64,000 nucleotides of DNA from assembly GCF_000013385.1 (NCBI RefSeq), contig NC_007760.1:620001-684000 (forward strand), given 5' to 3'. The translations under genes and the position numbers were made by a program. Source of the DNA: Anaeromyxobacter dehalogenans 2CP-C. GTDB taxonomy: Bacteria > Myxococcota > Myxococcia > Myxococcales > Anaeromyxobacteraceae. Position 1 is the stretch's first letter; every line of letters starts with the position of its first letter. Below, in pieces: positions 1 to 64,000 of the stretch. Below the pieces are notes generated by a model. It had not been told where the DNA came from and did no database searches. It was given only the letters and a program-made list of their open reading frames with translations.

Positions 1-10
1 CGACAGCCAC

Positions 11-58
11 CTGCGCCTGGCGCTCCGGATGCTCGGGTCATCCGGAGCGCGGGCGCAG
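11..58. terminator. Long hairpin after the VOC gene
   Basis: A perfect 12-bp stem (20-31 with 39-50, 7-nt loop) is extended by a second 7-bp stem (11-17 with 52-58). It sits just beyond the stop codon of the leftward VOC gene. There is no T-tract, so it could be a transcript-end or mRNA-stability hairpin rather than a classical intrinsic terminator. Confidence 0.5.
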
Positions 59-65
59 TGACCGC

Positions 66-530
66 TCACATGGACGGCAGCGCCGCCATGCGCCGCTGCA
101 TCTCCTCCGGCGAGACGTCCTCCTTGTGCGTGCCGACGTGCCAGAGGTGGCCGAAGGGATCGACGATCGAGCCCATCCGGTCGCCGTAGAACTTGTCCTC
201 CACGGCGCCCTTCACGGTGGCGCCCGCGGCGACGGCGCGGGCGACCGTGGCGTCCACGTCGGGCACGTACACGACCAGCCCGACCGCGGTGCCGCCGATG
301 GACTTCGGGCCGAGCGCCCCCATCTCCGGGTGCTCGTCCGCCAGCATGAGGCGCGCGTCGCCGATCTTCAGCTCGGCATGGCCGACGCGGCCCTCCGGCC
401 CGGGCATGCGCATGAGCTCCACCGCGCCGAAGACCTGCCGGTAGAAGTCGATGGCGCGGGCGGCGTCCTTCATGACGAGGTACGGCGTGAGGGCCTGGTA
501 GCCGTCGGGGATGTGCTTCACTGCGGGCAT
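66..530 (-). CDS. VOC family protein (PhnB/glyoxalase-like)
   Basis: This 154-aa protein has the two beta-alpha-beta-beta-beta halves of the vicinal oxygen chelate fold. The N-terminal half includes AIDFYRQVFGA and the C-terminal half ends with DPFGHLWHVGTH, which is typical of PhnB-like members. Family members range from glyoxalase-type enzymes to metal or antibiotic binding proteins, and the substrate cannot be read from sequence. The ATG at 530 follows a GAGGAG ribosome binding site. It is a single gene, with a strong hairpin after its stop. Confidence 0.85.
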   Translation of the reverse strand: MPAVKHIPDGYQALTPYLVMKDAARAIDFYRQVFGAVELMRMPGPEGRVGHAELKIGDARLMLADEHPEMGALGPKSIGGTAVGLVVYVPDVDATVARAVAAGATVKGAVEDKFYGDRMGSIVDPFGHLWHVGTHKEDVSPEEMQRRMAALPSM

Positions 531-613
531 CGGGTGCTCCTCGGCTTCGGGTTCTCACGAGGAGTGTCACGGCGCGGCCCCGGGATCGAGGCCCCGCGTG
601 GGTGAACGTCCGT

Positions 614-1213
614 TCAGGGCGCCGGCGGCGCCGGCCGACGCCGCTGCCACGCGGCCCAGAGCCGGGTGGCGAGCAGCCGCGCCAGCATCCCGCACAGCAC
701 GCCCCAGACCGCGCCCGCGAGCACGTCGGTGGGCCAGTGCACGCCCACGTACACGCGGCTGAGCGCCACGAGCACCGCCACGCCGAGCGCGGCGAGCCCG
801 AGGCGCGGGCCGGCGGCGGCCGCCACGGTGGCCATGGCGAAGAAGTTCGCCGCGTGGAGGCTCGGGAGCGAGCCCACGTCGGCGGCGGGCGCCAGCCAGC
901 GGAACGTGCCGGGCGGCAGCGCGTAGCAGGGGCGGCGGCGCGCGAGCAGCGGCCGCAGCAGCTGCGAGCCGAGGCCGTCGCTCATCGCGATGGCGGCGCC
1001 GAGCGCGGCCACCAGGCGGAGCCGGGCGGCGAGCGGGCCGCGCGCCGCGCGCGCGACGAGGATCGCGAGCAGGATCGCCCAGGCCGCGCCGAAGGGCTTC
1101 GACGACACGAGCACCATCAGCCCGTCGAGGATCGGGCCGCCGTCCGCGTTCAGCGCGCGGAACAGCCAGGCCTCGCCGGCGGTGTGGAGGTCGTGGGTGA
1201 TCGCTGCGAGCAC
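614..1213 (-). CDS. PAP2 family membrane phosphatase
   Basis: This 199-aa membrane protein carries the three phosphatidic acid phosphatase type 2 signatures: RRRP (motif 1), PSLH (motif 2) and SRVYVGVHWPTD (motif 3, with the catalytic His and Asp). Several hydrophobic helices surround them. In motif 1 the usual Lys of KxxxxxxRP appears as Arg, a tolerated change. It probably removes phosphate from a lipid such as phosphatidate or undecaprenyl diphosphate at the membrane surface. The start is GTG at 1213. Confidence 0.85.
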   Translation of the reverse strand: MLAAITHDLHTAGEAWLFRALNADGGPILDGLMVLVSSKPFGAAWAILLAILVARAARGPLAARLRLVAALGAAIAMSDGLGSQLLRPLLARRRPCYALPPGTFRWLAPAADVGSLPSLHAANFFAMATVAAAAGPRLGLAALGVAVLVALSRVYVGVHWPTDVLAGAVWGVLCGMLARLLATRLWAAWQRRRPAPPAP

Positions 1214-1284
1214 GGGGCCCCCGGGGCGTGTGGCTGCGGCCCTCTCTTACCTCGTTTCGCGCCGCGCCGGGGACCCGCGCGCCG

Positions 1285-3102
1285 CTACACCCGCGGGCGC
1301 GCCCGCAGCTCCGGCGCGGGCCGGGGGGCCCGCTCGCGCAGGTCGCCGCCGGTGGCCGCGGCCGCCTCCGCCAGCCGGTCCACGCCCTCCAGCGCCGCCC
1401 GCGCGCACTCCGCCTGCGGGCCGGTGACCGGGTAGCTGCCGCGCCCGCCCCGGTGCGCCTCGAGCAGCGCGAGCAGCGCGGCCCGCCCTGGCGTGCCGGG
1501 CGCGTGCGCCGCCCAGGCCGGCGCGACGTACCGCTGCATGACGTCGAGCAGCGAGCGGAAGCGGATCCAGCGGTGGTCGTCCCAGCGGAACCGGTCGCGC
1601 AGCCGGACGCCGGCGTCGGCGCCGCGCGCGGCGAGCCGCGCGATCACGTCCGGCGGCATCTCGAGGTTGAGGCCGCCCTCGTCGGCGGCGTGCGAGACGT
1701 GCACGATGCGGTCGCGGTAGCCCGGCGCGGCGAGCTGCATCTCGTCCACCCAGGTCTGCATGGTGGCCACCACCGCGGCGAGGAACCGGAGCGGCGCGGC
1801 GCGCCCCTCGCCGAGCCGGCGCCAGCGCTGCGCGATGCCCGACGCGTTGTTCGCCGGCAGCCAGGCGCCGAGCGGGTGATCGGGGTGCTGCTCGCGGAGA
1901 TCGATCGCGAACGTGGGCCGGGTGGGCAGCGCGGCGTCGAAGAAGTGGATGGGGATGTTCGAGCAGATCCCGCCGTCGGAGAACCAGGCCCGCTCGAGCT
2001 CCGGCTCGGCGCGCCGCCGCTGGTTCCGCCGGCGCGTCCAGTCCACGCCGTACAGCGGCACCGCCCCGAGGAGCAGCGGGAAGCTGAGGCTCATCCGCGC
2101 GAGCACCACGACCGGCAGCCCGGGCCCGCGGGGGAACAGCACCAGCGACGGATCGTGGGCGGGGAGCCGCACGCGCCGGCCGTCGGTGCGCGCGCGGCGC
2201 TCCGCCTCCTCGGCGCGCCCGGCCTCGACCAGCCGGTCCACCACCTCGCCCGGGAACAGCGCCCGGAACTCCGCCTCGCGGAAGAAGAACACCGGGTCGT
2301 CGGGGTGGAGCGGCAGGCGGAACGGGCGCTGGTGCGTGACGCTGGTGGTGGTGACCTCGAGGCGCAGGCCGTGGCGCTCGAGGTGGCCGAGCGTGAGCAC
2401 CTCGCGCGTGCCCGCCAGCGACTGGACGAGGCCGTGCAGCCAGGTGGTGAGCGGCGGCGGGCCGCCTCGTCCGGGCGGCGCGAACCCGCTGCACACGCCG
2501 AGGCCGTTGTCGCGGATGGCGCCGAGCGCCGAGACCGCCGACGCCACCACCGCGCCGAGCGCGGCGAGCGCCAGCACCGCGGCGGCGGACAGCCAGAGCG
2601 CCGCCGCCTCGGCGACCCCGCCCTGCCGCCCCGCGACCGCGCCCACCGCGCCCGCGAGCAGGAGCCCGGCGAGCGCCACCCAGCAGCCGGGAGCCGCGAC
2701 GACGAGCGGCGCGAGCGCGCGCGCCGCCTTGCCGGCCGCGCTCCGGCCGCGCGCCGCCCCGAGCAGCGCCTCCAGCACGGGGCGGGTGCGGCGGGTGGGC
2801 TGGAAGAGCGACGACAGCCGCGACCCGCCGCCCGGGAGCCGCTCGCCCAGGCTGGCCGGGAGCCGTGCGAGCCCCGCGAAGCCGGAGCCCTCCACGGTCG
2901 CGCCGGACTGGCGCCCGTACTCGGCCGCCACCGCCGCCGCGGCCGCGATGGCGCCCGCGGACGAGCCGCCCACCGAGCGGAAGCGGTACCGGCGCGCCAG
3001 CTCCACCAGCGCGAGCGGGTACACCACGCCGCTGGTGATGCCGCCCTTCATCACCAGGTCGCACTCCAGGAGCCCCTCGGCCTCGGTCGTTCCGGTCTGC
3101 AT
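1285..3102 (-). CDS. Patatin-like phospholipase with membrane insertion
   Basis: The start is the ATG at 3102, giving 605 aa. The N-terminus has the patatin oxyanion motif GGITSG (residues 20-25) and the GSSAG nucleophile elbow with Ser48. The dyad Asp is in SDGG at Asp376. About 330 residues separate the two catalytic residues, and this stretch contains two hydrophobic Ala/Leu/Val-rich segments (about 135-200) that look like membrane helices. The family hydrolyses acyl groups of phospholipids, and this one is probably membrane bound. A much longer open frame runs upstream to 5292, but only the part from 3102 has family motifs. Confidence 0.85.
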   Translation of the reverse strand: MQTGTTEAEGLLECDLVMKGGITSGVVYPLALVELARRYRFRSVGGSSAGAIAAAAAVAAEYGRQSGATVEGSGFAGLARLPASLGERLPGGGSRLSSLFQPTRRTRPVLEALLGAARGRSAAGKAARALAPLVVAAPGCWVALAGLLLAGAVGAVAGRQGGVAEAAALWLSAAAVLALAALGAVVASAVSALGAIRDNGLGVCSGFAPPGRGGPPPLTTWLHGLVQSLAGTREVLTLGHLERHGLRLEVTTTSVTHQRPFRLPLHPDDPVFFFREAEFRALFPGEVVDRLVEAGRAEEAERRARTDGRRVRLPAHDPSLVLFPRGPGLPVVVLARMSLSFPLLLGAVPLYGVDWTRRRNQRRRAEPELERAWFSDGGICSNIPIHFFDAALPTRPTFAIDLREQHPDHPLGAWLPANNASGIAQRWRRLGEGRAAPLRFLAAVVATMQTWVDEMQLAAPGYRDRIVHVSHAADEGGLNLEMPPDVIARLAARGADAGVRLRDRFRWDDHRWIRFRSLLDVMQRYVAPAWAAHAPGTPGRAALLALLEAHRGGRGSYPVTGPQAECARAALEGVDRLAEAAAATGGDLRERAPRPAPELRARPRV

Positions 3103-3279
3103 GCGGCGCCCTCGCGGCTGGTCCGGCCACGCCACTTTGCCATCCGTGAGGGGCTTGTCGAGCGGGCGACCGCGAGGGGCGCACCGGGCCAGGCGTGCCG
3201 GTTCCGCCGTCCGCGGCGCCCCCGCCCGAGCGCGGCATCCCGGGCGGCGGACGCACATGTCGAGGCCGGAGGTCCTCCG

Positions 3280-4224
3280 ATGACCCGAGATCCCGCGCCG
3301 GGCGCCTGGCCCGAGCTGCCGCTCGCCCAGTGGGAGGGCACGCGCCACGCGCTGCACATGTGCACGCAGCTCATCGGCAAGACCCTGCTGGCCTGCGCAC
3401 CGCCGCTGAACCACTGGTGGCACACCGCGCTGCGGGTCTCCGCCCACGGCCTGGCCAGCCCCGTGGCCATCCCCACCGCCGACGGCTGGCTCGACCTCGA
3501 GCTCGACCTCGTGGACCACGCGCTCGTGATGCGCACCGGCCAGCGCACCGCGTCGATGCCGCTCGTCGCACGGTCCGTACACGCGCTCCACGACGAGTAC
3601 CTCGCCCTGCTCGACCAGCTGGGCGTGCGCATCCGCCTCTGGCCGGTGCCGGTCGAGGTGCCGCAGCCCGTCCCGTTCGACCGGGACGACGCGCCGCGAC
3701 CGTACGACGCCGGGGCGGCGCACCGGTTCTGGCAGGTGCTCCGGGGCTGCGCGGCGGCGCTGGAGACGCTCTGCGACGGGTTCGTCGGCAAGCAGAGCCC
3801 GGTGCACTTCTTCTGGGGAAGCTTCGACCTCGCCGCGACGCGCTTCTCCGGCCGTCGCGCGCCGGAGCGGCCGGGCGCGGACGCCGTGAACCGCGAGGCG
3901 TACTCGCACGAGGTGATCTCGTGGGGCTTCTGGCCGGGCGGCGCGAGCGCGGCCGGCGTCCGCGTGGAGGAGCCGGTGCTGTACGCCTACGCGGCGCCGG
4001 AGCCGCCGGGCTTCCGCGAGGCGGACCCGGGGGTCGCGGCGGCGTCGTACGACCCGCGCCTCGGCGAGTTCCTGCTCCCTTACGCGGTCGTTCGCGCCGC
4101 GCCGGATCCGGCCGCGGTGATCCGCGCGTTCTGCGAGGCCACCTACCGCGCCGGCGCGACGCTGGGCGGCTGGGATCGCGCCGCGCTGGAGCGCGGCCCC
4201 GGCCGCCCCGCCGCCGCCCGGTGA
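3280..4224 (+). CDS. DUF5996 family protein
   Basis: A 314-aa protein beginning with MTRDPAPG. It has the features of the DUF5996 family: an N-terminal W-x5-ALHMCTQLIGK region, a LNHWWH motif, and a central KQSPVHFFWGSFDLAATRFSG-like segment (around residues 180-200). A second conserved Trp/Gly-rich stretch (VISWGFWPG) follows. There is no signal peptide or membrane helix, so it is probably cytoplasmic. Function is unknown. The start at 3280 follows a GGAGGTCCTCC-like sequence; the frame is open upstream, but that part is compositional shadow. Confidence 0.8.
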   Translation: MTRDPAPGAWPELPLAQWEGTRHALHMCTQLIGKTLLACAPPLNHWWHTALRVSAHGLASPVAIPTADGWLDLELDLVDHALVMRTGQRTASMPLVARSVHALHDEYLALLDQLGVRIRLWPVPVEVPQPVPFDRDDAPRPYDAGAAHRFWQVLRGCAAALETLCDGFVGKQSPVHFFWGSFDLAATRFSGRRAPERPGADAVNREAYSHEVISWGFWPGGASAAGVRVEEPVLYAYAAPEPPGFREADPGVAAASYDPRLGEFLLPYAVVRAAPDPAAVIRAFCEATYRAGATLGGWDRAALERGPGRPAAAR

Positions 4225-4305
4225 CCGGCCGCGCGCCGCGCCCGGCCCGCCTGCCCCGCCGGGCGGCGATGGTGTAGAACGGACGGCCCGGCAAGGAGGC
4301 GGCAC

Positions 4306-5508
4306 ATGGACGTGGTCACCCGGCAGATCCGCAGCGAGATGGAGGGCGCCTCCTGGATCCGGCGCATGTTCGACGCCGGCCTGGAGCTGAAGCAGCGCAT
4401 CGGCGCGGACAACGTGTTCGACTTCAGCCTGGGGAACCCGGACGTCCCGCCGCCCGCCGCCGCCGCCGCCGCGCTGCGCGGCCTCGCCGAGCAGGTCACC
4501 GCGCCCATGGGGCTCGGCTACTGCCCGAACGCCGGGCTGCCCTCGGTCCGCGCCGCGCTGGCGCGCCGGCTCGCCGCCGAGCAGCAGGCGCCGGTCGAGG
4601 CGCGGCACCTGGTGCTCACCTGCGGCGCAGCGGGCGGGCTCGTCACGTTCTTCCGCGCGGTGCTCGAGCCCGGCGACGAGGTGCTGTGCTTCGCGCCGTA
4701 CTTCGTGGAGTACGGCGCGTACGCCGGCCACTTCGGCGGCGTGCTCCGGGCGGTGCCGTCGAAGGTGCCGGACTTCACCCCCGACCTCGCCGCGCTGGAG
4801 GCCGCCATCGGCCCGCGCACGCGGGTGGTGCTCGTCAACTCGCCCAACAACCCCACCGGCCGCATCTACGACGCCGCCACCATGAGGGCGATGGGGGCGC
4901 TGCTCTCGCGCGTCAACGTCGAGCGGGGCCGCGAGCGGCCGGTGTTCCTCGTCTCCGACGAGCCGTACCGCAGGCTCGCGTACGGCGGCGCGGAGGTGGC
5001 GCCCATCCTGCCGCTCACCCCGTTCTCGCTGGTGGTGGGCTCGTTCTCGAAGAGCCTGTCGCTCGCCGGCGAGCGGGTGGGTTACCTGCTGGTGAACCCC
5101 GGCATGCCCGACGCGCAGGTGCTGGTGGACGCGCTCACGCTCACCAACCGCACGCTCGGCTTCGTGAACGCGCCGGTGGTGGGGCAGCGGCTGGTCGAGG
5201 CGCTGGTGGACGAGAGCGTGGACGTCGCGATCTACGATCGCCGGCGGCGGGCCATGGCCGAGGCGCTCACCGGCGCCGGCATCGCGTTCCACCTGCCGGA
5301 GGGCGCGTTCTACTTCTTCCCGGAGGCGCCCGGCGGCGACGATCAGGCCTTCGTGAAGCTCCTGCTGGAGGAGAACATCCTGGCCGTGCCCGGGCGCGGC
5401 TTCGGGATGCCGGGGTACGTCCGGCTCACCTTCTGCGTGGACGAGCAGGTGATCCGGCGCGCCGCCCCCGGCTTCGCGCGCGCCGCGCGGAGGGCGCGGG
5501 GAGGCTAG
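4306..5508 (+). CDS. PLP-dependent class I/II aminotransferase
   Basis: A 400-aa fold-type I aminotransferase. It has the NNPTG motif (Asn182), the SDEPYR strand that contacts the pyridine ring of PLP, and the Schiff-base lysine in SFSKSLSLAGERVGY (Lys249). The fold and length fit aspartate-type aminotransferases. The amino-group donor is not certain. An AAGGAGG ribosome binding site precedes the ATG. Its TAG stop overlaps the stop of the convergent thioesterase gene in a shared CTAG. Confidence 0.9.
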   Translation: MDVVTRQIRSEMEGASWIRRMFDAGLELKQRIGADNVFDFSLGNPDVPPPAAAAAALRGLAEQVTAPMGLGYCPNAGLPSVRAALARRLAAEQQAPVEARHLVLTCGAAGGLVTFFRAVLEPGDEVLCFAPYFVEYGAYAGHFGGVLRAVPSKVPDFTPDLAALEAAIGPRTRVVLVNSPNNPTGRIYDAATMRAMGALLSRVNVERGRERPVFLVSDEPYRRLAYGGAEVAPILPLTPFSLVVGSFSKSLSLAGERVGYLLVNPGMPDAQVLVDALTLTNRTLGFVNAPVVGQRLVEALVDESVDVAIYDRRRRAMAEALTGAGIAFHLPEGAFYFFPEAPGGDDQAFVKLLLEENILAVPGRGFGMPGYVRLTFCVDEQVIRRAAPGFARAARRARGG

Positions 5509-6590
5509 CCGCCGGCGGGGGGCCCCGACGTCCAGCCCTCGGAGATCCAGCCGCGGTGCGCGTGCCGGAGCAGCGCCGCGTGCTGCCGGCGCGCCGCGAG
5601 CAGCCGCGCGTCCTCGCCGAACGTGGTCGGGTAGACCGCGAGCGCGTCACGCGGGCGCATCTCGCGGTCCACGTTCACGAACGTGAACAGGCACGAGTTG
5701 GAGAGCGCGCGCACGCTCCGGTCCCGGCTGCGCCGCTCGATGCTCGCCTCCACCGACACGAAGCTGCCGTCGGTGTGCACCACGCGGCTCGCGAAGTGCA
5801 GCGTGTCGCCGAGGCGCACCGGGTGGAAGAAGTTCACCCGGTTCACCGCCGCCAGCACCGGGCGCTCCGGCGCGGCGAGCTCGGCGCAGATCGAGGACAG
5901 CTCGTAGGCGCGTCGCATCACGTAGCCGCCGAAGATCTTGCGCGGCACGTTCTCCTGCTCCGGGAACATGCGCTCCCACGCGTCGGTCCCGAGCTCCGCC
6001 GCGAGCAGGCCGCCGAACCCCGGCACGTCCTGCGCGCGGTGCAGCCGGCGCAGCAGCTCGAACTCCCCGCGGTCGGGCGGCTCGTCCGAGGCGGCGAGGT
6101 GCCGGCGGTACTCCTCGCGGCGCTCCCCGGCGCGGCGCTCGCGGTGCCGGGCCCGCTCGTCGGGGTACTCGAGCGGCGGGAGCGGCAAGCTGCGCGCGTC
6201 GTCGCCCTCGCCGAGCCGCGCCACCATGGTGAAGTAGCAGGAGGCCACGTGGAGCGGCGGATCGCCGGGCTGGGTGACCCGGATCCCCACCTCCATCGAC
6301 GTCCGGCCCACGTGGTTCACGCGCGCGAAGAGCTCGAGGTCGCGCTCCACGTCGGGCGGGTGGCGCACCAGGATGTTGTCCACCGCGGCGGTGACCACCC
6401 GCGCCTCGGGGTGGGTGCTGCGCGCGTAGTCGAGCGCGGCCTCCTCGGCGAGCTTGTCGAGCGCCTCGAGCAGCAGGCCGAAGCGCAGGTTCCCCTGCAG
6501 CGGCTCGTCCACCACCATGAAGCGCCGGCGCAGCGCGAGATCGCGGGAGAGCGGCAAGGTCAGCGTGCGGTCGGTCTGGGCGGGCGTCAT
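5505..6590 (-). CDS. Acyl-CoA thioesterase, two hotdog domains
   Basis: The ATG at 6590 gives 361 aa. Two hotdog domains can be seen. The first (about 15-130) contains RFGLLLEALDKLAEEAA and VNHVGRTSMEVGI. The second (about 190-320) contains KIFGGYVMRRAYELS and VNRVNFFHPVRLGD. This double-hotdog layout is that of cytosolic/mitochondrial-type acyl-CoA hydrolases, which release free fatty acids from CoA. A charged Arg/Glu-rich linker joins the halves. Substrate chain length is not predictable. It is convergent with the aminotransferase, sharing CTAG. Confidence 0.85.
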   Translation of the reverse strand: MTPAQTDRTLTLPLSRDLALRRRFMVVDEPLQGNLRFGLLLEALDKLAEEAALDYARSTHPEARVVTAAVDNILVRHPPDVERDLELFARVNHVGRTSMEVGIRVTQPGDPPLHVASCYFTMVARLGEGDDARSLPLPPLEYPDERARHRERRAGERREEYRRHLAASDEPPDRGEFELLRRLHRAQDVPGFGGLLAAELGTDAWERMFPEQENVPRKIFGGYVMRRAYELSSICAELAAPERPVLAAVNRVNFFHPVRLGDTLHFASRVVHTDGSFVSVEASIERRSRDRSVRALSNSCLFTFVNVDREMRPRDALAVYPTTFGEDARLLAARRQHAALLRHAHRGWISEGWTSGPPAGG

Positions 6591-6813
6591 CTCGGCAGGA
6601 TCTAGCGCCCGCGCCCGCGGCGCGCTGCCGCACGCGCGCCGCGAACGCGCAAGACGATCCCACCGCACGGGCGGCAAGCCCGCCCCACCGGCGTCGCGCG
6701 ACCGCCCGGAACGCCCGTCGCGCCGCGCACCTCCGCGGCGGCGCCCCGGTTGCAGACAGGCCGCGCACACAACGTGCGACGGCCGGGCGCGCCCGGCGTC
6801 GAAGGAGAGCCCG

Positions 6814-7440
6814 ATGAAGCGGATGCTGCTCGTGATGGCGCTCGCGCTCGCGATGGCGCCGGTGGCGGAGGCGCAGGCGCCGACCCCGGAGTCGGGCCTC
6901 ATGGTCCGGCTGCGCGCGCTCTACCTGCGCCCGGCCGACCGGTCCGACGCGATCCCCGCGCTCGGGGTCCCGGAGAACGCGATCACCGTGAGTGACAAGG
7001 TCATCCCGGAGGTCGATCTCTCCTGGTTCTTCAACCGGTACCTCGCGGCCGAGCTCATCCTCACGTATCCGCAGCAGCACGACGTGGAGCTGTCGGGCGC
7101 GAGGATCGGCACGTTCAGCCACCTGCCCCCGACGCTCACGGTTCAGGGCCACCTGCCGCTCGGCCGGGTGAAGCCCTACCTCGGCGCCGGCGTGAACTTC
7201 ACGCTCGTCACGGCCACCGACCTCGCCGTGCCCGGCGTGGGCAAGCTCGAGCTGGAGGACTACAGCTTCGGGTTCGCGGCCCAGGCGGGGGTGGACGTGC
7301 AGCTGGCCGGGCCCTGGTACGCCAACGCGGACGTGAAGTACGTCACGATCCGCTCCGACGTGAAGGCCGGCGGCACGAAGGTGAGCGAGGTCCGCGTCGA
7401 TCCGTGGCTGATCGGCGGCGGCATCGGGTACCGGTTCTAG
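6814..7440 (+). CDS. ompW: OmpW family outer membrane protein
   Basis: A 208-aa protein with a Sec signal peptide cleaved after VAEAQA. The mature part shows alternating hydrophobic strands, the conserved VKPYLGAGVNFT segment, and a C-terminal GGGIGYRF ending in Phe, as expected for an 8-stranded OmpW beta-barrel. The family forms small channels for hydrophobic compounds. The ATG at 6814 follows GAAGGAGAG. No partner gene is evident. The 223-bp upstream gap should contain its promoter, but I see no convincing boxes. Confidence 0.9.
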   Translation: MKRMLLVMALALAMAPVAEAQAPTPESGLMVRLRALYLRPADRSDAIPALGVPENAITVSDKVIPEVDLSWFFNRYLAAELILTYPQQHDVELSGARIGTFSHLPPTLTVQGHLPLGRVKPYLGAGVNFTLVTATDLAVPGVGKLELEDYSFGFAAQAGVDVQLAGPWYANADVKYVTIRSDVKAGGTKVSEVRVDPWLIGGGIGYRF

Positions 7441-7596
7441 CCCCGGAGGCGCGCCGGCCGCGGGCGTGACGCGCGCGTTCTTGCGCGGGCCCTGCGCCTC
7501 CCTGCGCGTTCAAGCGCGGCCGGCGCCCTGCTATCTCCCCGTCTCCCGACGCGCGCGGGGGACGTGCGCGCGGGCGGCAGGGAGGAGGTCGCAGCC

Positions 7597-8340
7597 ATGA
7601 GAGACGCGAGGGAACCGGGCGGGCAGGCGGCGCCGGGCGGCGCGGTCGGCGGCGCCCCGGAGCGTGCCGCGGCGGACGCCTCCGCGTCCCGCGGCGCCGG
7701 CCTCGACGGCGCGACGCTCGCGCACGAGCTGAAGAACCCGCTCACCGCGGTGAAGGCGCTCGTGCAGCTCGGGCTGGGCAACCCGCGGGAGGCCGCGTCG
7801 CACGAGCGGCTCGAGCACGTGGCGCGGGCGGTCGAGCGGATGGAGCGGATCCTGCGCGACTACCTCGCGTCGGCGCGGGGGATGGCCGAGCTCGCCCCGG
7901 CGCGGGTCGAGGTCGGCCCGCTCGTCTCCGGGGTGCTGCAGGGGCTCTCGGCGCGCGCCAGCGAGGCGCGGGTGCGGCTGGTGACGCACGGGGACGCCAC
8001 CGTCGAGGCCGATCCGCGACGCCTCGAGGAGGCGCTCGTCAACCTGGTCGCGAACGGGATCGAGGCCACCCCGCCGGGCGGGGAGGTCGAGGTGGAGGTG
8101 CTGTCGTCGGCGGAGGGCGCCGAGCTGGTCGTGCGCGACACCGGCACCGGCATCGCGCCGGACGCCCTGCAGCGGCTCGGCACGCCGTTCTTCAGCACCC
8201 GCTCCGGCGGGAATGGGCTGGGCGTCGCGCACGTGCGCTCGGTGATCGCGATGCACGGCGGCTCGCTCCAGTACGAGAGCGAGCCGGGCAAGGGGACCGT
8301 GGTCCGGGCCACGCTGCCCCGGCGCGAGCGGGCGGCCTAG
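7597..8340 (+). CDS. Soluble sensor histidine kinase
   Basis: A 247-aa kinase core without an obvious sensory domain or membrane helix. The dimerisation/phosphoacceptor box is HELKNPLTAVK (His43), followed by an ATPase domain with the N-box (NLVANGIEATPPGG), the G1 box (DTGTGI) and the G2 box (GNGLGVAHV). The ATG at 7597 follows GGAGGAGG and is preferred to the GTG at 7564. The approximately 35-residue Ala/Gly-rich N-terminus looks disordered. No response regulator is adjacent, so the partner is unknown. Confidence 0.9.
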   Translation: MRDAREPGGQAAPGGAVGGAPERAAADASASRGAGLDGATLAHELKNPLTAVKALVQLGLGNPREAASHERLEHVARAVERMERILRDYLASARGMAELAPARVEVGPLVSGVLQGLSARASEARVRLVTHGDATVEADPRRLEEALVNLVANGIEATPPGGEVEVEVLSSAEGAELVVRDTGTGIAPDALQRLGTPFFSTRSGGNGLGVAHVRSVIAMHGGSLQYESEPGKGTVVRATLPRRERAA

Positions 8341-8361
8341 GGCGAGACGCCCTCTGGAGGC

Positions 8362-8390
8362 GCTCGCCCCGAGCCCGTCGAAGGGCGAGC
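8362..8390. repeat. REP-like dispersed repeat copy
   Basis: A short copy of the dispersed family that has a CCGAGCCCGTCGAAGGG core with GCTCGCCC/GGGCGAGC arms forming a hairpin. It fills the gap between the convergent kinase and ecfT/bioN genes and touches the latter's stop codon. Confidence 0.65.
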
Positions 8391-9133
8391 TAGAGCAGCG
8401 CGGCCGCCGCGACCGCGAGCGCCGCCACCGCCGCGCCGGCGCACCAGTCGCGGGCGCGGGGCGGGGGCACGCCGGTCCACGCCTCGGGGCGGTCCAGCCG
8501 GCGCGCGGCCACCGCCAGCGTCTGGTCCCAGGTCATGCGCGCGAGGTTGCGCGTCCCGGCCTCCACCACCAGCGCCAGCGCGCGGGTCCTCGACAGCCGG
8601 ACCCGGCGCGCCCGCAGCGCCGCGCGCGCCGCCTCGAACGCGGCGAGCGCGCGCGGGACGAAGTGCACCATGAGCAGGAGCGCGAGCGAGGCGCTCCAGG
8701 CGCGATCGCGCAGCACCGGCCGCGTCAGGGTGGCGAGCGCGAGCCCCAGCGCGCGCGGGCTGACGAGCGCGCTCACCGCCGCGCCGAGCAGGAGCAGCGC
8801 CGCGAGCCGCAGGCACAGGAGCCCGGCGGTGGCGAGCGCGGCCGCGGGCGGGACGCCGCCGGCGAGGTCGAGCGCGAGCTTCACGCCGCCCCACAGCAGC
8901 GCGAACCCGCCCGCCCACCGCGCCAGCCGGCGCGCCTCGCGCGCGGTCGCCCCGGAGGCCGCCAGCGCCGCCGCGAAGCCGGCCGCGTAGACGGCGTTGG
9001 CCGCGGCGCCGGCGCGCCACACCAGCACGCCGAACAGGAGCGCGAGGAGCAGCACCACCCGGCCGTCCACCTCGCCGAGCGGACCGCGCGCCCGCCGCGC
9101 GGCGGGCCAGGACGGCGCGCCGGTCACGCCCAT
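8390..9133 (-). CDS. bioN: ECF transporter T component (BioN/EcfT-like)
   Basis: The ATG at 9133 gives 247 aa. There are about five or six hydrophobic helices and a cytoplasmic Arg-rich coupling region (RALRARRVRLSRTRALALVVEAGTR, about 155-180) followed by AARRLDRPEAW, as in CbiQ/EcfT proteins. It is the membrane scaffold linking the S component BioY to the ATPase. The gene is third in bioY-bioM-bioN, and its start lies inside the end of the ATPase gene (10-bp overlap), which suggests translational coupling. Biotin specificity is inferred from bioY. Confidence 0.85.
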   Translation of the reverse strand: MGVTGAPSWPAARRARGPLGEVDGRVVLLLALLFGVLVWRAGAAANAVYAAGFAAALAASGATAREARRLARWAGGFALLWGGVKLALDLAGGVPPAAALATAGLLCLRLAALLLLGAAVSALVSPRALGLALATLTRPVLRDRAWSASLALLLMVHFVPRALAAFEAARAALRARRVRLSRTRALALVVEAGTRNLARMTWDQTLAVAARRLDRPEAWTGVPPPRARDWCAGAAVAALAVAAAALL

Positions 9134-9852
9134 GGGTCGAGCCCGTGCGCCGAGAGCCACGCGCCCGGCGGCCGGACCCCGTGCCCCCGCAGCAGCGGGA
9201 ACACCGCCTCGGCGGCGCCGTCCGCCACCAGCCGGCCGCGCTCCAGCACCAGCCAGCGATCGGCGAGGTCCGCCAGCGCCTCGAGGTCGTGCGCGGCCAC
9301 GACCTGCGTGACGCCCGCGGCCCGGTTCGCGGCGAGCACCGCGCGCACCTCGCGGATGGCCGGGTAGTCGAGCCCGGCGAACGGCTCGTCGAGCAGCAGC
9401 ACCTCGGGCGCGTCGCGGAGCGCGGTGGCGATGCAGAGCTTCCGGCGCGTGCCGAGCGAGAGCGCGTGGACCGGCGCCGAGAGGTCGAGCAGGCCGAGCC
9501 GCGCCGCGAGCGCCCGGGCCGCGTCGCGCGCCGCCGCGTCGCCGGGCCGCAGCCCGAGCAGCAGGTCCTCGTCCACGGTCGCGCCGATGATCTGCTGATC
9601 CGGATCCTGGAGCACCAGCGCCGCGCGCCGGCGGATGGCCTCCTCCGCGCCGGGCGAGGCGTCGCCGCCCACCGCGAGCGTCCCGGCGCTCGGGGTGAAC
9701 AGCCCGGCGAGGAGCGCGAGCAGCGTGGACTTGCCGGAGCCGTTCGCGCCGACCACCGCGCAGAGCGCGCCGCGCGGCAGCGCGAAGCCGATCGCCTCGA
9801 GCGCCGGTCCGCCCGCGCCGAACGCGTAGCCGAGCCCGTCCGCGCGGATCAT
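9124..9852 (-). CDS. bioM: ECF transporter ATPase (BioM/CbiO-like)
   Basis: A 242-aa ABC ATPase. It has Walker A GANGSGKST, the Q-loop in LVLQDPDQQI (the PDxQ form typical of ECF ATPases), Walker B EVLLLDEPFAGLD and the H-loop AAHD. The signature motif reads LSLGTRRKL instead of the usual LSGGQ. It energises biotin uptake with BioN and BioY. Its ATG overlaps the bioY stop in ATGA. Confidence 0.9.
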   Translation of the reverse strand: MIRADGLGYAFGAGGPALEAIGFALPRGALCAVVGANGSGKSTLLALLAGLFTPSAGTLAVGGDASPGAEEAIRRRAALVLQDPDQQIIGATVDEDLLLGLRPGDAAARDAARALAARLGLLDLSAPVHALSLGTRRKLCIATALRDAPEVLLLDEPFAGLDYPAIREVRAVLAANRAAGVTQVVAAHDLEALADLADRWLVLERGRLVADGAAEAVFPLLRGHGVRPPGAWLSAHGLDPWA

Positions 9853-10430
9853 GCCGGCGCGAGCCCCTGCGCGCGCAGGCGGCGGGCCACCCAGAGCGCC
9901 ACGACCACCTTCACCACGTCGAACGGCAGGAACGGGACCACGCCGGCCACGATCGCCTGGCGCGCGCCGAGGTGGAGCACCGCCGCGAGCCAGGCCGCGC
10001 CGATGACGTACGCGGCCGCGAGCGCCGCCGCGCCGGCGGCGAGCCCGGCGCCCCACCCGATGGGCCCGCGCCGGGGGACGAGGCCGGTGAGCGCCGCCGC
10101 GACGACGAAGCCGAGCAGGTAGCCGCCGGTCGGCCCGAGCACCACGCCCAGCCCGGCGGCGCCGCCCGCGAACACCGGGAGGCCGAGCACGCCCGCGGCC
10201 ACGTAGAGCGCCACCGCCGCCGCGCCGCGCGCGGGGCCGAGCAGGTAGCCGGCCAGGAACGCGAACAGCGGCTGGAGGGTGATGGGGACGGCGCCGACCG
10301 GCACCTGGATCCAGGCGCCCACCGCGATGCACGCGGCGAGGAGCGCGGTCCAGACCAGCCGGTGCACGCGGGCGAGCGGGGGAGACGGCGCGGGGCGGGG
10401 CGGGGCGGGATCGGCGTTCGGGGCGGGCAT
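9849..10430 (-). CDS. bioY: Biotin transporter S component BioY
   Basis: The ATG at 10430 gives 193 aa. It has the BioY features: VPVGAVPITLQPLFAFLAG, LGPTGGYLLGF and a C-terminal VPFLPFDVVKVVVA, with about six membrane helices. The short Pro-rich N-terminus is unusual but probably harmless. It binds biotin in the membrane, and energy comes from the BioM/BioN genes directly downstream with overlapping ends. A longer frame starts at 10502; the shorter start is the better match to family length. Confidence 0.9.
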   Translation of the reverse strand: MPAPNADPAPPRPAPSPPLARVHRLVWTALLAACIAVGAWIQVPVGAVPITLQPLFAFLAGYLLGPARGAAAVALYVAAGVLGLPVFAGGAAGLGVVLGPTGGYLLGFVVAAALTGLVPRRGPIGWGAGLAAGAAALAAAYVIGAAWLAAVLHLGARQAIVAGVVPFLPFDVVKVVVALWVARRLRAQGLAPA

Positions 10431-10547
10431 GGCGGGGCTGCGTGGCCGCGGGTGCGGCGCGCCAAGGAACCACCTCCGGCGCGCAGGCGCAAGGGCGCGC
10501 ACGGGCGAGGCGCGCCGCGCGGCGGCGGGTTAGATGTGTCCCCGGCC

Positions 10548-11201
10548 ATGACCTCCCCCGCGCTGCCGCTCGTCCACGTGGTGCGCCCGCCGCGCGTGCC
10601 GTCCGCGCGCCCGCCGCTGCTCGTGCTGCTGCACGGCATCGGCGCGGACGAGCGCGATCTCCTGCCGCTCGCCGCCCACCTCGACCCGCGGTTCCTCACG
10701 GTCTCGCTGCGCGCGCCGAACGAGGCCGAGCCCATGGGCTTCGCCTGGTACGCCATCGACTGGCGCACCGCGCCGCCGCGCCACGACGTGGCGCAGGCGG
10801 CCGCCAGCCTCGAGGCGCTGCTGGCGTTCCTGGCGGGCGCGCCGGCCGCGCTCGGCACCGACCCGGCGCGCACGTTCCTGCTCGGCTTCAGCCAGGGGGC
10901 GGCCATGGCGCTCGCCGCCGCGCTGGCGCGCCCCGAGCTGGTGCGCGGCGCGGTGCTCCACTCCGGCCGCCCGCTCCCCGGCCAGCCCGCGCCGGCCGGC
11001 GGGCTCGCCGGCCTGGAGGTGCTGGTGCTGCACGGCCTCGCCGACCCGGTGCTGCCGCCGGCGCAGGGCCGCGCCATCCGCGACCTGCTCGCCCCCGTGC
11101 TCGGCCCGCGCCTCACCCACCTCGAGCTCGAGGGCGCGCACGAGGTCACCGCGGAGACCCTCTCCGAGGCGGCGCGCTGGCTCTCTGCGCGGCTGGGGTA
11201 G
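10548..11201 (+). CDS. Alpha/beta hydrolase (carboxylesterase type)
   Basis: A 217-aa hydrolase of the phospholipase/carboxylesterase family. It has the oxyanion-hole motif LLHGIGADERD, the nucleophile elbow GFSQGAAMA (Ser), an acid in HGLADPVLP and a catalytic His in GAHEVTAE. No signal peptide is visible, so it is cytosolic, probably a small-ester or acyl-thioester hydrolase. The start at 10548 is the first in the family frame. It is divergent from bioY and lies 9 bp before the next gene. Confidence 0.88.
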   Translation: MTSPALPLVHVVRPPRVPSARPPLLVLLHGIGADERDLLPLAAHLDPRFLTVSLRAPNEAEPMGFAWYAIDWRTAPPRHDVAQAAASLEALLAFLAGAPAALGTDPARTFLLGFSQGAAMALAAALARPELVRGAVLHSGRPLPGQPAPAGGLAGLEVLVLHGLADPVLPPAQGRAIRDLLAPVLGPRLTHLELEGAHEVTAETLSEAARWLSARLG

Positions 11202-11949
11202 GCTCGCGCCGTGCGCCCCCGCTTCCGCGCCTGCATCACCGCGGCGCTCGCCTGCGCCGCAGCGCTCGCGCCGGCGCGCGGCCTCGCCGGCCCGCCGTAC
11301 ACCACCGACGACCCGGAGCCGGTGCCGTTCCGGCACTGGGAGGTCTACCTCGCCACCGCCGACCAGTGGTCGCACGCGGACGGCTGGGGCGGCACCTGCC
11401 CGCACCTCGAGGTGAACTACGGCGCGATCCCCGGCGTGCAGCTCCACCTGGTCGCGCCGCTCGCCTGGGCCCGGCCGCCGGGCGGGCCGGGCCGCGCAGG
11501 GCCCGGCGACACCGAGCTGGGCGCCAAGTGGCGGTTCCTGGACGAGGGCACGCGGCGGCCGCAGGTGGGCGTGTTCCCGCTCGTCGAGCTGCCCACCGGC
11601 GACGACCGTCGCGGGCTCGGCGCCGGGCGCGCGCAGGTGTTCCTGCCGGTGTGGGTGCAGAAGAGCCTGGGCGCGTGGACCACCTACGGCGGCGGCGGGT
11701 ACTGGCTGAGCCCCGGGGCGGGGAACCGGAACTGGTGGCTCGTCGGGTGGCAGGCGCAGCGCCGCGTCGCCGACGGCGTGGCGCTCGGCGCGGAGGTGTT
11801 CCACTCGAGCGCGCGCGAGATCGGCGGGCGCGGCGACACGCGGTTCGACGTCGGCGCGGTGCTCGACCTCGGCGCGCTGCACCACGTGCTCGTCTCGGCC
11901 GGCCGCGCGCTCGGCTCGCGCGCCGCCCAGGCCTACCTCGCGTACCAGC

Positions 11950-14896
<2,947 letters not shown>

Positions 14897-14913
14897 GGGC
14901 CGCCGCCTCGCGC

Positions 14914-15270
14914 TTACTCCGGCGGGCGCAGCACCTCGTAGCCGCCGAGCTCGGACCGGACCTGCCAGCGCGCGAGCGCCGCGGCCCGATCGAAGCCGAT
15001 CCGCTCGTAGTGGGCGCGGACGGCCACGCCGGCCGCGTCGAGCGCCGCCCGGCTCTCCCAGATCGCGAGCGTCACGAGGCCGAAGCGCGAGGGGCCGCCG
15101 GTCTTGCGGAACACGAGGTGGCCGCGGAAGCCGGGCAGGGAGGTGAGGAGCTCGAGGTTGCGGGTCATCGCGGCCTCGAACTCGGCGCGCGCGTCCTCGG
15201 GCACCTCGAACGCGTCGATGCGGAACTGCAGGGCGGGATCGTTCTCGAGCGGGGTGGTGAGCAGGGTCAT
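14914..15270 (-). CDS. Antibiotic biosynthesis monooxygenase domain protein
   Basis: A 118-aa protein with the dimeric alpha+beta barrel pattern of ABM proteins: a strand-helix unit (EFEAAMTRNLELLTSLPGF) and LVTLAIWESRAALDAAG. Small proteins of this fold are cofactor-free monooxygenases or stress proteins. It is divergent from the AraC-type regulator at 15357, which may control it. Confidence 0.8.
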   Translation of the reverse strand: MTLLTTPLENDPALQFRIDAFEVPEDARAEFEAAMTRNLELLTSLPGFRGHLVFRKTGGPSRFGLVTLAIWESRAALDAAGVAVRAHYERIGFDRAAALARWQVRSELGGYEVLRPPE

Positions 15271-15356
15271 GCCGGGGATCTGGCGCGCGCGCCCGCCCGG
15301 CGATTGTACGAATTCATGGCGTTGCGCCCGGGCCGGCGCGCCGGCAAGTACCGGTC

Positions 15357-16130
15357 GTGCAGGTGCGAACCTTCCCGCCCGGCGCCGCGCTCGCGGACGT
15401 GGTCCGCTGCTTCCAGATCGTGGAGGCGCCGGAGGAGGCGACGCGCACGCTCCTCCCCGACCCGGGGGTCGTCGTGGCGTTCAGGTACCGGGGCGCCGCC
15501 GCGCTCGTCGAGCGCGAGGAGGCGAGGTGGATCCCCGACGCGTCGGTCACCGGGCCCCGGGGAACGAGCCGGCGCATCCGGACGCTCGCCGGCGGCGGGG
15601 TGGTGGTGGCGAAGCTCCGCGAGGACGGCGCCGCCCGGCTCCTCGGCGTCCGGGGGGACGAGCTGTACGGGGCCGTGCTGCCGGCGGACGCGCTCGCGCC
15701 GCGCGCCGCCGTGGACCGCGCCGCCGCAGGCATCGCCGAGGCGGCGACGGACGCGGAGCGCGTGGCGGCCGCGGAGGCGTTCCTGCTGTCGCTCGGGCGC
15801 CGCCGCGGGCCGGACCCGCTCGTGGGCGCCGCCGTCCAGGCGATCCGGGCGCGCCATGGCTGCCTGCGGATCGCCGAGCTCGCGCGGCAGCTCGGGCTCG
15901 GCCAGGACGCGCTCGAGAAGCGCTTCCGGGCCGCGGTCGGCACCTCGCCGAAGCAGCTCGCGTCGCTGCTGCGGCTGCACCACGCGGTCGAGGTCCACCT
16001 CGGCGGCGCCTCGCTCTCGAGCGCGCCGTACCAGGCCGGCTACTACGACCAGTCGCACTTCATCCGCGAGTTCCGTGCCGTGACCGGGCAGCCGCCCGGG
16101 CGCTACTTCGCCGCGGGCACCCACGGCTGA
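15357..16130 (+). CDS. AraC-type transcriptional regulator
   Basis: A 257-aa protein with a GTG start. The N-terminal domain (about 1-125) contains ADVVRCFQI and LPDPGVVVAFRY, as in regulators with a DUF6597-like sensing domain. The C-terminal double helix-turn-helix (about 155-250) includes LRIAELARQLGLGQDALEKRF and the second-helix signature YYDQSHFIREFRAVTGQPPGRY. Targets are probably neighbouring genes. It overlaps the convergent pyridoxamine-oxidase-like gene by 28 bp. Confidence 0.9.
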   Translation: MQVRTFPPGAALADVVRCFQIVEAPEEATRTLLPDPGVVVAFRYRGAAALVEREEARWIPDASVTGPRGTSRRIRTLAGGGVVVAKLREDGAARLLGVRGDELYGAVLPADALAPRAAVDRAAAGIAEAATDAERVAAAEAFLLSLGRRRGPDPLVGAAVQAIRARHGCLRIAELARQLGLGQDALEKRFRAAVGTSPKQLASLLRLHHAVEVHLGGASLSSAPYQAGYYDQSHFIREFRAVTGQPPGRYFAAGTHG

Positions 16131-16684
16131 TCGGGCCCGGCCCCGGCCTCGAGCTCGGCCTCGGTGAAGCGCGGCGTGATGTGCTGGCTGCAGTTCCAGT
16201 CGAAGGCCGCCACCTCGATCACGATCCCGCGCTCGACCGGCGCCGCGCCGGCGGGCGCCGAGAGCGCCGCGAGCAGCGCCGGCTCCTCCGGCCCGACCCA
16301 CCGCGCGTGGCCGAGCAGCTTCAGCCGCGTTCGCGCCGGGTAGTCCATGAAGAACAGCGCCACGCGGTCGTTCCGCGCGAGGTTGCCCACGGTGACGTAC
16401 TGGCGGTTGCCGCGGTAGTCGGCGAACCCGATCGTCCGCGGCCCGAGCACGCGCACGAACCCGGGCGGCCCGCCGCGGTGCTGCAGGTACGGCCAGCCGG
16501 TCTCGCCCACGCTCGCGAGGTAGAAGCTGTCGCGCGCGGCGATGAAGCCGGCCTCGTCCGGACCGAGCGCGTCGTGGTGGTCGGGGCCGGCCTCCATCCG
16601 CGCGTACGCGGCCCGGCTCCCCATCGACTCCTGCACCGCGCGGACCGCGGGCGTGAAGGCGAGCTCGGCGAATCGGTGTCCCAT
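16103..16684 (-). CDS. Pyridoxamine 5'-phosphate oxidase-fold protein
   Basis: A 193-aa flavin-binding split-barrel protein. It has FYLASVGETGWPYLQHRGGPPGF (start of the barrel, about 53-75), IGFADYRGNRQYVTVGNL and VALFFMDYPARTRLKLLGHARW, which characterise the PNPOx-like family that reduces or binds FMN/F420 substrates. It is not the biosynthetic PdxH, because the phosphate-binding set is not conserved. Substrate unknown. Confidence 0.85.
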   Translation of the reverse strand: MGHRFAELAFTPAVRAVQESMGSRAAYARMEAGPDHHDALGPDEAGFIAARDSFYLASVGETGWPYLQHRGGPPGFVRVLGPRTIGFADYRGNRQYVTVGNLARNDRVALFFMDYPARTRLKLLGHARWVGPEEPALLAALSAPAGAAPVERGIVIEVAAFDWNCSQHITPRFTEAELEAGAGPDQPWVPAAK

Positions 16685-16763
16685 GGTGACGCTCCGTGAG
16701 CGAGGGGCGCCCCGCCCGCGCCCGGCGCCACGAGGGCGGCCGGGCGCGGGCGGGGCCGCCGGA

Positions 16764-17768
16764 TCAGTTCGCCGCCGCCTTCGTCCGGACCGAGCGCCCG
16801 AGGAACTCGCGGACGAGCCGCGCGATCTCCGGCCCGTGCGTCTCGAGCGCGAAGTGGCCGGTGTCGAGCAGGTGGACCTCGGCGGCCGGGTTGTCGCGCC
16901 GGTACGGCTCCGCGCCGGCGGCGACGAAGATGGCGTCGTTCTTCCCCCAGACCACCAGCGTGGGCGGGCGGTGCGCCCGGAAGTAGGCCTGCCACGCCGC
17001 GTAGAGCGGCAGGTTGGTGCGGTAGTCGTAGAACAGGTCGAGCTGGATCTCCGGGTTGCCGGGGCGGTCGAGCCGGGCCTGGTCCACGGTCCAGGTGTCC
17101 GGGCTCACCAGCGACGGGTCGGGCACGCCGTTCGTGTACTGCCAGTGCGTGGCCTTCAGCGAGGTCAGCCAGCGGATCGCCTCGCGGTCCTCCGCGCTGC
17201 CCGACGCCCAGTACGCCTTGATGGGATCCCAGAACGCCTCGATCCCCTCGTCGTACGCGTTGCCGTTCTGGACCACGAGCGCGGTCACGCGCTCCGGGTG
17301 CGCGGTGGCGAGGCGGAAGCCCACCGGCGCGCCGTAGTCCATCACGTAGAGCGCGTAGCGGCGCAGCCCGAGCTGCTCGGTGAGCGCCTCCACCACCTGC
17401 GCGTAGCGGTCGAACGTGTACGCGAACGCGTCGCGGGCCGGCATGGCGGAGTGGCCGAAGCCGGGGTAGTCGGGGGCGATCACGTGGTAGCGGTCGGCGA
17501 GCGCCGGGATGAGGTTGCGGAACATGTGCGAGGACGTCGGGAACCCGTGCAGCAGGAGCACCGCCGGCGCGCCGGGCCGGCCGGCCTCCCGGTAGAAGAC
17601 CTCCACGCCGTCCACGGTGGCGGTCCGGTAGCGGACCTGGACGGCGGCCGTCGCCTGGCCCGCCGGCGCGGCGGCGGTGCGGGCGGGCAGGGCGGCCGGG
17701 GCGAGCGCCAGCGCGGCGAGGAGCGCCGCGGTGAGCGGGCGGCGTGGGGGAGGGGGGATGCGGATCAC
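16764..17768 (-). CDS. Exported alpha/beta hydrolase, Asp nucleophile
   Basis: A 334-aa protein with a signal peptide (cleavage around PARTAAA). It has the oxyanion motif [10 protein letters not shown], a nucleophile elbow VMDYGAPVG with Asp in place of Ser, a second acid in [10 protein letters not shown] and His in LDTGHFALE. Asp nucleophiles are found in haloalkane dehalogenases and epoxide hydrolases, so hydrolysis of an epoxide or C-halogen bond is likely. A secreted or periplasmic location is inferred. It is divergent from a LysR gene, which may regulate it. Confidence 0.88.
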
Positions 17769-17842
17769 GTGGACCTCTCTCGTTCGGTGCGCGGGGCGGG
17801 AGTGCCCCGGCGCGAGAGAAGGTGGCGCGGCGGACGCCCAGA

Positions 17843-17872
17843 AAGAATACCTGGAGCGAGCAAGGCATTCTT
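17843..17872. promoter_or_regulatory. Inverted repeat, candidate LysR operator
   Basis: AAGAATACC (17843-17851) and GGCATTCTT (17864-17872) form an imperfect inverted repeat with a 12-bp spacer, in the gap between the divergent hydrolase and lysR genes. Size and position suit a LysR recognition site. It ends 15 bp before the lysR start codon. Confidence 0.5.
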
Positions 17873-17887
17873 GCGCGGGGAGGAATG

Positions 17888-18856
17888 ATGGACCGGCTGC
17901 ACCAGCTGCAGGTGTTCGTGGCCGTGGCGGACGCGGGCGGGTTCGCGCGGGCGGGCGCGCGGCTCCGCCTCTCGCCGCCCGCGGTGACCCGCGCCGTCGC
18001 CGCGCTGGAGGCGCGGGTCGGCGCGCGCCTGTTCAACCGGACCACCCGCACCGTGCGGCCCACCGAGGCCGGCCTCCGGTTCCTCGAGCCCGCGCGGCGG
18101 GTGCTCGCGGACCTCGAGACCGCCGAGCGCGAGGCCGCCGGCGAGGGCGCGGCGCCGTCCGGCCACCTGACGCTCACCGCCTCGGTGACGTTCGGCCGCT
18201 GGGCGCTCGCGCCGGTGGTGCGCGCGTTCCTGCGGGCCCAGCCTGGGGTCGGCGCCACGCTCGTGCTGGTGGACCGGGTGGTGAACCTGGTGGAGGAGGG
18301 CGTGGACGTGGCCGTACGCATCGGGCAGCTCCCCGACTCCGACCTGGTGGCGCGCAAGGTCGGCGAGATCCGGCGGGTGCTGGTGGCGAGCCCGGCCTAC
18401 CTGCGCGCGCACGGGGCCCCGGCCTCGCCGGCCCGCCTCCGCGAGCACGCCGCGATCGCGTTCACCGGCCTGCAGCCCGGCCGCGAGTGGCGCTTCGCCG
18501 ACGGCGGCCGGCAGGTGGCGGTGCCGGTCGCGCCGCGCCTGGTGGTGAACGACGCGCTCGCGGCGCTGGACGCCGCCGAGGCCGGTGACGGCCTCACGCT
18601 CGCGCTCTCGTACATGGTGGCGGAGCGGATCGCGGCCGGGCGCCTCGTCCCGGTGCTGGGCCGCTTCGCGCCACCGCCGGTGCCGGTCCAGCTCGTCCAC
18701 CCGCACGCGCGGCTCGTCGCGCCGAAGGTGCGCGCGTTCGTGGACTTCGCGGCCCCGCGCCTCGCGGCCGCGATCGCGGCCCTGCCGGCCATCCCGGAGC
18801 GCCCGGCCCGGTCGGCCCGGTCGGCCCGGCGCACGGCGCGCGCTAGCCGCGCATGA
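17888..18856 (+). CDS. LysR family transcriptional regulator
   Basis: Two ATGs are adjacent. The second (17888) is better spaced from the GGGGAGG ribosome binding site and gives 322 aa. The winged helix (1-60) includes [27 protein letters not shown], and the effector domain follows (about 90-295). The C-terminus is Arg/Ala/Ser-rich (RSARSAR), encoded by a short tandem repeat. It is divergent from the epoxide-hydrolase-like gene. Confidence 0.9.
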
Positions 18857-19313
18857 GGCGGTTCGGCGGCGCGCTCGAGCCGGCGCCGCTCCCGCGGCAG
18901 AGCCTCGCCCAGTGGCGGTCGCCCGGGTAGTGCGCGAGGAGCGCCCCGAACGCGATCGCGAACAGCGGCAGCGCGCGCGCATCGCGCGTCACCATGAACA
19001 CCACCACCGCGAACAGCGCGGCGCCCTCGCACAGCGCGGCGGCGATGATGAGCCGGGTGCGCGCCTGCTCCTCGACGGAGATGGCCTCGCCGCCCGCCTT
19101 CCCGGCCAGGCGCGCCCGGACGGCCCAGAGCCAGGACAGCGGCACCTCCACCAGCACCAGCCCGGTGAGCACGAGGAGCAGCGGCTGGGCGATGCCCGGG
19201 GCCGGCTCGCCGGCGAGCGGCAGCGCGAGCGCCACCACCAGGAACAGCGCCGGCCCCGCGACGAGCGCGCCCCAGATCATCACCGCCGTACGACGCTCCG
19301 GCGAACGGTCCAT
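18843..19313 (-). CDS. Unknown four-helix membrane protein
   Basis: A 156-aa protein with four hydrophobic segments (about 12-32, 42-64, 88-108 and 112-128). The first contains VMIWGALVAGPALFLVVALAL. The loop between helices 2 and 3 is charged. No family recognised with certainty. It overlaps the convergent lysR gene by 14 bp. Cell location is the cytoplasmic membrane by prediction from hydrophobicity. Confidence 0.7.
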   Translation of the reverse strand: MDRSPERRTAVMIWGALVAGPALFLVVALALPLAGEPAPGIAQPLLLVLTGLVLVEVPLSWLWAVRARLAGKAGGEAISVEEQARTRLIIAAALCEGAALFAVVVFMVTRDARALPLFAIAFGALLAHYPGDRHWARLCRGSGAGSSAPPNRLMRG

Positions 19314-19401
19314 GCGATCCCCTCCCGTGGACGCACAGTGTAGCCGCAGGCGCGCTCCGGGTCGCGTGGCACGTTCGCGGGACGTCCCCCGCGGCGATGC
19401 G

Positions 19402-20313
19402 TCACCGGTACCCGGTCACGTCCGCCGGCTTGCCCGGATCCTGCACCTCGACCATGTAGCGCCAGGCGTCGGGCCGGCTCCCGTCCACGTCGGTGAACCC
19501 GTACACCTTCGCGAGCTGGCCGCTCGAGAGCGACTGGCCGTTCCAGCGGGCCACCTCGGGATCCGCGGCCAGCGCGGCCACCGCCCGCCCGACGAAGGCC
19601 GGCGTCTCGGAGATGGCGAAGTGCGGCTCCTTCTCCAGCGCGTCGCGCCAGCTCGCCTCGGTGACGCCGAACAGCTCCAGCATCAGCTCCGACCGCAGCC
19701 AGCCGGGGGTGATCGCGACCGCAGTAGCGCGGTGCGGCGCGAGCTCGTGCCCGAGCGACCAGGCCATGCGCAGGTTGGCGGCCTTGACGAGGTCGTAGAA
19801 GAACGACACGCGGTAGTTCCGCGCGTTGTACTCGGCGGTGCCGTCGGTCACCTCCACCACCAGCCCGCCCGGCGAGCGGATGAGGAGCGGCAGGGCGTGG
19901 TGCGCGGTGATGGCGTGCGTGTCCACCGCGAGCCGGAGCGTGTGGAGGCCGTACTCGAGGTCGGACTCCCACACCGTCTTGTTCCACTCCATCTTCGTGC
20001 CGCCGAAGATGTCGTTCACGAGCACGTGCAGCGCGCCCTGCTCGCGGTCGATCCGCTCCACCAGCGCGCGGACCTCCGCCGGCACGAGGTGGTCCACCGC
20101 CACCGCGATGCCGCGCCCGCCGGCGCGCGTCACGAGCTCGGCCGTCTCCTCGATCGTCTCGGGACGGTCCATCTCCGAGCGCCGCGTGCGCGTGGTGCGG
20201 CCGGTGCAGTACACGGTCGCACCTGCGGCGCCGAGCTCGACCGCGATCCCGCGTCCGGCGGCCCGCGTCGCGCCGGCCACGAGGGCGACCTTTCCTTCCA
20301 GGGGCTTCGTCAT
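19402..20313 (-). CDS. SDR family oxidoreductase
   Basis: A 303-aa short-chain dehydrogenase. The Rossmann glycine motif is GATRAAGRG (about 14-22), an NAG-like segment reads VNDIFGG, and the catalytic Tyr/Lys are in YDLVK. The usual catalytic Ser position lies in a VTDGTAEY segment and is not a clear Ser. It likely uses NADP(H), as an Arg follows the Gly motif. It is divergent from an MFS exporter. Substrate unknown. Confidence 0.88.
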   Translation of the reverse strand: MTKPLEGKVALVAGATRAAGRGIAVELGAAGATVYCTGRTTRTRRSEMDRPETIEETAELVTRAGGRGIAVAVDHLVPAEVRALVERIDREQGALHVLVNDIFGGTKMEWNKTVWESDLEYGLHTLRLAVDTHAITAHHALPLLIRSPGGLVVEVTDGTAEYNARNYRVSFFYDLVKAANLRMAWSLGHELAPHRATAVAITPGWLRSELMLELFGVTEASWRDALEKEPHFAISETPAFVGRAVAALAADPEVARWNGQSLSSGQLAKVYGFTDVDGSRPDAWRYMVEVQDPGKPADVTGYR

Positions 20314-20514
20314 GGTGGGAGTCCTCCGTGGTTGGGCCGGACCATCTACTCACGGCGAAGGGAGCCTGCCACGCTTTGCGCTCGCCTCCCCATCGGTGGC
20401 ATCGGGCCCGGCGTCCCCCGCCCGCGCCCCGCGCCGTGCCCCTCTCCCGACGCTTCCCCGAAGAGCCAGCGGTCCACGCTGGACGCCGCCGCGGCGGGCG
20501 GCGAACGTCGCCGC

Positions 20515-22002
20515 ATGGGCACGGCGCGCACCCTCACGGCGGCAGGCGGGGAGCCGGCGTTCCGCGGCAACGACCGCCTCCTGCTCGGCATCATCCTGGG
20601 CGTCCTGACCTTCTGGCTGTTCGCGCAGACGACGCTCAACATCGCGCCGGACATGCGCCGGGACCTCGGCACCGGCGAGAGCCTGATGAACATCGCGGTC
20701 GCGCTCACCGCGCTGTTCTCCGGCATCTTCATCGTGGTGATGGGCGGCCTCGCCGATCGCGTCGGGCGCGTGCGGATGGTCAGGCTGGGCTTCCTGGCGA
20801 GCATCGCCGGCTCGCTGCTGGTCGGCCTCGCGCCGGCCGGCGGCCTGGCGGTGGCGTTCCTGCTGGCGGGGCGCGCGCTGCAGGGGCTCTCGGGGGCGTG
20901 CATCATGCCGGCGAGCCTCGCGCTCGTGAAGGCGTACTGGGACGGCGCGGAGCGGCAGCGCGCGATCAGCCTGTGGTCGATCGGCTCCTGGGGCGGCTCG
21001 GGGGTGTGCTCCCTGTTCGGCGGGCTCGTGACGCAGCACCTGGGCTGGCGCTGGATCTTCTTCGCGTCGGTGCTGGTCGCCATCGCCGGCCTGCTGCTGC
21101 TCCGGGGGACGCCGGAGAGCCGGGCCGAGGGCGGCGCGGCGGACTACCGGTTCGACCTCGCCGGCGTGCTCACGTTCATGGTCGCGATGGTGGCGCTGCA
21201 GGTGGTGGTCACGCAGGGGAACCAGCTCGGCTGGACCAGCCCGGCGTCGCTCGGCCTCGTCGCCGCGACGATCGTCTTCGGCTGGCTGTTCCTCCGGATC
21301 GAGCGCCGGGCCCGCAGCCCCTTCATCGACTTCGGGCTGTTCCGGAGCCCGACCTACACCGGCGCGACCATCTCGAACTTCCTGCTGAACGGCGTCGCCG
21401 GGACGCTGATCGTGTCGCTGCAGCTCGTGCAGGTGGGCGGCGGCATGAGCGCCCAGCGCGCCGGCGTCCTGACGCTGGGCTACGCCGTCGCCATCATCGC
21501 GTTCATCCGCGTGGGCGAGAAGCTCCTCCGGCGCTTCGGCGCGCGCCGGCCCATGCTCTGGGGGTGCGCGATCACCGGCGCCTCGATCCTGCTGCTCGCC
21601 CCGTCCAACGTGATGCTGGCGCGGTACGAGGTGATGGCCGTGATCGGCTACACCTTGTTCGGCGTCGGGCTGGCGTTCTACGCGACGCCGTCCACCGACG
21701 CGGCGCTCTCGAACCTGCCCGCGTCGCAGGCCGGCGCCGGGTCCGGCCTCTACAAGATGGCGTCCTCGCTCGGCGCCGCGTTCGGCGTCGCGATCTCCGC
21801 CGCGATCTTCACGGCGCTGCGCGCCGCGCCGCAGAGCGTGAGCTGGCTCGAGGGGGTGATCACGTTCCAGGGCCGGCAGGACAACCTGGCCGTGCGGGAG
21901 GCCGCCATCATCGCGCTGGGCTTCAACGAGCTGATGGTCGTCGTCGCGATCGTCTCCATCGTCCTCACCATCCCGGAGGGCGAGCGGCGCCAGGGCGCCT
22001 GA
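20515..22002 (+). CDS. MFS drug-efflux transporter (DHA2, 14 TM)
   Basis: A 495-aa transporter. It has motif A in GGLADRVGRVRMVRLG, motif C-like glycines in GSWGGSGVCSLFGGL, and about 14 hydrophobic helices, including RALQGLSGACIMPASLALVK, as in the EmrB/QacA (DHA2) family. It is a proton-coupled exporter of lipophilic or cationic drugs. The ATG at 20515 is the first in the family frame; the long open frame upstream is shadow. It is divergent from the SDR gene with a 201-bp shared upstream region. Confidence 0.9.
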   Translation: MGTARTLTAAGGEPAFRGNDRLLLGIILGVLTFWLFAQTTLNIAPDMRRDLGTGESLMNIAVALTALFSGIFIVVMGGLADRVGRVRMVRLGFLASIAGSLLVGLAPAGGLAVAFLLAGRALQGLSGACIMPASLALVKAYWDGAERQRAISLWSIGSWGGSGVCSLFGGLVTQHLGWRWIFFASVLVAIAGLLLLRGTPESRAEGGAADYRFDLAGVLTFMVAMVALQVVVTQGNQLGWTSPASLGLVAATIVFGWLFLRIERRARSPFIDFGLFRSPTYTGATISNFLLNGVAGTLIVSLQLVQVGGGMSAQRAGVLTLGYAVAIIAFIRVGEKLLRRFGARRPMLWGCAITGASILLLAPSNVMLARYEVMAVIGYTLFGVGLAFYATPSTDAALSNLPASQAGAGSGLYKMASSLGAAFGVAISAAIFTALRAAPQSVSWLEGVITFQGRQDNLAVREAAIIALGFNELMVVVAIVSIVLTIPEGERRQGA

Positions 22003-22200
22003 GCGCCTCGTCCGCGTCCTCGCTCGGCGGCGCCCGCGGCGCGCGCCCGGCCCCCGGGCTTCCGGACGCACCCGGTGCCGCTAGCGCGATCCGCCGGACC
22101 CAGGGGCCGGCTCGACGCCCTGCGCCCGCGGCGCTCGACTTTCGTTGCGACGCCTCGAGGCCGAGCTGCACGGAGGGCACGGCGCCGCAGGGAGGACACC

Positions 22201-23394
22201 ATGAAGACCACGATCATCGCGGGGCGTCTGGCCCTGGCGTGCGGAGCGGTGCTGCTCGGACTCGGAGGAGGAGGCGTCGCACGCGCGACCGAGTGCGGCG
22301 ACCTGGTCACCTCGAGCCTGAAGCTGGAGAAGGACCTGACCTGCGAGACGAGCGGGCTCGTCATCGGCGCCGATGACGTGACGATCGACCTCGGCGGTCA
22401 CACCATCGCGAGCGTCCCGGGTGCGCCCGGCGACGTCGCCTGGTCCGGGGTGAAGACCGAACACACGATGACGCTGCGGAACGTCCGCGTGATGAACGGC
22501 ACCATCGTCGGCTTCCGGTGGGGCGTCGCGATCCGCCACGGCACGGCCGGCGCGGCCATCCAGAACCTCGCCTTCGCCGACCAGGCCGACGCGAGCGTGT
22601 TCGTGCGCGACAGCAGCGGCGTGCGCATCACGAACGTCAAGGTGACGGACTCCGGGCCCATCTCGATCCTGAACGCCGGCGACGTCCGCATCTCGATGGC
22701 CGCGATCGCCCTCGCGAGCCGCAGCCCGGCGATCATCGCGCGGAACAGCGCCGGCGTGTCGATCCGGACGCTGGCGGCGTCCGGCCCCATCCCGAGCTAC
22801 TACGGCGACGTCGTCGAGCCCGACAGCGGCATCCTGTTCGAGCGCGTGACGAACGCCGACGTGCAGGGCGTGTACGTCCGCGGCTTCAAGGACGGCGTGG
22901 GCTTCACGTGCCCGGGCTGCGCCCCCGGCGACGTGCCGAACTCCGGGAGCGTCAGGGACAGCGTGTTCACCGACGACCAGGCCGGCGTGAACGTCGAGTA
23001 CGCCTCCAACGTCACCGTCGCCGGCAATCACGTCGCGCGCGCCGGGCGCTGGCACCCGGTGTACTGGTTCGTGGGCGGCGGGATCACCGCCGCCGAGTGC
23101 ACCGGCCTCGCGGTGGTGGACAACGCGGTGAGCGACAGCCTGCAGGGGCTCGGCTTCATGGACGTCACCGCCTCGAGGATCGAGGGGAACAAGGTGCTCG
23201 ACAACGTGCTCTCCGGCATCGGGCTCAACATCCAGGTGGGCGGATCCTTCGGGAACACGGTCGCGTCCAACATCGTGCTCGGGACGAGCACGGGATTCGA
23301 CATCTGGGCCGCGAGCGGGCCGAACACCTGGAAGGGCAACCTGTGCCGCACCGCGTCCGGCGAGGGCGTCGCCTGCGCGATCGTGGTTCCGTGA
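22201..23394 (+). CDS. Secreted parallel beta-helix protein
   Basis: A 397-aa protein. A signal peptide ends at ARAT, the mature N-terminus has CGDLVTSS, and then come many right-handed beta-helix rungs: VTIDLGGHTI, VRVMNGTIVG, VRITNVKVTD and IEGNKVLDNVLSGIGL. This is the NosD/pectate-lyase-like fold. The function may be carbohydrate binding or cleavage, or a surface structure. No catalytic residues can be assigned. The ATG at 22201 follows GGGAGGACACC. Confidence 0.85.
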   Translation: MKTTIIAGRLALACGAVLLGLGGGGVARATECGDLVTSSLKLEKDLTCETSGLVIGADDVTIDLGGHTIASVPGAPGDVAWSGVKTEHTMTLRNVRVMNGTIVGFRWGVAIRHGTAGAAIQNLAFADQADASVFVRDSSGVRITNVKVTDSGPISILNAGDVRISMAAIALASRSPAIIARNSAGVSIRTLAASGPIPSYYGDVVEPDSGILFERVTNADVQGVYVRGFKDGVGFTCPGCAPGDVPNSGSVRDSVFTDDQAGVNVEYASNVTVAGNHVARAGRWHPVYWFVGGGITAAECTGLAVVDNAVSDSLQGLGFMDVTASRIEGNKVLDNVLSGIGLNIQVGGSFGNTVASNIVLGTSTGFDIWAASGPNTWKGNLCRTASGEGVACAIVVP

Positions 23395-23502
23395 ACGCCC
23401 CGCACGCGCTCAGCAACCCGGCCGGCGCCGGCCGGCCGGATACGCCGACGCGAGCGCCTCCGGACGCGCTCGCATCTGCGGGACGTGCGGAGCCACCTCG
23501 GG

Positions 23503-24036
23503 CTACGGCATCGGGACCGCGTCGTCCGCGGGCGGCTGCACCTGGACCCGATAGCCGATCATCGGGGGCAGCCAGTTGGCGTTCGTGTCGTTGCCGGGAA
23601 TGCCGAGCGGGTGCTCGCTCCCGTCCGGATTGAACGCCTCCATCGTGCTCTCCACGACGAGCACGTTGCACTCGTCCGTCAACGTGTCGGTGCCGCTGTT
23701 CTTGAAGACGGCCACCACGGCGCCGTCCGGACCCACGGCCCAGAAGATCTGGGTGAACGCGAACGTGTTCGTCCCGGTCCGCTTCCAGACGCCGACGGTC
23801 GGCAGCAGCTTGACGCCGGCGCCCAGCGGGACCGGCCAGGCCGGGACGTTGGTGGTGAGCGTCCCGGAGACCTCGCCGCCGGTCATGGTGACCATCCACG
23901 AGCTGAAGACCCCTTCCGCGCCCGTGACGTAGCTGCCCACCAGGCTGCAGTGACGTGCCTCGCCGGCCACGTCGCTCGCGGACGCAGCCGTCATCGTGCT
24001 CAGCGCGATGATCGCGCCGACGATCCACCTTCTCAT
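23503..24036 (-). CDS. Unknown exported protein
   Basis: A 177-aa protein with a signal peptide (cleavage near ASASDVAG). The mature protein is rich in beta strands (SWMVTMTGGEVSGTLTT, FTQIFWAVGPDGAVVAVFK), with two cysteines that could pair (in HCSLVG and DECNVL). It may be a lipocalin-like or jelly-roll periplasmic protein. No family recognised. The 286-bp gap after its start (24,037-24,322) holds no visible gene. Confidence 0.65.
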   Translation of the reverse strand: MRRWIVGAIIALSTMTAASASDVAGEARHCSLVGSYVTGAEGVFSSWMVTMTGGEVSGTLTTNVPAWPVPLGAGVKLLPTVGVWKRTGTNTFAFTQIFWAVGPDGAVVAVFKNSGTDTLTDECNVLVVESTMEAFNPDGSEHPLGIPGNDTNANWLPPMIGYRVQVQPPADDAVPMP

Positions 24037-24322
24037 CGCTACCCCCTTGCGGCGTCGTCTCGCCGCTTCCCGTGGACGGTGGGACCCCCGGCAGCCGGGC
24101 GATCCGGCTGCGCGAGCATTCCCGCTCCACGTGCGCGGCGCCTTGAGCGGTGTGTTGGGTGCGGCGCCGTGTCTGCTGCGCGAGGCTTCCCGCCTGCCGG
24201 TGCGATCCGTCGCGCGAAGGGATCGACCGTCGGCTCGGGCCCCGCTCGCGGCCGCGTTCCCGGGCGCCGCGCGGCGAGGTGAGGGGGCGGCGGCGGAGGG
24301 GAGGCGGCCTTCCGCGTGCGGC

Positions 24323-24745
24323 TCACTCGATCGGAGCGGCCGCGGACGGCGGCGCCGCGAGCGATCGGGCCACGCGCCGCTCGAGCTCCTCGACGAACCG
24401 GTCGAAGCCGTCGCGCTGCCGCTCGTCGAGAACCTCGCGCATCTCGGCCCATTGCCTTCGCCGCGCCGCCTCGAGCTGCGGCGCCACGGTGCGCCGGATC
24501 GCGGCGAGCTCGCCGCGGTGGCGCGCGAGCACCGCGCGGAGCTCGCCCCGCTGCTCGCGCGTGAGGTCCAGGTCCCGGTCCAGCCGGAACAGGATCGCGC
24601 TGGCGCGGGCTTGCTCCGGCGGACCCTCGAGCAGCCGCCCCACCGCGCGCTGGACCACGGCGCGAGACACCACCGCGCCGCTCACGCCGCCGGCGAGGAA
24701 CACGAGCGCCAGGACGAGCACCACCTTCCAGCGGGCGCGGCTCAC
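24323..24745 (-). CDS. Periplasmic Spy/CnrX-like sensor protein
   Basis: A 140-aa protein with a GTG start. An N-terminal signal anchor (WKVVLVLALVFLAGGVSG) is followed by an all-helical LTxxQ domain (DLTREQRGELRAVLARH), as in Spy, ZraP and CnrX heavy-metal sensors. Only one His is visible in the sensor domain, so the metal-binding set of CnrX is not conserved and another stress may be sensed. It is the last gene of a sigma-Y-X operon (GTGA overlap with the preceding gene). Confidence 0.8.
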   Translation of the reverse strand: MSRARWKVVLVLALVFLAGGVSGAVVSRAVVQRAVGRLLEGPPEQARASAILFRLDRDLDLTREQRGELRAVLARHRGELAAIRRTVAPQLEAARRRQWAEMREVLDERQRDGFDRFVEELERRVARSLAAPPSAAAPIE

Positions 24746-25023
24746 GGCAGCACCTCCAGGACGTAGGCGGCGCGCGAGACCTGCTCCTCGAACGTCCGGT
24801 CGGCGCGCCAGCCGAGGAGCAGCATCGCCGCGGTGAGCGCCGCCGCGCCGAGCGCGATCGGCCGCGCCCCGCCGGCGATGGCCATCCAGGCGGGCGGGCT
24901 CCGCAGGCGGGCGGCGACCGCCGCCTCCAGCCGCGCGACGACCGCCGCGGAGGGATGGAGCGCCCCGGTGGCGTCCCGGAGCCGGGCGAGGCGGGCGTCG
25001 TCGCTCTCGTCGTGGTCACGCAT
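24742..25023 (-). CDS. Small single-helix membrane protein, candidate anti-sigma
   Basis: A 93-aa protein. The N-terminal half is cytoplasmic (DDARLARLRDATGALHPS, helical), then one membrane helix (RPIALGAAALTAAMLLLGW) and a short periplasmic tail. It lies between an ECF sigma gene and a Spy/CnrX-like gene with overlaps on both sides. Size, topology and order match CnrY-type anti-sigma factors, which hold the sigma factor at the membrane. No sequence similarity to CnrY can be claimed by eye. Confidence 0.7.
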   Translation of the reverse strand: MRDHDESDDARLARLRDATGALHPSAAVVARLEAAVAARLRSPPAWMAIAGGARPIALGAAALTAAMLLLGWRADRTFEEQVSRAAYVLEVLP

Positions 25024-25522
25024 GCTTCCTCCTCTCGCGCAGGAACGTACGCGCGCGCACCAGCCGCTGCTCCACCGCGCCCTCCGAGCAGCCCAGCAGC
25101 CTCGCCACCTCGCTCGCGCTGTGCCCCTCGATCTCCTTCAGCACGAGCGCCACCCGCTGCTCGGCGGGCAGCTCGTCCAGCCACTCCGACAGCTCGCGCA
25201 GCGCGGCGCGGGCCTCGAGCGAGGCGCCCGGGTCGAGCACCTCGTCGGCCGGCGCGGCGTGCGTCTCGCGGGCGCTCCTGCGGCGGCGGGCGCGGAGCGC
25301 GTCGAGCGAGGCGTTCACCACGATGCGGTGCAGCCACGTCTCGATCGACGAGCGACGCTGGAACGCGCGCCCGCCCAGCCCGGCGCACGCGCGAACGTAG
25401 CTCTCCTGCAGCACGTCCTCGGCCTCCGCGAGGTCGCCGGTGAGGCGCGCCGCGAGACGGTAGAGCCGCGGGGCGGTCTCCCGGACGATCCGCCCGATGT
25501 CGTCATCCTGGCTCGCCGTCAC
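25016..25522 (-). CDS. ECF-type RNA polymerase sigma factor
   Basis: The GTG at 25522 gives 168 aa, with GGAGCGGC just upstream. Another start at 25606 would add 28 residues. The sigma2 region includes YRLAARLTGDLAEAEDVLQESYVRA and WLHRIVVNASLDALR. The sigma4 region contains LKEIEGHSASEVARLLGCSEGAVEQRLVRAR, the helix-turn-helix that binds the -35 element. It should direct RNA polymerase to stress genes when released from the membrane protein encoded directly downstream (8-bp overlap). Confidence 0.9.
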   Translation of the reverse strand: MTASQDDDIGRIVRETAPRLYRLAARLTGDLAEAEDVLQESYVRACAGLGGRAFQRRSSIETWLHRIVVNASLDALRARRRRSARETHAAPADEVLDPGASLEARAALRELSEWLDELPAEQRVALVLKEIEGHSASEVARLLGCSEGAVEQRLVRARTFLRERRKHA

Positions 25523-25698
25523 GCCGCTCCACCGCTCCGGTCCCGAACACCTCGACGGCTTGGACGCCGCCGCCCGGGCGGACCCTACGGCGGACCGGGC
25601 GCCCATCCTCTAACCGTGGCGCGAGGTGCCCCGCCCTGCGGGTGGAGTCCCGGCCGGGCGCGGCGTAGGGCTCCCTGCACCGGCGGCGTCAGAACGGC

Positions 25699-26343
25699 AT
25701 GATCCACGAACCCCTGTCCCTGCTCGCCCTCGCCGTCCTCGCGCTCACCTCCCCCTCGTCGGCCGCCGCCGCGGACGCGGACGTCGTCGCTCGCGCGCGC
25801 GCCCGGGAGTCCGCCCAGCTCGCCGAGCTGGCGCGGTCGCCGGTGCGGGTCGAGGCCGAGGGGCGCGCGTCGGGCGGCCGGCGCTCCCGCGAGATCGCGT
25901 GGACCCGCGAGATCACCTACGCGCCCGACGGGACCGTGCAGGTCCGCCAGCTCTCCGGCTCGGGCGCCGGAGCGCGGGGCGGGCGCGCGTTCCAGCTCCT
26001 CGGCCCGCTCACGCTCGCGCCCTTCTCCGTCCCCGGTGCGCACATCGCGGTGCGCCCGTCGCCGGGTCCGGGCGGGAGCGTCCTCGTGGAGGTGAGGTCG
26101 CCCGCCGGCGCCATCTCCGCCGTGGTGGTCGAGGTGGACCCGGCCACCGGCGCGAAGCGCGCGCTGGAGGTGGTGCCGGGGGGCGGCGAGGGCGGGCGCG
26201 TCTCCGAGGCCCGGGCCCGGATCACCTTCGACGAGGACGGCGCGATCGCGCGGCTCGAGTCCCACGCGGAGATCGAGGGGCGCCGCGGCGCCGGGACCGT
26301 CGAGGTGCGCGGGCACCGCGTCGCCAGCGCGCCGCAGCGCTGA
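25699..26343 (+). CDS. Unknown exported protein
   Basis: A 214-aa protein with a signal peptide (LSLLALAVLALTSPSSAAAA). The mature part is mostly beta strand, with Gly/Arg/Glu-rich loops; no Cys. Its composition is high-GC typical. It is divergent from the sigma operon (177-bp gap) and could be a target of that sigma factor, but no sigma-specific promoter is recognised. No family assigned. Confidence 0.6.
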   Translation: MIHEPLSLLALAVLALTSPSSAAAADADVVARARARESAQLAELARSPVRVEAEGRASGGRRSREIAWTREITYAPDGTVQVRQLSGSGAGARGGRAFQLLGPLTLAPFSVPGAHIAVRPSPGPGGSVLVEVRSPAGAISAVVVEVDPATGAKRALEVVPGGGEGGRVSEARARITFDEDGAIARLESHAEIEGRRGAGTVEVRGHRVASAPQR

Positions 26344-26372
26344 GTCGATGGCTCGCCTCCGGGAGAAGCGTC

Positions 26373-26744
26373 ATGATCGCCCCGCTCGCCGCCCTGTCGT
26401 CGCTCGCGGTCGCCGCAACCGTGGTGGTCACCCACCCGCGCACGGTCGTCGTGGCCCCCCGTCCGCGCGCCGTGGTCGTGGTGCCCGCACGTCCACCGCC
26501 GCCCCCGCCCGCTCCGCCTCCCATGTCGCGCCGCGAGGCGGTGGAGCGCGGCTACGGCTGGTGCGGCGGGAGCGGGTACGCCTGCGTGCTGGTGGAGGCC
26601 CACCCCCGCGGCACGGTCTGGGACGTCCACTTCCGGGCGAGCCGCCCCGGCGTCACCGGGCCGCTCCGCGTCACGTTCGACCGGCAGACGCGTGCGCTCG
26701 TGGAGGCGGTGGAGCCCGGGCCGAGGGCGCCGCCGGCGCGCTGA
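26373..26744 (+). CDS. Small protein with Pro-rich linker
   Basis: A 123-aa protein. A short hydrophobic N-terminus (SLAVAATVVVTH) is followed by a Pro/Val/Arg-rich stretch (about 28-50) and a compact C-terminal domain with paired Cys (YGWCGGSGYACVLVE) and GTVWDVHFRAS. The ATG at 26373 follows GGGAGAAG. Probably exported or anchored. It lies 29 bp after the preceding unknown gene, so the two may form an operon. Confidence 0.55.
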   Translation: MIAPLAALSSLAVAATVVVTHPRTVVVAPRPRAVVVVPARPPPPPPAPPPMSRREAVERGYGWCGGSGYACVLVEAHPRGTVWDVHFRASRPGVTGPLRVTFDRQTRALVEAVEPGPRAPPAR

Positions 26745-26872
26745 CGGTCCGCTGCCCGCCAGCACGGACCCGCGCCGTTTCTTCGCGCGCAGCGCGATGC
26801 TAGGCTGGCGCAGCGTCAACCCGTCAGGGGTCGCTTCGTGCGAGCCCTCTCTCCGCCGCGCCCGTCCTCCCG

Positions 26873-27784
26873 ATGACCACACCGAAGCTCACGCTCTCCA
26901 CCCTCGCCGCGATGGCGTTCGTCGGCTGCGCCGCGAAGGCATCGTCGGCGCCCGTCCACCCGTCACCTCCAGGCGATCCGGCGACCGCGAGCTTCGAGGC
27001 GGTGGTCGTGGGGACGATCCACCGGGCGCACCTCACCGAGCCCGAGTATCCGCTCCCGTATCTGGCCGGGCTCATCGAGACGTATCGTCCCGACCTCATC
27101 CTCGTCGAGGTTCGCCCCGAGCCCTTCGCGCTCGGACGCCTCGAGGACGGGCCGTTCGAGATGACCTACGTGAGCTGGCTCGGCCAGGCCAAGGGCATCG
27201 CGGTCGGCCCCATCGACTGGTTCCGGGACGAGGACGTCGGCATCGACGCCGATCCCGAGCCCGAACCTGCCGACCGGCACGCGTTCGAGGAGGAGACGGC
27301 CGCGCTCGACGCGCGCATGGATCGCCCGCTCACCTTCGCCGAGGTCCACTCGACGCGCCAGGATGCGGCGGTCCTGTCGGTGCTGAACGTCCGCGCGCGC
27401 TACCTCGTGGGCAATGCCTCCTGGAACCGGCGCCAGGCGTGGCTTCACCAGCAGGCGCTGGAGGCCATCCGCCGGCAGGGCGCGCACAAGGTGCTCGCGT
27501 TCGTCGGAGCGTTCCACCGACCGGAGCTCGAGGCGTTCCTCGCCGGCCAGGGCGGGTCGGTTCGCAGCCCCCGGTCCATCCGCTTCGACGCGGCGAAGCC
27601 CGCCGCGGTGCCGCCGCAGGTCATCCAGCTGTGGCGCGAAGGCGCCGCGCGGCTGAGGGCGCAGGCGGCCACGGCCCCGGCGAAGCGCGCCGAGGCGCTC
27701 ACGGGCAAGGCGAGGTACTTCGAGGTCGCAGCCGACCGCGCCGGGCAGTGCTGCGTCGAGCCCGCCGCGTTCGGGCCCCGCTAG
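26873..27784 (+). CDS. Lipoprotein with TraB/ChaN-like domain
   Basis: A 303-aa protein. It has a lipobox-like sequence MAFVGCAAK, so it is likely anchored after lipidation of Cys. The body has VVVGTIHRAH, YRPDLILVEVRPE and a late VLAFVGAFHRPELEAFL, spacing that recalls TraB/GumN-type putative metalloproteases and ChaN-like heme-binding proteins (GxxH, Glu, then G-x-H). Function unknown. Its stop overlaps that of the convergent DUF4026 gene in CTAG. Confidence 0.7.
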   Translation: MTTPKLTLSTLAAMAFVGCAAKASSAPVHPSPPGDPATASFEAVVVGTIHRAHLTEPEYPLPYLAGLIETYRPDLILVEVRPEPFALGRLEDGPFEMTYVSWLGQAKGIAVGPIDWFRDEDVGIDADPEPEPADRHAFEEETAALDARMDRPLTFAEVHSTRQDAAVLSVLNVRARYLVGNASWNRRQAWLHQQALEAIRRQGAHKVLAFVGAFHRPELEAFLAGQGGSVRSPRSIRFDAAKPAAVPPQVIQLWREGAARLRAQAATAPAKRAEALTGKARYFEVAADRAGQCCVEPAAFGPR

Positions 27785-29109
27785 GCGTCCGCGCGCATCG
27801 CCTCCCGGAGCTCCGGGAGGTGCTCGCGGATCATGCGGAGCGTGCGCGTCTGGCGCGGATCGATCCGGCCCGCCGGCGTGAACATCACCCAGTCGCTGAG
27901 CAGGTCCAGCGAGTGGACGCCGCGATCGCCCTGCTTCAGGCCCGCGACGTGGAAGGGCGTGTTGACGAGGGTGGCGTCCACCGCGTCCGGCTGGAAGCCA
28001 TGCACCTCGAACCACAGGTGCTCGCGGTCGTCCTCTGCCCCGCCGTCCACGCGGACGCCGAGCTTCACCAGCGCCCCGAACCCGAACTCCGCGAGCTCCT
28101 CGACCGCGCCGCGCAGGACGCCGAGCGTCTCCCGGGCGCGCCGCGCCATGAGCTCCGTGGCGCCGGTCGAGTACCGGATCAGCACCTCCTCCGGCACCGG
28201 GTCCCGCAGGAGGCGCGACGGGCGCGGCGCGCCGCGGCCGAGCAGCCGCGGGGGCCAGCCTCCGCTCGCCGGATCGCAGATGACGGCGTGGCCGGTCAGG
28301 TGCTCGTCGTCCACGGAAGACCGGTAGTCGGCGTGGTCGCGGCCCGTGCCGGCGAGGAAGGTGCGCGCCGGAACGGCGCGGACCTGCCCTGAATCGGCGA
28401 GCGGCATGGGCGTCCCGTCCAGCGCGAGCCGCCCCTCGACCACGCCGAAGGCGAGCGCGCGGAGCAGATCGTGCGCGTGGCCGTGCACCGCCGGGTCCGG
28501 CTGGAGCACGTCGAAGTCCCAGAACCCGATCTCCTTCAGGCCGTGGCTGTGGAGCCAGAACACCGCCCCGCTCCCGTCCTCGCCGTCGGCCGGCGCGTCC
28601 GGGTCGTACAGCAGGTGCATGGTGTAGATGGCGTCGATGTCGAGGTCTGCGTCGTGGGCGAGCTCGTCGTCGAGGCCGTCGCGGGACCAGAACGCCTGGC
28701 TCTGGTGGTCCACCGCGACCACCCCCTCGTCGCCCATGATCGCCCGCAGGAAGCGCAGCAGGTCCTTGCGGTCGGCGAGCACGTTCCCCGAACGCGAGCC
28801 GGTGGTGATGGCCACCGCGTACTGGCACGCCTTCGCCGCGTCCTTCTCCGCGCGCGTCAGCCGTCCGTCCATGTCGACGAGGCCGCCCGGCGGGAGCGGC
28901 GGGTCGGGGAGGACCACCAGCGTCGCCTCGCCCCAGCGGTCGTGCGCGAGCTTCGCGGACCAGCCGCCCGCGGCGCCGCGCGTCACCGCGCCCAGGCGCA
29001 CGTCCCGGTCGCCCAGCGAGGCGAAGTCCTCCGGCCGCGCCGCCCACTTGCCGCGGAACAGGACCGAACCGGCCTGCTCGACCGCAGGCTTCCGCTTCCA
29101 CCAGCTCAT
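27781..29109 (-). CDS. DUF4026/DUF2314 family protein
   Basis: A 442-aa protein without signal peptide. The C-terminal 100 residues (EHLWFEVHGFQPDAVDATL ... DWVMFTPAG) match DUF2314, and the N-terminal region has the pattern of DUF4026 with PDPPLPPGGL and AVDHQSQAFWSRDGL. Such proteins occur alone or near toxin/immunity genes; the role is unknown. The ATG at 29109 is followed upstream by an inverted repeat (GCGTTCC 29110-29116 and GGAACGC 29139-29145) that may affect expression. Confidence 0.75.
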   Translation of the reverse strand: MSWWKRKPAVEQAGSVLFRGKWAARPEDFASLGDRDVRLGAVTRGAAGGWSAKLAHDRWGEATLVVLPDPPLPPGGLVDMDGRLTRAEKDAAKACQYAVAITTGSRSGNVLADRKDLLRFLRAIMGDEGVVAVDHQSQAFWSRDGLDDELAHDADLDIDAIYTMHLLYDPDAPADGEDGSGAVFWLHSHGLKEIGFWDFDVLQPDPAVHGHAHDLLRALAFGVVEGRLALDGTPMPLADSGQVRAVPARTFLAGTGRDHADYRSSVDDEHLTGHAVICDPASGGWPPRLLGRGAPRPSRLLRDPVPEEVLIRYSTGATELMARRARETLGVLRGAVEELAEFGFGALVKLGVRVDGGAEDDREHLWFEVHGFQPDAVDATLVNTPFHVAGLKQGDRGVHSLDLLSDWVMFTPAGRIDPRQTRTLRMIREHLPELREAMRADA

Positions 29110-29313
29110 GCGTTCCACCTCCGGTGAGGAGGATACACGGAACGCGAAGTCCGGGATGGCGTCGGCCGCCCCATCCGGCAGCCGCGGGCGGCTCGACACC
29201 GGGCACGGAACGTAGGATGGGAGCCGGATGATGCAGGCGGTCGTCTCCGGCGGCGTCGGGCAGCGCCTCATCCCCGCGCCGGCGGGGCTCCCCGGGCGCC
29301 GGGTGCACGGATC

Positions 29314-29886
29314 ATGAACAAGGGCCGCCTCGAGGCGTTCAGCGACGGCGTCCTCGCGATCATCATCACGATCATGGTCCTCGAGCTGAAGGTGCCGCCC
29401 GGCGATACGCTCGAGGCGCTCGCGGCCATGCGCTCGACGTTCCTCGGCTACGTGCTGAGCTTCGTGTACGTCGGCATCTACTGGAACAACCATCACCACC
29501 TGATGCACACCGTCCACCACGTGACGGGCAGCATCATGTGGGCCAACCTCCACCTGCTGTTCTGGCTGTCGCTCGTCCCCGCGGTCACGGCGTGGGCCGA
29601 TCACTACCCCTCGTCGCCCTTGCCGACGGCGCTCTACGGCGTCGTCCTGCTCGCGGCGGCGCTGGCGTGGCTCGTCCTCCAGCGCGCCATCATCCGCGCC
29701 GGCGGCTCCCTCCGGCTGATGATCGGGGCGGACCTGAAGGGCAAGCTGTCGCCGATCCTCTACCTGATCGCGATCGCGCTCTCGTTCGTCCGCACCTGGG
29801 CCGCCGACGCCGTCTACGCGCTCGTCGCCGCGCTCTGGTTCATCCCCGACCGCAGGATCGAGCGGAGGTCGGGGGCGGGGGAGTAG
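29314..29886 (+). CDS. TMEM175/DUF1211 family channel
   Basis: A 190-aa protein with about six hydrophobic segments. It begins with the hallmark FSDGVLAIIITIMVLEL of TMEM175 proteins, then NNHHHLMHTVHHV and ANLHLLFWLSLVP. Bacterial TMEM175 proteins form tetrameric potassium channels in which each subunit carries one such unit. The 204-bp gap upstream has no visible gene. Confidence 0.85.
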   Translation: MNKGRLEAFSDGVLAIIITIMVLELKVPPGDTLEALAAMRSTFLGYVLSFVYVGIYWNNHHHLMHTVHHVTGSIMWANLHLLFWLSLVPAVTAWADHYPSSPLPTALYGVVLLAAALAWLVLQRAIIRAGGSLRLMIGADLKGKLSPILYLIAIALSFVRTWAADAVYALVAALWFIPDRRIERRSGAGE

Positions 29887-29901
29887 GGCGGGGGGCGCCA
29901 G

Positions 29902-31344
29902 CTACACCTCGAGCCCCACGAGCCGCATCCACTCGATGGCGTTCGAGCGCCGCACGACGCCGGGCCGGAGGCGGTAGTCGAACGCGAGCTTTCCGCCCAC
30001 GAGTGCGTCCACGAGGTGTGCGTTCGTTGCCCTGGCGCCGAGTTCGTCGGCGATGCGCGTCAGCGCGAGGTCGTGCGTGGTGCAGACCCCGATCGCGCCG
30101 CGATTGACGAGAGCGGTCAGGACGCCCTTCGCGCCCCGAAGGCGATCGTCGGAGTTCGTGCCGCCCAGGATCTCGTCGAGCAGGAAGAGCACCGCGTGCG
30201 GGCCCGCTGCGAAGCGCGCCACGTCGCAGAGTCTGAGCACTTCCGCCTGGAAGCGGGACGCGCCGTCGAGGACCGAATCCTGGACCCGGAGCGACGCGCA
30301 GAGAGCCACCGGGGAGAGCACCATCCGGCGCGCCCGCACCGTGCCGCCTGCGAGCGCGAGCGCAGCGCTCGCGCCCAGGGCGCGGAGCAGCGTCGACTTC
30401 CCCGACATGTTCGAGCCCGAGAGCAGGATCAGTTGCGGCGCCGTTCCGCCGAGCCGCACGTCGTTCCGCACGCACCGCTCGACGGGGAGGAGCGGATGAC
30501 CCAGCTCCTGCGCGTCGAGCATCGTGCCGGTAGAGACCACCTCGGGGAACTGCTCCGCCGGGTTCTCGTAGACGCGGGTCGCGAGCGCGGCGAGCGCCTC
30601 CATCTCCCCGAGCGCGGTCAACCAGCCGCGCACCCGGGACCCGTGCGCCGACCGCCAGCGCTCGACGGCCATTGCCAACCGAGCCGGCCATTGCCAACCG
30701 AGCCGGCCACACGAGCGCGTAACCGATCGGCGCCACGAGCTCGTTGCGCATGGCGAGGAGACGCCGGAGCGCGCGGTGGAGCTCATCGAAGCGTGCCGCT
30801 GCCCCTCCGCCTGCGCGCGCCGTCTCTGCGATCCCGCGCAGCCGGCGCGACGCGAACGACTGGTGCTCCACGACTCGCGCCAGCGCCGCGAGCGCGCCGA
30901 GCTGGCGCGCTGGCGCGAGGACCTCGCCGGTCACCGCGACGATGCGCCGTCGCAACGTGAGGTGCACGAGCGCCGCGGTCCCGAGCGCGAAGATCAGCGG
31001 GAGCACGCCCCACGCGCCGGCGACCGCAACCGCCGAGGCAGTGGCCACCGCGAGCGCCGCGGCAGCGGCGCCAGCCCGGGCCGGCCCGCGCGCGTGAAGA
31101 AACGGCGCGCCCTCGGCCCGAGACTGGCGGTGTCCACATCGCCAGCCCCGTCGCCGGCGGCCAACGGGAGCAACTCTCGTAGCCGCGGGAGGCGCGCCAA
31201 CTCGCGCACGGCCTCTTGCCGGGCCGCCACCTCCGCCGCATCTGCCGGGGTCAAGAGCCTGCCTCTCCGCCGCAATTTCGCGGAATACGCCGCAGGAATG
31301 GTGGCCACGACTGCGCGGCGATAATTGGGCACACGACAATCCAT
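29902..31344 (-). pseudogene. MutS-like ATPase, truncated and frameshifted
   Basis: The gene reads through three frames. The C-terminal part (from about 30670 to 29902) has Walker A SGSNMSGKST, Walker B LFLLDEILGGTNSDDR, and CTTHD, the MutS domain V. The middle part (about 31080-30680) has a hydrophobic pair of helices and VWPARLAMA. The N-terminal part (about 31260-31110) has LLTPADAAEVAARQEAVREL. The full membrane-linked MutS-like family is about 600 aa; roughly the first 200 residues are absent here. A 19-bp tandem duplication at 30671-30708 explains one frameshift; another change lies near 31030-31140. Probably not functional. Confidence 0.85.
30671..30708. repeat. 19-bp tandem duplication in mutS-like gene
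   Basis: The unit ATTGCCAACCGAGCCGGCC occurs twice head to tail (30671-30689 and 30690-30708). Because 19 is not a multiple of three, it shifts the reading frame. Removing one copy joins the middle and C-terminal parts into WPARLAMAVERW, which fits the family. Confidence 0.9.
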
Positions 31345-31422
31345 GTCGCGATAGCGGTGCCGAGCGGATCGCAGGCGGCGGGTGCATCACTCGAACGAAG
31401 CGTTCCCTCCGTCCGCGCCGAA

Positions 31423-32646
31423 TTAGGACCGTGAGTGTGGCCACTCTAGCCCGCTGCAAGCAAACTCGTACAAGAACTGAGCGCTCGTAAAGGCAGCAAA
31501 ACGCTGGTAGTCGTCACCTTTCTGTGATCCAAAGTCAGATACAGACTTGAATGAGAGTGCGATCGGCTTCGGCTCGGGCGCGTTCCGGGCGGCCATAAAT
31601 ACGCCGTAAGTCTCCATCTCGACACCTACAACCTTGCGCTGTTGTGCACGAATCTGTTCAATCATCTCGTGCGAGTCAACAACTGCAGCGCCCGACGCCA
31701 CGGGGCCGATGGCCACCTCAATCTGTCGGGGGACGGGATCTCCGTTCCAGCGATGGAGAATGCGTTGTGCGACGGTCTGGTCTCGGCTGAAGTCCTCCAG
31801 GCGCGCGCGAACACGCGCGTCAAGACGAAGTTGCGTCGGGCCGGGTTCGAACACTCCGCCCTTGCCATCGGGGCGCTCTTTGAACTTACCGCTCCCGTAG
31901 TCCCATGAAATATCTGCAATCAGTACATCTCCGAAACCACCCTTAAGTCCTGCAGCAATGCCGACCATCGCGATGTATCTCGGCCGAAATCCGCAGATCA
32001 TCTTCATTGCTAGCGCGGTGGTGGCCGGCATGCCCATTTCGGGAGCGGCTGCAGCGATGACGCGGAGGTCGCCTTCTGCGCGTTTCAGACATCCTTCATG
32101 ATAAATAGTATCGTCCTCGGGGACGTTTCTGCGCCGCCAGCTGATCGGGAGTTCAAGCACGGCCTCAAGCTCTACTCGGGTAAGGGCGGTGACCACCGCT
32201 AGGTCATAATCGTACCCCCCCCGCTCCCGTGGGGCCTGGGAGCGTTCGATAGCCAGAAGTTTGCGACCGATCGCCTCTGACCAAGCACGAGAGGAACGAT
32301 CAAACCGGACGACGTATATAAGGTCGCCGCTGAACGCTTTCTGATGCTGCGAAGCTAGGTCGTCGTACTCCGTGAGGGCGACAATGTGGGCCGGAAGCGG
32401 GCCCCGTCCACGGCGTAGCAATTCGACAAGTTGGACGCCCCCGTCCGGCCGAGCGCTCTCGCCTTTTCGCATCGGGACGTTTAGGTCGACGATCAGGAGG
32501 TCGAAAGACTCCGCACGAAGAAGCTTCAGCGCGTCTACGATGTTGCTGGCGCCGGTAACTCTAATGTCGGTCGCCAATTCCCGCAGCGCTTGCCGGATTA
32601 GCGTCGTCTTGAGCCGATCGTCGTCCACAACGAGAACGGAAATCAC
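31423..32646 (-). CDS. dtcC: Receiver-nucleosidase effector, DtcC-like
   Basis: The GTG at 32646 overlaps the preceding stop (GTGA) and gives 407 aa. The N-terminal receiver (1-125) has acidic Asp8-10 and phosphoacceptor Asp54 in LIVDLNVP. The C-terminal domain (about 145-400) is a nucleoside-phosphorylase/nucleosidase fold: VVTALTRVELEAV, VGIAAGLKGGFGD (about 228-240), VEMETYG (342-348) and the catalytic-type SVSDFG (Asp371). In Detocs, such a protein is the effector: on phosphorylation its PNP domain cleaves ATP to adenine and ribose-5'-triphosphate, stopping phage growth. That role is inferred from architecture and operon order. Confidence 0.85.
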   Translation of the reverse strand: MISVLVVDDDRLKTTLIRQALRELATDIRVTGASNIVDALKLLRAESFDLLIVDLNVPMRKGESARPDGGVQLVELLRRGRGPLPAHIVALTEYDDLASQHQKAFSGDLIYVVRFDRSSRAWSEAIGRKLLAIERSQAPRERGGYDYDLAVVTALTRVELEAVLELPISWRRRNVPEDDTIYHEGCLKRAEGDLRVIAAAAPEMGMPATTALAMKMICGFRPRYIAMVGIAAGLKGGFGDVLIADISWDYGSGKFKERPDGKGGVFEPGPTQLRLDARVRARLEDFSRDQTVAQRILHRWNGDPVPRQIEVAIGPVASGAAVVDSHEMIEQIRAQQRKVVGVEMETYGVFMAARNAPEPKPIALSFKSVSDFGSQKGDDYQRFAAFTSAQFLYEFACSGLEWPHSRS

Positions 32647-33104
32647 GAGAGGTCTCCCGAGACAGACTTCAGATAGGCCTGAAGCTCGTCGCGCCAAGCC
32701 GTCTGGGACGCTTGATAGAACGCAGTGCCGACGTAGATGTCCGGGTACTCGGCGCGAAGTTGCTCCGTCAGCTGCGTCAGGTTCATCGCGTCAGCGCCTT
32801 CACCAAAGGTGTCGAACTGGGTGACGACGACGACTTTGGTGTTCCGCCTTCGGCGCTTTAGCGCCTCAAGGAACTCACGGCCTCCGTATCCGCGCGTGCG
32901 GCCGCCGCTGTTCGATGCTGAAATGTCGTACGTGGGAAGTGACATGTCCAAGATGATGGCGTCAAACGTGTCGCCGAGCGCTGCCTTGAGGCCGCTTTGG
33001 TATGACTGAGCAGCAGTCACGGAGGCGGTCGGAAACTCAGTGCGCAGAAAGCGCATGATGAGCGCGCTCTTGTTGGAATCATCTTCGACGACGAGGATCT
33101 TCAT
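32643..33104 (-). CDS. dtcB: Stand-alone receiver protein, DtcB-like
   Basis: A 153-aa receiver-only protein. It starts MKILVVEDDS (acidic pair at 8-9) and carries the phosphoacceptor Asp53 in IILDMSLP. The canonical Lys after strand 5 is not visible (VGTAFYQAS). A Gly/Ser/Arg-rich loop (62-74) follows the Asp. In Detocs the second component is a receiver that drains phosphate from the kinase and so prevents accidental effector activation. Both ends overlap the neighbouring genes by 4 bp, so the three are translated together. Confidence 0.85.
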   Translation of the reverse strand: MKILVVEDDSNKSALIMRFLRTEFPTASVTAAQSYQSGLKAALGDTFDAIILDMSLPTYDISASNSGGRTRGYGGREFLEALKRRRRNTKVVVVTQFDTFGEGADAMNLTQLTEQLRAEYPDIYVGTAFYQASQTAWRDELQAYLKSVSGDLS

Positions 33105-36100
33105 GGAGCAAGCCCTTGAAGCGGAAGGGAGATGTCGACCGCGAAAACGCCATCATCGCTAACGCTGACCGCGAACTCGAAATCCTCTTCCAGTCCCATG
33201 TCAACTCGGAGCGCCTTGTGAATCTTCTTGAACCCAGTGCCGCCCTCGCTCCTGACGGCGCCGGAGGGAACGGATGTCCTCAGTGAAGCGACGTAGCTGA
33301 TGCGCTCGCGTACGGATGCCACATTCACGCTTGGGCCGAGCGGATTCTCCACATGGATTCGAACCCGTTCGTTCTCGCGGGCGAGCCGCATCACCGCCGT
33401 CGCGGGGGTGCATCTCGAATGCCGAACGACGTTCTCGAGAAGGTAGAACATCAGGTCGTTGAAGGCCGCAAATAGGGTGCCGCGGAGCGTGCACTCGTCG
33501 CCAATAGCGACCTGCGGCTGAAGCCGGTGGGTCGGATAGCAGTTTTGAACGATTGCGACGGCAGTTTGGGCGAGGAGGCTCAGCGAGAAATCAGGAAACC
33601 CTGCGTCGCTGGCCTTTCGGAACCAGCCGGCTACTCGCTCCAGTTCGTAGTGTATGTTCGTCTTGGATCGCGCGACGGCTGCCCCGAGTGGCAAGTGAGG
33701 CAACTCTGGGTTCAGGACAGCCAAGTCACTCGCTAGGCGGTCAAGCGAGCTGACGAACTCACGTTCCAGACGTGTGCGAATGTGCTCGACTACCTTCTGC
33801 AGGTTGCGTTCCGTTCGGGACCAGAGCTCTGCGAATACTCCATGAACAAATGAGTCGTACTCGCTCACAGTAGCGAACCTAACGTACAGGCGCCTCAGGT
33901 CCTCGTTCGTGTACTCAAAATCGAAAAGACCCTCGTTGCCGTTTTGAGGGCCTCGAATCTGGACGCACTTAGACTTGAAGTGTTCGATGAGATCGTCAAT
34001 GTCGCTCGAAAATGCGCGAAGCCGCTTATCCGCTTCAGCTGTGGCGGCGTGTCCAGTAGTCGCGAAGGACCGTTCGAGCCATTCGGTGTTCGGCTCGTAC
34101 TCTCCCTCAGCGGTTTTCCGCGTGATGAGGTGCTCGAGTTCGAACTGGCTTCGGAGTTGCCCCGCAAGAGTGCCGTGGCGAATCCGCATGCTGAGATAAG
34201 CGTCAAGCCCGTACTCGTTGCTCGACAGGAAGCGCGACTTGATGTCGCCGAAGAGGGCGCCGAATTGCTCGAGCCGCTCATCGCTGAGAATGATCATGTC
34301 CTCGCTCTCCGGGACGATGCCCTTGAGGGCGAGAGCCTTTCGAAGGTGCTCGTTAAGTTTAGAGAATGAGACGAAGCGCTCGAAGCGCTCGCGAAACGAC
34401 TTGTCCAGAGAACGCGCGATGCCGTTCGTGTCGATGTTGACCTTGCTCTCGTCGATATGTTGAATGGCCTTGCTGACTTCTAGGGTTTGGGTAATCCGCT
34501 TAATTTCGTCGGCGTAGGTGTCGGCGTGAACTTTGTCGAAGTGTTCGCGCAGTATCTGGCAGAGCGCGATGCGCTCTCGCTGAAGATCGGCGACACTGTC
34601 AAAGCCGACCAGGGAATCCATCAGTTCCGGCACGCAGACGTTCCGAAGAAAGTAGACGAACTCGGGAGATGGCGCGCCTGCGGCGCGCCCCAGGAGTTCG
34701 GTGGGCTTCTCGACGTTGTGGGCGACGAGATAGTTGTCGAGTGCAGCCACTACCCCGCGAGCGGTGCCGGGTCCGGGCGCTTGCGTGTACCGAATATGAC
34801 AGATGATCGGCCACGCTATGGACGCCTGTCCCTCAGGGTCGATTCCAGGGTAGGCGTCCGCGACTGGGGCGATCTCGATCGTGGCGAGCAGGTTGGGCTG
34901 CTCTACGAAGGCTCGCGCAAGTAGTTCGGCGCACTCGGTCCAGCGTTGAAGCGACATACACGCTGCAGCAAGTGCTCTTGTGCACTCCTCCCGAACCGGG
35001 ACCGGCTGTTGCTCGGATAGCATCCTCCGGAACTCATTCGCAGCTTCGGCGGTACGCTGCCTTCGGAGGAGGTCGTGTGCGCGGTAGCGGTCGCGGCGCG
35101 CTGGATCCACGTCGGGGGGCGGATCGCGGCCTTCGGCGCCAGCGCGGAAGAGAGCGATCGAGGGACTTTCGGCATCGGATCTCCGAAGTGCATCGAGGAA
35201 CGCGAGTGCGTCGGCCGCTCTTCTGAAGATTGTCGCGAACCGTCCAGAGGGAGCAATGGTGTTGAGCTGGAAGAAGACGGGCCCGGCAAACGGTTGTCTG
35301 TGTGTCGAATGCGAATCTCGGAACGCTCGTAGTTGAGAGGCGAAGCGCGAGAACGCGAGAGTGGCGGCAAGCTTTCCGAGGGAGTCAAGGGCCTCGGATG
35401 TGCGTTCGTCCTTCTGTAGTACGTCGTAGACGTTGTTGAGCGCCTGTGCCGCTGGCGACGTCGCCGGCAGCGAATTGATGAGTGGGACCCCCAAGTGGAG
35501 ATGCGACAGCGCATAGAGTTCGTAAAACTCAAGTGCGTTGGGGTGCGCCTCGAGTAGCGGCGGCGCCGCCTCCAGGACCTGCGCGTAGTCTCCTCTGGTG
35601 TACGCGTCAGACAGGCTCACCAAGGAATCCGTGAGGTCTGTAATGACGTTCGCGTTGTGCGGCTGCGTCCACGCGAGGAGGCATCGAATGCGTACGTCCG
35701 GGATGGCGGAAACAAGCTGTGCGTAAGGCCGCACCGCGATGGATGCGTCTAGACCGTCCGCCCCGGACGCCAGCAATTGGAGGGTCCGGACGAACGTCTC
35801 GTACCTGTCAATTACAGAGAACGCGCCTTCCCGTTTAAGTACGAATGCTTGGCGCTGGAAGTGCGGCTCAGAATGAAATGACAAGTGAAAGCGAACGTAG
35901 GCAGCAGCCCAAGGATCGAGGTTCTCTGCGGGGATCTGACGAAAGATCTGTGCGACGGCGGTATCGTAACTGGCCAGCGAAACCGAGCGCTCCGCGCGTT
36001 GACTGTAATAGGTAGCTAGTAGGTTTAGAGTGCCGAGGCCTGAGGCCTCCCTAAGGACGGTGAGCGCCGCGCGGTTCGCCTCTAGACCGCCGATGTGCTC

Positions 36101-36511
36101 GGCGAGTAGCAGTGACATGCGAACCGACCAAAGAGAGACGCCAAGCTGAGCCTCTGCCGTACGCAACTCACCGAAGGCGGCGTCGGTTCGGCCAAGCAAA
36201 AACAGGCGCTCCACGGAATCGCTAAACTTTAGGTACGACGCAAGTTGTGCCGCATAACGAGAGACGATGGCGGCAGCCCAGTTGAGTTCTGCCTGAAGCG
36301 TCTCCTGGGAGCGCCCGACGGGTGCCTTACCGAGGTCTCCGAGAGTTCGTGGCAGGAAGTTCGCGGTAAGGGCGCGAAGAAGCTTGGGCGGGAGCTTCCG
36401 CAAAACAAACCGAATCTGGGAGGGCGGCTCCTCCTTCAGGGCGGAGAGGTGCGCCGCTAGGTTGTCGGTTCTGCCGGACAGGAGCGGCGAGTACCCGTTC
36501 TTTGGAGGCAT
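33101..36511 (-). CDS. dtcA: Large histidine-kinase-like sensor, DtcA-like
   Basis: The ATG at 36511 gives 1136 aa; an upstream ATG at 36580, after GGTGAG, would give 1159. The first about 650 residues are alpha-helical and resemble TPR-type repeats (for example YAQVLEAAPPLLEAHPNALEFYELYAL). A long helical region follows, and the C-terminus is a GHKL ATPase with the N-box LLENVVRHS (Asn1027) and a G2 box GGTGFKKIHKAL (1090-1101). The G1 box is unusual (VENPLG). In Detocs this protein senses infection and phosphorylates DtcB/DtcC. An AT-rich pocket at about 36604-36611 may hold its -10 element. Confidence 0.82.
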   Translation of the reverse strand: MPPKNGYSPLLSGRTDNLAAHLSALKEEPPSQIRFVLRKLPPKLLRALTANFLPRTLGDLGKAPVGRSQETLQAELNWAAAIVSRYAAQLASYLKFSDSVERLFLLGRTDAAFGELRTAEAQLGVSLWSVRMSLLLAEHIGGLEANRAALTVLREASGLGTLNLLATYYSQRAERSVSLASYDTAVAQIFRQIPAENLDPWAAAYVRFHLSFHSEPHFQRQAFVLKREGAFSVIDRYETFVRTLQLLASGADGLDASIAVRPYAQLVSAIPDVRIRCLLAWTQPHNANVITDLTDSLVSLSDAYTRGDYAQVLEAAPPLLEAHPNALEFYELYALSHLHLGVPLINSLPATSPAAQALNNVYDVLQKDERTSEALDSLGKLAATLAFSRFASQLRAFRDSHSTHRQPFAGPVFFQLNTIAPSGRFATIFRRAADALAFLDALRRSDAESPSIALFRAGAEGRDPPPDVDPARRDRYRAHDLLRRQRTAEAANEFRRMLSEQQPVPVREECTRALAAACMSLQRWTECAELLARAFVEQPNLLATIEIAPVADAYPGIDPEGQASIAWPIICHIRYTQAPGPGTARGVVAALDNYLVAHNVEKPTELLGRAAGAPSPEFVYFLRNVCVPELMDSLVGFDSVADLQRERIALCQILREHFDKVHADTYADEIKRITQTLEVSKAIQHIDESKVNIDTNGIARSLDKSFRERFERFVSFSKLNEHLRKALALKGIVPESEDMIILSDERLEQFGALFGDIKSRFLSSNEYGLDAYLSMRIRHGTLAGQLRSQFELEHLITRKTAEGEYEPNTEWLERSFATTGHAATAEADKRLRAFSSDIDDLIEHFKSKCVQIRGPQNGNEGLFDFEYTNEDLRRLYVRFATVSEYDSFVHGVFAELWSRTERNLQKVVEHIRTRLEREFVSSLDRLASDLAVLNPELPHLPLGAAVARSKTNIHYELERVAGWFRKASDAGFPDFSLSLLAQTAVAIVQNCYPTHRLQPQVAIGDECTLRGTLFAAFNDLMFYLLENVVRHSRCTPATAVMRLARENERVRIHVENPLGPSVNVASVRERISYVASLRTSVPSGAVRSEGGTGFKKIHKALRVDMGLEEDFEFAVSVSDDGVFAVDISLPLQGLAP

Positions 36512-36707
36512 CGAGCGGTAGCCTACACGACCGACCGACAGTCTCGTAGTCGGCCGCGCGGGCGCCTCCGAAGTCCACATGAGCTCACCGTGGCACCGGG
36601 CACCAAAATATGGCTCGGCTGTGTGGGTGGTCGGCGGGGTACGTATCGTTGGCACGGGCGCGCGCGAGTCCTACTCGCGAAACCGTTGTCGGCACTGCAT
36701 GGTAGCT

Positions 36708-36834
36708 TTGCTCCCGGTATCGCCGAAGCCACTTGTGGCCGGTCGCCGCGCGATGCCGTACTCGCGGCAGAGCGCCGAGATGTTCGTACCGAGAGCGCCG
36801 GCCTTCTCCATGAACTGCGCTGACTCATGACTCG
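36708..36834 (-). pseudogene. IS481-type transposase remnant, frameshifted
   Basis: On the minus strand, one frame reads SAQFMEKAGALGTNISALCREYGIARR, and the next frame continues TGHKWLRRYREQ. Joined, they give the N-terminal helix-turn-helix of IS481/IS3-like transposases (ALCREYGISRKTGYKWLxRYRE pattern). A single indel near 36743 breaks it, and the DDE catalytic domain is absent. It marks past IS activity at the edge of the island. Confidence 0.7.
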
Positions 36835-37233
36835 CTGCATTTTCAGGGCGCCGCGACTGTCGAGCAGCCGCACCTGTTAGCGATTCCATGGTGCTGCAGC
36901 ATCCTGCGGCGGGGTGGACGGTCGGGAGGGCTCGTCGTCGGTCGGGGTCGCCAGCTCGCGCCTTGATGAGGTCAATCAGCTCGCGAGCCTCCCAGGCGCG
37001 GTTCTCGGTGGCTTCGCGGCCGCCCGCTCCATCGCTTGGGTAAACGGAGAGTCCAGTTGCCGAGGCGGCCTCGCGGAAGGCGGTCAGGCCGCGGACGTAC
37101 GCCTTGGCGTCGCCGGGGAGCATGAGGCTCACGAGCGCGACGCAGCGCGGTGGGGGTCTCGCCGGCACAGCACGACAGGGGCGAGCGCGCGTCCGAGGCG
37201 GCCGCCGCAGTCGGCGAACGAGTGGCTCGCCGT

Positions 37234-37263
37234 GCTCGCCCCTCGACGGGCTCGGGGCGAGCG
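37234..37263. repeat. REP-like dispersed repeat copy
   Basis: GCTCGCCCCTCGACGGGCTC followed by GGGGCGAGCG: the CTCGACGGGCTCGGGG core with complementary CGCTCGCC-type arms, closely matching the copies at 8362 and 53.4 kb. Confidence 0.7.
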
Positions 37264-37365
37264 ACTCCTGAGGTCACTCCGGCGTCAGGCCTGTCAAGGC
37301 TTCTGGGAAACCTTGACCAGCGGGCGCGGCGGGTCGGGGCTTCGAGGCAGCGACATCGTCCGCGG

Positions 37366-37413
37366 GCCCCTCGACTCCGGCGCGCTGCGCGCGCCTACGC
37401 TCGGGGTGAGCGG
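37366..37413. repeat. REP-like dispersed repeat copy, long form
   Basis: A CCCCTCGACTCCGG box and a CTACGCTCGGGGTGAGCGG box surround a self-complementary GCGCGCTGCGCGC centre. It has the same box order as the 40.6-kb copy but a different centre. Confidence 0.7.
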
Positions 37414-37433
37414 GGGGCTGGGGCGGACGGCAA

Positions 37434-37463
37434 CTCGCCCTTCGACAGGCTCAGGCCGAGCGG
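37434..37463. repeat. REP-like dispersed repeat copy
   Basis: CTCGCCCTTCGACAGGCTCA followed by GGCCGAGCG: a short-form copy of the same family, just before the tRNA terminator. Confidence 0.7.
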
Positions 37464-37485
37464 GAGAGCCGCCAGCGCGCCGCCC

Positions 37486-37527
37486 GAAAAAGACGAAGGC
37501 CGGGACCCTTGCTCAGGATCCCGGCCT
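37486..37527 (-). terminator. Rho-independent terminator of the tRNA operon
   Basis: Reading the minus strand, a 12-bp stem (37516-37527 with 37497-37508, one G-U pair in RNA, 7-nt loop) is followed by TTCGTCTTTTTC. It lies 8 bp beyond the CCA end of tRNA-Asp, the standard position for ending the tRNA transcript. Confidence 0.85.
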
Positions 37528-37534
37528 CGTGGAG

Positions 37535-37611
<77 letters not shown>

Positions 37612-37617
37612 AAGAAC

Positions 37618-37692
37618 TGGTGGGCGGAACAGGCTTCGAACCTGTGACCCTCGCCTTGTAAGGGCGACGCTCTACCCCTGAGCTATCCGCCC
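37618..37692 (-). tRNA. tRNA-Val (TAC)
   Basis: The minus strand folds into a cloverleaf with acceptor GGGCGGA/TTCCGCCC, D-arm AGCTCAGGGGTAGAGC, anticodon loop CTTACAA (anticodon TAC, Val), T-arm GTTCGAAGC, and an encoded CCA (37618-37620). It is the first gene of the two-tRNA operon. Confidence 0.97.
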
Positions 37693-37711
37693 AAGGCGCG
37701 AAAGCGTGGGG

Positions 37712-37740
37712 TTTCTAGCTTGACCCGCTGGCGCTGTCAA
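37712..37740 (-). promoter_or_regulatory. Sigma-70 promoter of the tRNA operon
   Basis: The minus strand has TTGACA (37740-37735), a 17-bp spacer and TAGAAA (37717-37712). The -10 box ends 19 bp before the first base of tRNA-Val, which would leave a short leader for RNase P to remove. Confidence 0.85.
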
Positions 37741-37760
37741 CGGGCTCTCTCACGGGAGGC

Positions 37761-37826
37761 CCGGGACGGAACCAGCCGTCCGGTCGGGGGGATCGACCGG
37801 GCGACGGTCTTGCTGGACCGTCCCGG
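37761..37826 (+). promoter_or_regulatory. Nested hairpin in the rapA leader
   Basis: An outer stem CCGGGACGG/CCGTCCCGG (37761-37769 with 37818-37826) encloses an inner stem CCGGTC/GACCGG (37780-37785 with 37795-37800), itself flanked by CCGT/ACGG. It ends 23 bp before the helicase start codon. It could be a structured mRNA leader or a protein-binding site. Confidence 0.5.
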
Positions 37827-37849
37827 GTGCCGATGGTAAGGGGCGCGCG

Positions 37850-40546
37850 ATGGCCTGGAAAGCAGGGATGAAGGTGGTCCACCGCGCCCAGCGGGCGTGG
37901 GGCGTCGGGGTGGTGGTGCAGGTGGCGGACGAGGGCCGCCGCCTGGCGGTCCGGTTCGCGGGCCGGGAGGGGATCACGGTCGTCTCGGGCCGCGATCAGG
38001 CCCTGGTCGAGGTCCCGGCGGACACGCCCATCGAGCAGGTGGCCTCCGGGCCGATCGAGGCGCTCGCCTCCGCCCAGCCCGCCACGGCCTCGGCGTTCGC
38101 GCTCCGCACCCGCGTCAACCGCCTGGAGGCGCTGCGCCGCGCGGACTCGCTGGGCGCGCTCCTCTCCTCCCGCGTCCACGTCCTGCCGCACCAGGTGGGC
38201 GCGGCGGGGCGCATCCTCTCCGACCGGATGCCGCGCTTCGTCCTGGCGGACGAGGTGGGCCTGGGCAAGACGGTCGAGGCGGGCCTGGTGTTCGCGGGGA
38301 TGCGGCAGCTGGGGCTGGCCGAGCGCGTCCTGGTGGTGGTCCCGGAGCACCTCGCCTTCCAGTGGCTGGCCGAGCTCTTCCACAAGTTCAACGCGCTGTT
38401 CGCGCTCCTCACCCCGGAGCGGATCGAGGCGCTGGGGGGCCCGGAGGCGGCGCTCGCCCGCTCGCCGCACGCCATCGTCTCCTTCGAGGCGCTCCGCGCC
38501 GACCCGGAGCTGGCGGAGGCCGCCGCCGACCTGCCGCTCGACCTCGTGGTCGTGGACGAGGCGCACCACCTGGCCGACGACGCGCTGCACGATCGGGTTG
38601 CGCCGATCTGCCGCGCCTCCTTCGGCGTGCTGCTCCTCACCGCGACCCCGGTCCGCCTGGATCCGCGCGAGTACTTTCGCCTGCTCTCGCTGGTCGAGCC
38701 GGTCCCCTCCACCTCGCTCGACGACTTCCTCGCGCGCCTGGAGCAGCACGAGGCCTACGCGCAGGTGGCCCGCGACCTGCTCGCCGGCGGCGACCTCGCC
38801 GCGGCGGCGGAGCGGCTCCGCGCGCTGGCCCCGGACGACCTGGTGTTCTCGAAGGCGCCGCCGGCGCTCGACCGCGGTGCGCTGCTCGCGCACCTCGCCG
38901 AGCGGTACGGGCTCTCCTCCCGGCTCATCCGCAACCGCCGCGTGAAGGTGGGCGCGTTCACCTCGCGCGCGCTCCGCCGCGTGGACGTGGGGGAGGGCGA
39001 GAAGCCGAAGGCGCTGGTGGACCTCTGCGCGAGGCTGGCGCGGGCGGGCGACAAGGTGCTCGTGTTCGGCGGCGACCTCGAGGCGCTGCGCGGGCTCCAG
39101 GGCGGGCTCGCCGAGGCCGGGCTGGAGGCGCTCCTCTACGACGACGCGCCCTCGCTCGAGGCGCGCGACCGGCTGGTGGCCCGCTTCCGCGACCCGGAGG
39201 GCCCGATGCTGCTCCTCTCCGGCGAGTCGGGCGGCGAGGGGCGCAACTTCCAGTTCGCGCACCACCTGGTCTGCGCCGACCTGCCGGCTTCGCCGCTCGT
39301 CCTCGAGCAGCGCATCGGCCGGCTCGACCGCCTGGGCCAGACGCGCCCGGTGGAGATCCACGTGCCGGTGGAGCCGGGCGACGAGGCGTTCCTGGCCGAC
39401 CTCTACGAGCAGGAGATCGGCATCTTCGACGAGCCGGTGGGCGGCCTCGACGCGGTGCTGGCCTCGCTGCCGGACGAGCTGGCGGCGCTCGCGCGCAAGC
39501 GCTCGGACCGCACCCGCGAGGCGTTCCGGAAGGACCTCGCCAAGCGCGTGGCCGCCGCTCGCAAGGCGCAGCACGAGGGCGACCCGCTCCTCGACATCCG
39601 CTCCGCCTCGCTGCCGGAGCTGGCGCGCCTGGTGCGCGGCGCGTTCGAGCGCATGGGCGAGGAGGCGCCGGACGGGATCGACGGCGGCGACGGCGCGGGG
39701 AGCGCGCTGGAGCAGTCGCTCATCACGCTCTCGCGCTGGCTGGAGGAGGAGCTGGAGGACGTCTGCGCCGACGTGGGGCGCCGGGTCGGCATGGACGTGG
39801 ACACCGACCAGAACGTCCAGCCGTTCGAGGTCGCCTTCACGCTCGGCTCGGGCATGCGCATCGAGGCGCTGCCGGGGATGCAGATCCCCGACGAGCCGGA
39901 GACGTTCGTGGGGAGCTTCTGGCGCGAGACGGCGGTCGCCCGCGACGAGCTGCACTGGTACGCAACCGGCCACAAGCTGGTCGAGGCGCTGCTGGGGCTG
40001 GTGCGCGACGGCGACGCGGGGCGGAGCGCGGCGGTGAAGCGCGAGTGGGCGCCGCGCCGGGGCGGCCTGTACGCGCGCTTCGAGCCGCGCCTCGCCACCG
40101 CCGCCGACGTGGCGCCGGGCGCGCGGGTCGCCTCGCGGCAGGCCTCGCGCTACCTCGACCTCTCGCCCATCGCGGTGGTGGTGGACCTGGAGGCGGGGAA
40201 CCGGGTGCTGCCCGGCGCGGCGCACCGGCTCGAGGACGAGATCGACGACGTGCAGGACGCGCGGGTCGGCGCGCCGCCGCCGGCCGCGCTGGAGGCGGCC
40301 CGCGCGGCGGCGGAGCGCGAGGCGCGGCTGGTGATGGAGCGTCGCCGCGAGGAGGCGGTGGGCCTGCTCCTCGCGCACGCCGACGCCGAGGAGGAGCGGC
40401 TCATCGAGGCCGCGTTCGCCGGCGGCGCGCCGCGCGAGCGGATCGACGGGGCGCTGGCGGTGCTGCGCCACCACCGCGACGTGGTGGCGAAGTCCATCGA
40501 GCGGGTGAAGCTCGACCTCGACGCGGCGGCGCTGATCGTTCCCTGA
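37850..40546 (+). CDS. RapA-like SNF2 family helicase/ATPase
   Basis: An 898-aa protein. The N-terminal Tudor-like region (about 8-50, GMKVVHRAQRAWGVGVVVQV) resembles that of RapA. The SNF2 core follows: LADEVGLGKT (Lys140), VVDEAHH (Asp236), LLLTATPVRLDPREYF, and motifs V/VI in GGEGRNFQFAHHLV and EQRIGRLDRLGQ. The C-terminal 350 residues match the RapA-type extension in layout. RapA remodels RNA polymerase to help it recycle. The ATG follows AAGGGG. Confidence 0.9.
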   Translation: MAWKAGMKVVHRAQRAWGVGVVVQVADEGRRLAVRFAGREGITVVSGRDQALVEVPADTPIEQVASGPIEALASAQPATASAFALRTRVNRLEALRRADSLGALLSSRVHVLPHQVGAAGRILSDRMPRFVLADEVGLGKTVEAGLVFAGMRQLGLAERVLVVVPEHLAFQWLAELFHKFNALFALLTPERIEALGGPEAALARSPHAIVSFEALRADPELAEAAADLPLDLVVVDEAHHLADDALHDRVAPICRASFGVLLLTATPVRLDPREYFRLLSLVEPVPSTSLDDFLARLEQHEAYAQVARDLLAGGDLAAAAERLRALAPDDLVFSKAPPALDRGALLAHLAERYGLSSRLIRNRRVKVGAFTSRALRRVDVGEGEKPKALVDLCARLARAGDKVLVFGGDLEALRGLQGGLAEAGLEALLYDDAPSLEARDRLVARFRDPEGPMLLLSGESGGEGRNFQFAHHLVCADLPASPLVLEQRIGRLDRLGQTRPVEIHVPVEPGDEAFLADLYEQEIGIFDEPVGGLDAVLASLPDELAALARKRSDRTREAFRKDLAKRVAAARKAQHEGDPLLDIRSASLPELARLVRGAFERMGEEAPDGIDGGDGAGSALEQSLITLSRWLEEELEDVCADVGRRVGMDVDTDQNVQPFEVAFTLGSGMRIEALPGMQIPDEPETFVGSFWRETAVARDELHWYATGHKLVEALLGLVRDGDAGRSAAVKREWAPRRGGLYARFEPRLATAADVAPGARVASRQASRYLDLSPIAVVVDLEAGNRVLPGAAHRLEDEIDDVQDARVGAPPPAALEAARAAAEREARLVMERRREEAVGLLLAHADAEEERLIEAAFAGGAPRERIDGALAVLRHHRDVVAKSIERVKLDLDAAALIVP

Positions 40547-40568
40547 CGAAGGCCCTGCGCCCCGCTCA

Positions 40569-40700
40569 TGGTTCGTCCCTCGACTCCGCGCGGCCCATGG
40601 GCCGCGCTACGCTCGGGATGAGCGAGCGGGCCGAAGGCCCGCCGGAGTCGAAGGGTCGGGACGAGCGAGCGGGCCCGAAGGCCCGCGCGAGTCGAAGGGT
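40569..40700. repeat. Tandem REP-like repeats with a perfect palindrome
   Basis: The gap between convergent genes consists of one long-form copy (CCCTCGACTCCG box, a perfect 20-bp palindrome centred on CCCATGGG at 40588-40607, GCTACGCTCGGGATGAGCG box) followed by two partial copies with GCGGGCC-GAA-GGCCCGC-type hairpins and GAGTCGAAGGGTC ends. It probably also ends both transcripts. Confidence 0.8.
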
Positions 40701-41815
40701 CACGCGCAGAAGCGCGCGATGGCGTTCCCGAGGATGGTCACCGTGCGCTCGACCTGGTCGAGCGGCACGGACTCGCCGGTGCGGTGCGCCTCGCGGATGT
40801 CGCCGGGCCCGAACACGCAGGCCTCGGCGCCCATGCCGATGAGCTCGGGCAGCTCGGTGCCGAACGGAACGGTCGCCGCCGGATTGCCGCTCTCCGCCTC
40901 GAGGAAGCGGACGATCTCCGCGCCGGGCGGCGTCACCGCGGCCGCGTCGGTGCGGAGCGGGATCACCTTCACCGCGACCTTGCCGCCGCTCGCCGCCGCG
41001 AGCCGCGCGCAGGCGTCCTCGAGCAGGCGCAGCGCGCGCTTCGGGTCGTGCCCGGGGAGCGGCCGCCACTCGAACGTGAAGCGGCACTCGCCGGCGATGA
41101 TGTTGCGGGCCTTGCCGCCGCGGATGACGCCCACGTTCCAGGTGGTGTACGGCGGCGAGAACGCCTGGTCGGTCTCGCGGGTCAGGTCCGCGCCGATGGC
41201 CTCGAGCTCCGGCCAGAGCCGGCCGACGTGGTGGATGGCGGAGGCGCCGACCTCGGGGTACGCGCTGTGCCCCTCGATCCCGCTCACCACCACCTCCACC
41301 GCGCAGTAGCCCTTGTGCGCGCGGATGGGCGTGAGCCGGGTGGGCTCGCCCACGATGGCGTGGGCGGGGTGGAGCGCGCCCTCGGCGAGCAGCTTCTTCG
41401 CGCCGAGGCAGCCGATCTCCTCGTCGGCGGTGAACACCAGCGTGAGCGGCAGCCGGCCGGGCGCGGCGGCGCGCGCCGCGGTGAGCGCGGCGGCGAGGAA
41501 CGCCTTCGTGTCGGCGGAGCCGCGGCCGACGAGCCGCCCGTCCACGAGCTCGCCGGAGAGCGCCTCCTTCCACTCGGGGTCGAACGGCACGCAGTCGGTG
41601 TGCCCCACCAGCGCGAGCCCGCCCGGCACGTCGGGCCCGCGGCGGCAGACGAGGTTGCCCTTCTCGACGCCGGCCGCGTCGGTCCAGCGCTGGCGGCGGG
41701 TGGCGAACCCGGCGGCGTGCGCCTCGCGCTCGAGCAGGTCGAGCGCCGGCAGGTTCGTGCGGGCGGAGGTCGTGTCGAGCGCGACCAGGGACCGGAGCAG
41801 CGGGACGAGATCCAT
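40700..41815 (-). CDS. argE: Acetylornithine deacetylase
   Basis: A 371-aa M20 family metalloenzyme. Metal-binding motifs are GHTDCVP (His, Asp), GRGSADTKAFLAA (bridging Asp), the TADEEIGCLGAK general-base Glu pair, and a late EAHRTGESVP His. The dimerisation domain contains VSGIEGHSAYPE. It removes acetate from N-acetylornithine in arginine synthesis. The window also encodes an ArgJ, which makes the linear ArgE step partly redundant, so another N-acyl substrate is possible. Confidence 0.85.
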   Translation of the reverse strand: MDLVPLLRSLVALDTTSARTNLPALDLLEREAHAAGFATRRQRWTDAAGVEKGNLVCRRGPDVPGGLALVGHTDCVPFDPEWKEALSGELVDGRLVGRGSADTKAFLAAALTAARAAAPGRLPLTLVFTADEEIGCLGAKKLLAEGALHPAHAIVGEPTRLTPIRAHKGYCAVEVVVSGIEGHSAYPEVGASAIHHVGRLWPELEAIGADLTRETDQAFSPPYTTWNVGVIRGGKARNIIAGECRFTFEWRPLPGHDPKRALRLLEDACARLAAASGGKVAVKVIPLRTDAAAVTPPGAEIVRFLEAESGNPAATVPFGTELPELIGMGAEACVFGPGDIREAHRTGESVPLDQVERTVTILGNAIARFCA

Positions 41816-41860
41816 GCGGTCCCGAGCCTACGCGAGCCGGGGCCGCCGCGCCGCTTCTCT

Positions 41861-43258
41861 CTACGCGCCGCCCCACAGGGCGCGCATGGCCGCCCGGAAG
41901 TCCGCCAGCAGGTCCGCGCCGGTGGGCCGCCCTGGCGGCGCCCACCCGTCCTCGACCACCGGCTGCCCTGCCACGAACGTGCTCCGCACCGCGCCCGGCT
42001 GCGCGCCGAACACGAGCGAGGGCAGCAGCGCGTCCCGCTCGCCCCCGGCGATGGACGGGTCGTCCACGTCGAGGAGCACGAAGTCGGCCGGCTCCCCCAC
42101 CGCGAGCCGCCCGCCCTCGAGCCCGAGCGACGCCATCCCGCCGGCCGTGGCGGCGTCGAAGAGCCGCGCCGCGAGCGCGCCCGGCGGCCCGTCCAGCACC
42201 GCCCGCTCGCCGCGCACCAGCCGGAGCTGCAGCTCCAGCGCCCGGGCCTCGCCGAGCGGGTCCGCCTCCGCGTGCGCGTCCACCCCGAGCGCCAGGCGCG
42301 CCCCCGCCGCCACCAGCCGGTCGGCCGGGACCACCCCGTCGCCCAGGTTGCGCTCGGTGAGCGGGCAGGCGCAGACGGTCGCGCCGGCGCGGCCGATCGC
42401 TGCGACGTCGGCGTCGTCGAGGTGGATGGCGTGCACGAGCGTGGTCCGGGCCTCGAGCGCGCCGGCGTCGGCGAGGAGCTGCACCGGGCTCCGGCCGTGC
42501 TCGGCCCGGCAGGCCGCCACCTCCGCCGGCTGCTCGGCGGCGTGCACGTGCAGCGGCAGGTCGCGCGCGCGCGCCGCGCCGGCGAGCGCCGAGAGCCACT
42601 CGGGCGGGCAGGCCCGGACGCTGTGCGGCGCGATGCCCACCCGGACGCCGTCGTCGTTGCGGAACTGGCGGGCCAGGTGCTCGAGCCGCTCCAGGAACAC
42701 CTCCGGCGACGGCTCCACGAACCGGCGCTGGGCGGGATCCGGCTCGGTCCCCGCGCCGGCGCGCGCGTACGCGGCGCGGAGGAGCACGATGCGCAGCCCC
42801 ACCGCGCGGGCGGCGCGGACCACCCGCAGCTCGAGCTCGCAGGGATCGGCGTAGGGCCGGCCGTCGGGGTCGAGGTGGAGGTAGTGGAACTCGCCGGCGC
42901 AGGTGACGCCGGCCCGGGCCAGCTCGAAGAACGCGAAGCGGGCCACCGCCTCGAGCCGGTCGGGGTCGAGGCGGCGCGCGGCCGCGTACATCGCCGAGCG
43001 CCAGCTCCAGAAGTCGCTCCGGCCGGCCTGGCCCCCGCGCGCCTCGGTGCGCCCGCGCAGCGCGCGCTGGAAGGAGTGGCCGTGGGCGGAGACGAAGCCG
43101 GGGACGAGGATCCGGCCGGGGAGCGGGACGCGCTCGAACCCGGGCAGCGGCGGCCCCACGGCGGCGACGACGCCGTCCTTGACCGAGAGCGCGGCCCCCT
43201 CGTGGAGGGAGCCGCCGGCGAGGAGGAGCTCGGGCTGGAACGCCTGCGCGGTGGTCAC
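41861..43258 (-). CDS. hutF: Formimidoylglutamate deiminase
   Basis: A 465-aa amidohydrolase. It has SAHGHSFQRALRG (His-x-His zinc ligands), HVHAAEQ (His), VHAIHLDDAD and LGVDAHAEADPLGEARALELQLRL (catalytic Asp region). These fit HutF, which converts N-formimino-glutamate to N-formyl-glutamate in histidine breakdown. No other hut genes are nearby. It shares direction with argE (45-bp gap), and the two may be one transcript. Confidence 0.88.
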   Translation of the reverse strand: MTTAQAFQPELLLAGGSLHEGAALSVKDGVVAAVGPPLPGFERVPLPGRILVPGFVSAHGHSFQRALRGRTEARGGQAGRSDFWSWRSAMYAAARRLDPDRLEAVARFAFFELARAGVTCAGEFHYLHLDPDGRPYADPCELELRVVRAARAVGLRIVLLRAAYARAGAGTEPDPAQRRFVEPSPEVFLERLEHLARQFRNDDGVRVGIAPHSVRACPPEWLSALAGAARARDLPLHVHAAEQPAEVAACRAEHGRSPVQLLADAGALEARTTLVHAIHLDDADVAAIGRAGATVCACPLTERNLGDGVVPADRLVAAGARLALGVDAHAEADPLGEARALELQLRLVRGERAVLDGPPGALAARLFDAATAGGMASLGLEGGRLAVGEPADFVLLDVDDPSIAGGERDALLPSLVFGAQPGAVRSTFVAGQPVVEDGWAPPGRPTGADLLADFRAAMRALWGGA

Positions 43259-43415
43259 GGTCCCAGGGTTACCCCGCGGACGGCCGCGCCGCCAGCCCGC
43301 GCACGGGCGCCGGCCGGGTGGCCGTCGTTGCCCGGGCGGCCCCGCTGCCGGTATCGCCTCGCCGGCCCCCGGAGCGCTCCCGGCGCACCCGGAGCGCGGG
43401 GCGCGCCGCCGGTAT

Positions 43416-44216
43416 ATGATGCGCCGCGTGCCGCTGCCCTTCGTGAAGTATCACGGCCTCGGGAACGACTTCGTGGTGGTGGACGGGCCGCTCATGGACG
43501 CCGCGCGCGCCCGGCGGATCTGCGACCGCCGCCGCGGCGTGGGCGCCGACGGCGTGCTCACGGTCCTGCCGCCGCGCACCGCCGGCGCCGCCGCCACCAT
43601 GCACATCTTCAACTCCGACGGCTCGGTGGCCGCGATGTGCGGGAACGGCATCCGCTGCGTGGCCCGGCACCTCGCCGACGCCCGCGGCCTCGACGGCGAC
43701 CTCGTCCTCGACACCGACTCCGGCCCGAAGCGCTGCACCATCCACCGCGGCCCGGGCGGCGCGGTGGAGGCGGTCTCGGTGGAGATGGGCCCGGCGCGGC
43801 TCGAGGGCGAGCAGGAGTACCGCGTGGGCGGCGAGGCGCTCCGGGCGCTCCGCGTCTCGATGGGCAACCCGCACGCGGTGCTGTTCGACGCGCCGGAGCG
43901 GGCGCGCGCGCTCGCGGTCGGCCCCGAGCTCGAGCGGCTCGTGCCGGGCGGCGTCAACGTGGGCTTCGCCCGCCCCGGCCCGTCGGGCATCGACCTCGTG
44001 GTCTGGGAGCGCGGCGCCGGGCTCACCGACGCCTGCGGCACCGGGGCGTGCGCCGCGGCGGTGGCCTCGGTCTCGCGCGGCCTCGCCCGCGCCGGCGTGC
44101 CGGTGGAGGTCCGGCTGCCGGGCGGCGCGCTCGCCATCACCGTGGCCCCCGATCTCGTCGGCGTCACCATGCGCGGCCCGGCCGAGCGCGCCTTCACCGG
44201 CGAGACGGACCTCTAG
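43416..44216 (+). CDS. dapF: Diaminopimelate epimerase
   Basis: A 266-aa enzyme. It has KYHGLGNDFVVVD at the N-terminus and the two catalytic Cys motifs NSDGSVAAMCGNGIRC (first half) and ERGAGLTDACGTGACAAAV (second half). It interconverts LL- and meso-diaminopimelate for lysine and peptidoglycan. Starts at 43416 or 43419 (or GTG 43428) are possible; no strong ribosome binding site decides. Its stop directly abuts the next start, so it heads an operon with two regulators. Confidence 0.93.
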   Translation: MMRRVPLPFVKYHGLGNDFVVVDGPLMDAARARRICDRRRGVGADGVLTVLPPRTAGAAATMHIFNSDGSVAAMCGNGIRCVARHLADARGLDGDLVLDTDSGPKRCTIHRGPGGAVEAVSVEMGPARLEGEQEYRVGGEALRALRVSMGNPHAVLFDAPERARALAVGPELERLVPGGVNVGFARPGPSGIDLVVWERGAGLTDACGTGACAAAVASVSRGLARAGVPVEVRLPGGALAITVAPDLVGVTMRGPAERAFTGETDL

Positions 44217-46085
44217 ATGGCGAACGGGCGGATCCTGGTCGTGGACGACGAGCGCTTCTTCCAGGAGCTGTTCCGCGACGTGCTGGCCGGCGCCGGGCAC
44301 GCGGTCCGCACCTCGTCCTCGGCGGAGGAGGCGCTGGAGGTGCTCGCCGCCGAGCGCGTGGACCTGCTGCTCACCGACATGGTGATGCCGGGCCTGGACG
44401 GCCTGGGGCTCATCCGCGAGGCGCGGCGGCGCGACCCGGAGCTCGAGGTGGTCGCGGTCACCGGCCGCGAGGACGTGAAGCTCGCGGTCGAGTCGATGAA
44501 GGCCGGCTGCTCGGACTTCCTCACGAAGCCGCTCGAGCCCGGCGAGCTGCTCCGGGTGGCGGAGCGGGTGCTGGCGCGCGTGCGGCTCCGCCGCGAGCAC
44601 AGCCAGCTCCTCACCGAGAACCTCGAGTTCGTGAAGGCCCAGGCGCTCTACCGCCAGGGCCTGCAGATCCTCGCCACGCTGGACGGCGAGCGGCTGGTGG
44701 ACCTGGCGCTCTCGGTGCTGGCGCGCACCACCGACGCGCAGGGCGCGGCGCTGTGGGTGGCCGACGAGAAGGGGCAGCTCGCGCTGCGCGGCTACCGGGG
44801 CCTGGTGGACCGGGCGGCGCTGCCGGTCCGGGTGGACCCGCGCGACCCCGCGTTCGCCGACGCGCTGCGCGGCGGCGCGCCGTTCCAGGCGCCGGAGGGC
44901 TGGGGCGGCGAGGCGTTCCTGGTGCCGCTCGTGGCCGACGACGAGCCGCTCGGCCTGGCGCTGCTCTCCGACCGCGCCCGCGGGCGCTTCGGCCGCGACG
45001 AGCACGCGGCCGCGCTCATGGTGGCCGACTTCGCCGCCATCGCGGTGAAGAACGCGCGCCGCTTCCAGGCGGTGGAGCGGGTGGGGCTGCGCGACCGCGA
45101 GACCGGCGCGTACAACCTCTCCTACTTCGTGGACTACGCCGGCAAGGAGTTCTACAAGGCGCGCCGCTACGGCCGGGCGTTCTCGCTGGTGGTGCTCTCG
45201 GTGGACAACGTCGAGCAGCTCCGCAAGGAGGCGGGGCGCGAGCCGTTCCGGCGGCTGATGCGCGACCTGGTGGCCGCGGTGGGGCGCGCGGTCCGCGACG
45301 CCGACATCCTCGCGAAGGTCTCGGAGAGCGAGTACTACGTGCTGCTCCCCGAGACCGACTACTTCGGCGCGCTCATGTTCGTGCGCCGCGCCACCGAGGA
45401 GGTCCGGCGCGAGGCGTCGGTCCGGACCATGGAGGAGCGCGTGCCGGTGCTCCTCTCGATCGGCGCCGGCAGCTTCCCGAAGGACGGGGAGGACTTCGAC
45501 GAGCTGCTGCACTGGGCGCGCGACCGCGTGCAGGACCAGCGCGGCTCGCTCCTGCGCCGCCTCCACCTCGGCGACCTCGAGCCGGGCGCGTTCTGGGAGC
45601 TGACCGACGTGCTGCTCTCCGGCTCGGCGCGCCTGCCGGACAGCTCGGCCAGCGCGCGGCTGCAGCCCGACCCCGAGCTGTTCGCGGCCGCGCAGCGCGA
45701 GGCGGCCCGCGAGATCGCGCGCGACCCGCGCGCCCGGGGCCTGCTCTACGTGGGCCTGCGCTCCGCGCTCGCCGCCTCGCCGGTCCGGGCGGCCCTGCCC
45801 GCCGGCGATCCGGCCGCGCGCGCCGGCGATCCCTCCGCCCGCGTCTACCTGCTCGGCCCGCGCGGCACCGACGTCGAGGCGGCGCCGCACCCGCTCGTCA
45901 CCGAGGTGTACGTGGACGGCGACCAGCGCTTCGCCGGGCACGAGTTCCTGCTGTTCCTCTCCGAGCGCTCCGCCTACGCGCTGCTCTCCGGTCCGGATGG
46001 CCGGACGTTCCACACCTCCGACATGCCGCTGGTGGATGCGCTGGTCTCGAAGCTGCAGACCGCGTACGACCTCCAGCCGATCTAG
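44217..46085 (+). CDS. Receiver-GAF-degenerate GGDEF protein
   Basis: A 622-aa protein. The receiver (1-120) is complete: Asp10/11, phosphoacceptor Asp54, Thr82 and Lys104. A GAF domain lies at about 150-285. The GGDEF domain (about 295-430) keeps the fold (YNLSYFVDYAGKEFYKARRYGR, VLLPETDYFGAL), but the active-site motif reads SESEY (369-373), so diguanylate cyclase activity is unlikely. A 150-residue C-terminal region is unassigned. It probably acts as a signalling scaffold. Confidence 0.88.
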   Translation: MANGRILVVDDERFFQELFRDVLAGAGHAVRTSSSAEEALEVLAAERVDLLLTDMVMPGLDGLGLIREARRRDPELEVVAVTGREDVKLAVESMKAGCSDFLTKPLEPGELLRVAERVLARVRLRREHSQLLTENLEFVKAQALYRQGLQILATLDGERLVDLALSVLARTTDAQGAALWVADEKGQLALRGYRGLVDRAALPVRVDPRDPAFADALRGGAPFQAPEGWGGEAFLVPLVADDEPLGLALLSDRARGRFGRDEHAAALMVADFAAIAVKNARRFQAVERVGLRDRETGAYNLSYFVDYAGKEFYKARRYGRAFSLVVLSVDNVEQLRKEAGREPFRRLMRDLVAAVGRAVRDADILAKVSESEYYVLLPETDYFGALMFVRRATEEVRREASVRTMEERVPVLLSIGAGSFPKDGEDFDELLHWARDRVQDQRGSLLRRLHLGDLEPGAFWELTDVLLSGSARLPDSSASARLQPDPELFAAAQREAAREIARDPRARGLLYVGLRSALAASPVRAALPAGDPAARAGDPSARVYLLGPRGTDVEAAPHPLVTEVYVDGDQRFAGHEFLLFLSERSAYALLSGPDGRTFHTSDMPLVDALVSKLQTAYDLQPI

Positions 46086-46097
46086 GCGACCGCGCGA

Positions 46098-47564
46098 ATG
46101 GCCACCGTCCGCAAGATCCTCGTCGCCGATCCCGACCCGGCCACCGTGCGCGCGCTGGCGCCGGTGCTCCGGCAGCGCGGCTACCAGGTGCACGCGGCCC
46201 GCGACGGCTCGCGCGCGCTCCAGGCGGCCATCCTCCGCTTCCCGGACCTCATCCTGCTCGACGAGGACTGCCCGCTGCTCGACGCGCGCAGCTTCGTCCG
46301 CATCCTGCGCACCAACCCGCGCACCGAGCGCATCCCGGTGGTGATCACCGGCGCCTCGTCCGACCCGGACCGCTCGCGGCTCGGGCTCTACCTGCGCAAG
46401 CCCTTCAACCTGGACGAGGTGCTGGCGCGGGTGGAGCAGGTGTTCCGCCGCGCCGAGGCCTCCCGGGCGGTCTCCGGCGACGGCCGCGAGATCGAGGGCA
46501 ACCTGGCGCAGATCCCGCTCGTGGACCTGCTGCAGATCCTCTCGGTGAACAAGAAGTCCGGCACGCTCACGGTCGAGCGCGAGGGCGATCGCGCCTCCAT
46601 CGCGCTCGCCGAGGGGAGGGTGGTGGACGCGGCCATGGGCGCGGTGGTCGGCGAGAAGGCGCTGTTCCGCCTGCTCACCCACCGGGAAGGCCAGTTCGCG
46701 TTCCTCCCGGGCCTGCCGCCCGCGGCCCAGCGGATCGACCGGCGCGTCGAGGAGCTGGTGCTCGAGGGTCTCCGCCAGGCCGACGAGGTGGCGCGGCTGC
46801 TCCCGGAGCTGCCCGCGCCCGAGGACGGCGTCGAGCTGGCGGTCCACCCCAGCGAGATCCCGGCCGGCCTGCACCCGGTCACCGAGGAGGTGCTGGGGCT
46901 GCTGCAGTCCGGCGCCGCGCGCCCGTTCCAGGAGCTGCTCGACCGCTGCCGCGCCACCGACCTCGAGGCGATGCGCGCGGTGGGCGCGCTGCTCGAGCAC
47001 GGCTACGCGCGCCGGCGCGAGGCGCTCGCCCCGGAGCCGCGCGGCCAGCTCCTCGCGCCGCACGAGCTGCACGCGCTCCGCGCCCGCATCGCCCGCGGCC
47101 GCTCCTCGGGGCCGCAGACCGTCGGCAAGGTCGTCGTGGCCGGCGGCGGCCCGCTCGCGCGCCGCGCCGCGCTCTCGCGCTTCCAGGCGGTCCCGGGCTT
47201 CCGGCCCGAGCCGGAGCCGCCCGCCGGCGGCTTCGGGACGGTGGGGCGCGTCACGCTGGCCGACGGCGTGCGGGTGGACCTCGCCGAGCTGCCCGGCGAT
47301 CGCGCGCTCATGCCGCTGTGGCGGCCGTTCGCGGCGGGCGCGGTGGGCGCGCTGGTGCTCCTGCCCGCCGACGGGATCGACCCGCTGCTCGAGGAGCTGG
47401 TGAAGGTGCAGCGGCTGCCGGTGGTGGTGTGCGGGCCCTCGGAGGCGCGCGTGCCGGAGGTGCTGCGCGAGGCGCCGGGCGGCTTCGCGTTCGAGGGCAG
47501 CGACGCGGCCGAGGGGCTGCGCGCGCTCCTCGCGGGCGCTGGCGCGCGCGGGCCGCTCGTGTAG
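46098..47564 (+). CDS. Receiver-DUF4388 protein with GTPase-like tail
   Basis: A 488-aa protein. The receiver (1-115) has Asp55 and Lys101. A DUF4388 (PATAN-like) domain at about 128-215 includes LVDLLQILSVNKKSGTLTVER. The last 145 residues resemble an MglA/Ras-like domain: a first strand KVVVAGGGPLARRAALSRF (P-loop position), then VRVDLAELPGDRALMPLWRPF and GALVLLPADG. The P-loop lacks GKS/T, and the NKxD position is a GPS. It is therefore probably a pseudo-GTPase. It lies 12 bp after the preceding regulator. Confidence 0.85.
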   Translation: MATVRKILVADPDPATVRALAPVLRQRGYQVHAARDGSRALQAAILRFPDLILLDEDCPLLDARSFVRILRTNPRTERIPVVITGASSDPDRSRLGLYLRKPFNLDEVLARVEQVFRRAEASRAVSGDGREIEGNLAQIPLVDLLQILSVNKKSGTLTVEREGDRASIALAEGRVVDAAMGAVVGEKALFRLLTHREGQFAFLPGLPPAAQRIDRRVEELVLEGLRQADEVARLLPELPAPEDGVELAVHPSEIPAGLHPVTEEVLGLLQSGAARPFQELLDRCRATDLEAMRAVGALLEHGYARRREALAPEPRGQLLAPHELHALRARIARGRSSGPQTVGKVVVAGGGPLARRAALSRFQAVPGFRPEPEPPAGGFGTVGRVTLADGVRVDLAELPGDRALMPLWRPFAAGAVGALVLLPADGIDPLLEELVKVQRLPVVVCGPSEARVPEVLREAPGGFAFEGSDAAEGLRALLAGAGARGPLV

Positions 47565-47573
47565 AACCGGCGC

Positions 47574-48374
47574 ATGCGCATCCCGATCTGGCAGGTGGAC
47601 GCGTTCGTCACCGACGGCGTCTTCACCGGCAACCCCGCCGCGGTCTGTCCCCTCGACGCCTGGCTGCCCGACGCCACGCTGCTCGCCATCGCGGCCGAGA
47701 ACGCGCTCTCCGAGACCGCGTTCCTGGTCGCCGAGGGCGAGGGCTGGCACCTGCGCTGGTTCACGCCCGAGGTCGAGGTCGAGCTGTGCGGGCACGCCAC
47801 GCTCGCCTCGGCGCACGTGGTGTTCGAGCACCTGGCCCGCGGGCGCGACGCGATCGCGTTCCGCACGCAGGCCGGCACGCTCACCGTCACCCGCGACGCC
47901 GCGGGCCGGATCGCGCTGTCGCTGCCCCGCCGGCCGCCCGCGCCGGCCGACGCGCCGCCCGCGCTCGTGCGGGCGCTCGGCGGCCGCGCGCCGGAGGCGA
48001 CGCTGCTCGGCCGCGACTACCTGGCCGTGCTCGCGACGGAGCAGGAGGTCCGCGAGCTCCGGCCGGACCTCGCCGCGGTGTCGGAGCTGCCCGGCCACGG
48101 CATCGTCGTCACCGCGCCCGCGAGCACGCCCGGGGTGGACTTCGTCTCGCGCTACTTCGCCCCGCAGGTCGGGATCCCCGAGGACCCGGTCACCGGCTCG
48201 GCGCACTGCACGCTGGTGCCCTACTGGGCAGATCGGCTCGGCCGGCGGACGCTGGAGGCGCTGCAGGTGTCCCGCCGCGGGGGCCGGCTCTCCTGCGAGG
48301 ACCAGCCGGACGCGGGCAAGGTCCGCCTCGCCGGCCGCGCGGCCGAGTTCCTGTCCGGCTCCATCGAGGCCTGA
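47574..48374 (+). CDS. PhzF family isomerase
   Basis: A 266-aa protein with the two-domain PhzF/DapF-like fold. It has IWQVDAFVTDGVFTGNPAAV at the start, the catalytic-Glu region AENALSETAFLV, CGHATLASAHV, and GIPEDPVTGSAHC in the second half. Family members isomerise compounds such as dihydrohydroxyanthranilate; no phenazine genes are present, so the substrate is unknown. Its start is 9 bp after the preceding stop. Confidence 0.9.
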   Translation: MRIPIWQVDAFVTDGVFTGNPAAVCPLDAWLPDATLLAIAAENALSETAFLVAEGEGWHLRWFTPEVEVELCGHATLASAHVVFEHLARGRDAIAFRTQAGTLTVTRDAAGRIALSLPRRPPAPADAPPALVRALGGRAPEATLLGRDYLAVLATEQEVRELRPDLAAVSELPGHGIVVTAPASTPGVDFVSRYFAPQVGIPEDPVTGSAHCTLVPYWADRLGRRTLEALQVSRRGGRLSCEDQPDAGKVRLAGRAAEFLSGSIEA

Positions 48375-48401
48375 CCGCGCTCCGCGGCCGACGGCCGGCG
48401 C

Positions 48402-48719
48402 CTACCCCGGCTCCAGCTCGGCCGCCGCGAGCGCCGCCCGCGCGACCGGGCTGGTGAGCAGCAGCCGGTACTCGGCGCGCGTCAGCCAGGCGGTGCGGGC
48501 GCCGCGCTTGCCGCGCAGCGTGAGCCGCACCCGCTCGGCGTCGCGCGCCACGGTGGCGGTCGCGCCGTCGGAGAGGTCGTGCTCGAGGGAGCGGAGGTGC
48601 CGGTGGATGCGCAGCGCGCGCTTCCCCTCGGGGGAGGAGAGCGCGAGGAAGTAGCGGTTCCGGCTGAAGCCCGGGTCCTCGCGGAGGCGCTCGACGGCGC
48701 GGATGACGAAGTCCGCCAT
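48402..48719 (-). CDS. Unknown small protein
   Basis: A 105-aa basic protein, with DFVIRAVERLREDPGFSRNRYF at the N-terminus and a C-terminal helix ending at AAAELEPG. It is probably cytosolic. The sequence looks like a real gene by composition and by the clean gap on both sides, but no family is recognised. Confidence 0.55.
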   Translation of the reverse strand: MADFVIRAVERLREDPGFSRNRYFLALSSPEGKRALRIHRHLRSLEHDLSDGATATVARDAERVRLTLRGKRGARTAWLTRAEYRLLLTSPVARAALAAAELEPG

Positions 48720-48817
48720 GAGCCGTCGAGCCTAGCATGAAGCCGGCCCGCCGGACGCACCCCGGTCGCACCCTTCGGCGTGGTGTCCGACGCGGTGGTC
48801 GAGCCCTGCGCGAGCGG

Positions 48818-49252
48818 CTAGGCGGGCCTGCGCTCGCCGCCCTGGCGGCGCCGCAGGTGCTCGCGCGCGAACGCCCCGAGCGCCACGTCGTGGATCCCGA
48901 CGTGGCCGTCGATCCAGCTCGCCACCGCGCGCTCCACGTCGTGCACCAGCACCGCCGTCGGGCCGTTCGCGTCGTGGCGGCGCGTGAGCTCGCGGACGGT
49001 GGCGAGGAACGCCTCGTGCTCGCGCAGGTGCCGCTCGCGATCCGGGTAGCCGATCGCGAGCATCAGCGTCTCCTCGGCCGCCAGGTGCCGGACCGCATGC
49101 TCGCGGAGGTACTCGATCATGCGCGAGACCTCCGCGCGCTCGCCCGAGAGGATCGCGTCGTGCAGCCGATCCATCCGCGTGAACATCTCCTCGTGCTCGG
49201 CGTCCAGCTCGGGGACGCCGATCGACAGCACGCTCGTCCAGTGCAGCGCCAT
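48818..49252 (-). CDS. Bacteriohemerythrin
   Basis: The ATG at 49252 gives 144 aa. The four-helix di-iron site is visible: PELDAEHEEMF (His and Glu), VRHLAAEETLM, HLREHEAFL, and the C-terminal WIDGHVGIHD. It binds O2 reversibly at a di-iron centre and may store or sense oxygen, which fits a facultative or microaerobic lifestyle. Single gene. Confidence 0.93.
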   Translation of the reverse strand: MALHWTSVLSIGVPELDAEHEEMFTRMDRLHDAILSGERAEVSRMIEYLREHAVRHLAAEETLMLAIGYPDRERHLREHEAFLATVRELTRRHDANGPTAVLVHDVERAVASWIDGHVGIHDVALGAFAREHLRRRQGGERRPA

Positions 49253-49410
49253 GGCCAGGCCCCCCGAGCCACGTCCACGGTAAGGTCGTACGGCACCCCG
49301 CGGTAGGGCTCGGCTGATCCGCGTCAAGGCGGGCGGGCCGCCCGCCCCGCCCGGACGTCACGTTCGGTGAACGTGCCCGCCGGACGCGGGAGCTGCCGCA
49401 CCCGCGCCGC

Positions 49411-50832
49411 CTAGCGCGGCAGGGCGTCGGTGCCGTGGACCACGCGCTCGACCGCCGCGCGCTCGCGGCGCCGCGACGGGCCGACCACCACCGCCACCAG
49501 GTTGCGGCGGCGGAACGTCTCGCGCGACACGCGCAGCAGGTCCGCGGCGGTCACCTGCTCGACGCGCCGGCAGCGCTCCTCGAAGCCCTCCGGCGCCGAC
49601 AGGACCTCGCCGGCGCCGTACCAGCCGGCCAGGTCGGCGGCGGAGTCGAGCGAGAAGGCGAGCGTCATGCGGTGGCGCCGCTGGACCCGGAGCAGCTCCT
49701 CCTCCGGCACCGGGCGCTCGGCCAGTCCCCCCAGGACGCGCAGCACCTCCTCGATGACCCGCGGCAGCTTGGCCGGCGCGCACGCGCCGTCGATCACGGT
49801 CATGCCGGCGTCGGCGAAGGTGTCGATGCCGGCGTGCAGCGAGTAGGCGAGGCCGCGCCGCTCCACGATCTCGAACGGCAGGCGCGAGGAGAGCCCGTCG
49901 TCGAGGATCCGGCGCAGGCACATGTGGGCCGGGTAGTCGGGGTGGCGCTCGGGCGGGCAGGGGAAGGAGAGCGAGAACTCCGCCTGCGCGTCGTCGTGCT
50001 CCACCATCTCGAGCCGCGGCCCCTCGGGCCAGCCCGGCGCCGGGAGGTCCACGCTGAGCTGCCCGCGCGGGAGCCGGCCCAGGTGCCGCTCGGCGAGGTC
50101 GGCCACCTGGTCCGGGCGCACCGGCCCGGCCACCGCCAGCACCAGGTTCGCCCCGGTGTAGAAGCGCTCGAGGTGGGCGCGCACGTCGCGCGGCCGGAGC
50201 CGCCGCACGATGTCCTGCGTGCCGGCGATCTTGAAGCCGAGCGGGTGCCGGCCGAAGACGATCTTCTTCGAGAGGTTGTCCGGGTCGATGTCGCGGCCGG
50301 ACGCGTCCACCTCGTCGAGGATCTCCTCGAGGATGACCTCGCGCTCGACGTCCATCTCCTTGAGGAGCGGCCGCCGGATCAGGTCGCCGAGCACGGCCAG
50401 CCCGGTGCCCACCTCCTCCGGGTGGATGGGCGTGTAGTAGCAGCCGTGGTCGCGCGCGGTGATCCCGTTCAGGCTCCCGCCGGCGGCCTCCACCTCGGCG
50501 TTCATCGCGACGGTGTCGGGGTAGCCCACCGAGCCGCGGAAGAACAGGTGCTCGAGGAAGTGCGAGACGCCGTTGCGCGCCTCGGTCTCGTGGCGCGAGC
50601 CGGCGCGCACGTAGAGCGCGATCATCGCCGAGTGGAGCCCGGGCGCCTGGGCGGTGAGCACGCGCAGGCCGTTCGGCAGCACGGTCCGGTGGACCTCGCC
50701 CCAGTCCTCCTGCGCGCGGCGCACCCGCGCCGCCACCCGCGCGCGCGGCAGCGCCACGCGGAAGGCGCCGCCCCGCTTCTCGGGCGCGTCCTTGCGCCGC
50801 TTCACCCGCACCTGCCGACTCGACCGCCTCAT
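49411..50832 (-). CDS. M16 family zinc peptidase
   Basis: The ATG at 50832 gives 473 aa. The inverted zinc motif HFLEH is in NGVSHFLEHLFFRG, with the third ligand Glu downstream in EREVILEEI. The second half contains the RGLAYSLHAG motif of processing-peptidase-like proteins. The N-terminal 40 residues are very basic (RRSSRQVRVKRRKDAPEKR). There is no signal peptide, so it is probably cytosolic. Its start overlaps the stop of the upstream sensor kinase (ATGA). Confidence 0.9.
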   Translation of the reverse strand: MRRSSRQVRVKRRKDAPEKRGGAFRVALPRARVAARVRRAQEDWGEVHRTVLPNGLRVLTAQAPGLHSAMIALYVRAGSRHETEARNGVSHFLEHLFFRGSVGYPDTVAMNAEVEAAGGSLNGITARDHGCYYTPIHPEEVGTGLAVLGDLIRRPLLKEMDVEREVILEEILDEVDASGRDIDPDNLSKKIVFGRHPLGFKIAGTQDIVRRLRPRDVRAHLERFYTGANLVLAVAGPVRPDQVADLAERHLGRLPRGQLSVDLPAPGWPEGPRLEMVEHDDAQAEFSLSFPCPPERHPDYPAHMCLRRILDDGLSSRLPFEIVERRGLAYSLHAGIDTFADAGMTVIDGACAPAKLPRVIEEVLRVLGGLAERPVPEEELLRVQRRHRMTLAFSLDSAADLAGWYGAGEVLSAPEGFEERCRRVEQVTAADLLRVSRETFRRRNLVAVVVGPSRRRERAAVERVVHGTDALPR

Positions 50833-52379
50833 GTGGCTGCACCCACCTCGTGTTCCACCCTGTCCTCGATCGCCGGGAAGCGGAGGGTGAACACCGTTCC
50901 CCGGCCCACGGTGCTCTCGCACCGGATGGTCCCGCCGTGCTCCTCGACGACCTGCTGGGTGAACGCGAGCCCCAGGCCGGTGCCGCGTTCCTTCGTGGAG
51001 TAGAACGGCTCGAAGATGCGCGTCAGGTCACCTGGGGGGATCCCCCCCCCGGTGTCCCCCAGCTCGACCTCCACGCCCGCGCCGGAGTCCACCCGGCGGG
51101 TGACCACGCGGACGGTCCCGCCCCCGGGCATCGCCTCCCGGCTGTTCCGCAGCAGGTTCAGGAACACCGCGCGGAGCTGCCCCTCGTCGCAGCGCACCCC
51201 GGGCAGGCCCGGCGCGAGCGCGCGGTGCACGTCCACGCGCGCCGCGGCGAGCTCGGGGCCGAGGAAGTCGAGCAGGCCGCCCAGGATCTCGTTGAGGTCG
51301 TGGCGCTCGAGCTGCGGGCGCGGGAGGCGCGCGAAGCGGAGGTACTCCTCGGTCACGGCGTTCAGCCGGTCCACCTCGCGCGAGATCGCGGACACCAGCC
51401 CGGTCGCCTCGGCCGGCGGCGCCGGCAGCGCGGCGATCTCCTCGGCGAGCAGCTCGGCGTTCAGGCCGATGGCGTTCAGCGGGTTCCGGATCTCGTGCGT
51501 GATCTGCGCCGAGATGCGGCCGACCGCGGCCAGCCGCTCCGCCCGGAGCAGCTCGGCGCGCTGCCGGTCGAGCGAGGCGGCCATGGCGTTGAACTCGTGC
51601 GCCAGCACCGAGATCTCGTCCCGGCCGCGCGCCTCCACCTTGCGGGTGAGATCGCCGGCCGCGACCGCCTTCACGCCCTCGGTCAAGGTCTGGATGGGCG
51701 CGAGCAGGCGCTGGGAGATGGCGGCCGCGCCCACGCCCACCGCCAGCGCGAGCAGCGAGTAGATCACCGTCAGCGCCACGGTGTTCCCCTCGGTCCGCTC
51801 GGCGTCGTGCACGCGGTCGGCGATCTGCGTCTCGAGCGCGACCTGCAGCAGCTTCACGTCCAGGCTGAGCCCCTTCTCCAGCTGCCGCACGGCCGCCACG
51901 CGGGCGTCGAACGCCGCCGCGCCCGGGCCCATCCCCGCCCCGGCCTCCAGCGCGTCGAGCAGGGCGCGCGCCTCGCGGTCGTAGTCGGCCCAGCGCGCGG
52001 CGAGGCCGTCGAGCCGGGCGAGCACGTCGCCGAGGAAGCGGGCGTCGTCGCCCGAGGCGTCGATCCGCGCGCCAGCGGCCACGCGCTTGCCCTCCTCGAT
52101 CTTCTCGCGGACCAGCGCGGGGAAGTGCGCCCTCGCCACGGGGAGGTAGGCCCGGCGGGCGGCGGGGTCGAGCACCCGCGCCTCCAGCGCCCGGGCGGTG
52201 ACCCAGTCCTTGACGTCGAGTTGCGCCGCGATCCGGGTGAGCGGGATGTAGCCGGAGGACAGCGTGCGCAGGTCGCGCCGCAGGTCGTGGAGGCGCGCCA
52301 CGCCGAACCCCGCCACCGCGGCGAACGCCGCGAGGGCGACCGCGAAGGTGAGGAAGATCTTGGTGGCGACGCGTCGCAT
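50829..52379 (-). CDS. Membrane sensor histidine kinase
   Basis: The ATG at 52379 gives 516 aa. It has two membrane helices (about 7-27 and 205-228), a mostly helical periplasmic domain between them, a HAMP domain, and the kinase core: ITHEIRNPLNAIG (phosphoacceptor His), NLLRNSREAMPGGG (N-box), DTGGGIPPGD and GTGLGLAFTQQV. No response regulator is adjacent. Translational overlap with the M16 peptidase suggests a functional link. Confidence 0.92.
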   Translation of the reverse strand: MRRVATKIFLTFAVALAAFAAVAGFGVARLHDLRRDLRTLSSGYIPLTRIAAQLDVKDWVTARALEARVLDPAARRAYLPVARAHFPALVREKIEEGKRVAAGARIDASGDDARFLGDVLARLDGLAARWADYDREARALLDALEAGAGMGPGAAAFDARVAAVRQLEKGLSLDVKLLQVALETQIADRVHDAERTEGNTVALTVIYSLLALAVGVGAAAISQRLLAPIQTLTEGVKAVAAGDLTRKVEARGRDEISVLAHEFNAMAASLDRQRAELLRAERLAAVGRISAQITHEIRNPLNAIGLNAELLAEEIAALPAPPAEATGLVSAISREVDRLNAVTEEYLRFARLPRPQLERHDLNEILGGLLDFLGPELAAARVDVHRALAPGLPGVRCDEGQLRAVFLNLLRNSREAMPGGGTVRVVTRRVDSGAGVEVELGDTGGGIPPGDLTRIFEPFYSTKERGTGLGLAFTQQVVEEHGGTIRCESTVGRGTVFTLRFPAIEDRVEHEVGAAT

Positions 52380-52546
52380 GGGGGGAGCCGGCGATCCTAC
52401 CGTGCCCGGCCCGGCGGCGGGCGGGAACGTTCCTAACGGGCGCCGGCCGGAAGCGCCGTGCCGGGCGCCCGCTCGCATGGCCGTGGTGCTTCCCAGGCGC
52501 GAGGACCTGGAGTAGTGAAGGAGTCCCACATCGGAGCCTTCACCCC

Positions 52547-53416
52547 ATGACCGGCCTCGCCCTCGTCGTCGCCCTCGTCGGCATCGCCATCGCCGTGCTC
52601 TCCTACCGCAGCGCCAGCGCCGCCAGGGCCGCGCTGGCCGCGCGCACCGCGGAGGACGTGAAGCGCGGGGAGGAGCTGGAGGCCGCCCGCAAGGCGGAGC
52701 GCGCCGCCCGCGCCGAGGCGAAGGAGCGCCGCGACGAGGCCACCGCCGTGAAGGCGGAGCTGGAGCGCAGCAAGAAGAAGGCGTTCGAGCAGCAGGAGGC
52801 GGCGAAGAAGGCCGGCGGCGCCCAGGCGCTCCGCGTCGAGCTCGACAAGCTCGCCGCCCGGCTCGCCGAGGCCCGCGCAGAGGCCGAGCACCAGACCACC
52901 CGCGCGCGCGCGCTGGAGAAGGAGCTCGAGAAGGCCGCCGCCGCGGTGAAGCGGCTGGAGGCCCGGCCGGCCGTGGCCGCCGCGCCCGCGCCCGCGCCGG
53001 TCGCGCCCGTGCCGCAGGCCGCCGCCCCCGCCGCGCCGGCCGTGGACGACGGCCGCCTCGCCGCGGAGAAGGACCGGGCCGACAAGGCGGAGGCGAAGCT
53101 GGCCGAGGCGCGCAAGCGGGTCGCCGACCTGGAGAAGGACGTGAAGAACGTCCGCGGCCGGCTCGAGACCGAGAAGCGCGTCTACATCGTCCAGAAGAGC
53201 GAGCTCGAGCTCGCCGGCGACCGGTACGCCGAGCTGCGCCGCCGCCACGAGGCGCTGCGCAAGGATCACGACGAGCTGGTCGAGGCCGTGCGCCAGGCCG
53301 CCCGCGAGGAGCGGCGCCTCACGCAGCAGGAGGCCGCCCGCGCCGAGGCGGCGACCCCGCCCGCCGCGCCGGAGGGCGAGGGCGAGGGCGACGCCGGCGG
53401 GTCGAGCGCGGCCTGA
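52547..53416 (+). CDS. Membrane-anchored coiled-coil protein
   Basis: A 289-aa protein. One N-terminal membrane helix (ALVVALVGIAIAVLSY) is followed by long Ala/Glu/Lys/Arg heptads (about 35-140 and 165-265), separated by a Pro/Ala-rich hinge (AAPAPAPVAPVPQAA). The C-terminus is acidic and Gly-rich. No enzymatic motif is seen. The function may be structural or in envelope organisation. It is divergent from the sensor kinase gene. Confidence 0.7.
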   Translation: MTGLALVVALVGIAIAVLSYRSASAARAALAARTAEDVKRGEELEAARKAERAARAEAKERRDEATAVKAELERSKKKAFEQQEAAKKAGGAQALRVELDKLAARLAEARAEAEHQTTRARALEKELEKAAAAVKRLEARPAVAAAPAPAPVAPVPQAAAPAAPAVDDGRLAAEKDRADKAEAKLAEARKRVADLEKDVKNVRGRLETEKRVYIVQKSELELAGDRYAELRRRHEALRKDHDELVEAVRQAAREERRLTQQEAARAEAATPPAAPEGEGEGDAGGSSAA

Positions 53417-53429
53417 CGCGCGTCGAGCG

Positions 53430-53566
53430 GGCTCCGCCCGCCCCTCGACAGGCTCGGGGCGAGCGGAGCTCCGGGCGTCCGCTCACCCTGAGCGGATCCG
53501 CCTGAACCTACGCTCACCCTGAGCGTAGGCCGCGCCGCAGGCGCGGCCGGAGTCGAAGGGCCAGCG
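53430..53566. repeat. Cluster of REP-like repeats
   Basis: At least three hairpins in tandem: CCCTCGACAGGCTCGGGGCG with GCGGGC-TCC-GCCCGC before it, CCGCTCACCCTGAGCGG, and a perfect 9-bp stem CTACGCTCA-CCC-TGAGCGTAG, ending in GGAGTCGAAGGG. The cluster lies between convergent genes and may end their transcripts. Confidence 0.8.
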
Positions 53567-53576
53567 CCCCCCCGCC

Positions 53577-54203
53577 TCACTCCGCGTTGGCGAGGACCTT
53601 GTACAGGGGCGCGAGGTCGCGGAACACGCCGAGGAGGTCGCCGAGCGCGATGCTCCGCGCCTCCTCCTGGCTCCACGCGATCCCGAGGTCGAGGCCCGGG
53701 CCGCCGGGCGCGAGCGCCTCGCCCATCTCCAGCCAGAACGCGGCCGAGTGAGCCGGGGCGAGCTCGGGCAGCTCCTCGTGGTTCCACTCCAGGAACTCCC
53801 GGAGCTTCCGGAACGGCTTCCCCTTGCGCGCCAGGTTGGCGGCCTCGCGCTCGAGCGCGCGCTGCATGCCGGCCCGCCGGGGCGAGTCGCCCCGCACGCC
53901 CACGCGGGCGTGCAGGTGCTCGCGGGTCATCACCACCGCGAGGAAGGCGAGCCCGCGGTAGCCCTTCGGGCTGTCGGAGAAGGCGACCAGCACCTCCTCG
54001 GGCGCGGCGTTGCGGCGGCGCGGCAGCTTCCCGGGGTGGACGAACAGCTCCTTGCCCGCGACCCGCGCGAGGCCGGAGTTGCACTGGACGCCGAGGGCGA
54101 GGAGCTTCGGCTGGAGCTCCTCGTCGAGGGCCCGGGCGCGCTCGTCGGGATCGCCGAGCTCGAACAGCGCGAAGTCGGGTGGACCGAGTCCCAGCCCTGC
54201 CAT
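53577..54203 (-). CDS. DUF1054-like protein
   Basis: The ATG at 54203, after GGGAGC, gives 208 aa; an upstream start at 54278 is less likely. The sequence LGPPDFALFEL, ELQPKLLALG and VLVAFSDSPKGYRGLAFL resemble the DUF1054/YktB pattern of Firmicutes, which have a small alpha+beta fold of unknown function. It is divergent from the WYL gene at 54284. Confidence 0.6.
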   Translation of the reverse strand: MAGLGLGPPDFALFELGDPDERARALDEELQPKLLALGVQCNSGLARVAGKELFVHPGKLPRRRNAAPEEVLVAFSDSPKGYRGLAFLAVVMTREHLHARVGVRGDSPRRAGMQRALEREAANLARKGKPFRKLREFLEWNHEELPELAPAHSAAFWLEMGEALAPGGPGLDLGIAWSQEEARSIALGDLLGVFRDLAPLYKVLANAE

Positions 54204-54283
54204 CAGCACGCTCCCGCGCTCCCGGGGGAACTGCCAGCTTAGCACATTGACTGGCCGGGCGGGCTCTGCGACGTTCACGCGCG

Positions 54284-55284
<1,001 letters not shown>

Positions 55285-55288
<4 letters not shown>

Positions 55289-56388
55289 GCGCCGCCGGAT
55301 CGAAGCGCCGTCCCGCCGGGGCGCGGGCGAAGGTCTCCTCGAAGGCGCCGGCCAGGGCGAAGCCGGGCGCGAAGCCGGCCGCGAAGCCGGTCCGCGGTCC
55401 CGCTCGCGCACCGTCCCGCGCCGCCGCCGGCGCGCCCGCCGCGCCGAAGAAGGCCGACCCGCGCGACCGCCTCCGCCGCGTGCTGTTCCTGGTGCCGTAC
55501 GCGGTCCGCCACCCCGGCATCCCGGTGCGCGACCTGGCGCGGCGCTGCGGCTGCACCGAGAAGGAGCTGCTCGAGGACCTCGACTTCCTGCTCGAGGTGG
55601 GCTCGCCCCCGTTCGCGCCGGACGACTTCCTCGACCTGTACGTCGAGGGCGACCGCGTCTACGTGGCGCTGCACCAGAGCTTCTCGCGCCCGCCGCGGTT
55701 CACCGAGAGCGAGGCCGCCGCGCTCGCCGCGGCCGCGGCGGCGCTGGGCGGCGAGGGGCGCGAGCGCGCGGTGAAGGCGCTCCGCGACTCGGTCCCGCGC
55801 GACCGGCGCGCCAGCTTCGACGAGCTGGTGGAGCGCATCTACGCCGGCGCCCCGCCGGCGCGCGACTCGGTGCTGGGCCGGCTCCAGCGCGCCATCGCCG
55901 AGCGGCGCGCGGTGCGCCTCGCCTACCACTCCGCGTCGCGCGACGCCGAGACCGACCGGACCGTGCGCCCGTACACGCTCGCGCAGCGCTTCGGCCACTG
56001 GTACCTGTACGGCCACGACGCCGAGCGCGGGAAGGCGCTCGCCTTCCGCCTGGACCGGATCCGCGAGTGCACGCTGCTCCCGGACCGCTTCGAGCCGCCC
56101 ACCGAGGCCGAGCTGGCCAGGGCCCGGCTGTTCTCCGAGGCGGCCGGCGAGCCGGTGCGGATCCGGCTCGGCGCGGAAGCGGCCCCGTGGGCGCTCTCGC
56201 GCCCCGGCATCTCGCTGGTGGAGCGGACGCCGGGCGGCGGGGCGGTGGTGGAGGTGGCCGGCGCCGGGAACGACTGGGCCACGCGGTTCGCGCTCTCGCT
56301 GGGCGGCGGGGCCGAGGTGGTCGCGCCGGCCGCCGCGCGGCGGGCGTTCGCCGAGACGGTCCGACGCACGCTGGCGCGGTACGCCTGA
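55285..56388 (+). CDS. WYL-domain regulator with basic tail, PafC-like
   Basis: A 367-aa protein with a GTG start overlapping the previous stop. The first 55 residues are a Lys/Ala/Pro-rich tail with AKPGAKPAAKPV repeats, similar in composition to histone H1 C-termini and likely disordered. A winged helix (about 60-130), a WYL domain (about 205-275; VRPYTLAQRFGHWYLYGHD) and a WCX region follow. With the upstream gene it probably forms a heterodimeric regulator. Confidence 0.87.
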
Positions 56389-56422
56389 CGCGCGGTGCGA
56401 GCTGAACGCACCGTACGGGGTG

Positions 56423-56460
56423 GGGCGACCGTCCCGGGAACGAATGACCCAGGGTCGCCC
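56423..56460. terminator. Inverted repeat after the WYL pair
   Basis: GGGCGACC (56423-56430) and GGTCGCCC (56453-56460) form an 8-bp stem with a 22-nt loop, 35 bp after the second WYL stop. No T-tract follows, so its terminator role is a guess. Confidence 0.35.
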
Positions 56461-56545
56461 GACAGCGGGAGATCCTCCCGAAAATCGTGGGCCGGCGCCC
56501 GGCACGCGGGACGCATCGCGCCGGCGGCAGGGGGTTGGAGGCGCC

Positions 56546-56953
56546 GTGGCGCAGGTTCTCATCGTGGACGACACCGACATCGTGCGCCGGGCCATCGAGC
56601 TGGCGCTCCGCCGGATGGGCCACGCCGCGGTCTCGACCTGCGACGCCGGCGAGGCGCTGGCCCTCGCGCGGCGGAACCCGCCCGACCTCGCGCTGCTCGA
56701 CTTCCGCATGCCGGGCATGGACGGCGCGACGCTGTTCCAGGAGCTGCGCGCCGCGCTGGGCGAGCGGTGCCCGCGGGTGCTGTTCGTGTCGGCGTCGCCG
56801 CCCGACGAGGTGGCGCGCGAGGTGGAGCGGATCGCGCCGGCGGCCGGGTACGTCCGGAAGCCGTTCCACCTCGACGACCTGGTCCGCGCCGTCGGCGAGG
56901 CGCTGCAGCCCGACGGGCCGCCGCGCCGCGCGCTGGCGGAAGGGTCGCCGTAG
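56546..56953 (+). CDS. Single-domain response regulator
   Basis: The GTG at 56546 gives 135 aa. The receiver is complete: acidic pair in VLIVDDTD, phosphoacceptor Asp in LALLDFRMPGMDG, Ser in LFVSASPP and Lys in GYVRKPFHLDD. There is no output domain, so it may work as a CheY-like relay for an orphan kinase. The upstream ATG at 56420 would add a disordered extension and is less likely. Confidence 0.9.
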   Translation: MAQVLIVDDTDIVRRAIELALRRMGHAAVSTCDAGEALALARRNPPDLALLDFRMPGMDGATLFQELRAALGERCPRVLFVSASPPDEVAREVERIAPAAGYVRKPFHLDDLVRAVGEALQPDGPPRRALAEGSP

Positions 56954-56965
56954 GCGGCGGCCGCG

Positions 56966-57847
56966 CTACCGCTTCCGCATCCAGTCCAGGTAGAGCGCGG
57001 CGAGCGCCGCGACGTCCTGATCGCCGCGGCCGCCCTCGGTCGCGGCCGCCATCAGCGTGCGCACGGCCTCGCTGACGGGGACGCGGGCGCCGAGCTCGGC
57101 CGCCGCCTCCTGCGCGAGGCGCTGGTCCTTCTCGGCGAGCGCGATGCGGAAGCGCGGCGCCCAGTCCTGCTTCTGCACCAGCTCGCCCTTCACGAGGTAG
57201 AGCGGCGAGTGGAAGGCGGACGCCTGGAGCACCTCGACCAGGCGCGACGGCTCGACGCCGCCGGCGGAGGCGAGCGCCAGCGCCTCGCCGAACGCGGTCA
57301 TCATCGCGCCGCCGATCGCGTTCACGCACAGCTTCATCAGCGCGGCCTGCGCCGGGTCGTCGAGCTCGAACAGCCGGGCCGAGATCGCGTGCAGCGCCGG
57401 GCGCAGCCGCTCGCGCGCCGCCGCCGGGCCGCCCGCCACCAGCACCACCTGCGCCTGCTCCGCCGCGGTCCTGGAGCCGAGGATCGGGCAGGCGACGAAG
57501 CGCGCGCCGCGCTCCGCCACGCGGGCGGCGACTGCGCGGGCGCAGGCGACGCCGGCGGTGGTGAGGTCCACCAGCACGTCCCCCTCGCGCAGGCCGGCGA
57601 GCGCGCCGTCGGGGCCGTCGAGGACCGCGTCGAGCGCGCGCTCGTCGGAGACGCAGGTGAAGACCGCGTCCCTGCCGCTCGCGCACTCGCGCGGCGTGGC
57701 GGCGCGCTTCCCGCCCCTGGACACGATGTGCTCCGCCCGGGCCGGCGTGCGGTTCCAGACCGTGAGATCGTGGCCAGCCCGGCGGAGGTTGTTGGCGATG
57801 GGCTCGCCCATCGTCCCGAGGCCGATGAAGCCGATCCGCAAACGCAT
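56966..57847 (-). CDS. 3-hydroxyisobutyrate-dehydrogenase-like enzyme
   Basis: A 293-aa NAD(P)-dependent beta-hydroxyacid dehydrogenase. It has the Rossmann motif GFIGLGTMGEPIANNLRRAG, an Arg after strand 2 (NRTPAR) suggesting NADP, the substrate region DLTTAGV (serine of the family DxSTxxP not clearly present), CPILGSRTAAEQA, and the catalytic Lys in LMKLCVNAIGG. It resembles the glyoxylate/succinic semialdehyde reductase group. Confidence 0.88.
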   Translation of the reverse strand: MRLRIGFIGLGTMGEPIANNLRRAGHDLTVWNRTPARAEHIVSRGGKRAATPRECASGRDAVFTCVSDERALDAVLDGPDGALAGLREGDVLVDLTTAGVACARAVAARVAERGARFVACPILGSRTAAEQAQVVLVAGGPAAARERLRPALHAISARLFELDDPAQAALMKLCVNAIGGAMMTAFGEALALASAGGVEPSRLVEVLQASAFHSPLYLVKGELVQKQDWAPRFRIALAEKDQRLAQEAAAELGARVPVSEAVRTLMAAATEGGRGDQDVAALAALYLDWMRKR

Positions 57848-58019
57848 GCGACGTTTCTAGACCAATCAAACCGCCCCGGCCAGCGCGGCGGAGCGCCGCG
57901 CGGACGGCCCCCCGGACGTGCGCGCGGCGGGCGAAAAGCCCTCTGGCGCGTCGCGGCATTCTCTGCGAGGCTTCCTCGTCCTCTCGGCGGGGACGTCACG
58001 CACCGGAAGGTCCATCGAC

Positions 58020-59222
58020 ATGGCAGACGTCATCGTGGTCGGCGCGGGCATCAGCGGGCTCGCGTTCGCCTGGAAGGCGGGGCAGGCGGGCAGGCAGGTG
58101 CTGGTGCTGGAGCGCGACCGGCGCGTCGGAGGATGCCTCCACTCGGAGCGGCGCCCCGACGGCTTCTGGTTCGAGATGGGCGCGCACACCGTCTACAACA
58201 GCTACGGCGCGTTCCTCGACATCGCGGTGGGCGGCGGCGTCGCCGGCAAGATCGTCCAGCGCGGCCCCGCGCGCGGCAGCTTCGGGCTGCTCCGCGACGG
58301 CACCTATCGCTGGCTCACCCCACCCAAGGTGCTGCTCCAGCTCAACTGGCTCGAGGCCGCGGTGCACTTCCCGGCCGGGATGTTCCGCAAGAAGGAGGGC
58401 GAGACCGTCTACTCGTACTACTCGCGGCTGCTCGGCCGCGGGAACTACGACCGCGTCATCTCCCCGTTCTTCGCCGCGGTGCCCTCGCAGAAGGCCGACG
58501 GGTTCCCGCTGGAGGGCGCGGGCTCGCTGTTCAAGAAGCGTCCGCGCCGGGAGGAGTTCGTCCGCAGCTTCGGCTTCGACGGTGGCCTGCAGCTCGTGGC
58601 CGACGCCGCGGCGCGCTCGAAGGGCGTGACCGTCGAGACCGGCGTCGAGGTCCGCCGCGTGGCGCGCACCGCCGGCGGGTTCGCGGTGACCACCGCCGAC
58701 GGGCGGACGCTGGAGGCGCCGCTGGTGGCGGTGGCGGCCCCGCCCGACGCGGCGGCGGCCATGCTCGAGGACGACTTCCACGAGCTCGCCACCGGGATCC
58801 GCCGGGTGGGCACGGTCCGGGTGGACAGCATGGGCGTGGTGCTGCCGCGGGCCGAGTGCTGGATGCCGGAGTGCGCGTTCCTCGTGCCGGTGGACGACCT
58901 GTTCTTCTCGTGCGTGACGCGCGACCCGTTCCCGGATCCGAGGATGCGCGCGTTCGCGTTCCACTTCCGCGACGGCGTCTCGCGCGAGCAGCGGCTGAAG
59001 CGGATGAGCGAGGTGCTGCGCGTGCCGGTGGAGCGCCTCGGGACGCCGGTGGAGCGGCGGACCACGCTGCCGTCGCCCGCGCTCGGGCACGCGGGCATCG
59101 TGGCGGAGCTGGACCGCTGCCTCGCCGGCGGGAAGCTCGCCGTCACCGGCAACTACTTCGCCGGCCTCGCCATCGAGGACTGCGTGCTCCGCTCCAACGA
59201 CGAGTGGAAGCGGGTGGGCTGA
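58020..59222 (+). CDS. Protoporphyrinogen-oxidase-like flavoprotein
   Basis: A 400-aa FAD enzyme. It has the dinucleotide-binding motif VIVVGAGISGLAFAWKAG, then VLERDRRVGG, with a C-terminal FAD segment LAVTGNYFAGLAIEDCV. The overall layout is HemY/PPOX-like, and ISPFFAAVPSQKADGFPLE resembles the substrate region. It may oxidise protoporphyrinogen or a related tetrapyrrole; a carotenoid or amine oxidase is a lesser option. It is not linked to other heme genes here. Confidence 0.78.
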   Translation: MADVIVVGAGISGLAFAWKAGQAGRQVLVLERDRRVGGCLHSERRPDGFWFEMGAHTVYNSYGAFLDIAVGGGVAGKIVQRGPARGSFGLLRDGTYRWLTPPKVLLQLNWLEAAVHFPAGMFRKKEGETVYSYYSRLLGRGNYDRVISPFFAAVPSQKADGFPLEGAGSLFKKRPRREEFVRSFGFDGGLQLVADAAARSKGVTVETGVEVRRVARTAGGFAVTTADGRTLEAPLVAVAAPPDAAAAMLEDDFHELATGIRRVGTVRVDSMGVVLPRAECWMPECAFLVPVDDLFFSCVTRDPFPDPRMRAFAFHFRDGVSREQRLKRMSEVLRVPVERLGTPVERRTTLPSPALGHAGIVAELDRCLAGGKLAVTGNYFAGLAIEDCVLRSNDEWKRVG

Positions 59223-60257
59223 TCAGCGCCGCGCGCCGTCCAGCGGCGTCGGGTCGAGCACCAGGCCGAACAGCCACGCGTCGAGCCGCTCCTCGAAGCG
59301 AATGTTGAGGTAGTCGTACCCGAGGTGGCGCCGCACGAAGAGGCCCATCACCATGCCCTTCGGGTTGCGGGGCAGGATGGCGACCTCCGCCGACAGGTCG
59401 CCGAACGGGCCGCGCGCGGCGCCCAGGTGCACGTTGCCGGAGAGCGTGGCCCGCACGCTGCTGTCCAGGTGGACGGTGCCGAAGAGCGGCAGCCGCCGCG
59501 TGCGCCCGCGCAGCACCAGCGCCTCCCACTCGGCCAGGTACCGGGCGTTCACCGGCCCGAAGCGGCGGCGCATGCCCTGCGGCATGCACGCGCCCAGGGC
59601 GCAGGCGACCTCGTACTCGAGGCCGCCGCCGACCGTGACCGCGGAGGTGAACGCGCCGGGCTGATCGCCGGTGCGTAGCAGGCGCAGGTAGGCGCCGCCG
59701 GCGACGTAGTTCGTGGTGAAGCTCCCGTCGTCGAGGTTGAGCGCGGTGGAGGGCGGGTCGGTGGCGGCGGCGCACTCCCAGTCTCCGTCGCCGGGGCGGC
59801 GCACGTGCTCGTCGAGCGAGCACCCGCGCTGCCCGTTGGAGCGGTGGCCGCCGCCCAGCTCCAGCACCGCCATCCGCATCCAGGGCCGGGGGGCCGAGGG
59901 CGCCGGGCGCGCGCCGGCCGGATCGAGCCGGAAGAGCTGCAGCTTCGCGCGCGGCTCGTAGGTCGGCGTGCGCACCGGCGCCGAGTCGCCGCGCGACACC
60001 CGCAGCGTGGCCAGGAACGAGGCGGAGAGCGCGCTCGCCCAGCCGCCGTGGTCGAAGACCTCCGGGTCGTCGAGCCCGTTGTGCAGCAGGACGTGGAAGG
60101 CGGGCGCCGCCTCGAAGGACTGGCCGCTCGCGGTGGACGCGCCCACGTAGCTGCGCTCGAGCAGCATGGTGGGCTCGTCGGAGCGGGGCATGTGGGCGAC
60201 GCAGCCGGTGCTCCCGGCGAGCAGCGCGGCTGCGAGGACGAGGGGGGGGCGGCGCAT
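59223..60257 (-). CDS. Lipoprotein with OMPLA-like HxSNG motif
   Basis: A 344-aa protein. The signal peptide ends in a lipobox-like GSTGCVAH, with Cys19 as the likely lipidation site. The rest has beta-barrel style strands. ELGGGHRSNGQRG holds His138, Ser140, Asn141 and Gly142, matching the HxSNG active site of outer-membrane phospholipase A in both spacing and position. A candidate third residue is Asn183 in TTNYVAGG. The insertion before it and the lipobox are unusual for that family. Hydrolase activity is a hypothesis. Confidence 0.6.
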   Translation of the reverse strand: MRRPPLVLAAALLAGSTGCVAHMPRSDEPTMLLERSYVGASTASGQSFEAAPAFHVLLHNGLDDPEVFDHGGWASALSASFLATLRVSRGDSAPVRTPTYEPRAKLQLFRLDPAGARPAPSAPRPWMRMAVLELGGGHRSNGQRGCSLDEHVRRPGDGDWECAAATDPPSTALNLDDGSFTTNYVAGGAYLRLLRTGDQPGAFTSAVTVGGGLEYEVACALGACMPQGMRRRFGPVNARYLAEWEALVLRGRTRRLPLFGTVHLDSSVRATLSGNVHLGAARGPFGDLSAEVAILPRNPKGMVMGLFVRRHLGYDYLNIRFEERLDAWLFGLVLDPTPLDGARR

Positions 60258-60327
60258 GCCGGCACAAGCTACGACGGGTGCGCGCGGCGCGAAAGCGGGA
60301 GTTGGGGCCGCGCGTGCGAGGCGTGGG

Positions 60328-60819
60328 TCAGTGGGTCCGGTCGCCGCCCTCGCCGGCCAGCGCGGAGGGGGTGCCGAGCAGCTCGGCGAGCCGCGCCGCG
60401 AGCCGCCGCGGGCGCAGCTCGCCGGCGGGCGCGACGAAGATGGTGTCGTCGCCGGCGATGGTGCCGAGCACCTCCGGCGGCTGGGCGAGGTCGATGGCGC
60501 GCGCGATGGCGGGCGCGCTGCCGGGGTGGGTGCGGATGACGACCATCGAGGCGTTCGCCGCGATGCTGCTCACCAGCCCGCGCAGCGCGGCCAGGCCGCC
60601 GTCGGCGCCGTCGGCGCCGTCGGCGCCCAGCTCGTACACCGCGCCCTCCGGCCCGGAGACGCGCCGCGCGCCCAGCCGGGCCAGGTCGCGCGAGAGGGTC
60701 GCCTGGGTGGCGCGGAAGCCGGCCCGCTCCAGCGCGGCGAGCAGCTCCTCCTGCGTCCCGATGCGGCGGGCGCGGATGATGCGGGCGACGGCGTCGCGGC
60801 GGCGGTCGGCGGAGGTCAT
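60328..60819 (-). CDS. argR: Arginine repressor
   Basis: The ATG at 60819 overlaps the argJB stop (ATGA) and gives 163 aa. The N-terminal winged helix includes IIRARRIGTQEELLAALE and ATQATLSRDLARLGARRV, and the C-terminal domain has VIRTHPGSAPAIARAIDL and GTIAGDDTIFVAP (arginine binding, trimer interface). The linker holds a 9-bp tandem repeat encoding GADGADGADGG. It binds arginine and represses arg genes; a perfect operator is upstream of argC, so the operon is self-regulated. Confidence 0.92.
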   Translation of the reverse strand: MTSADRRRDAVARIIRARRIGTQEELLAALERAGFRATQATLSRDLARLGARRVSGPEGAVYELGADGADGADGGLAALRGLVSSIAANASMVVIRTHPGSAPAIARAIDLAQPPEVLGTIAGDDTIFVAPAGELRPRRLAARLAELLGTPSALAGEGGDRTH

Positions 60820-62912
60820 GCGGTGACGAGCGAGCCCACCCCGCGGTCGGTGAAGAGCTCGGCGATGACGGTGTGCGGCTGCCGGCCGTCGAGGACGTGG
60901 ACCCGGCCCACCCCGCCGCGCAGCGCGGTCTGGATGGCCCAGGCCTTCCACTTCATGCCGCCGGTGATGGCGCCCGCCTGGATGCGGCGGTCGAGGTCGG
61001 CGAGCGTGAGCTGGCGGACGAGCTGCCCGTCCGGCGCCGACTCCAGCACCCCGGGGACGTCGGTCAGGTAGATGAGCTTCGGCGCGCCGAGCGCCACCGC
61101 GATGGCCGCGGCCACGTCGTCGGCGTTGATGGACAGGCCGGTGCCCTCCTCGGTGAGGCCGATGGGCGAGATCACCGGGACGTAGCCGCCGTCCAGGAAC
61201 ATGCGGAGGAACTTCGTGTTCACCTCCACCACCTCGCCCACGTAGCCGAGGTCGCGGCCGGACTCGTGCACCGCCTTGCGGGCGCGCAGCAGCTGCCCGT
61301 CCTTGCCGGAGAGGCCCACCGCCCCGGCGCTGCGCGCGTTGAGCAGCGCCACCAGCTCCTGGTTCACCTTGCCGGTGAGCACCATCTCCACGACGGGCAG
61401 GCTCTGCGCGTCGGTGATGCGCATGCCGTCCACGAACTCGCTCCGCTCCCCGAGCTTCTCGAGCGTGCGGGTGATCTCCGGCGCGCCGCCGTGCACCACC
61501 ACCGGCTTCAGCCCGACCTTCTTCAGCAGCGTCACGTCCTCGGCGAACGCCGCCTTCAGGCTGTCCTTCACCATGGCGGCGCCGCCGTACTTGATGACCG
61601 CCACCTGCCCGGAGAACGCGGCGATGTACTTCAGGGCCTCGGCCAGCAGCGTCCGCTTGAACGCCGGGCTGTAGTTGGAGACGCGGTCGTCCTTGCCGAC
61701 GCCGCCGTCGGGCCGCTGCACGATGAGCGAGGTGTAGTCGGCGTTGATCTTCACGTAGTCGTAGGAGAGGTCGCAGCCCCAGGCGACCGCGCGCGCCGCG
61801 CCGTCGGCGAGCTCGACGAGCACGTCGATGCGGCTGTCGCGCATGCGCGTGCGGAGCATCTCGCGGTCGAGCTCCACCGGCGCGCCGCCCTCGAACACCG
61901 TCACGCCCTGCAGCACCACCCGCGCCCGGTACGGGTCGATGGGGTAGCTCATGGCGCCGGCGCGCGCGCCCACCGTGGCGAGCACGCGGCCCCAGTTCGG
62001 ATCGGCGCCGAACAGGGCCGCCTTCACGAGCGGCGACGAGGCGACGGCGCGGGCGCAGTCGCGCGCCGCCTCGTCGGACGGGGCGCCGGACACCACCACC
62101 TCGACGAGCTTGGTGGCGCCCTCGCCGTCGGCGGCCATGGCGCGGGCCATCTCCTCCAGCAGGTCGGAGAGCGCCGTCTCCAGCCGGTCCAGGTCCGGCC
62201 CCGGGTCGGAGATGCGCGGGTTGCCGGCCAGGCCGTTCGCGAGCGCGTAGACCGTGTCGTTGGTGGACATCTCGCCGTCCACCGTCACCATCTCCAGGGT
62301 GCGGTGCACCGCGCGGGCGAGCGCGTCCTGCAGCGCGCGCGGGGTCACCGCCGCGTCGGTGACCAGCAGGCAGATGGTGGTCGCGAGCTGCGGCGCGAGC
62401 ATGCCCGAGCCCTTGCAGATCGCGGTCACGATGGCGGTCTTCCCGCCCAGCGTCACCTCGCGCGCGGCCATCTTCGGCCGCGTGTCGGTGGTCATGATCG
62501 CCTCGGCGGCGAGGTCCGGGTGGTCGCCGAGCTGATCGACGAGCGCCGGCATCGCGGTGACCACCTTCATGGCCGGCAGGCGCGCGCCGATGACCCCGGT
62601 GGACGCGGTGAGCACCGCGCGCTTCTGGATCCCGAGCGCGTCGGCGACCGCGCTGCGGATCACGGTGACGTCGTCGAGGCCGGCCGGGCCGGTGAGCGCG
62701 TTCGCGTTGCCGGAGTTCACCACGATGGCGCGGATGCCCTCGGCGGGCACGCGGGTGCGCGCGTCGAGCACCGGCGCGGCGGCGGCCTTGTTGATGGTGA
62801 ACAGGCCGGCCGCGGCGGCCGGGTGGTCGGAGACGACGAGCGCGAGATCGCGGCGCTGCGGCTTCAGCCCGCACGCCACGCCGCCGAACCGGAAGCCCTT
62901 CGGGATCCTCAC
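60816..62912 (-). CDS. argJB: ArgJ-ArgB fusion protein
   Basis: A 698-aa fusion. Residues 1-395 are ArgJ (ornithine acetyltransferase/N-acetylglutamate synthase), with KGSGMLAP and the self-cleaving/nucleophilic Thr178 in QLATTICLL, ending in KINADYTS. After a 15-residue linker, residues 410-698 are ArgB (acetylglutamate kinase): VIKYGGAAM, VVHGGAPEI, INADDVAAAIA and TDVPGVL. It combines steps 1/5 and 2 of arginine synthesis. ArgJ normally splits itself at the Thr, so the mature protein would be an alpha chain and a beta-ArgB chain. It is 2 bp after argC. Confidence 0.93.
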   Translation of the reverse strand: MRIPKGFRFGGVACGLKPQRRDLALVVSDHPAAAAGLFTINKAAAAPVLDARTRVPAEGIRAIVVNSGNANALTGPAGLDDVTVIRSAVADALGIQKRAVLTASTGVIGARLPAMKVVTAMPALVDQLGDHPDLAAEAIMTTDTRPKMAAREVTLGGKTAIVTAICKGSGMLAPQLATTICLLVTDAAVTPRALQDALARAVHRTLEMVTVDGEMSTNDTVYALANGLAGNPRISDPGPDLDRLETALSDLLEEMARAMAADGEGATKLVEVVVSGAPSDEAARDCARAVASSPLVKAALFGADPNWGRVLATVGARAGAMSYPIDPYRARVVLQGVTVFEGGAPVELDREMLRTRMRDSRIDVLVELADGAARAVAWGCDLSYDYVKINADYTSLIVQRPDGGVGKDDRVSNYSPAFKRTLLAEALKYIAAFSGQVAVIKYGGAAMVKDSLKAAFAEDVTLLKKVGLKPVVVHGGAPEITRTLEKLGERSEFVDGMRITDAQSLPVVEMVLTGKVNQELVALLNARSAGAVGLSGKDGQLLRARKAVHESGRDLGYVGEVVEVNTKFLRMFLDGGYVPVISPIGLTEEGTGLSINADDVAAAIAVALGAPKLIYLTDVPGVLESAPDGQLVRQLTLADLDRRIQAGAITGGMKWKAWAIQTALRGGVGRVHVLDGRQPHTVIAELFTDRGVGSLVTA

Positions 62913-62914
62913 CG

Positions 62915-63952
62915 CTAGCCTCCCAGCAGGTCGAGGCCGGCCGCCTCGGGCCAGCCCAGCGCGACGTTCATGGACTGCACCGCCTGCCCGGCGGCGCCCT
63001 TCACCAGGTTGTCGATGGCGGAGACCGCCACCAGGGCGCCGGCGCGCGGGTCCAGCGCCGCGCCGACGTGGCAGCGGTTGGTGTGCACCACGTCCTTCAC
63101 CATCACCCGGTCCGGCGCGCGCACCGAGACGAACGGCTCGTCGCCGTAGGCGCGCTCCAGCGCGGCGGCCACGTCGGCCTGCGTCGCGCCGGGGGCGGGG
63201 CGCAGGACGGCGGTGGCGAGGATGCCGCGGCGGATGGGCACGAGCACCGGGGAGAAGGAGATGGGCCCGCAGGCGCCGGCGTGGCGCGCCACGGTCTGCT
63301 CGATCTCCGGGACGTGCTGGTGGCGGCCGAGCCGGTAGGCGCGCAGGTCGTCCGAGACCTCGACGAAGCTGTAGTCCTCGCTCGACTTGCGGCCGGCGCC
63401 GGACACGCCGGACAGGCCGGTCACCGCGATGCCGTCCGGCGAGGCCACGCCGCTGCGCACCAGCGGCGCGAGCGCCAGCGCGATGGTGGTGGCGTAGCAG
63501 CCCGGGTTCGTGACCAGCCGCGCGCCGGCGAGCGCCTCGCGGCCCAGCTCCGGGCAGCCGTAGCGCGCCTCGGCGAGCAGCTCGGGGGCGGGGTGGGTGA
63601 AGCCGTACCAGGCCGGATAGGCGGCGGGGTCGGTGAGCCGGAACGCGCCGGACAGGTCCACCACCAGCTTCGCGCCGCGCGCGAGCAGCCGCGGCACGAG
63701 CTCCGCGGACACCTCGGCCGGCGTGGCCAGGAACACCACGTCGGCGTCGGCGGCCTCGCCCTCGGCGAGCGGCAGGTACGCGAGCGAGGCGGCGGGGCCG
63801 GGGAGCGGGAGGCGCGCGCCGGCGCGCTCGCCGCTCCAGCGGTCGGAGTAGATGGACGTGAGGCGCGCGTGCGGGTGGCGCGCCAGCAGGCGGGTGAGCT
63901 CGAGGCCGGAGTAACCGGACGCGCCGATCACCGCGGCCGAATGGCTATGCAT
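62915..63952 (-). CDS. argC: N-acetyl-gamma-glutamyl-phosphate reductase
   Basis: A 345-aa protein. It has GASGYSG (NADP-binding, near residue 10), the active-site Cys in TNPGCYATTIALAL, and the C-terminal VVHTNRCHVGAALD region. It reduces N-acetylglutamyl phosphate, the step after ArgB. It is the first gene of argC-argJB-argR. Its start codon lies only about 3-10 bp from the predicted transcription start, so translation may be leaderless. Confidence 0.93.
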   Translation of the reverse strand: MHSHSAAVIGASGYSGLELTRLLARHPHARLTSIYSDRWSGERAGARLPLPGPAASLAYLPLAEGEAADADVVFLATPAEVSAELVPRLLARGAKLVVDLSGAFRLTDPAAYPAWYGFTHPAPELLAEARYGCPELGREALAGARLVTNPGCYATTIALALAPLVRSGVASPDGIAVTGLSGVSGAGRKSSEDYSFVEVSDDLRAYRLGRHQHVPEIEQTVARHAGACGPISFSPVLVPIRRGILATAVLRPAPGATQADVAAALERAYGDEPFVSVRAPDRVMVKDVVHTNRCHVGAALDPRAGALVAVSAIDNLVKGAAGQAVQSMNVALGWPEAAGLDLLGG

Positions 63953-63956
63953 GGGG

Positions 63957-63972
63957 CTGCATAAATATGCAG
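63957..63972. promoter_or_regulatory. ARG box (ArgR operator)
   Basis: CTGCATAAATATGCAG is a perfect palindrome that fits the ArgR consensus TGNATWWWWATNCA without mismatch. It lies directly before argC, and the argR gene is in the same operon. Confidence 0.85.
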
Positions 63973-63989
63973 ACGGCCGGGGATGTCAA
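63962..63989 (-). promoter_or_regulatory. argC operon promoter
   Basis: On the minus strand, TTGACA (63989-63984), a 16-bp spacer and TATTTA (63967-63962). The -10 box is inside the ARG box, so bound ArgR would block RNA polymerase. The predicted start of RNA is about 63955, almost at the argC ATG. Confidence 0.8.
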
Positions 63990-64000
63990 TACGCGCCGGG

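Follow-up and report, generated by a model that had tools for sequence, protein, structure and literature searches.

A Myxococcota response regulator with a predicted pseudo-GTPase domain, encoded beside a degenerate-GGDEF gene in Anaeromyxobacter dehalogenans

The response regulator gene and its surroundings

The window analyzed here is a stretch of 64,000 nucleotides of Anaeromyxobacter dehalogenans 2CP-C, corresponding to bases 620001–684000 of the genome, which is a single contig of 5.01 Mb. On its plus strand, an open reading frame that starts at 46098 and whose stop codon ends at 47564 (46098..47564) encodes a response regulator of 488 amino acids, in which the reading frame, Pfam and AlphaFold2 together delineate a receiver domain, a PATAN domain and a C-terminal domain with a predicted Ras-like fold, termed the pseudo-G domain hereafter. 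The first-pass annotation had read this gene as a response regulator with a receiver and a DUF4388 domain, and the frame, strand, length and Pfam matches agree with that reading. Over the length of the response regulator, the homologue in Anaeromyxobacter sp. PSR-1 has 98% identity.

Three further genes lie in tandem with it. dapF, the diaminopimelate epimerase gene (43416..44216, plus strand, exact start not fixed), is followed by a gene for a receiver–GAF–GGDEF protein (44217..46085, plus strand), termed the partner gene, which carries SESEY at residue 369 in place of the GGDEF motif and stops 12 bp short of the response regulator gene. By the listed starts, the intergenic spacing is 0 bp between dapF and the partner gene, 12 bp between the partner gene and the response regulator gene, and 9 bp between the latter and a PhzF-family gene, so that the four genes look like one operon. 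A small protein of 105 amino acids with no clear family is encoded at 48402–48719 on the minus strand, and matches to it occur close to the block in many of the loci.

The receiver domain (residues 7–112; 46116..46433) matches Pfam Response_reg with an E-value of 3.1e-9 and contains D11, D13, D55, T84 and K101. In a set of 63 rows, D11, D55 and K101 are each present in all 62 rows that have a letter at the position; in a set of 34 rows that includes 20 distant ones, each of the three is present in 31 rows and T84 in 16. With a Pfam match over the cut-off, the acidic residue, the phosphoacceptor aspartate and the lysine, the protein is a two-component response regulator. The receiver is followed by the DUF4388/PATAN domain (Pfam stretch 133–230; 46494..46787; E = 6e-24), which scores 84.9 bits against PF14332, over a cut-off of 25, and is thus a member of that family. 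In the full-length AlphaFold2 model, further helices and strands continue after the Pfam stretch to about residue 310. After residue 230, there is no Pfam match at E-values up to 10. Across the genome, PATAN has 14 matches, which belong to several architectures.

Predicted fold of the C-terminal domain

The AlphaFold2 model of residues 316–488, built on a 34-row alignment, has a pLDDT of 86.2 and a pTM of 0.85. Its elements follow the order β1–α1–(short β)–β2–β3 hairpin–α2–β4–α3–β5–α4–β6–α5, which is the Ras order; in the numbering of the model, β1 spans 26–34, β2 (65–71) and β3 (76–82) are neighbours of each other, and α4 and β6 are short. The same C-terminal elements, except for the short β6, are present in the full-length model, in which the domain arrangement is not settled because its pTM is 0.44.

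Foldseek against the PDB returned 436 matches at E ≤ 0.001, the best with an E-value of 1e-5. By their titles, the best 50 of these 436 are Rab, Arf, Rho, Ras or similar proteins, fusions or complexes, with borderline TM-scores (0.42–0.56, many below 0.5) and large rmsd. In VIA-align, 820 of 1000 chains reached Z ≥ 8. Arf1 (3lrp) was at the top with Z = 11.2, and Myxococcus xanthus MglA (6h17), with Z = 10.8 and an rmsd of 3.8 over 150 aligned residues, is counted as tied with it. The best 50 of the 1000 chains are small GTPases by title, except 3aq4, whose title lacks a chain name. The fold comparison proposed in the first-pass annotation has thus yielded a G-domain-like model with MglA among its top structural matches, and the Ras/MglA strand order that had been read into the last part of the protein is borne out at the level of prediction. 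Taken together, these results point, with fair to high confidence, to a predicted Ras-like fold. Descent from a GTPase is less certain than the fold, given that sequence comparison gives no signal and that the receiver controls did equally well.

Sequence comparison was extended in several directions. Pfam searches with all 34 rows of the C-terminal alignment gave no GTPase, the best E-value being at chance level (0.034); no PDB sequence gave a match of note to the domain; and BLASTP against the MglA encoded in the same genome, which itself matches the Arf family, was not significant (E = 2.9). In hhalign, the probability was 0.1% against 26 MglA-type sequences and 0.7% when five Roc-type domains were added, both being shallow GTPase alignments. 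Two controls scored as high or higher: the protein's own receiver gave 0.9% against the combined MglA and Roc set, and the C-terminal domain gave 3.3% against the receiver (P = 0.013 over 30 columns). Sequence homology to GTPases as such was therefore set aside, all four methods being non-significant.

In a manual alignment, the β1/P-loop stretch KVVVAGGGPLARRAAL matches KIVYYGPGLCGKTTNL of the own-genome MglA without gaps, with 5 of 16 residues identical, and the switch-II/β4 stretch ELPGDRALMPLWRPFAAGAVGALV matches an MglA stretch of 24 residues without gaps, with four identical. This apparent register is not significant by itself. The weak hhalign alignments (columns 62–97 on 71–106, and 7–21 on 7–21) coincide with the same two stretches. 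As sequence methods detect no link, the putative homology to GTPases rests on the fold and the register.

Loss of nucleotide-binding motifs and retention of switch positions

The pseudo-G domain (residues 341–483; 47118..47546) was compared in 77 C-terminal domains, including that of A. dehalogenans. At the P-loop position, where a GTPase has GxxxxGK[ST], it reads GGGPLARR (residues 349–356; 47142..47165), within the stretch GGGPLARRAALS (residues 349–360). None of the 77 domains has the G1 motif GxxxxGK[ST], nor GK[ST] at columns 354–356; residue 356 is arginine or lysine in 70. The G3 motif DxxG at columns 397–400, which lies at the start of the switch-II position ELPGDRALMPLWRPF (residues 397–411 by the aligned columns; 47286..47330), is likewise found in none, G400 alone being present in 14. 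The G4 motif [NT]KxD is also absent from all 77; at its position, located at the end of β5 by the model and the aligned columns, stands VCGPSEA (residues 444–450; 47427..47447). Strings resembling GK[ST] (loci L035 and L072) and DxxGQ (L005 and L144) were considered and rejected as motifs, as they lie away from the motif columns. Claims made from the A. dehalogenans gene, that its P-loop lacks GKS/T and that NKxD is not conserved, accordingly extend to the whole set.

No working P-loop was found among 20 distant homologues or the 77 domains. A paralogue with intact motifs was also sought in the same genome, where the domain profile (E up to 1) had a single match, the response regulator itself.

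The positions that would correspond to the switches are retained. G380 and P406 are present in all 77 domains, L407 in 73, W408 in 71 and T381 in 62. Among 41 rows below 80% identity, G380 and P406 are again invariant, followed by P399 (39/41), K344 and L407 (37/41 each) and W408 (35/41); K344, G380, P399, P406, L407 and W408 fall in the β1, switch-I and switch-II positions. These conserved tryptophan, proline and glycine positions may belong to the core of the fold instead of its surface. With a Ras-like model, no nucleotide motif in 77 domains and kept switch positions, the domain is, by predicted fold, a pseudo-GTPase. It is not a member of the GTPase family, whose defining motifs were tested for and are absent, and could still act in a GTPase-like way through protein binding.

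Over eight pairs, dN/dS is 0.07–0.40 for the pseudo-G domain and 0.03–0.71 for the receiver and PATAN domains of the same pairs, values to be read with caution as dS is compressed and unreliable at this high G+C content. In the two closest pairs (L001/L002 and L036/L041), the pseudo-G domain has the highest dN/dS of the three domains. Given the conserved positions and a dN/dS similar to that of the receiver and PATAN domains, the pseudo-G domain seems not to be a remnant in decay.

Linkage to a degenerate-GGDEF gene

The main new observation is that the pseudo-GTPase gene adjoins a degenerate-GGDEF gene and co-occurs with it across Myxococcota. In 61 of 62 loci, the partner gene is the next match upstream and lies on the same strand, with a gap of at most 80 bases between the matches except in L154, where it is 858. 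dapF precedes the partner gene in 51 of the 62; of the 11 loci without a dapF match, six are at a contig end and five have room for the gene (L152, L153, L156, L157 and L160). phzF has no match beside the response regulator gene in the Myxococcus loci.

The GGDEF domain of the partner matches PF00990 over the cut-off, and its motif lacks the GG in 60 of 60 rows, the commonest form being SDQEF (24 rows), so that it departs from the active-site pattern GG[DE]EF. The partner has a conserved C-terminal domain of its own, of about 140 amino acids and ending in FHTSD...LV..L..KLQ..YDLQ, for which neither Pfam (17 rows) nor PDB sequences gave a match of note. In 195 Myxococcota genomes, the profile of this domain matches 130 and that of the pseudo-G domain 127, the latter mostly with one copy per genome. 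Both profiles match in 124 genomes, neither in 62, that of the response regulator only in three (G015, G118 and G159) and that of the partner only in six (G022, G089, G163, G187, G193 and G194), which gives a Fisher P of 8e-40 in a statistic that ignores kinship. Among these nine exceptions, both genes are in fact present in G163 and G193; G118, G159 and G194 are cut off by contig ends, as are G022 and G089, judging by their coordinates; and G015 has a fragment only. In G187 (L210), an unrelated frame of 270 aa, near a contig start, comes after the partner gene, and this genome appears to be without the response regulator gene.

Similarity between the trees of the pseudo-G domain and the partner C-terminal domain was also considered. 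The correlation is 0.91 over 24 taxa, the highest raw value, and 0.89 over 25 taxa when the partner receiver is left out; in 500 bootstraps it ranks first 397 times as a raw and 319 times as a partial value, and it does not rank first in the nearer 14 taxa or in the farther 14. It is not robust and is treated as no evidence. An identification of the partner with a motility gene named 'TmoP' was dropped: the literature gave no paper under that name, and the part of PMC4877007 consulted names TmoK, a hybrid kinase.

Distribution in Myxococcota

The profile searches covered Myxococcota genomes, and a single-protein scan of contigs kept 79 loci of 166 relatives. Among these 79 loci, the matches that extend past the PATAN domain carry Myxococcota-type titles, save L061 (Comamonas) and L072 (Deltaproteobacteria). 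In L061, titled Comamonas sp. KCTC 72670, the gene lies within a Myxococcus-type neighbourhood, which probably reflects an error in the title or in the assembly. A Myxococcus xanthus strain (L048) carries the gene.

Some genomes of the same family, among them G011, G013, G016, G018 and G021, have no profile match to the pseudo-G domain, which suggests losses. The profile search evaluated a small number of candidates in each genome, and at least two true copies, those of G163 and G193, escaped it, so that the lack of a match does not prove absence. Occurrence in 127 of 195 genomes, together with the range of dN/dS, indicates that the pseudo-G domain is more than a product of chance.

A phosphorylation-gated adaptor as the best explanation

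Small GTPases signal through a switch face that is presented when GTP is bound. As the switch positions of the pseudo-G domain are conserved and its nucleotide motifs are gone, it is simplest to suppose that this face is gated by the receiver rather than by GTP, and that the partner it meets is always the same. The best explanation, to which we assign a probability of about 0.5, is that the protein is a phosphorylation-gated, nucleotide-independent adaptor that works with the upstream partner. A histidine kinase would phosphorylate D55 of the receiver, and the resulting change would be transmitted via the PATAN domain so as to expose or hide the pseudo-G domain, phosphorylation thereby serving in place of GTP as the on/off signal. 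The switch-I and switch-II positions (FGT and PLWRPF) would then dock a partner in the manner in which a GTP-loaded small GTPase docks its effector. By gene linkage, from which we infer it, the upstream receiver–GAF–pseudo-GGDEF protein, whose own enzyme motif is also gone, is the strongest candidate and the likeliest docking partner, with its conserved C-terminal domain. Because the enzyme or nucleotide motifs of both proteins are broken, the pair probably works by partner binding, not by chemistry.

As to the process that the pair would control, surface motility and cell-envelope growth are the leading candidates. Motility is favoured by the cyanobacterial record of PATAN proteins, the location of PATAN genes near some mglA genes and the co-occurrence of PATAN proteins with SgmX (see below), and cell-envelope growth by the presence of dapF in the block. 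A wider view, in which the two genes form an ancient unit, phosphorylation having replaced GTP for a Ras-type domain that kept its effector face and works in a fixed pair with a pseudo-diguanylate cyclase, both proteins being presumably inactive as enzymes and maintained jointly throughout Myxococcota, is offered tentatively and is itself rather doubtful.

Two other functional readings are unlikely in our assessment. One, raised in the first-pass annotation as competition with MglA-type polarity switches, is that the pseudo-G domain mimics MglA and, by binding MglB, RomR/RomX or an MglA effector, adjusts polarity or the sites at which type IV pili are placed. In its favour, MglA ranks with the tied best structural matches, every one of the 127 genomes with the pseudo-G domain also has an MglA-type match, and the 11 MglA-negative genomes are without a match to the domain. 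However, almost all genomes of the phylum (184 of 195) have an MglA-type match, so that this co-occurrence says little, and 57 genomes match MglA and not the pseudo-G domain. Some mglA genes are reported to have PATAN genes in their vicinity (PMC4316618), and PMC11580455 reports that the MglA effector SgmX co-occurs with two M. xanthus PATAN proteins, which are possibly other than the present one. In A. dehalogenans, by contrast, the response regulator gene lies at about 666 kb and mglBA at 4,162 kb, with the one Roadblock match of the genome at 4,163 kb, beside mglA. Sequence comparison shows no link to MglA, and the genomic neighbourhood points instead to the adjacent degenerate-GGDEF gene. 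About 10 kb separate mglBA from a PATAN gene in this genome (4,162–4,174 kb; L161 and L176), in agreement with the published PATAN genes near some mglA genes (PMC4316618).

The other, of similarly low probability, is that PATAN is the working part, docking on the pilus motor PilB in a PixE-like manner, and that the pseudo-G domain only stabilizes or dimerizes the protein. The Pfam match of PATAN is strong, and a review links cyanobacterial PATAN response regulators to type IV pili (PMC7690835); PixE–PilB1 binding is given there as a hypothesis, and the title of a paper cited there states the interaction. However, the pseudo-G domain is under constraint similar to that on PATAN and its switch positions are kept, which is more than expected of a spacer, and with 14 matches in several architectures in one genome, the occurrence of PATAN is by itself no sign of pili. 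Of 24 M. xanthus GGDEF, EAL and HD-GYP proteins, moreover, only DmxA, SgmT and TmoK are important for pilus-dependent motility according to the part of PMC4877007 consulted, a set in which the partner may or may not be included.

Less probable still is that the C-terminal domain is another Rossmann-like α/β module that resembles a GTPase by convergence. This would suit the silence of the sequence comparisons, in which the domain profile matched its own receiver slightly better than MglA, and the borderline Foldseek scores, but it sits poorly with the small-GTPase titles of the best 50 rows of both fold searches, with the β2–β3 hairpin in the Ras position and with the two gap-free stretches on which hand and hhalign alignments agree. 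Binding of nucleotide in a non-standard way, for which the basic residue at the serine/threonine position of the P-loop (R/K in 70/77) and T381 (62/77) might speak, is very improbable, given that the G1, G3 and G4 motifs are absent from all 77 domains and that conservation of the P-loop stretch does not extend to distant homologues.

The preferred adaptor reading, if true, would mean that a phylum-wide bacterial pseudo-GTPase is tied to a phosphorelay and that the face of a G domain can be rewired to another input. M. xanthus is genetically tractable and one strain carries the gene, so that the idea could soon be tested, with the partner as a specific binding target.

Comparison with known systems

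The pseudo-G domain model shares its fold with M. xanthus MglA (Z = 10.8, 150 residues), and with the own-genome MglA the domain shares the PG...G..G spacing through switch II and β4 and a lysine at the start of β1. Unlike MglA, it is without the P-loop, the glutamine after PG and NKxD, has no detectable sequence similarity, and is fused to a receiver and a PATAN domain; its gene is away from mglBA and is unpaired with mglB (Roadblock/LC7). A second MglA-like protein of 230 amino acids, whose P-loop is intact and which carries a C-terminal extension, is encoded elsewhere in the genome at about 4,970 kb (L178:1285–1977).

The pseudo-GTPases in the literature found are eukaryotic, and no bacterial receiver–pseudo-GTPase was found in the open-licence literature consulted. 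Pseudo-GTPase domains are known from p190RhoGAP (PMC5593906, in the part consulted), which likewise carries a GTPase-like domain within a multidomain signalling protein; here, unlike there, the host is a bacterial two-component response regulator, and loss of nucleotide binding is suggested by the sequence. FrzS, AglZ and RomR are M. xanthus response regulators that interact with MglA (PMC4316618; PMC11580455) and, like the present protein, are response regulators for protein–protein signalling. None of them is described, in the parts of these sources consulted, with a G-domain fold, FrzS consisting of a pseudo-receiver and a coiled coil. In PixG, PixE and LsiR, as presented in the consulted part of PMC7690835, receiver and PATAN are combined in one protein as they are here, and to this combination the Anaeromyxobacter protein adds a third, predicted Ras-like domain at the C-terminus.
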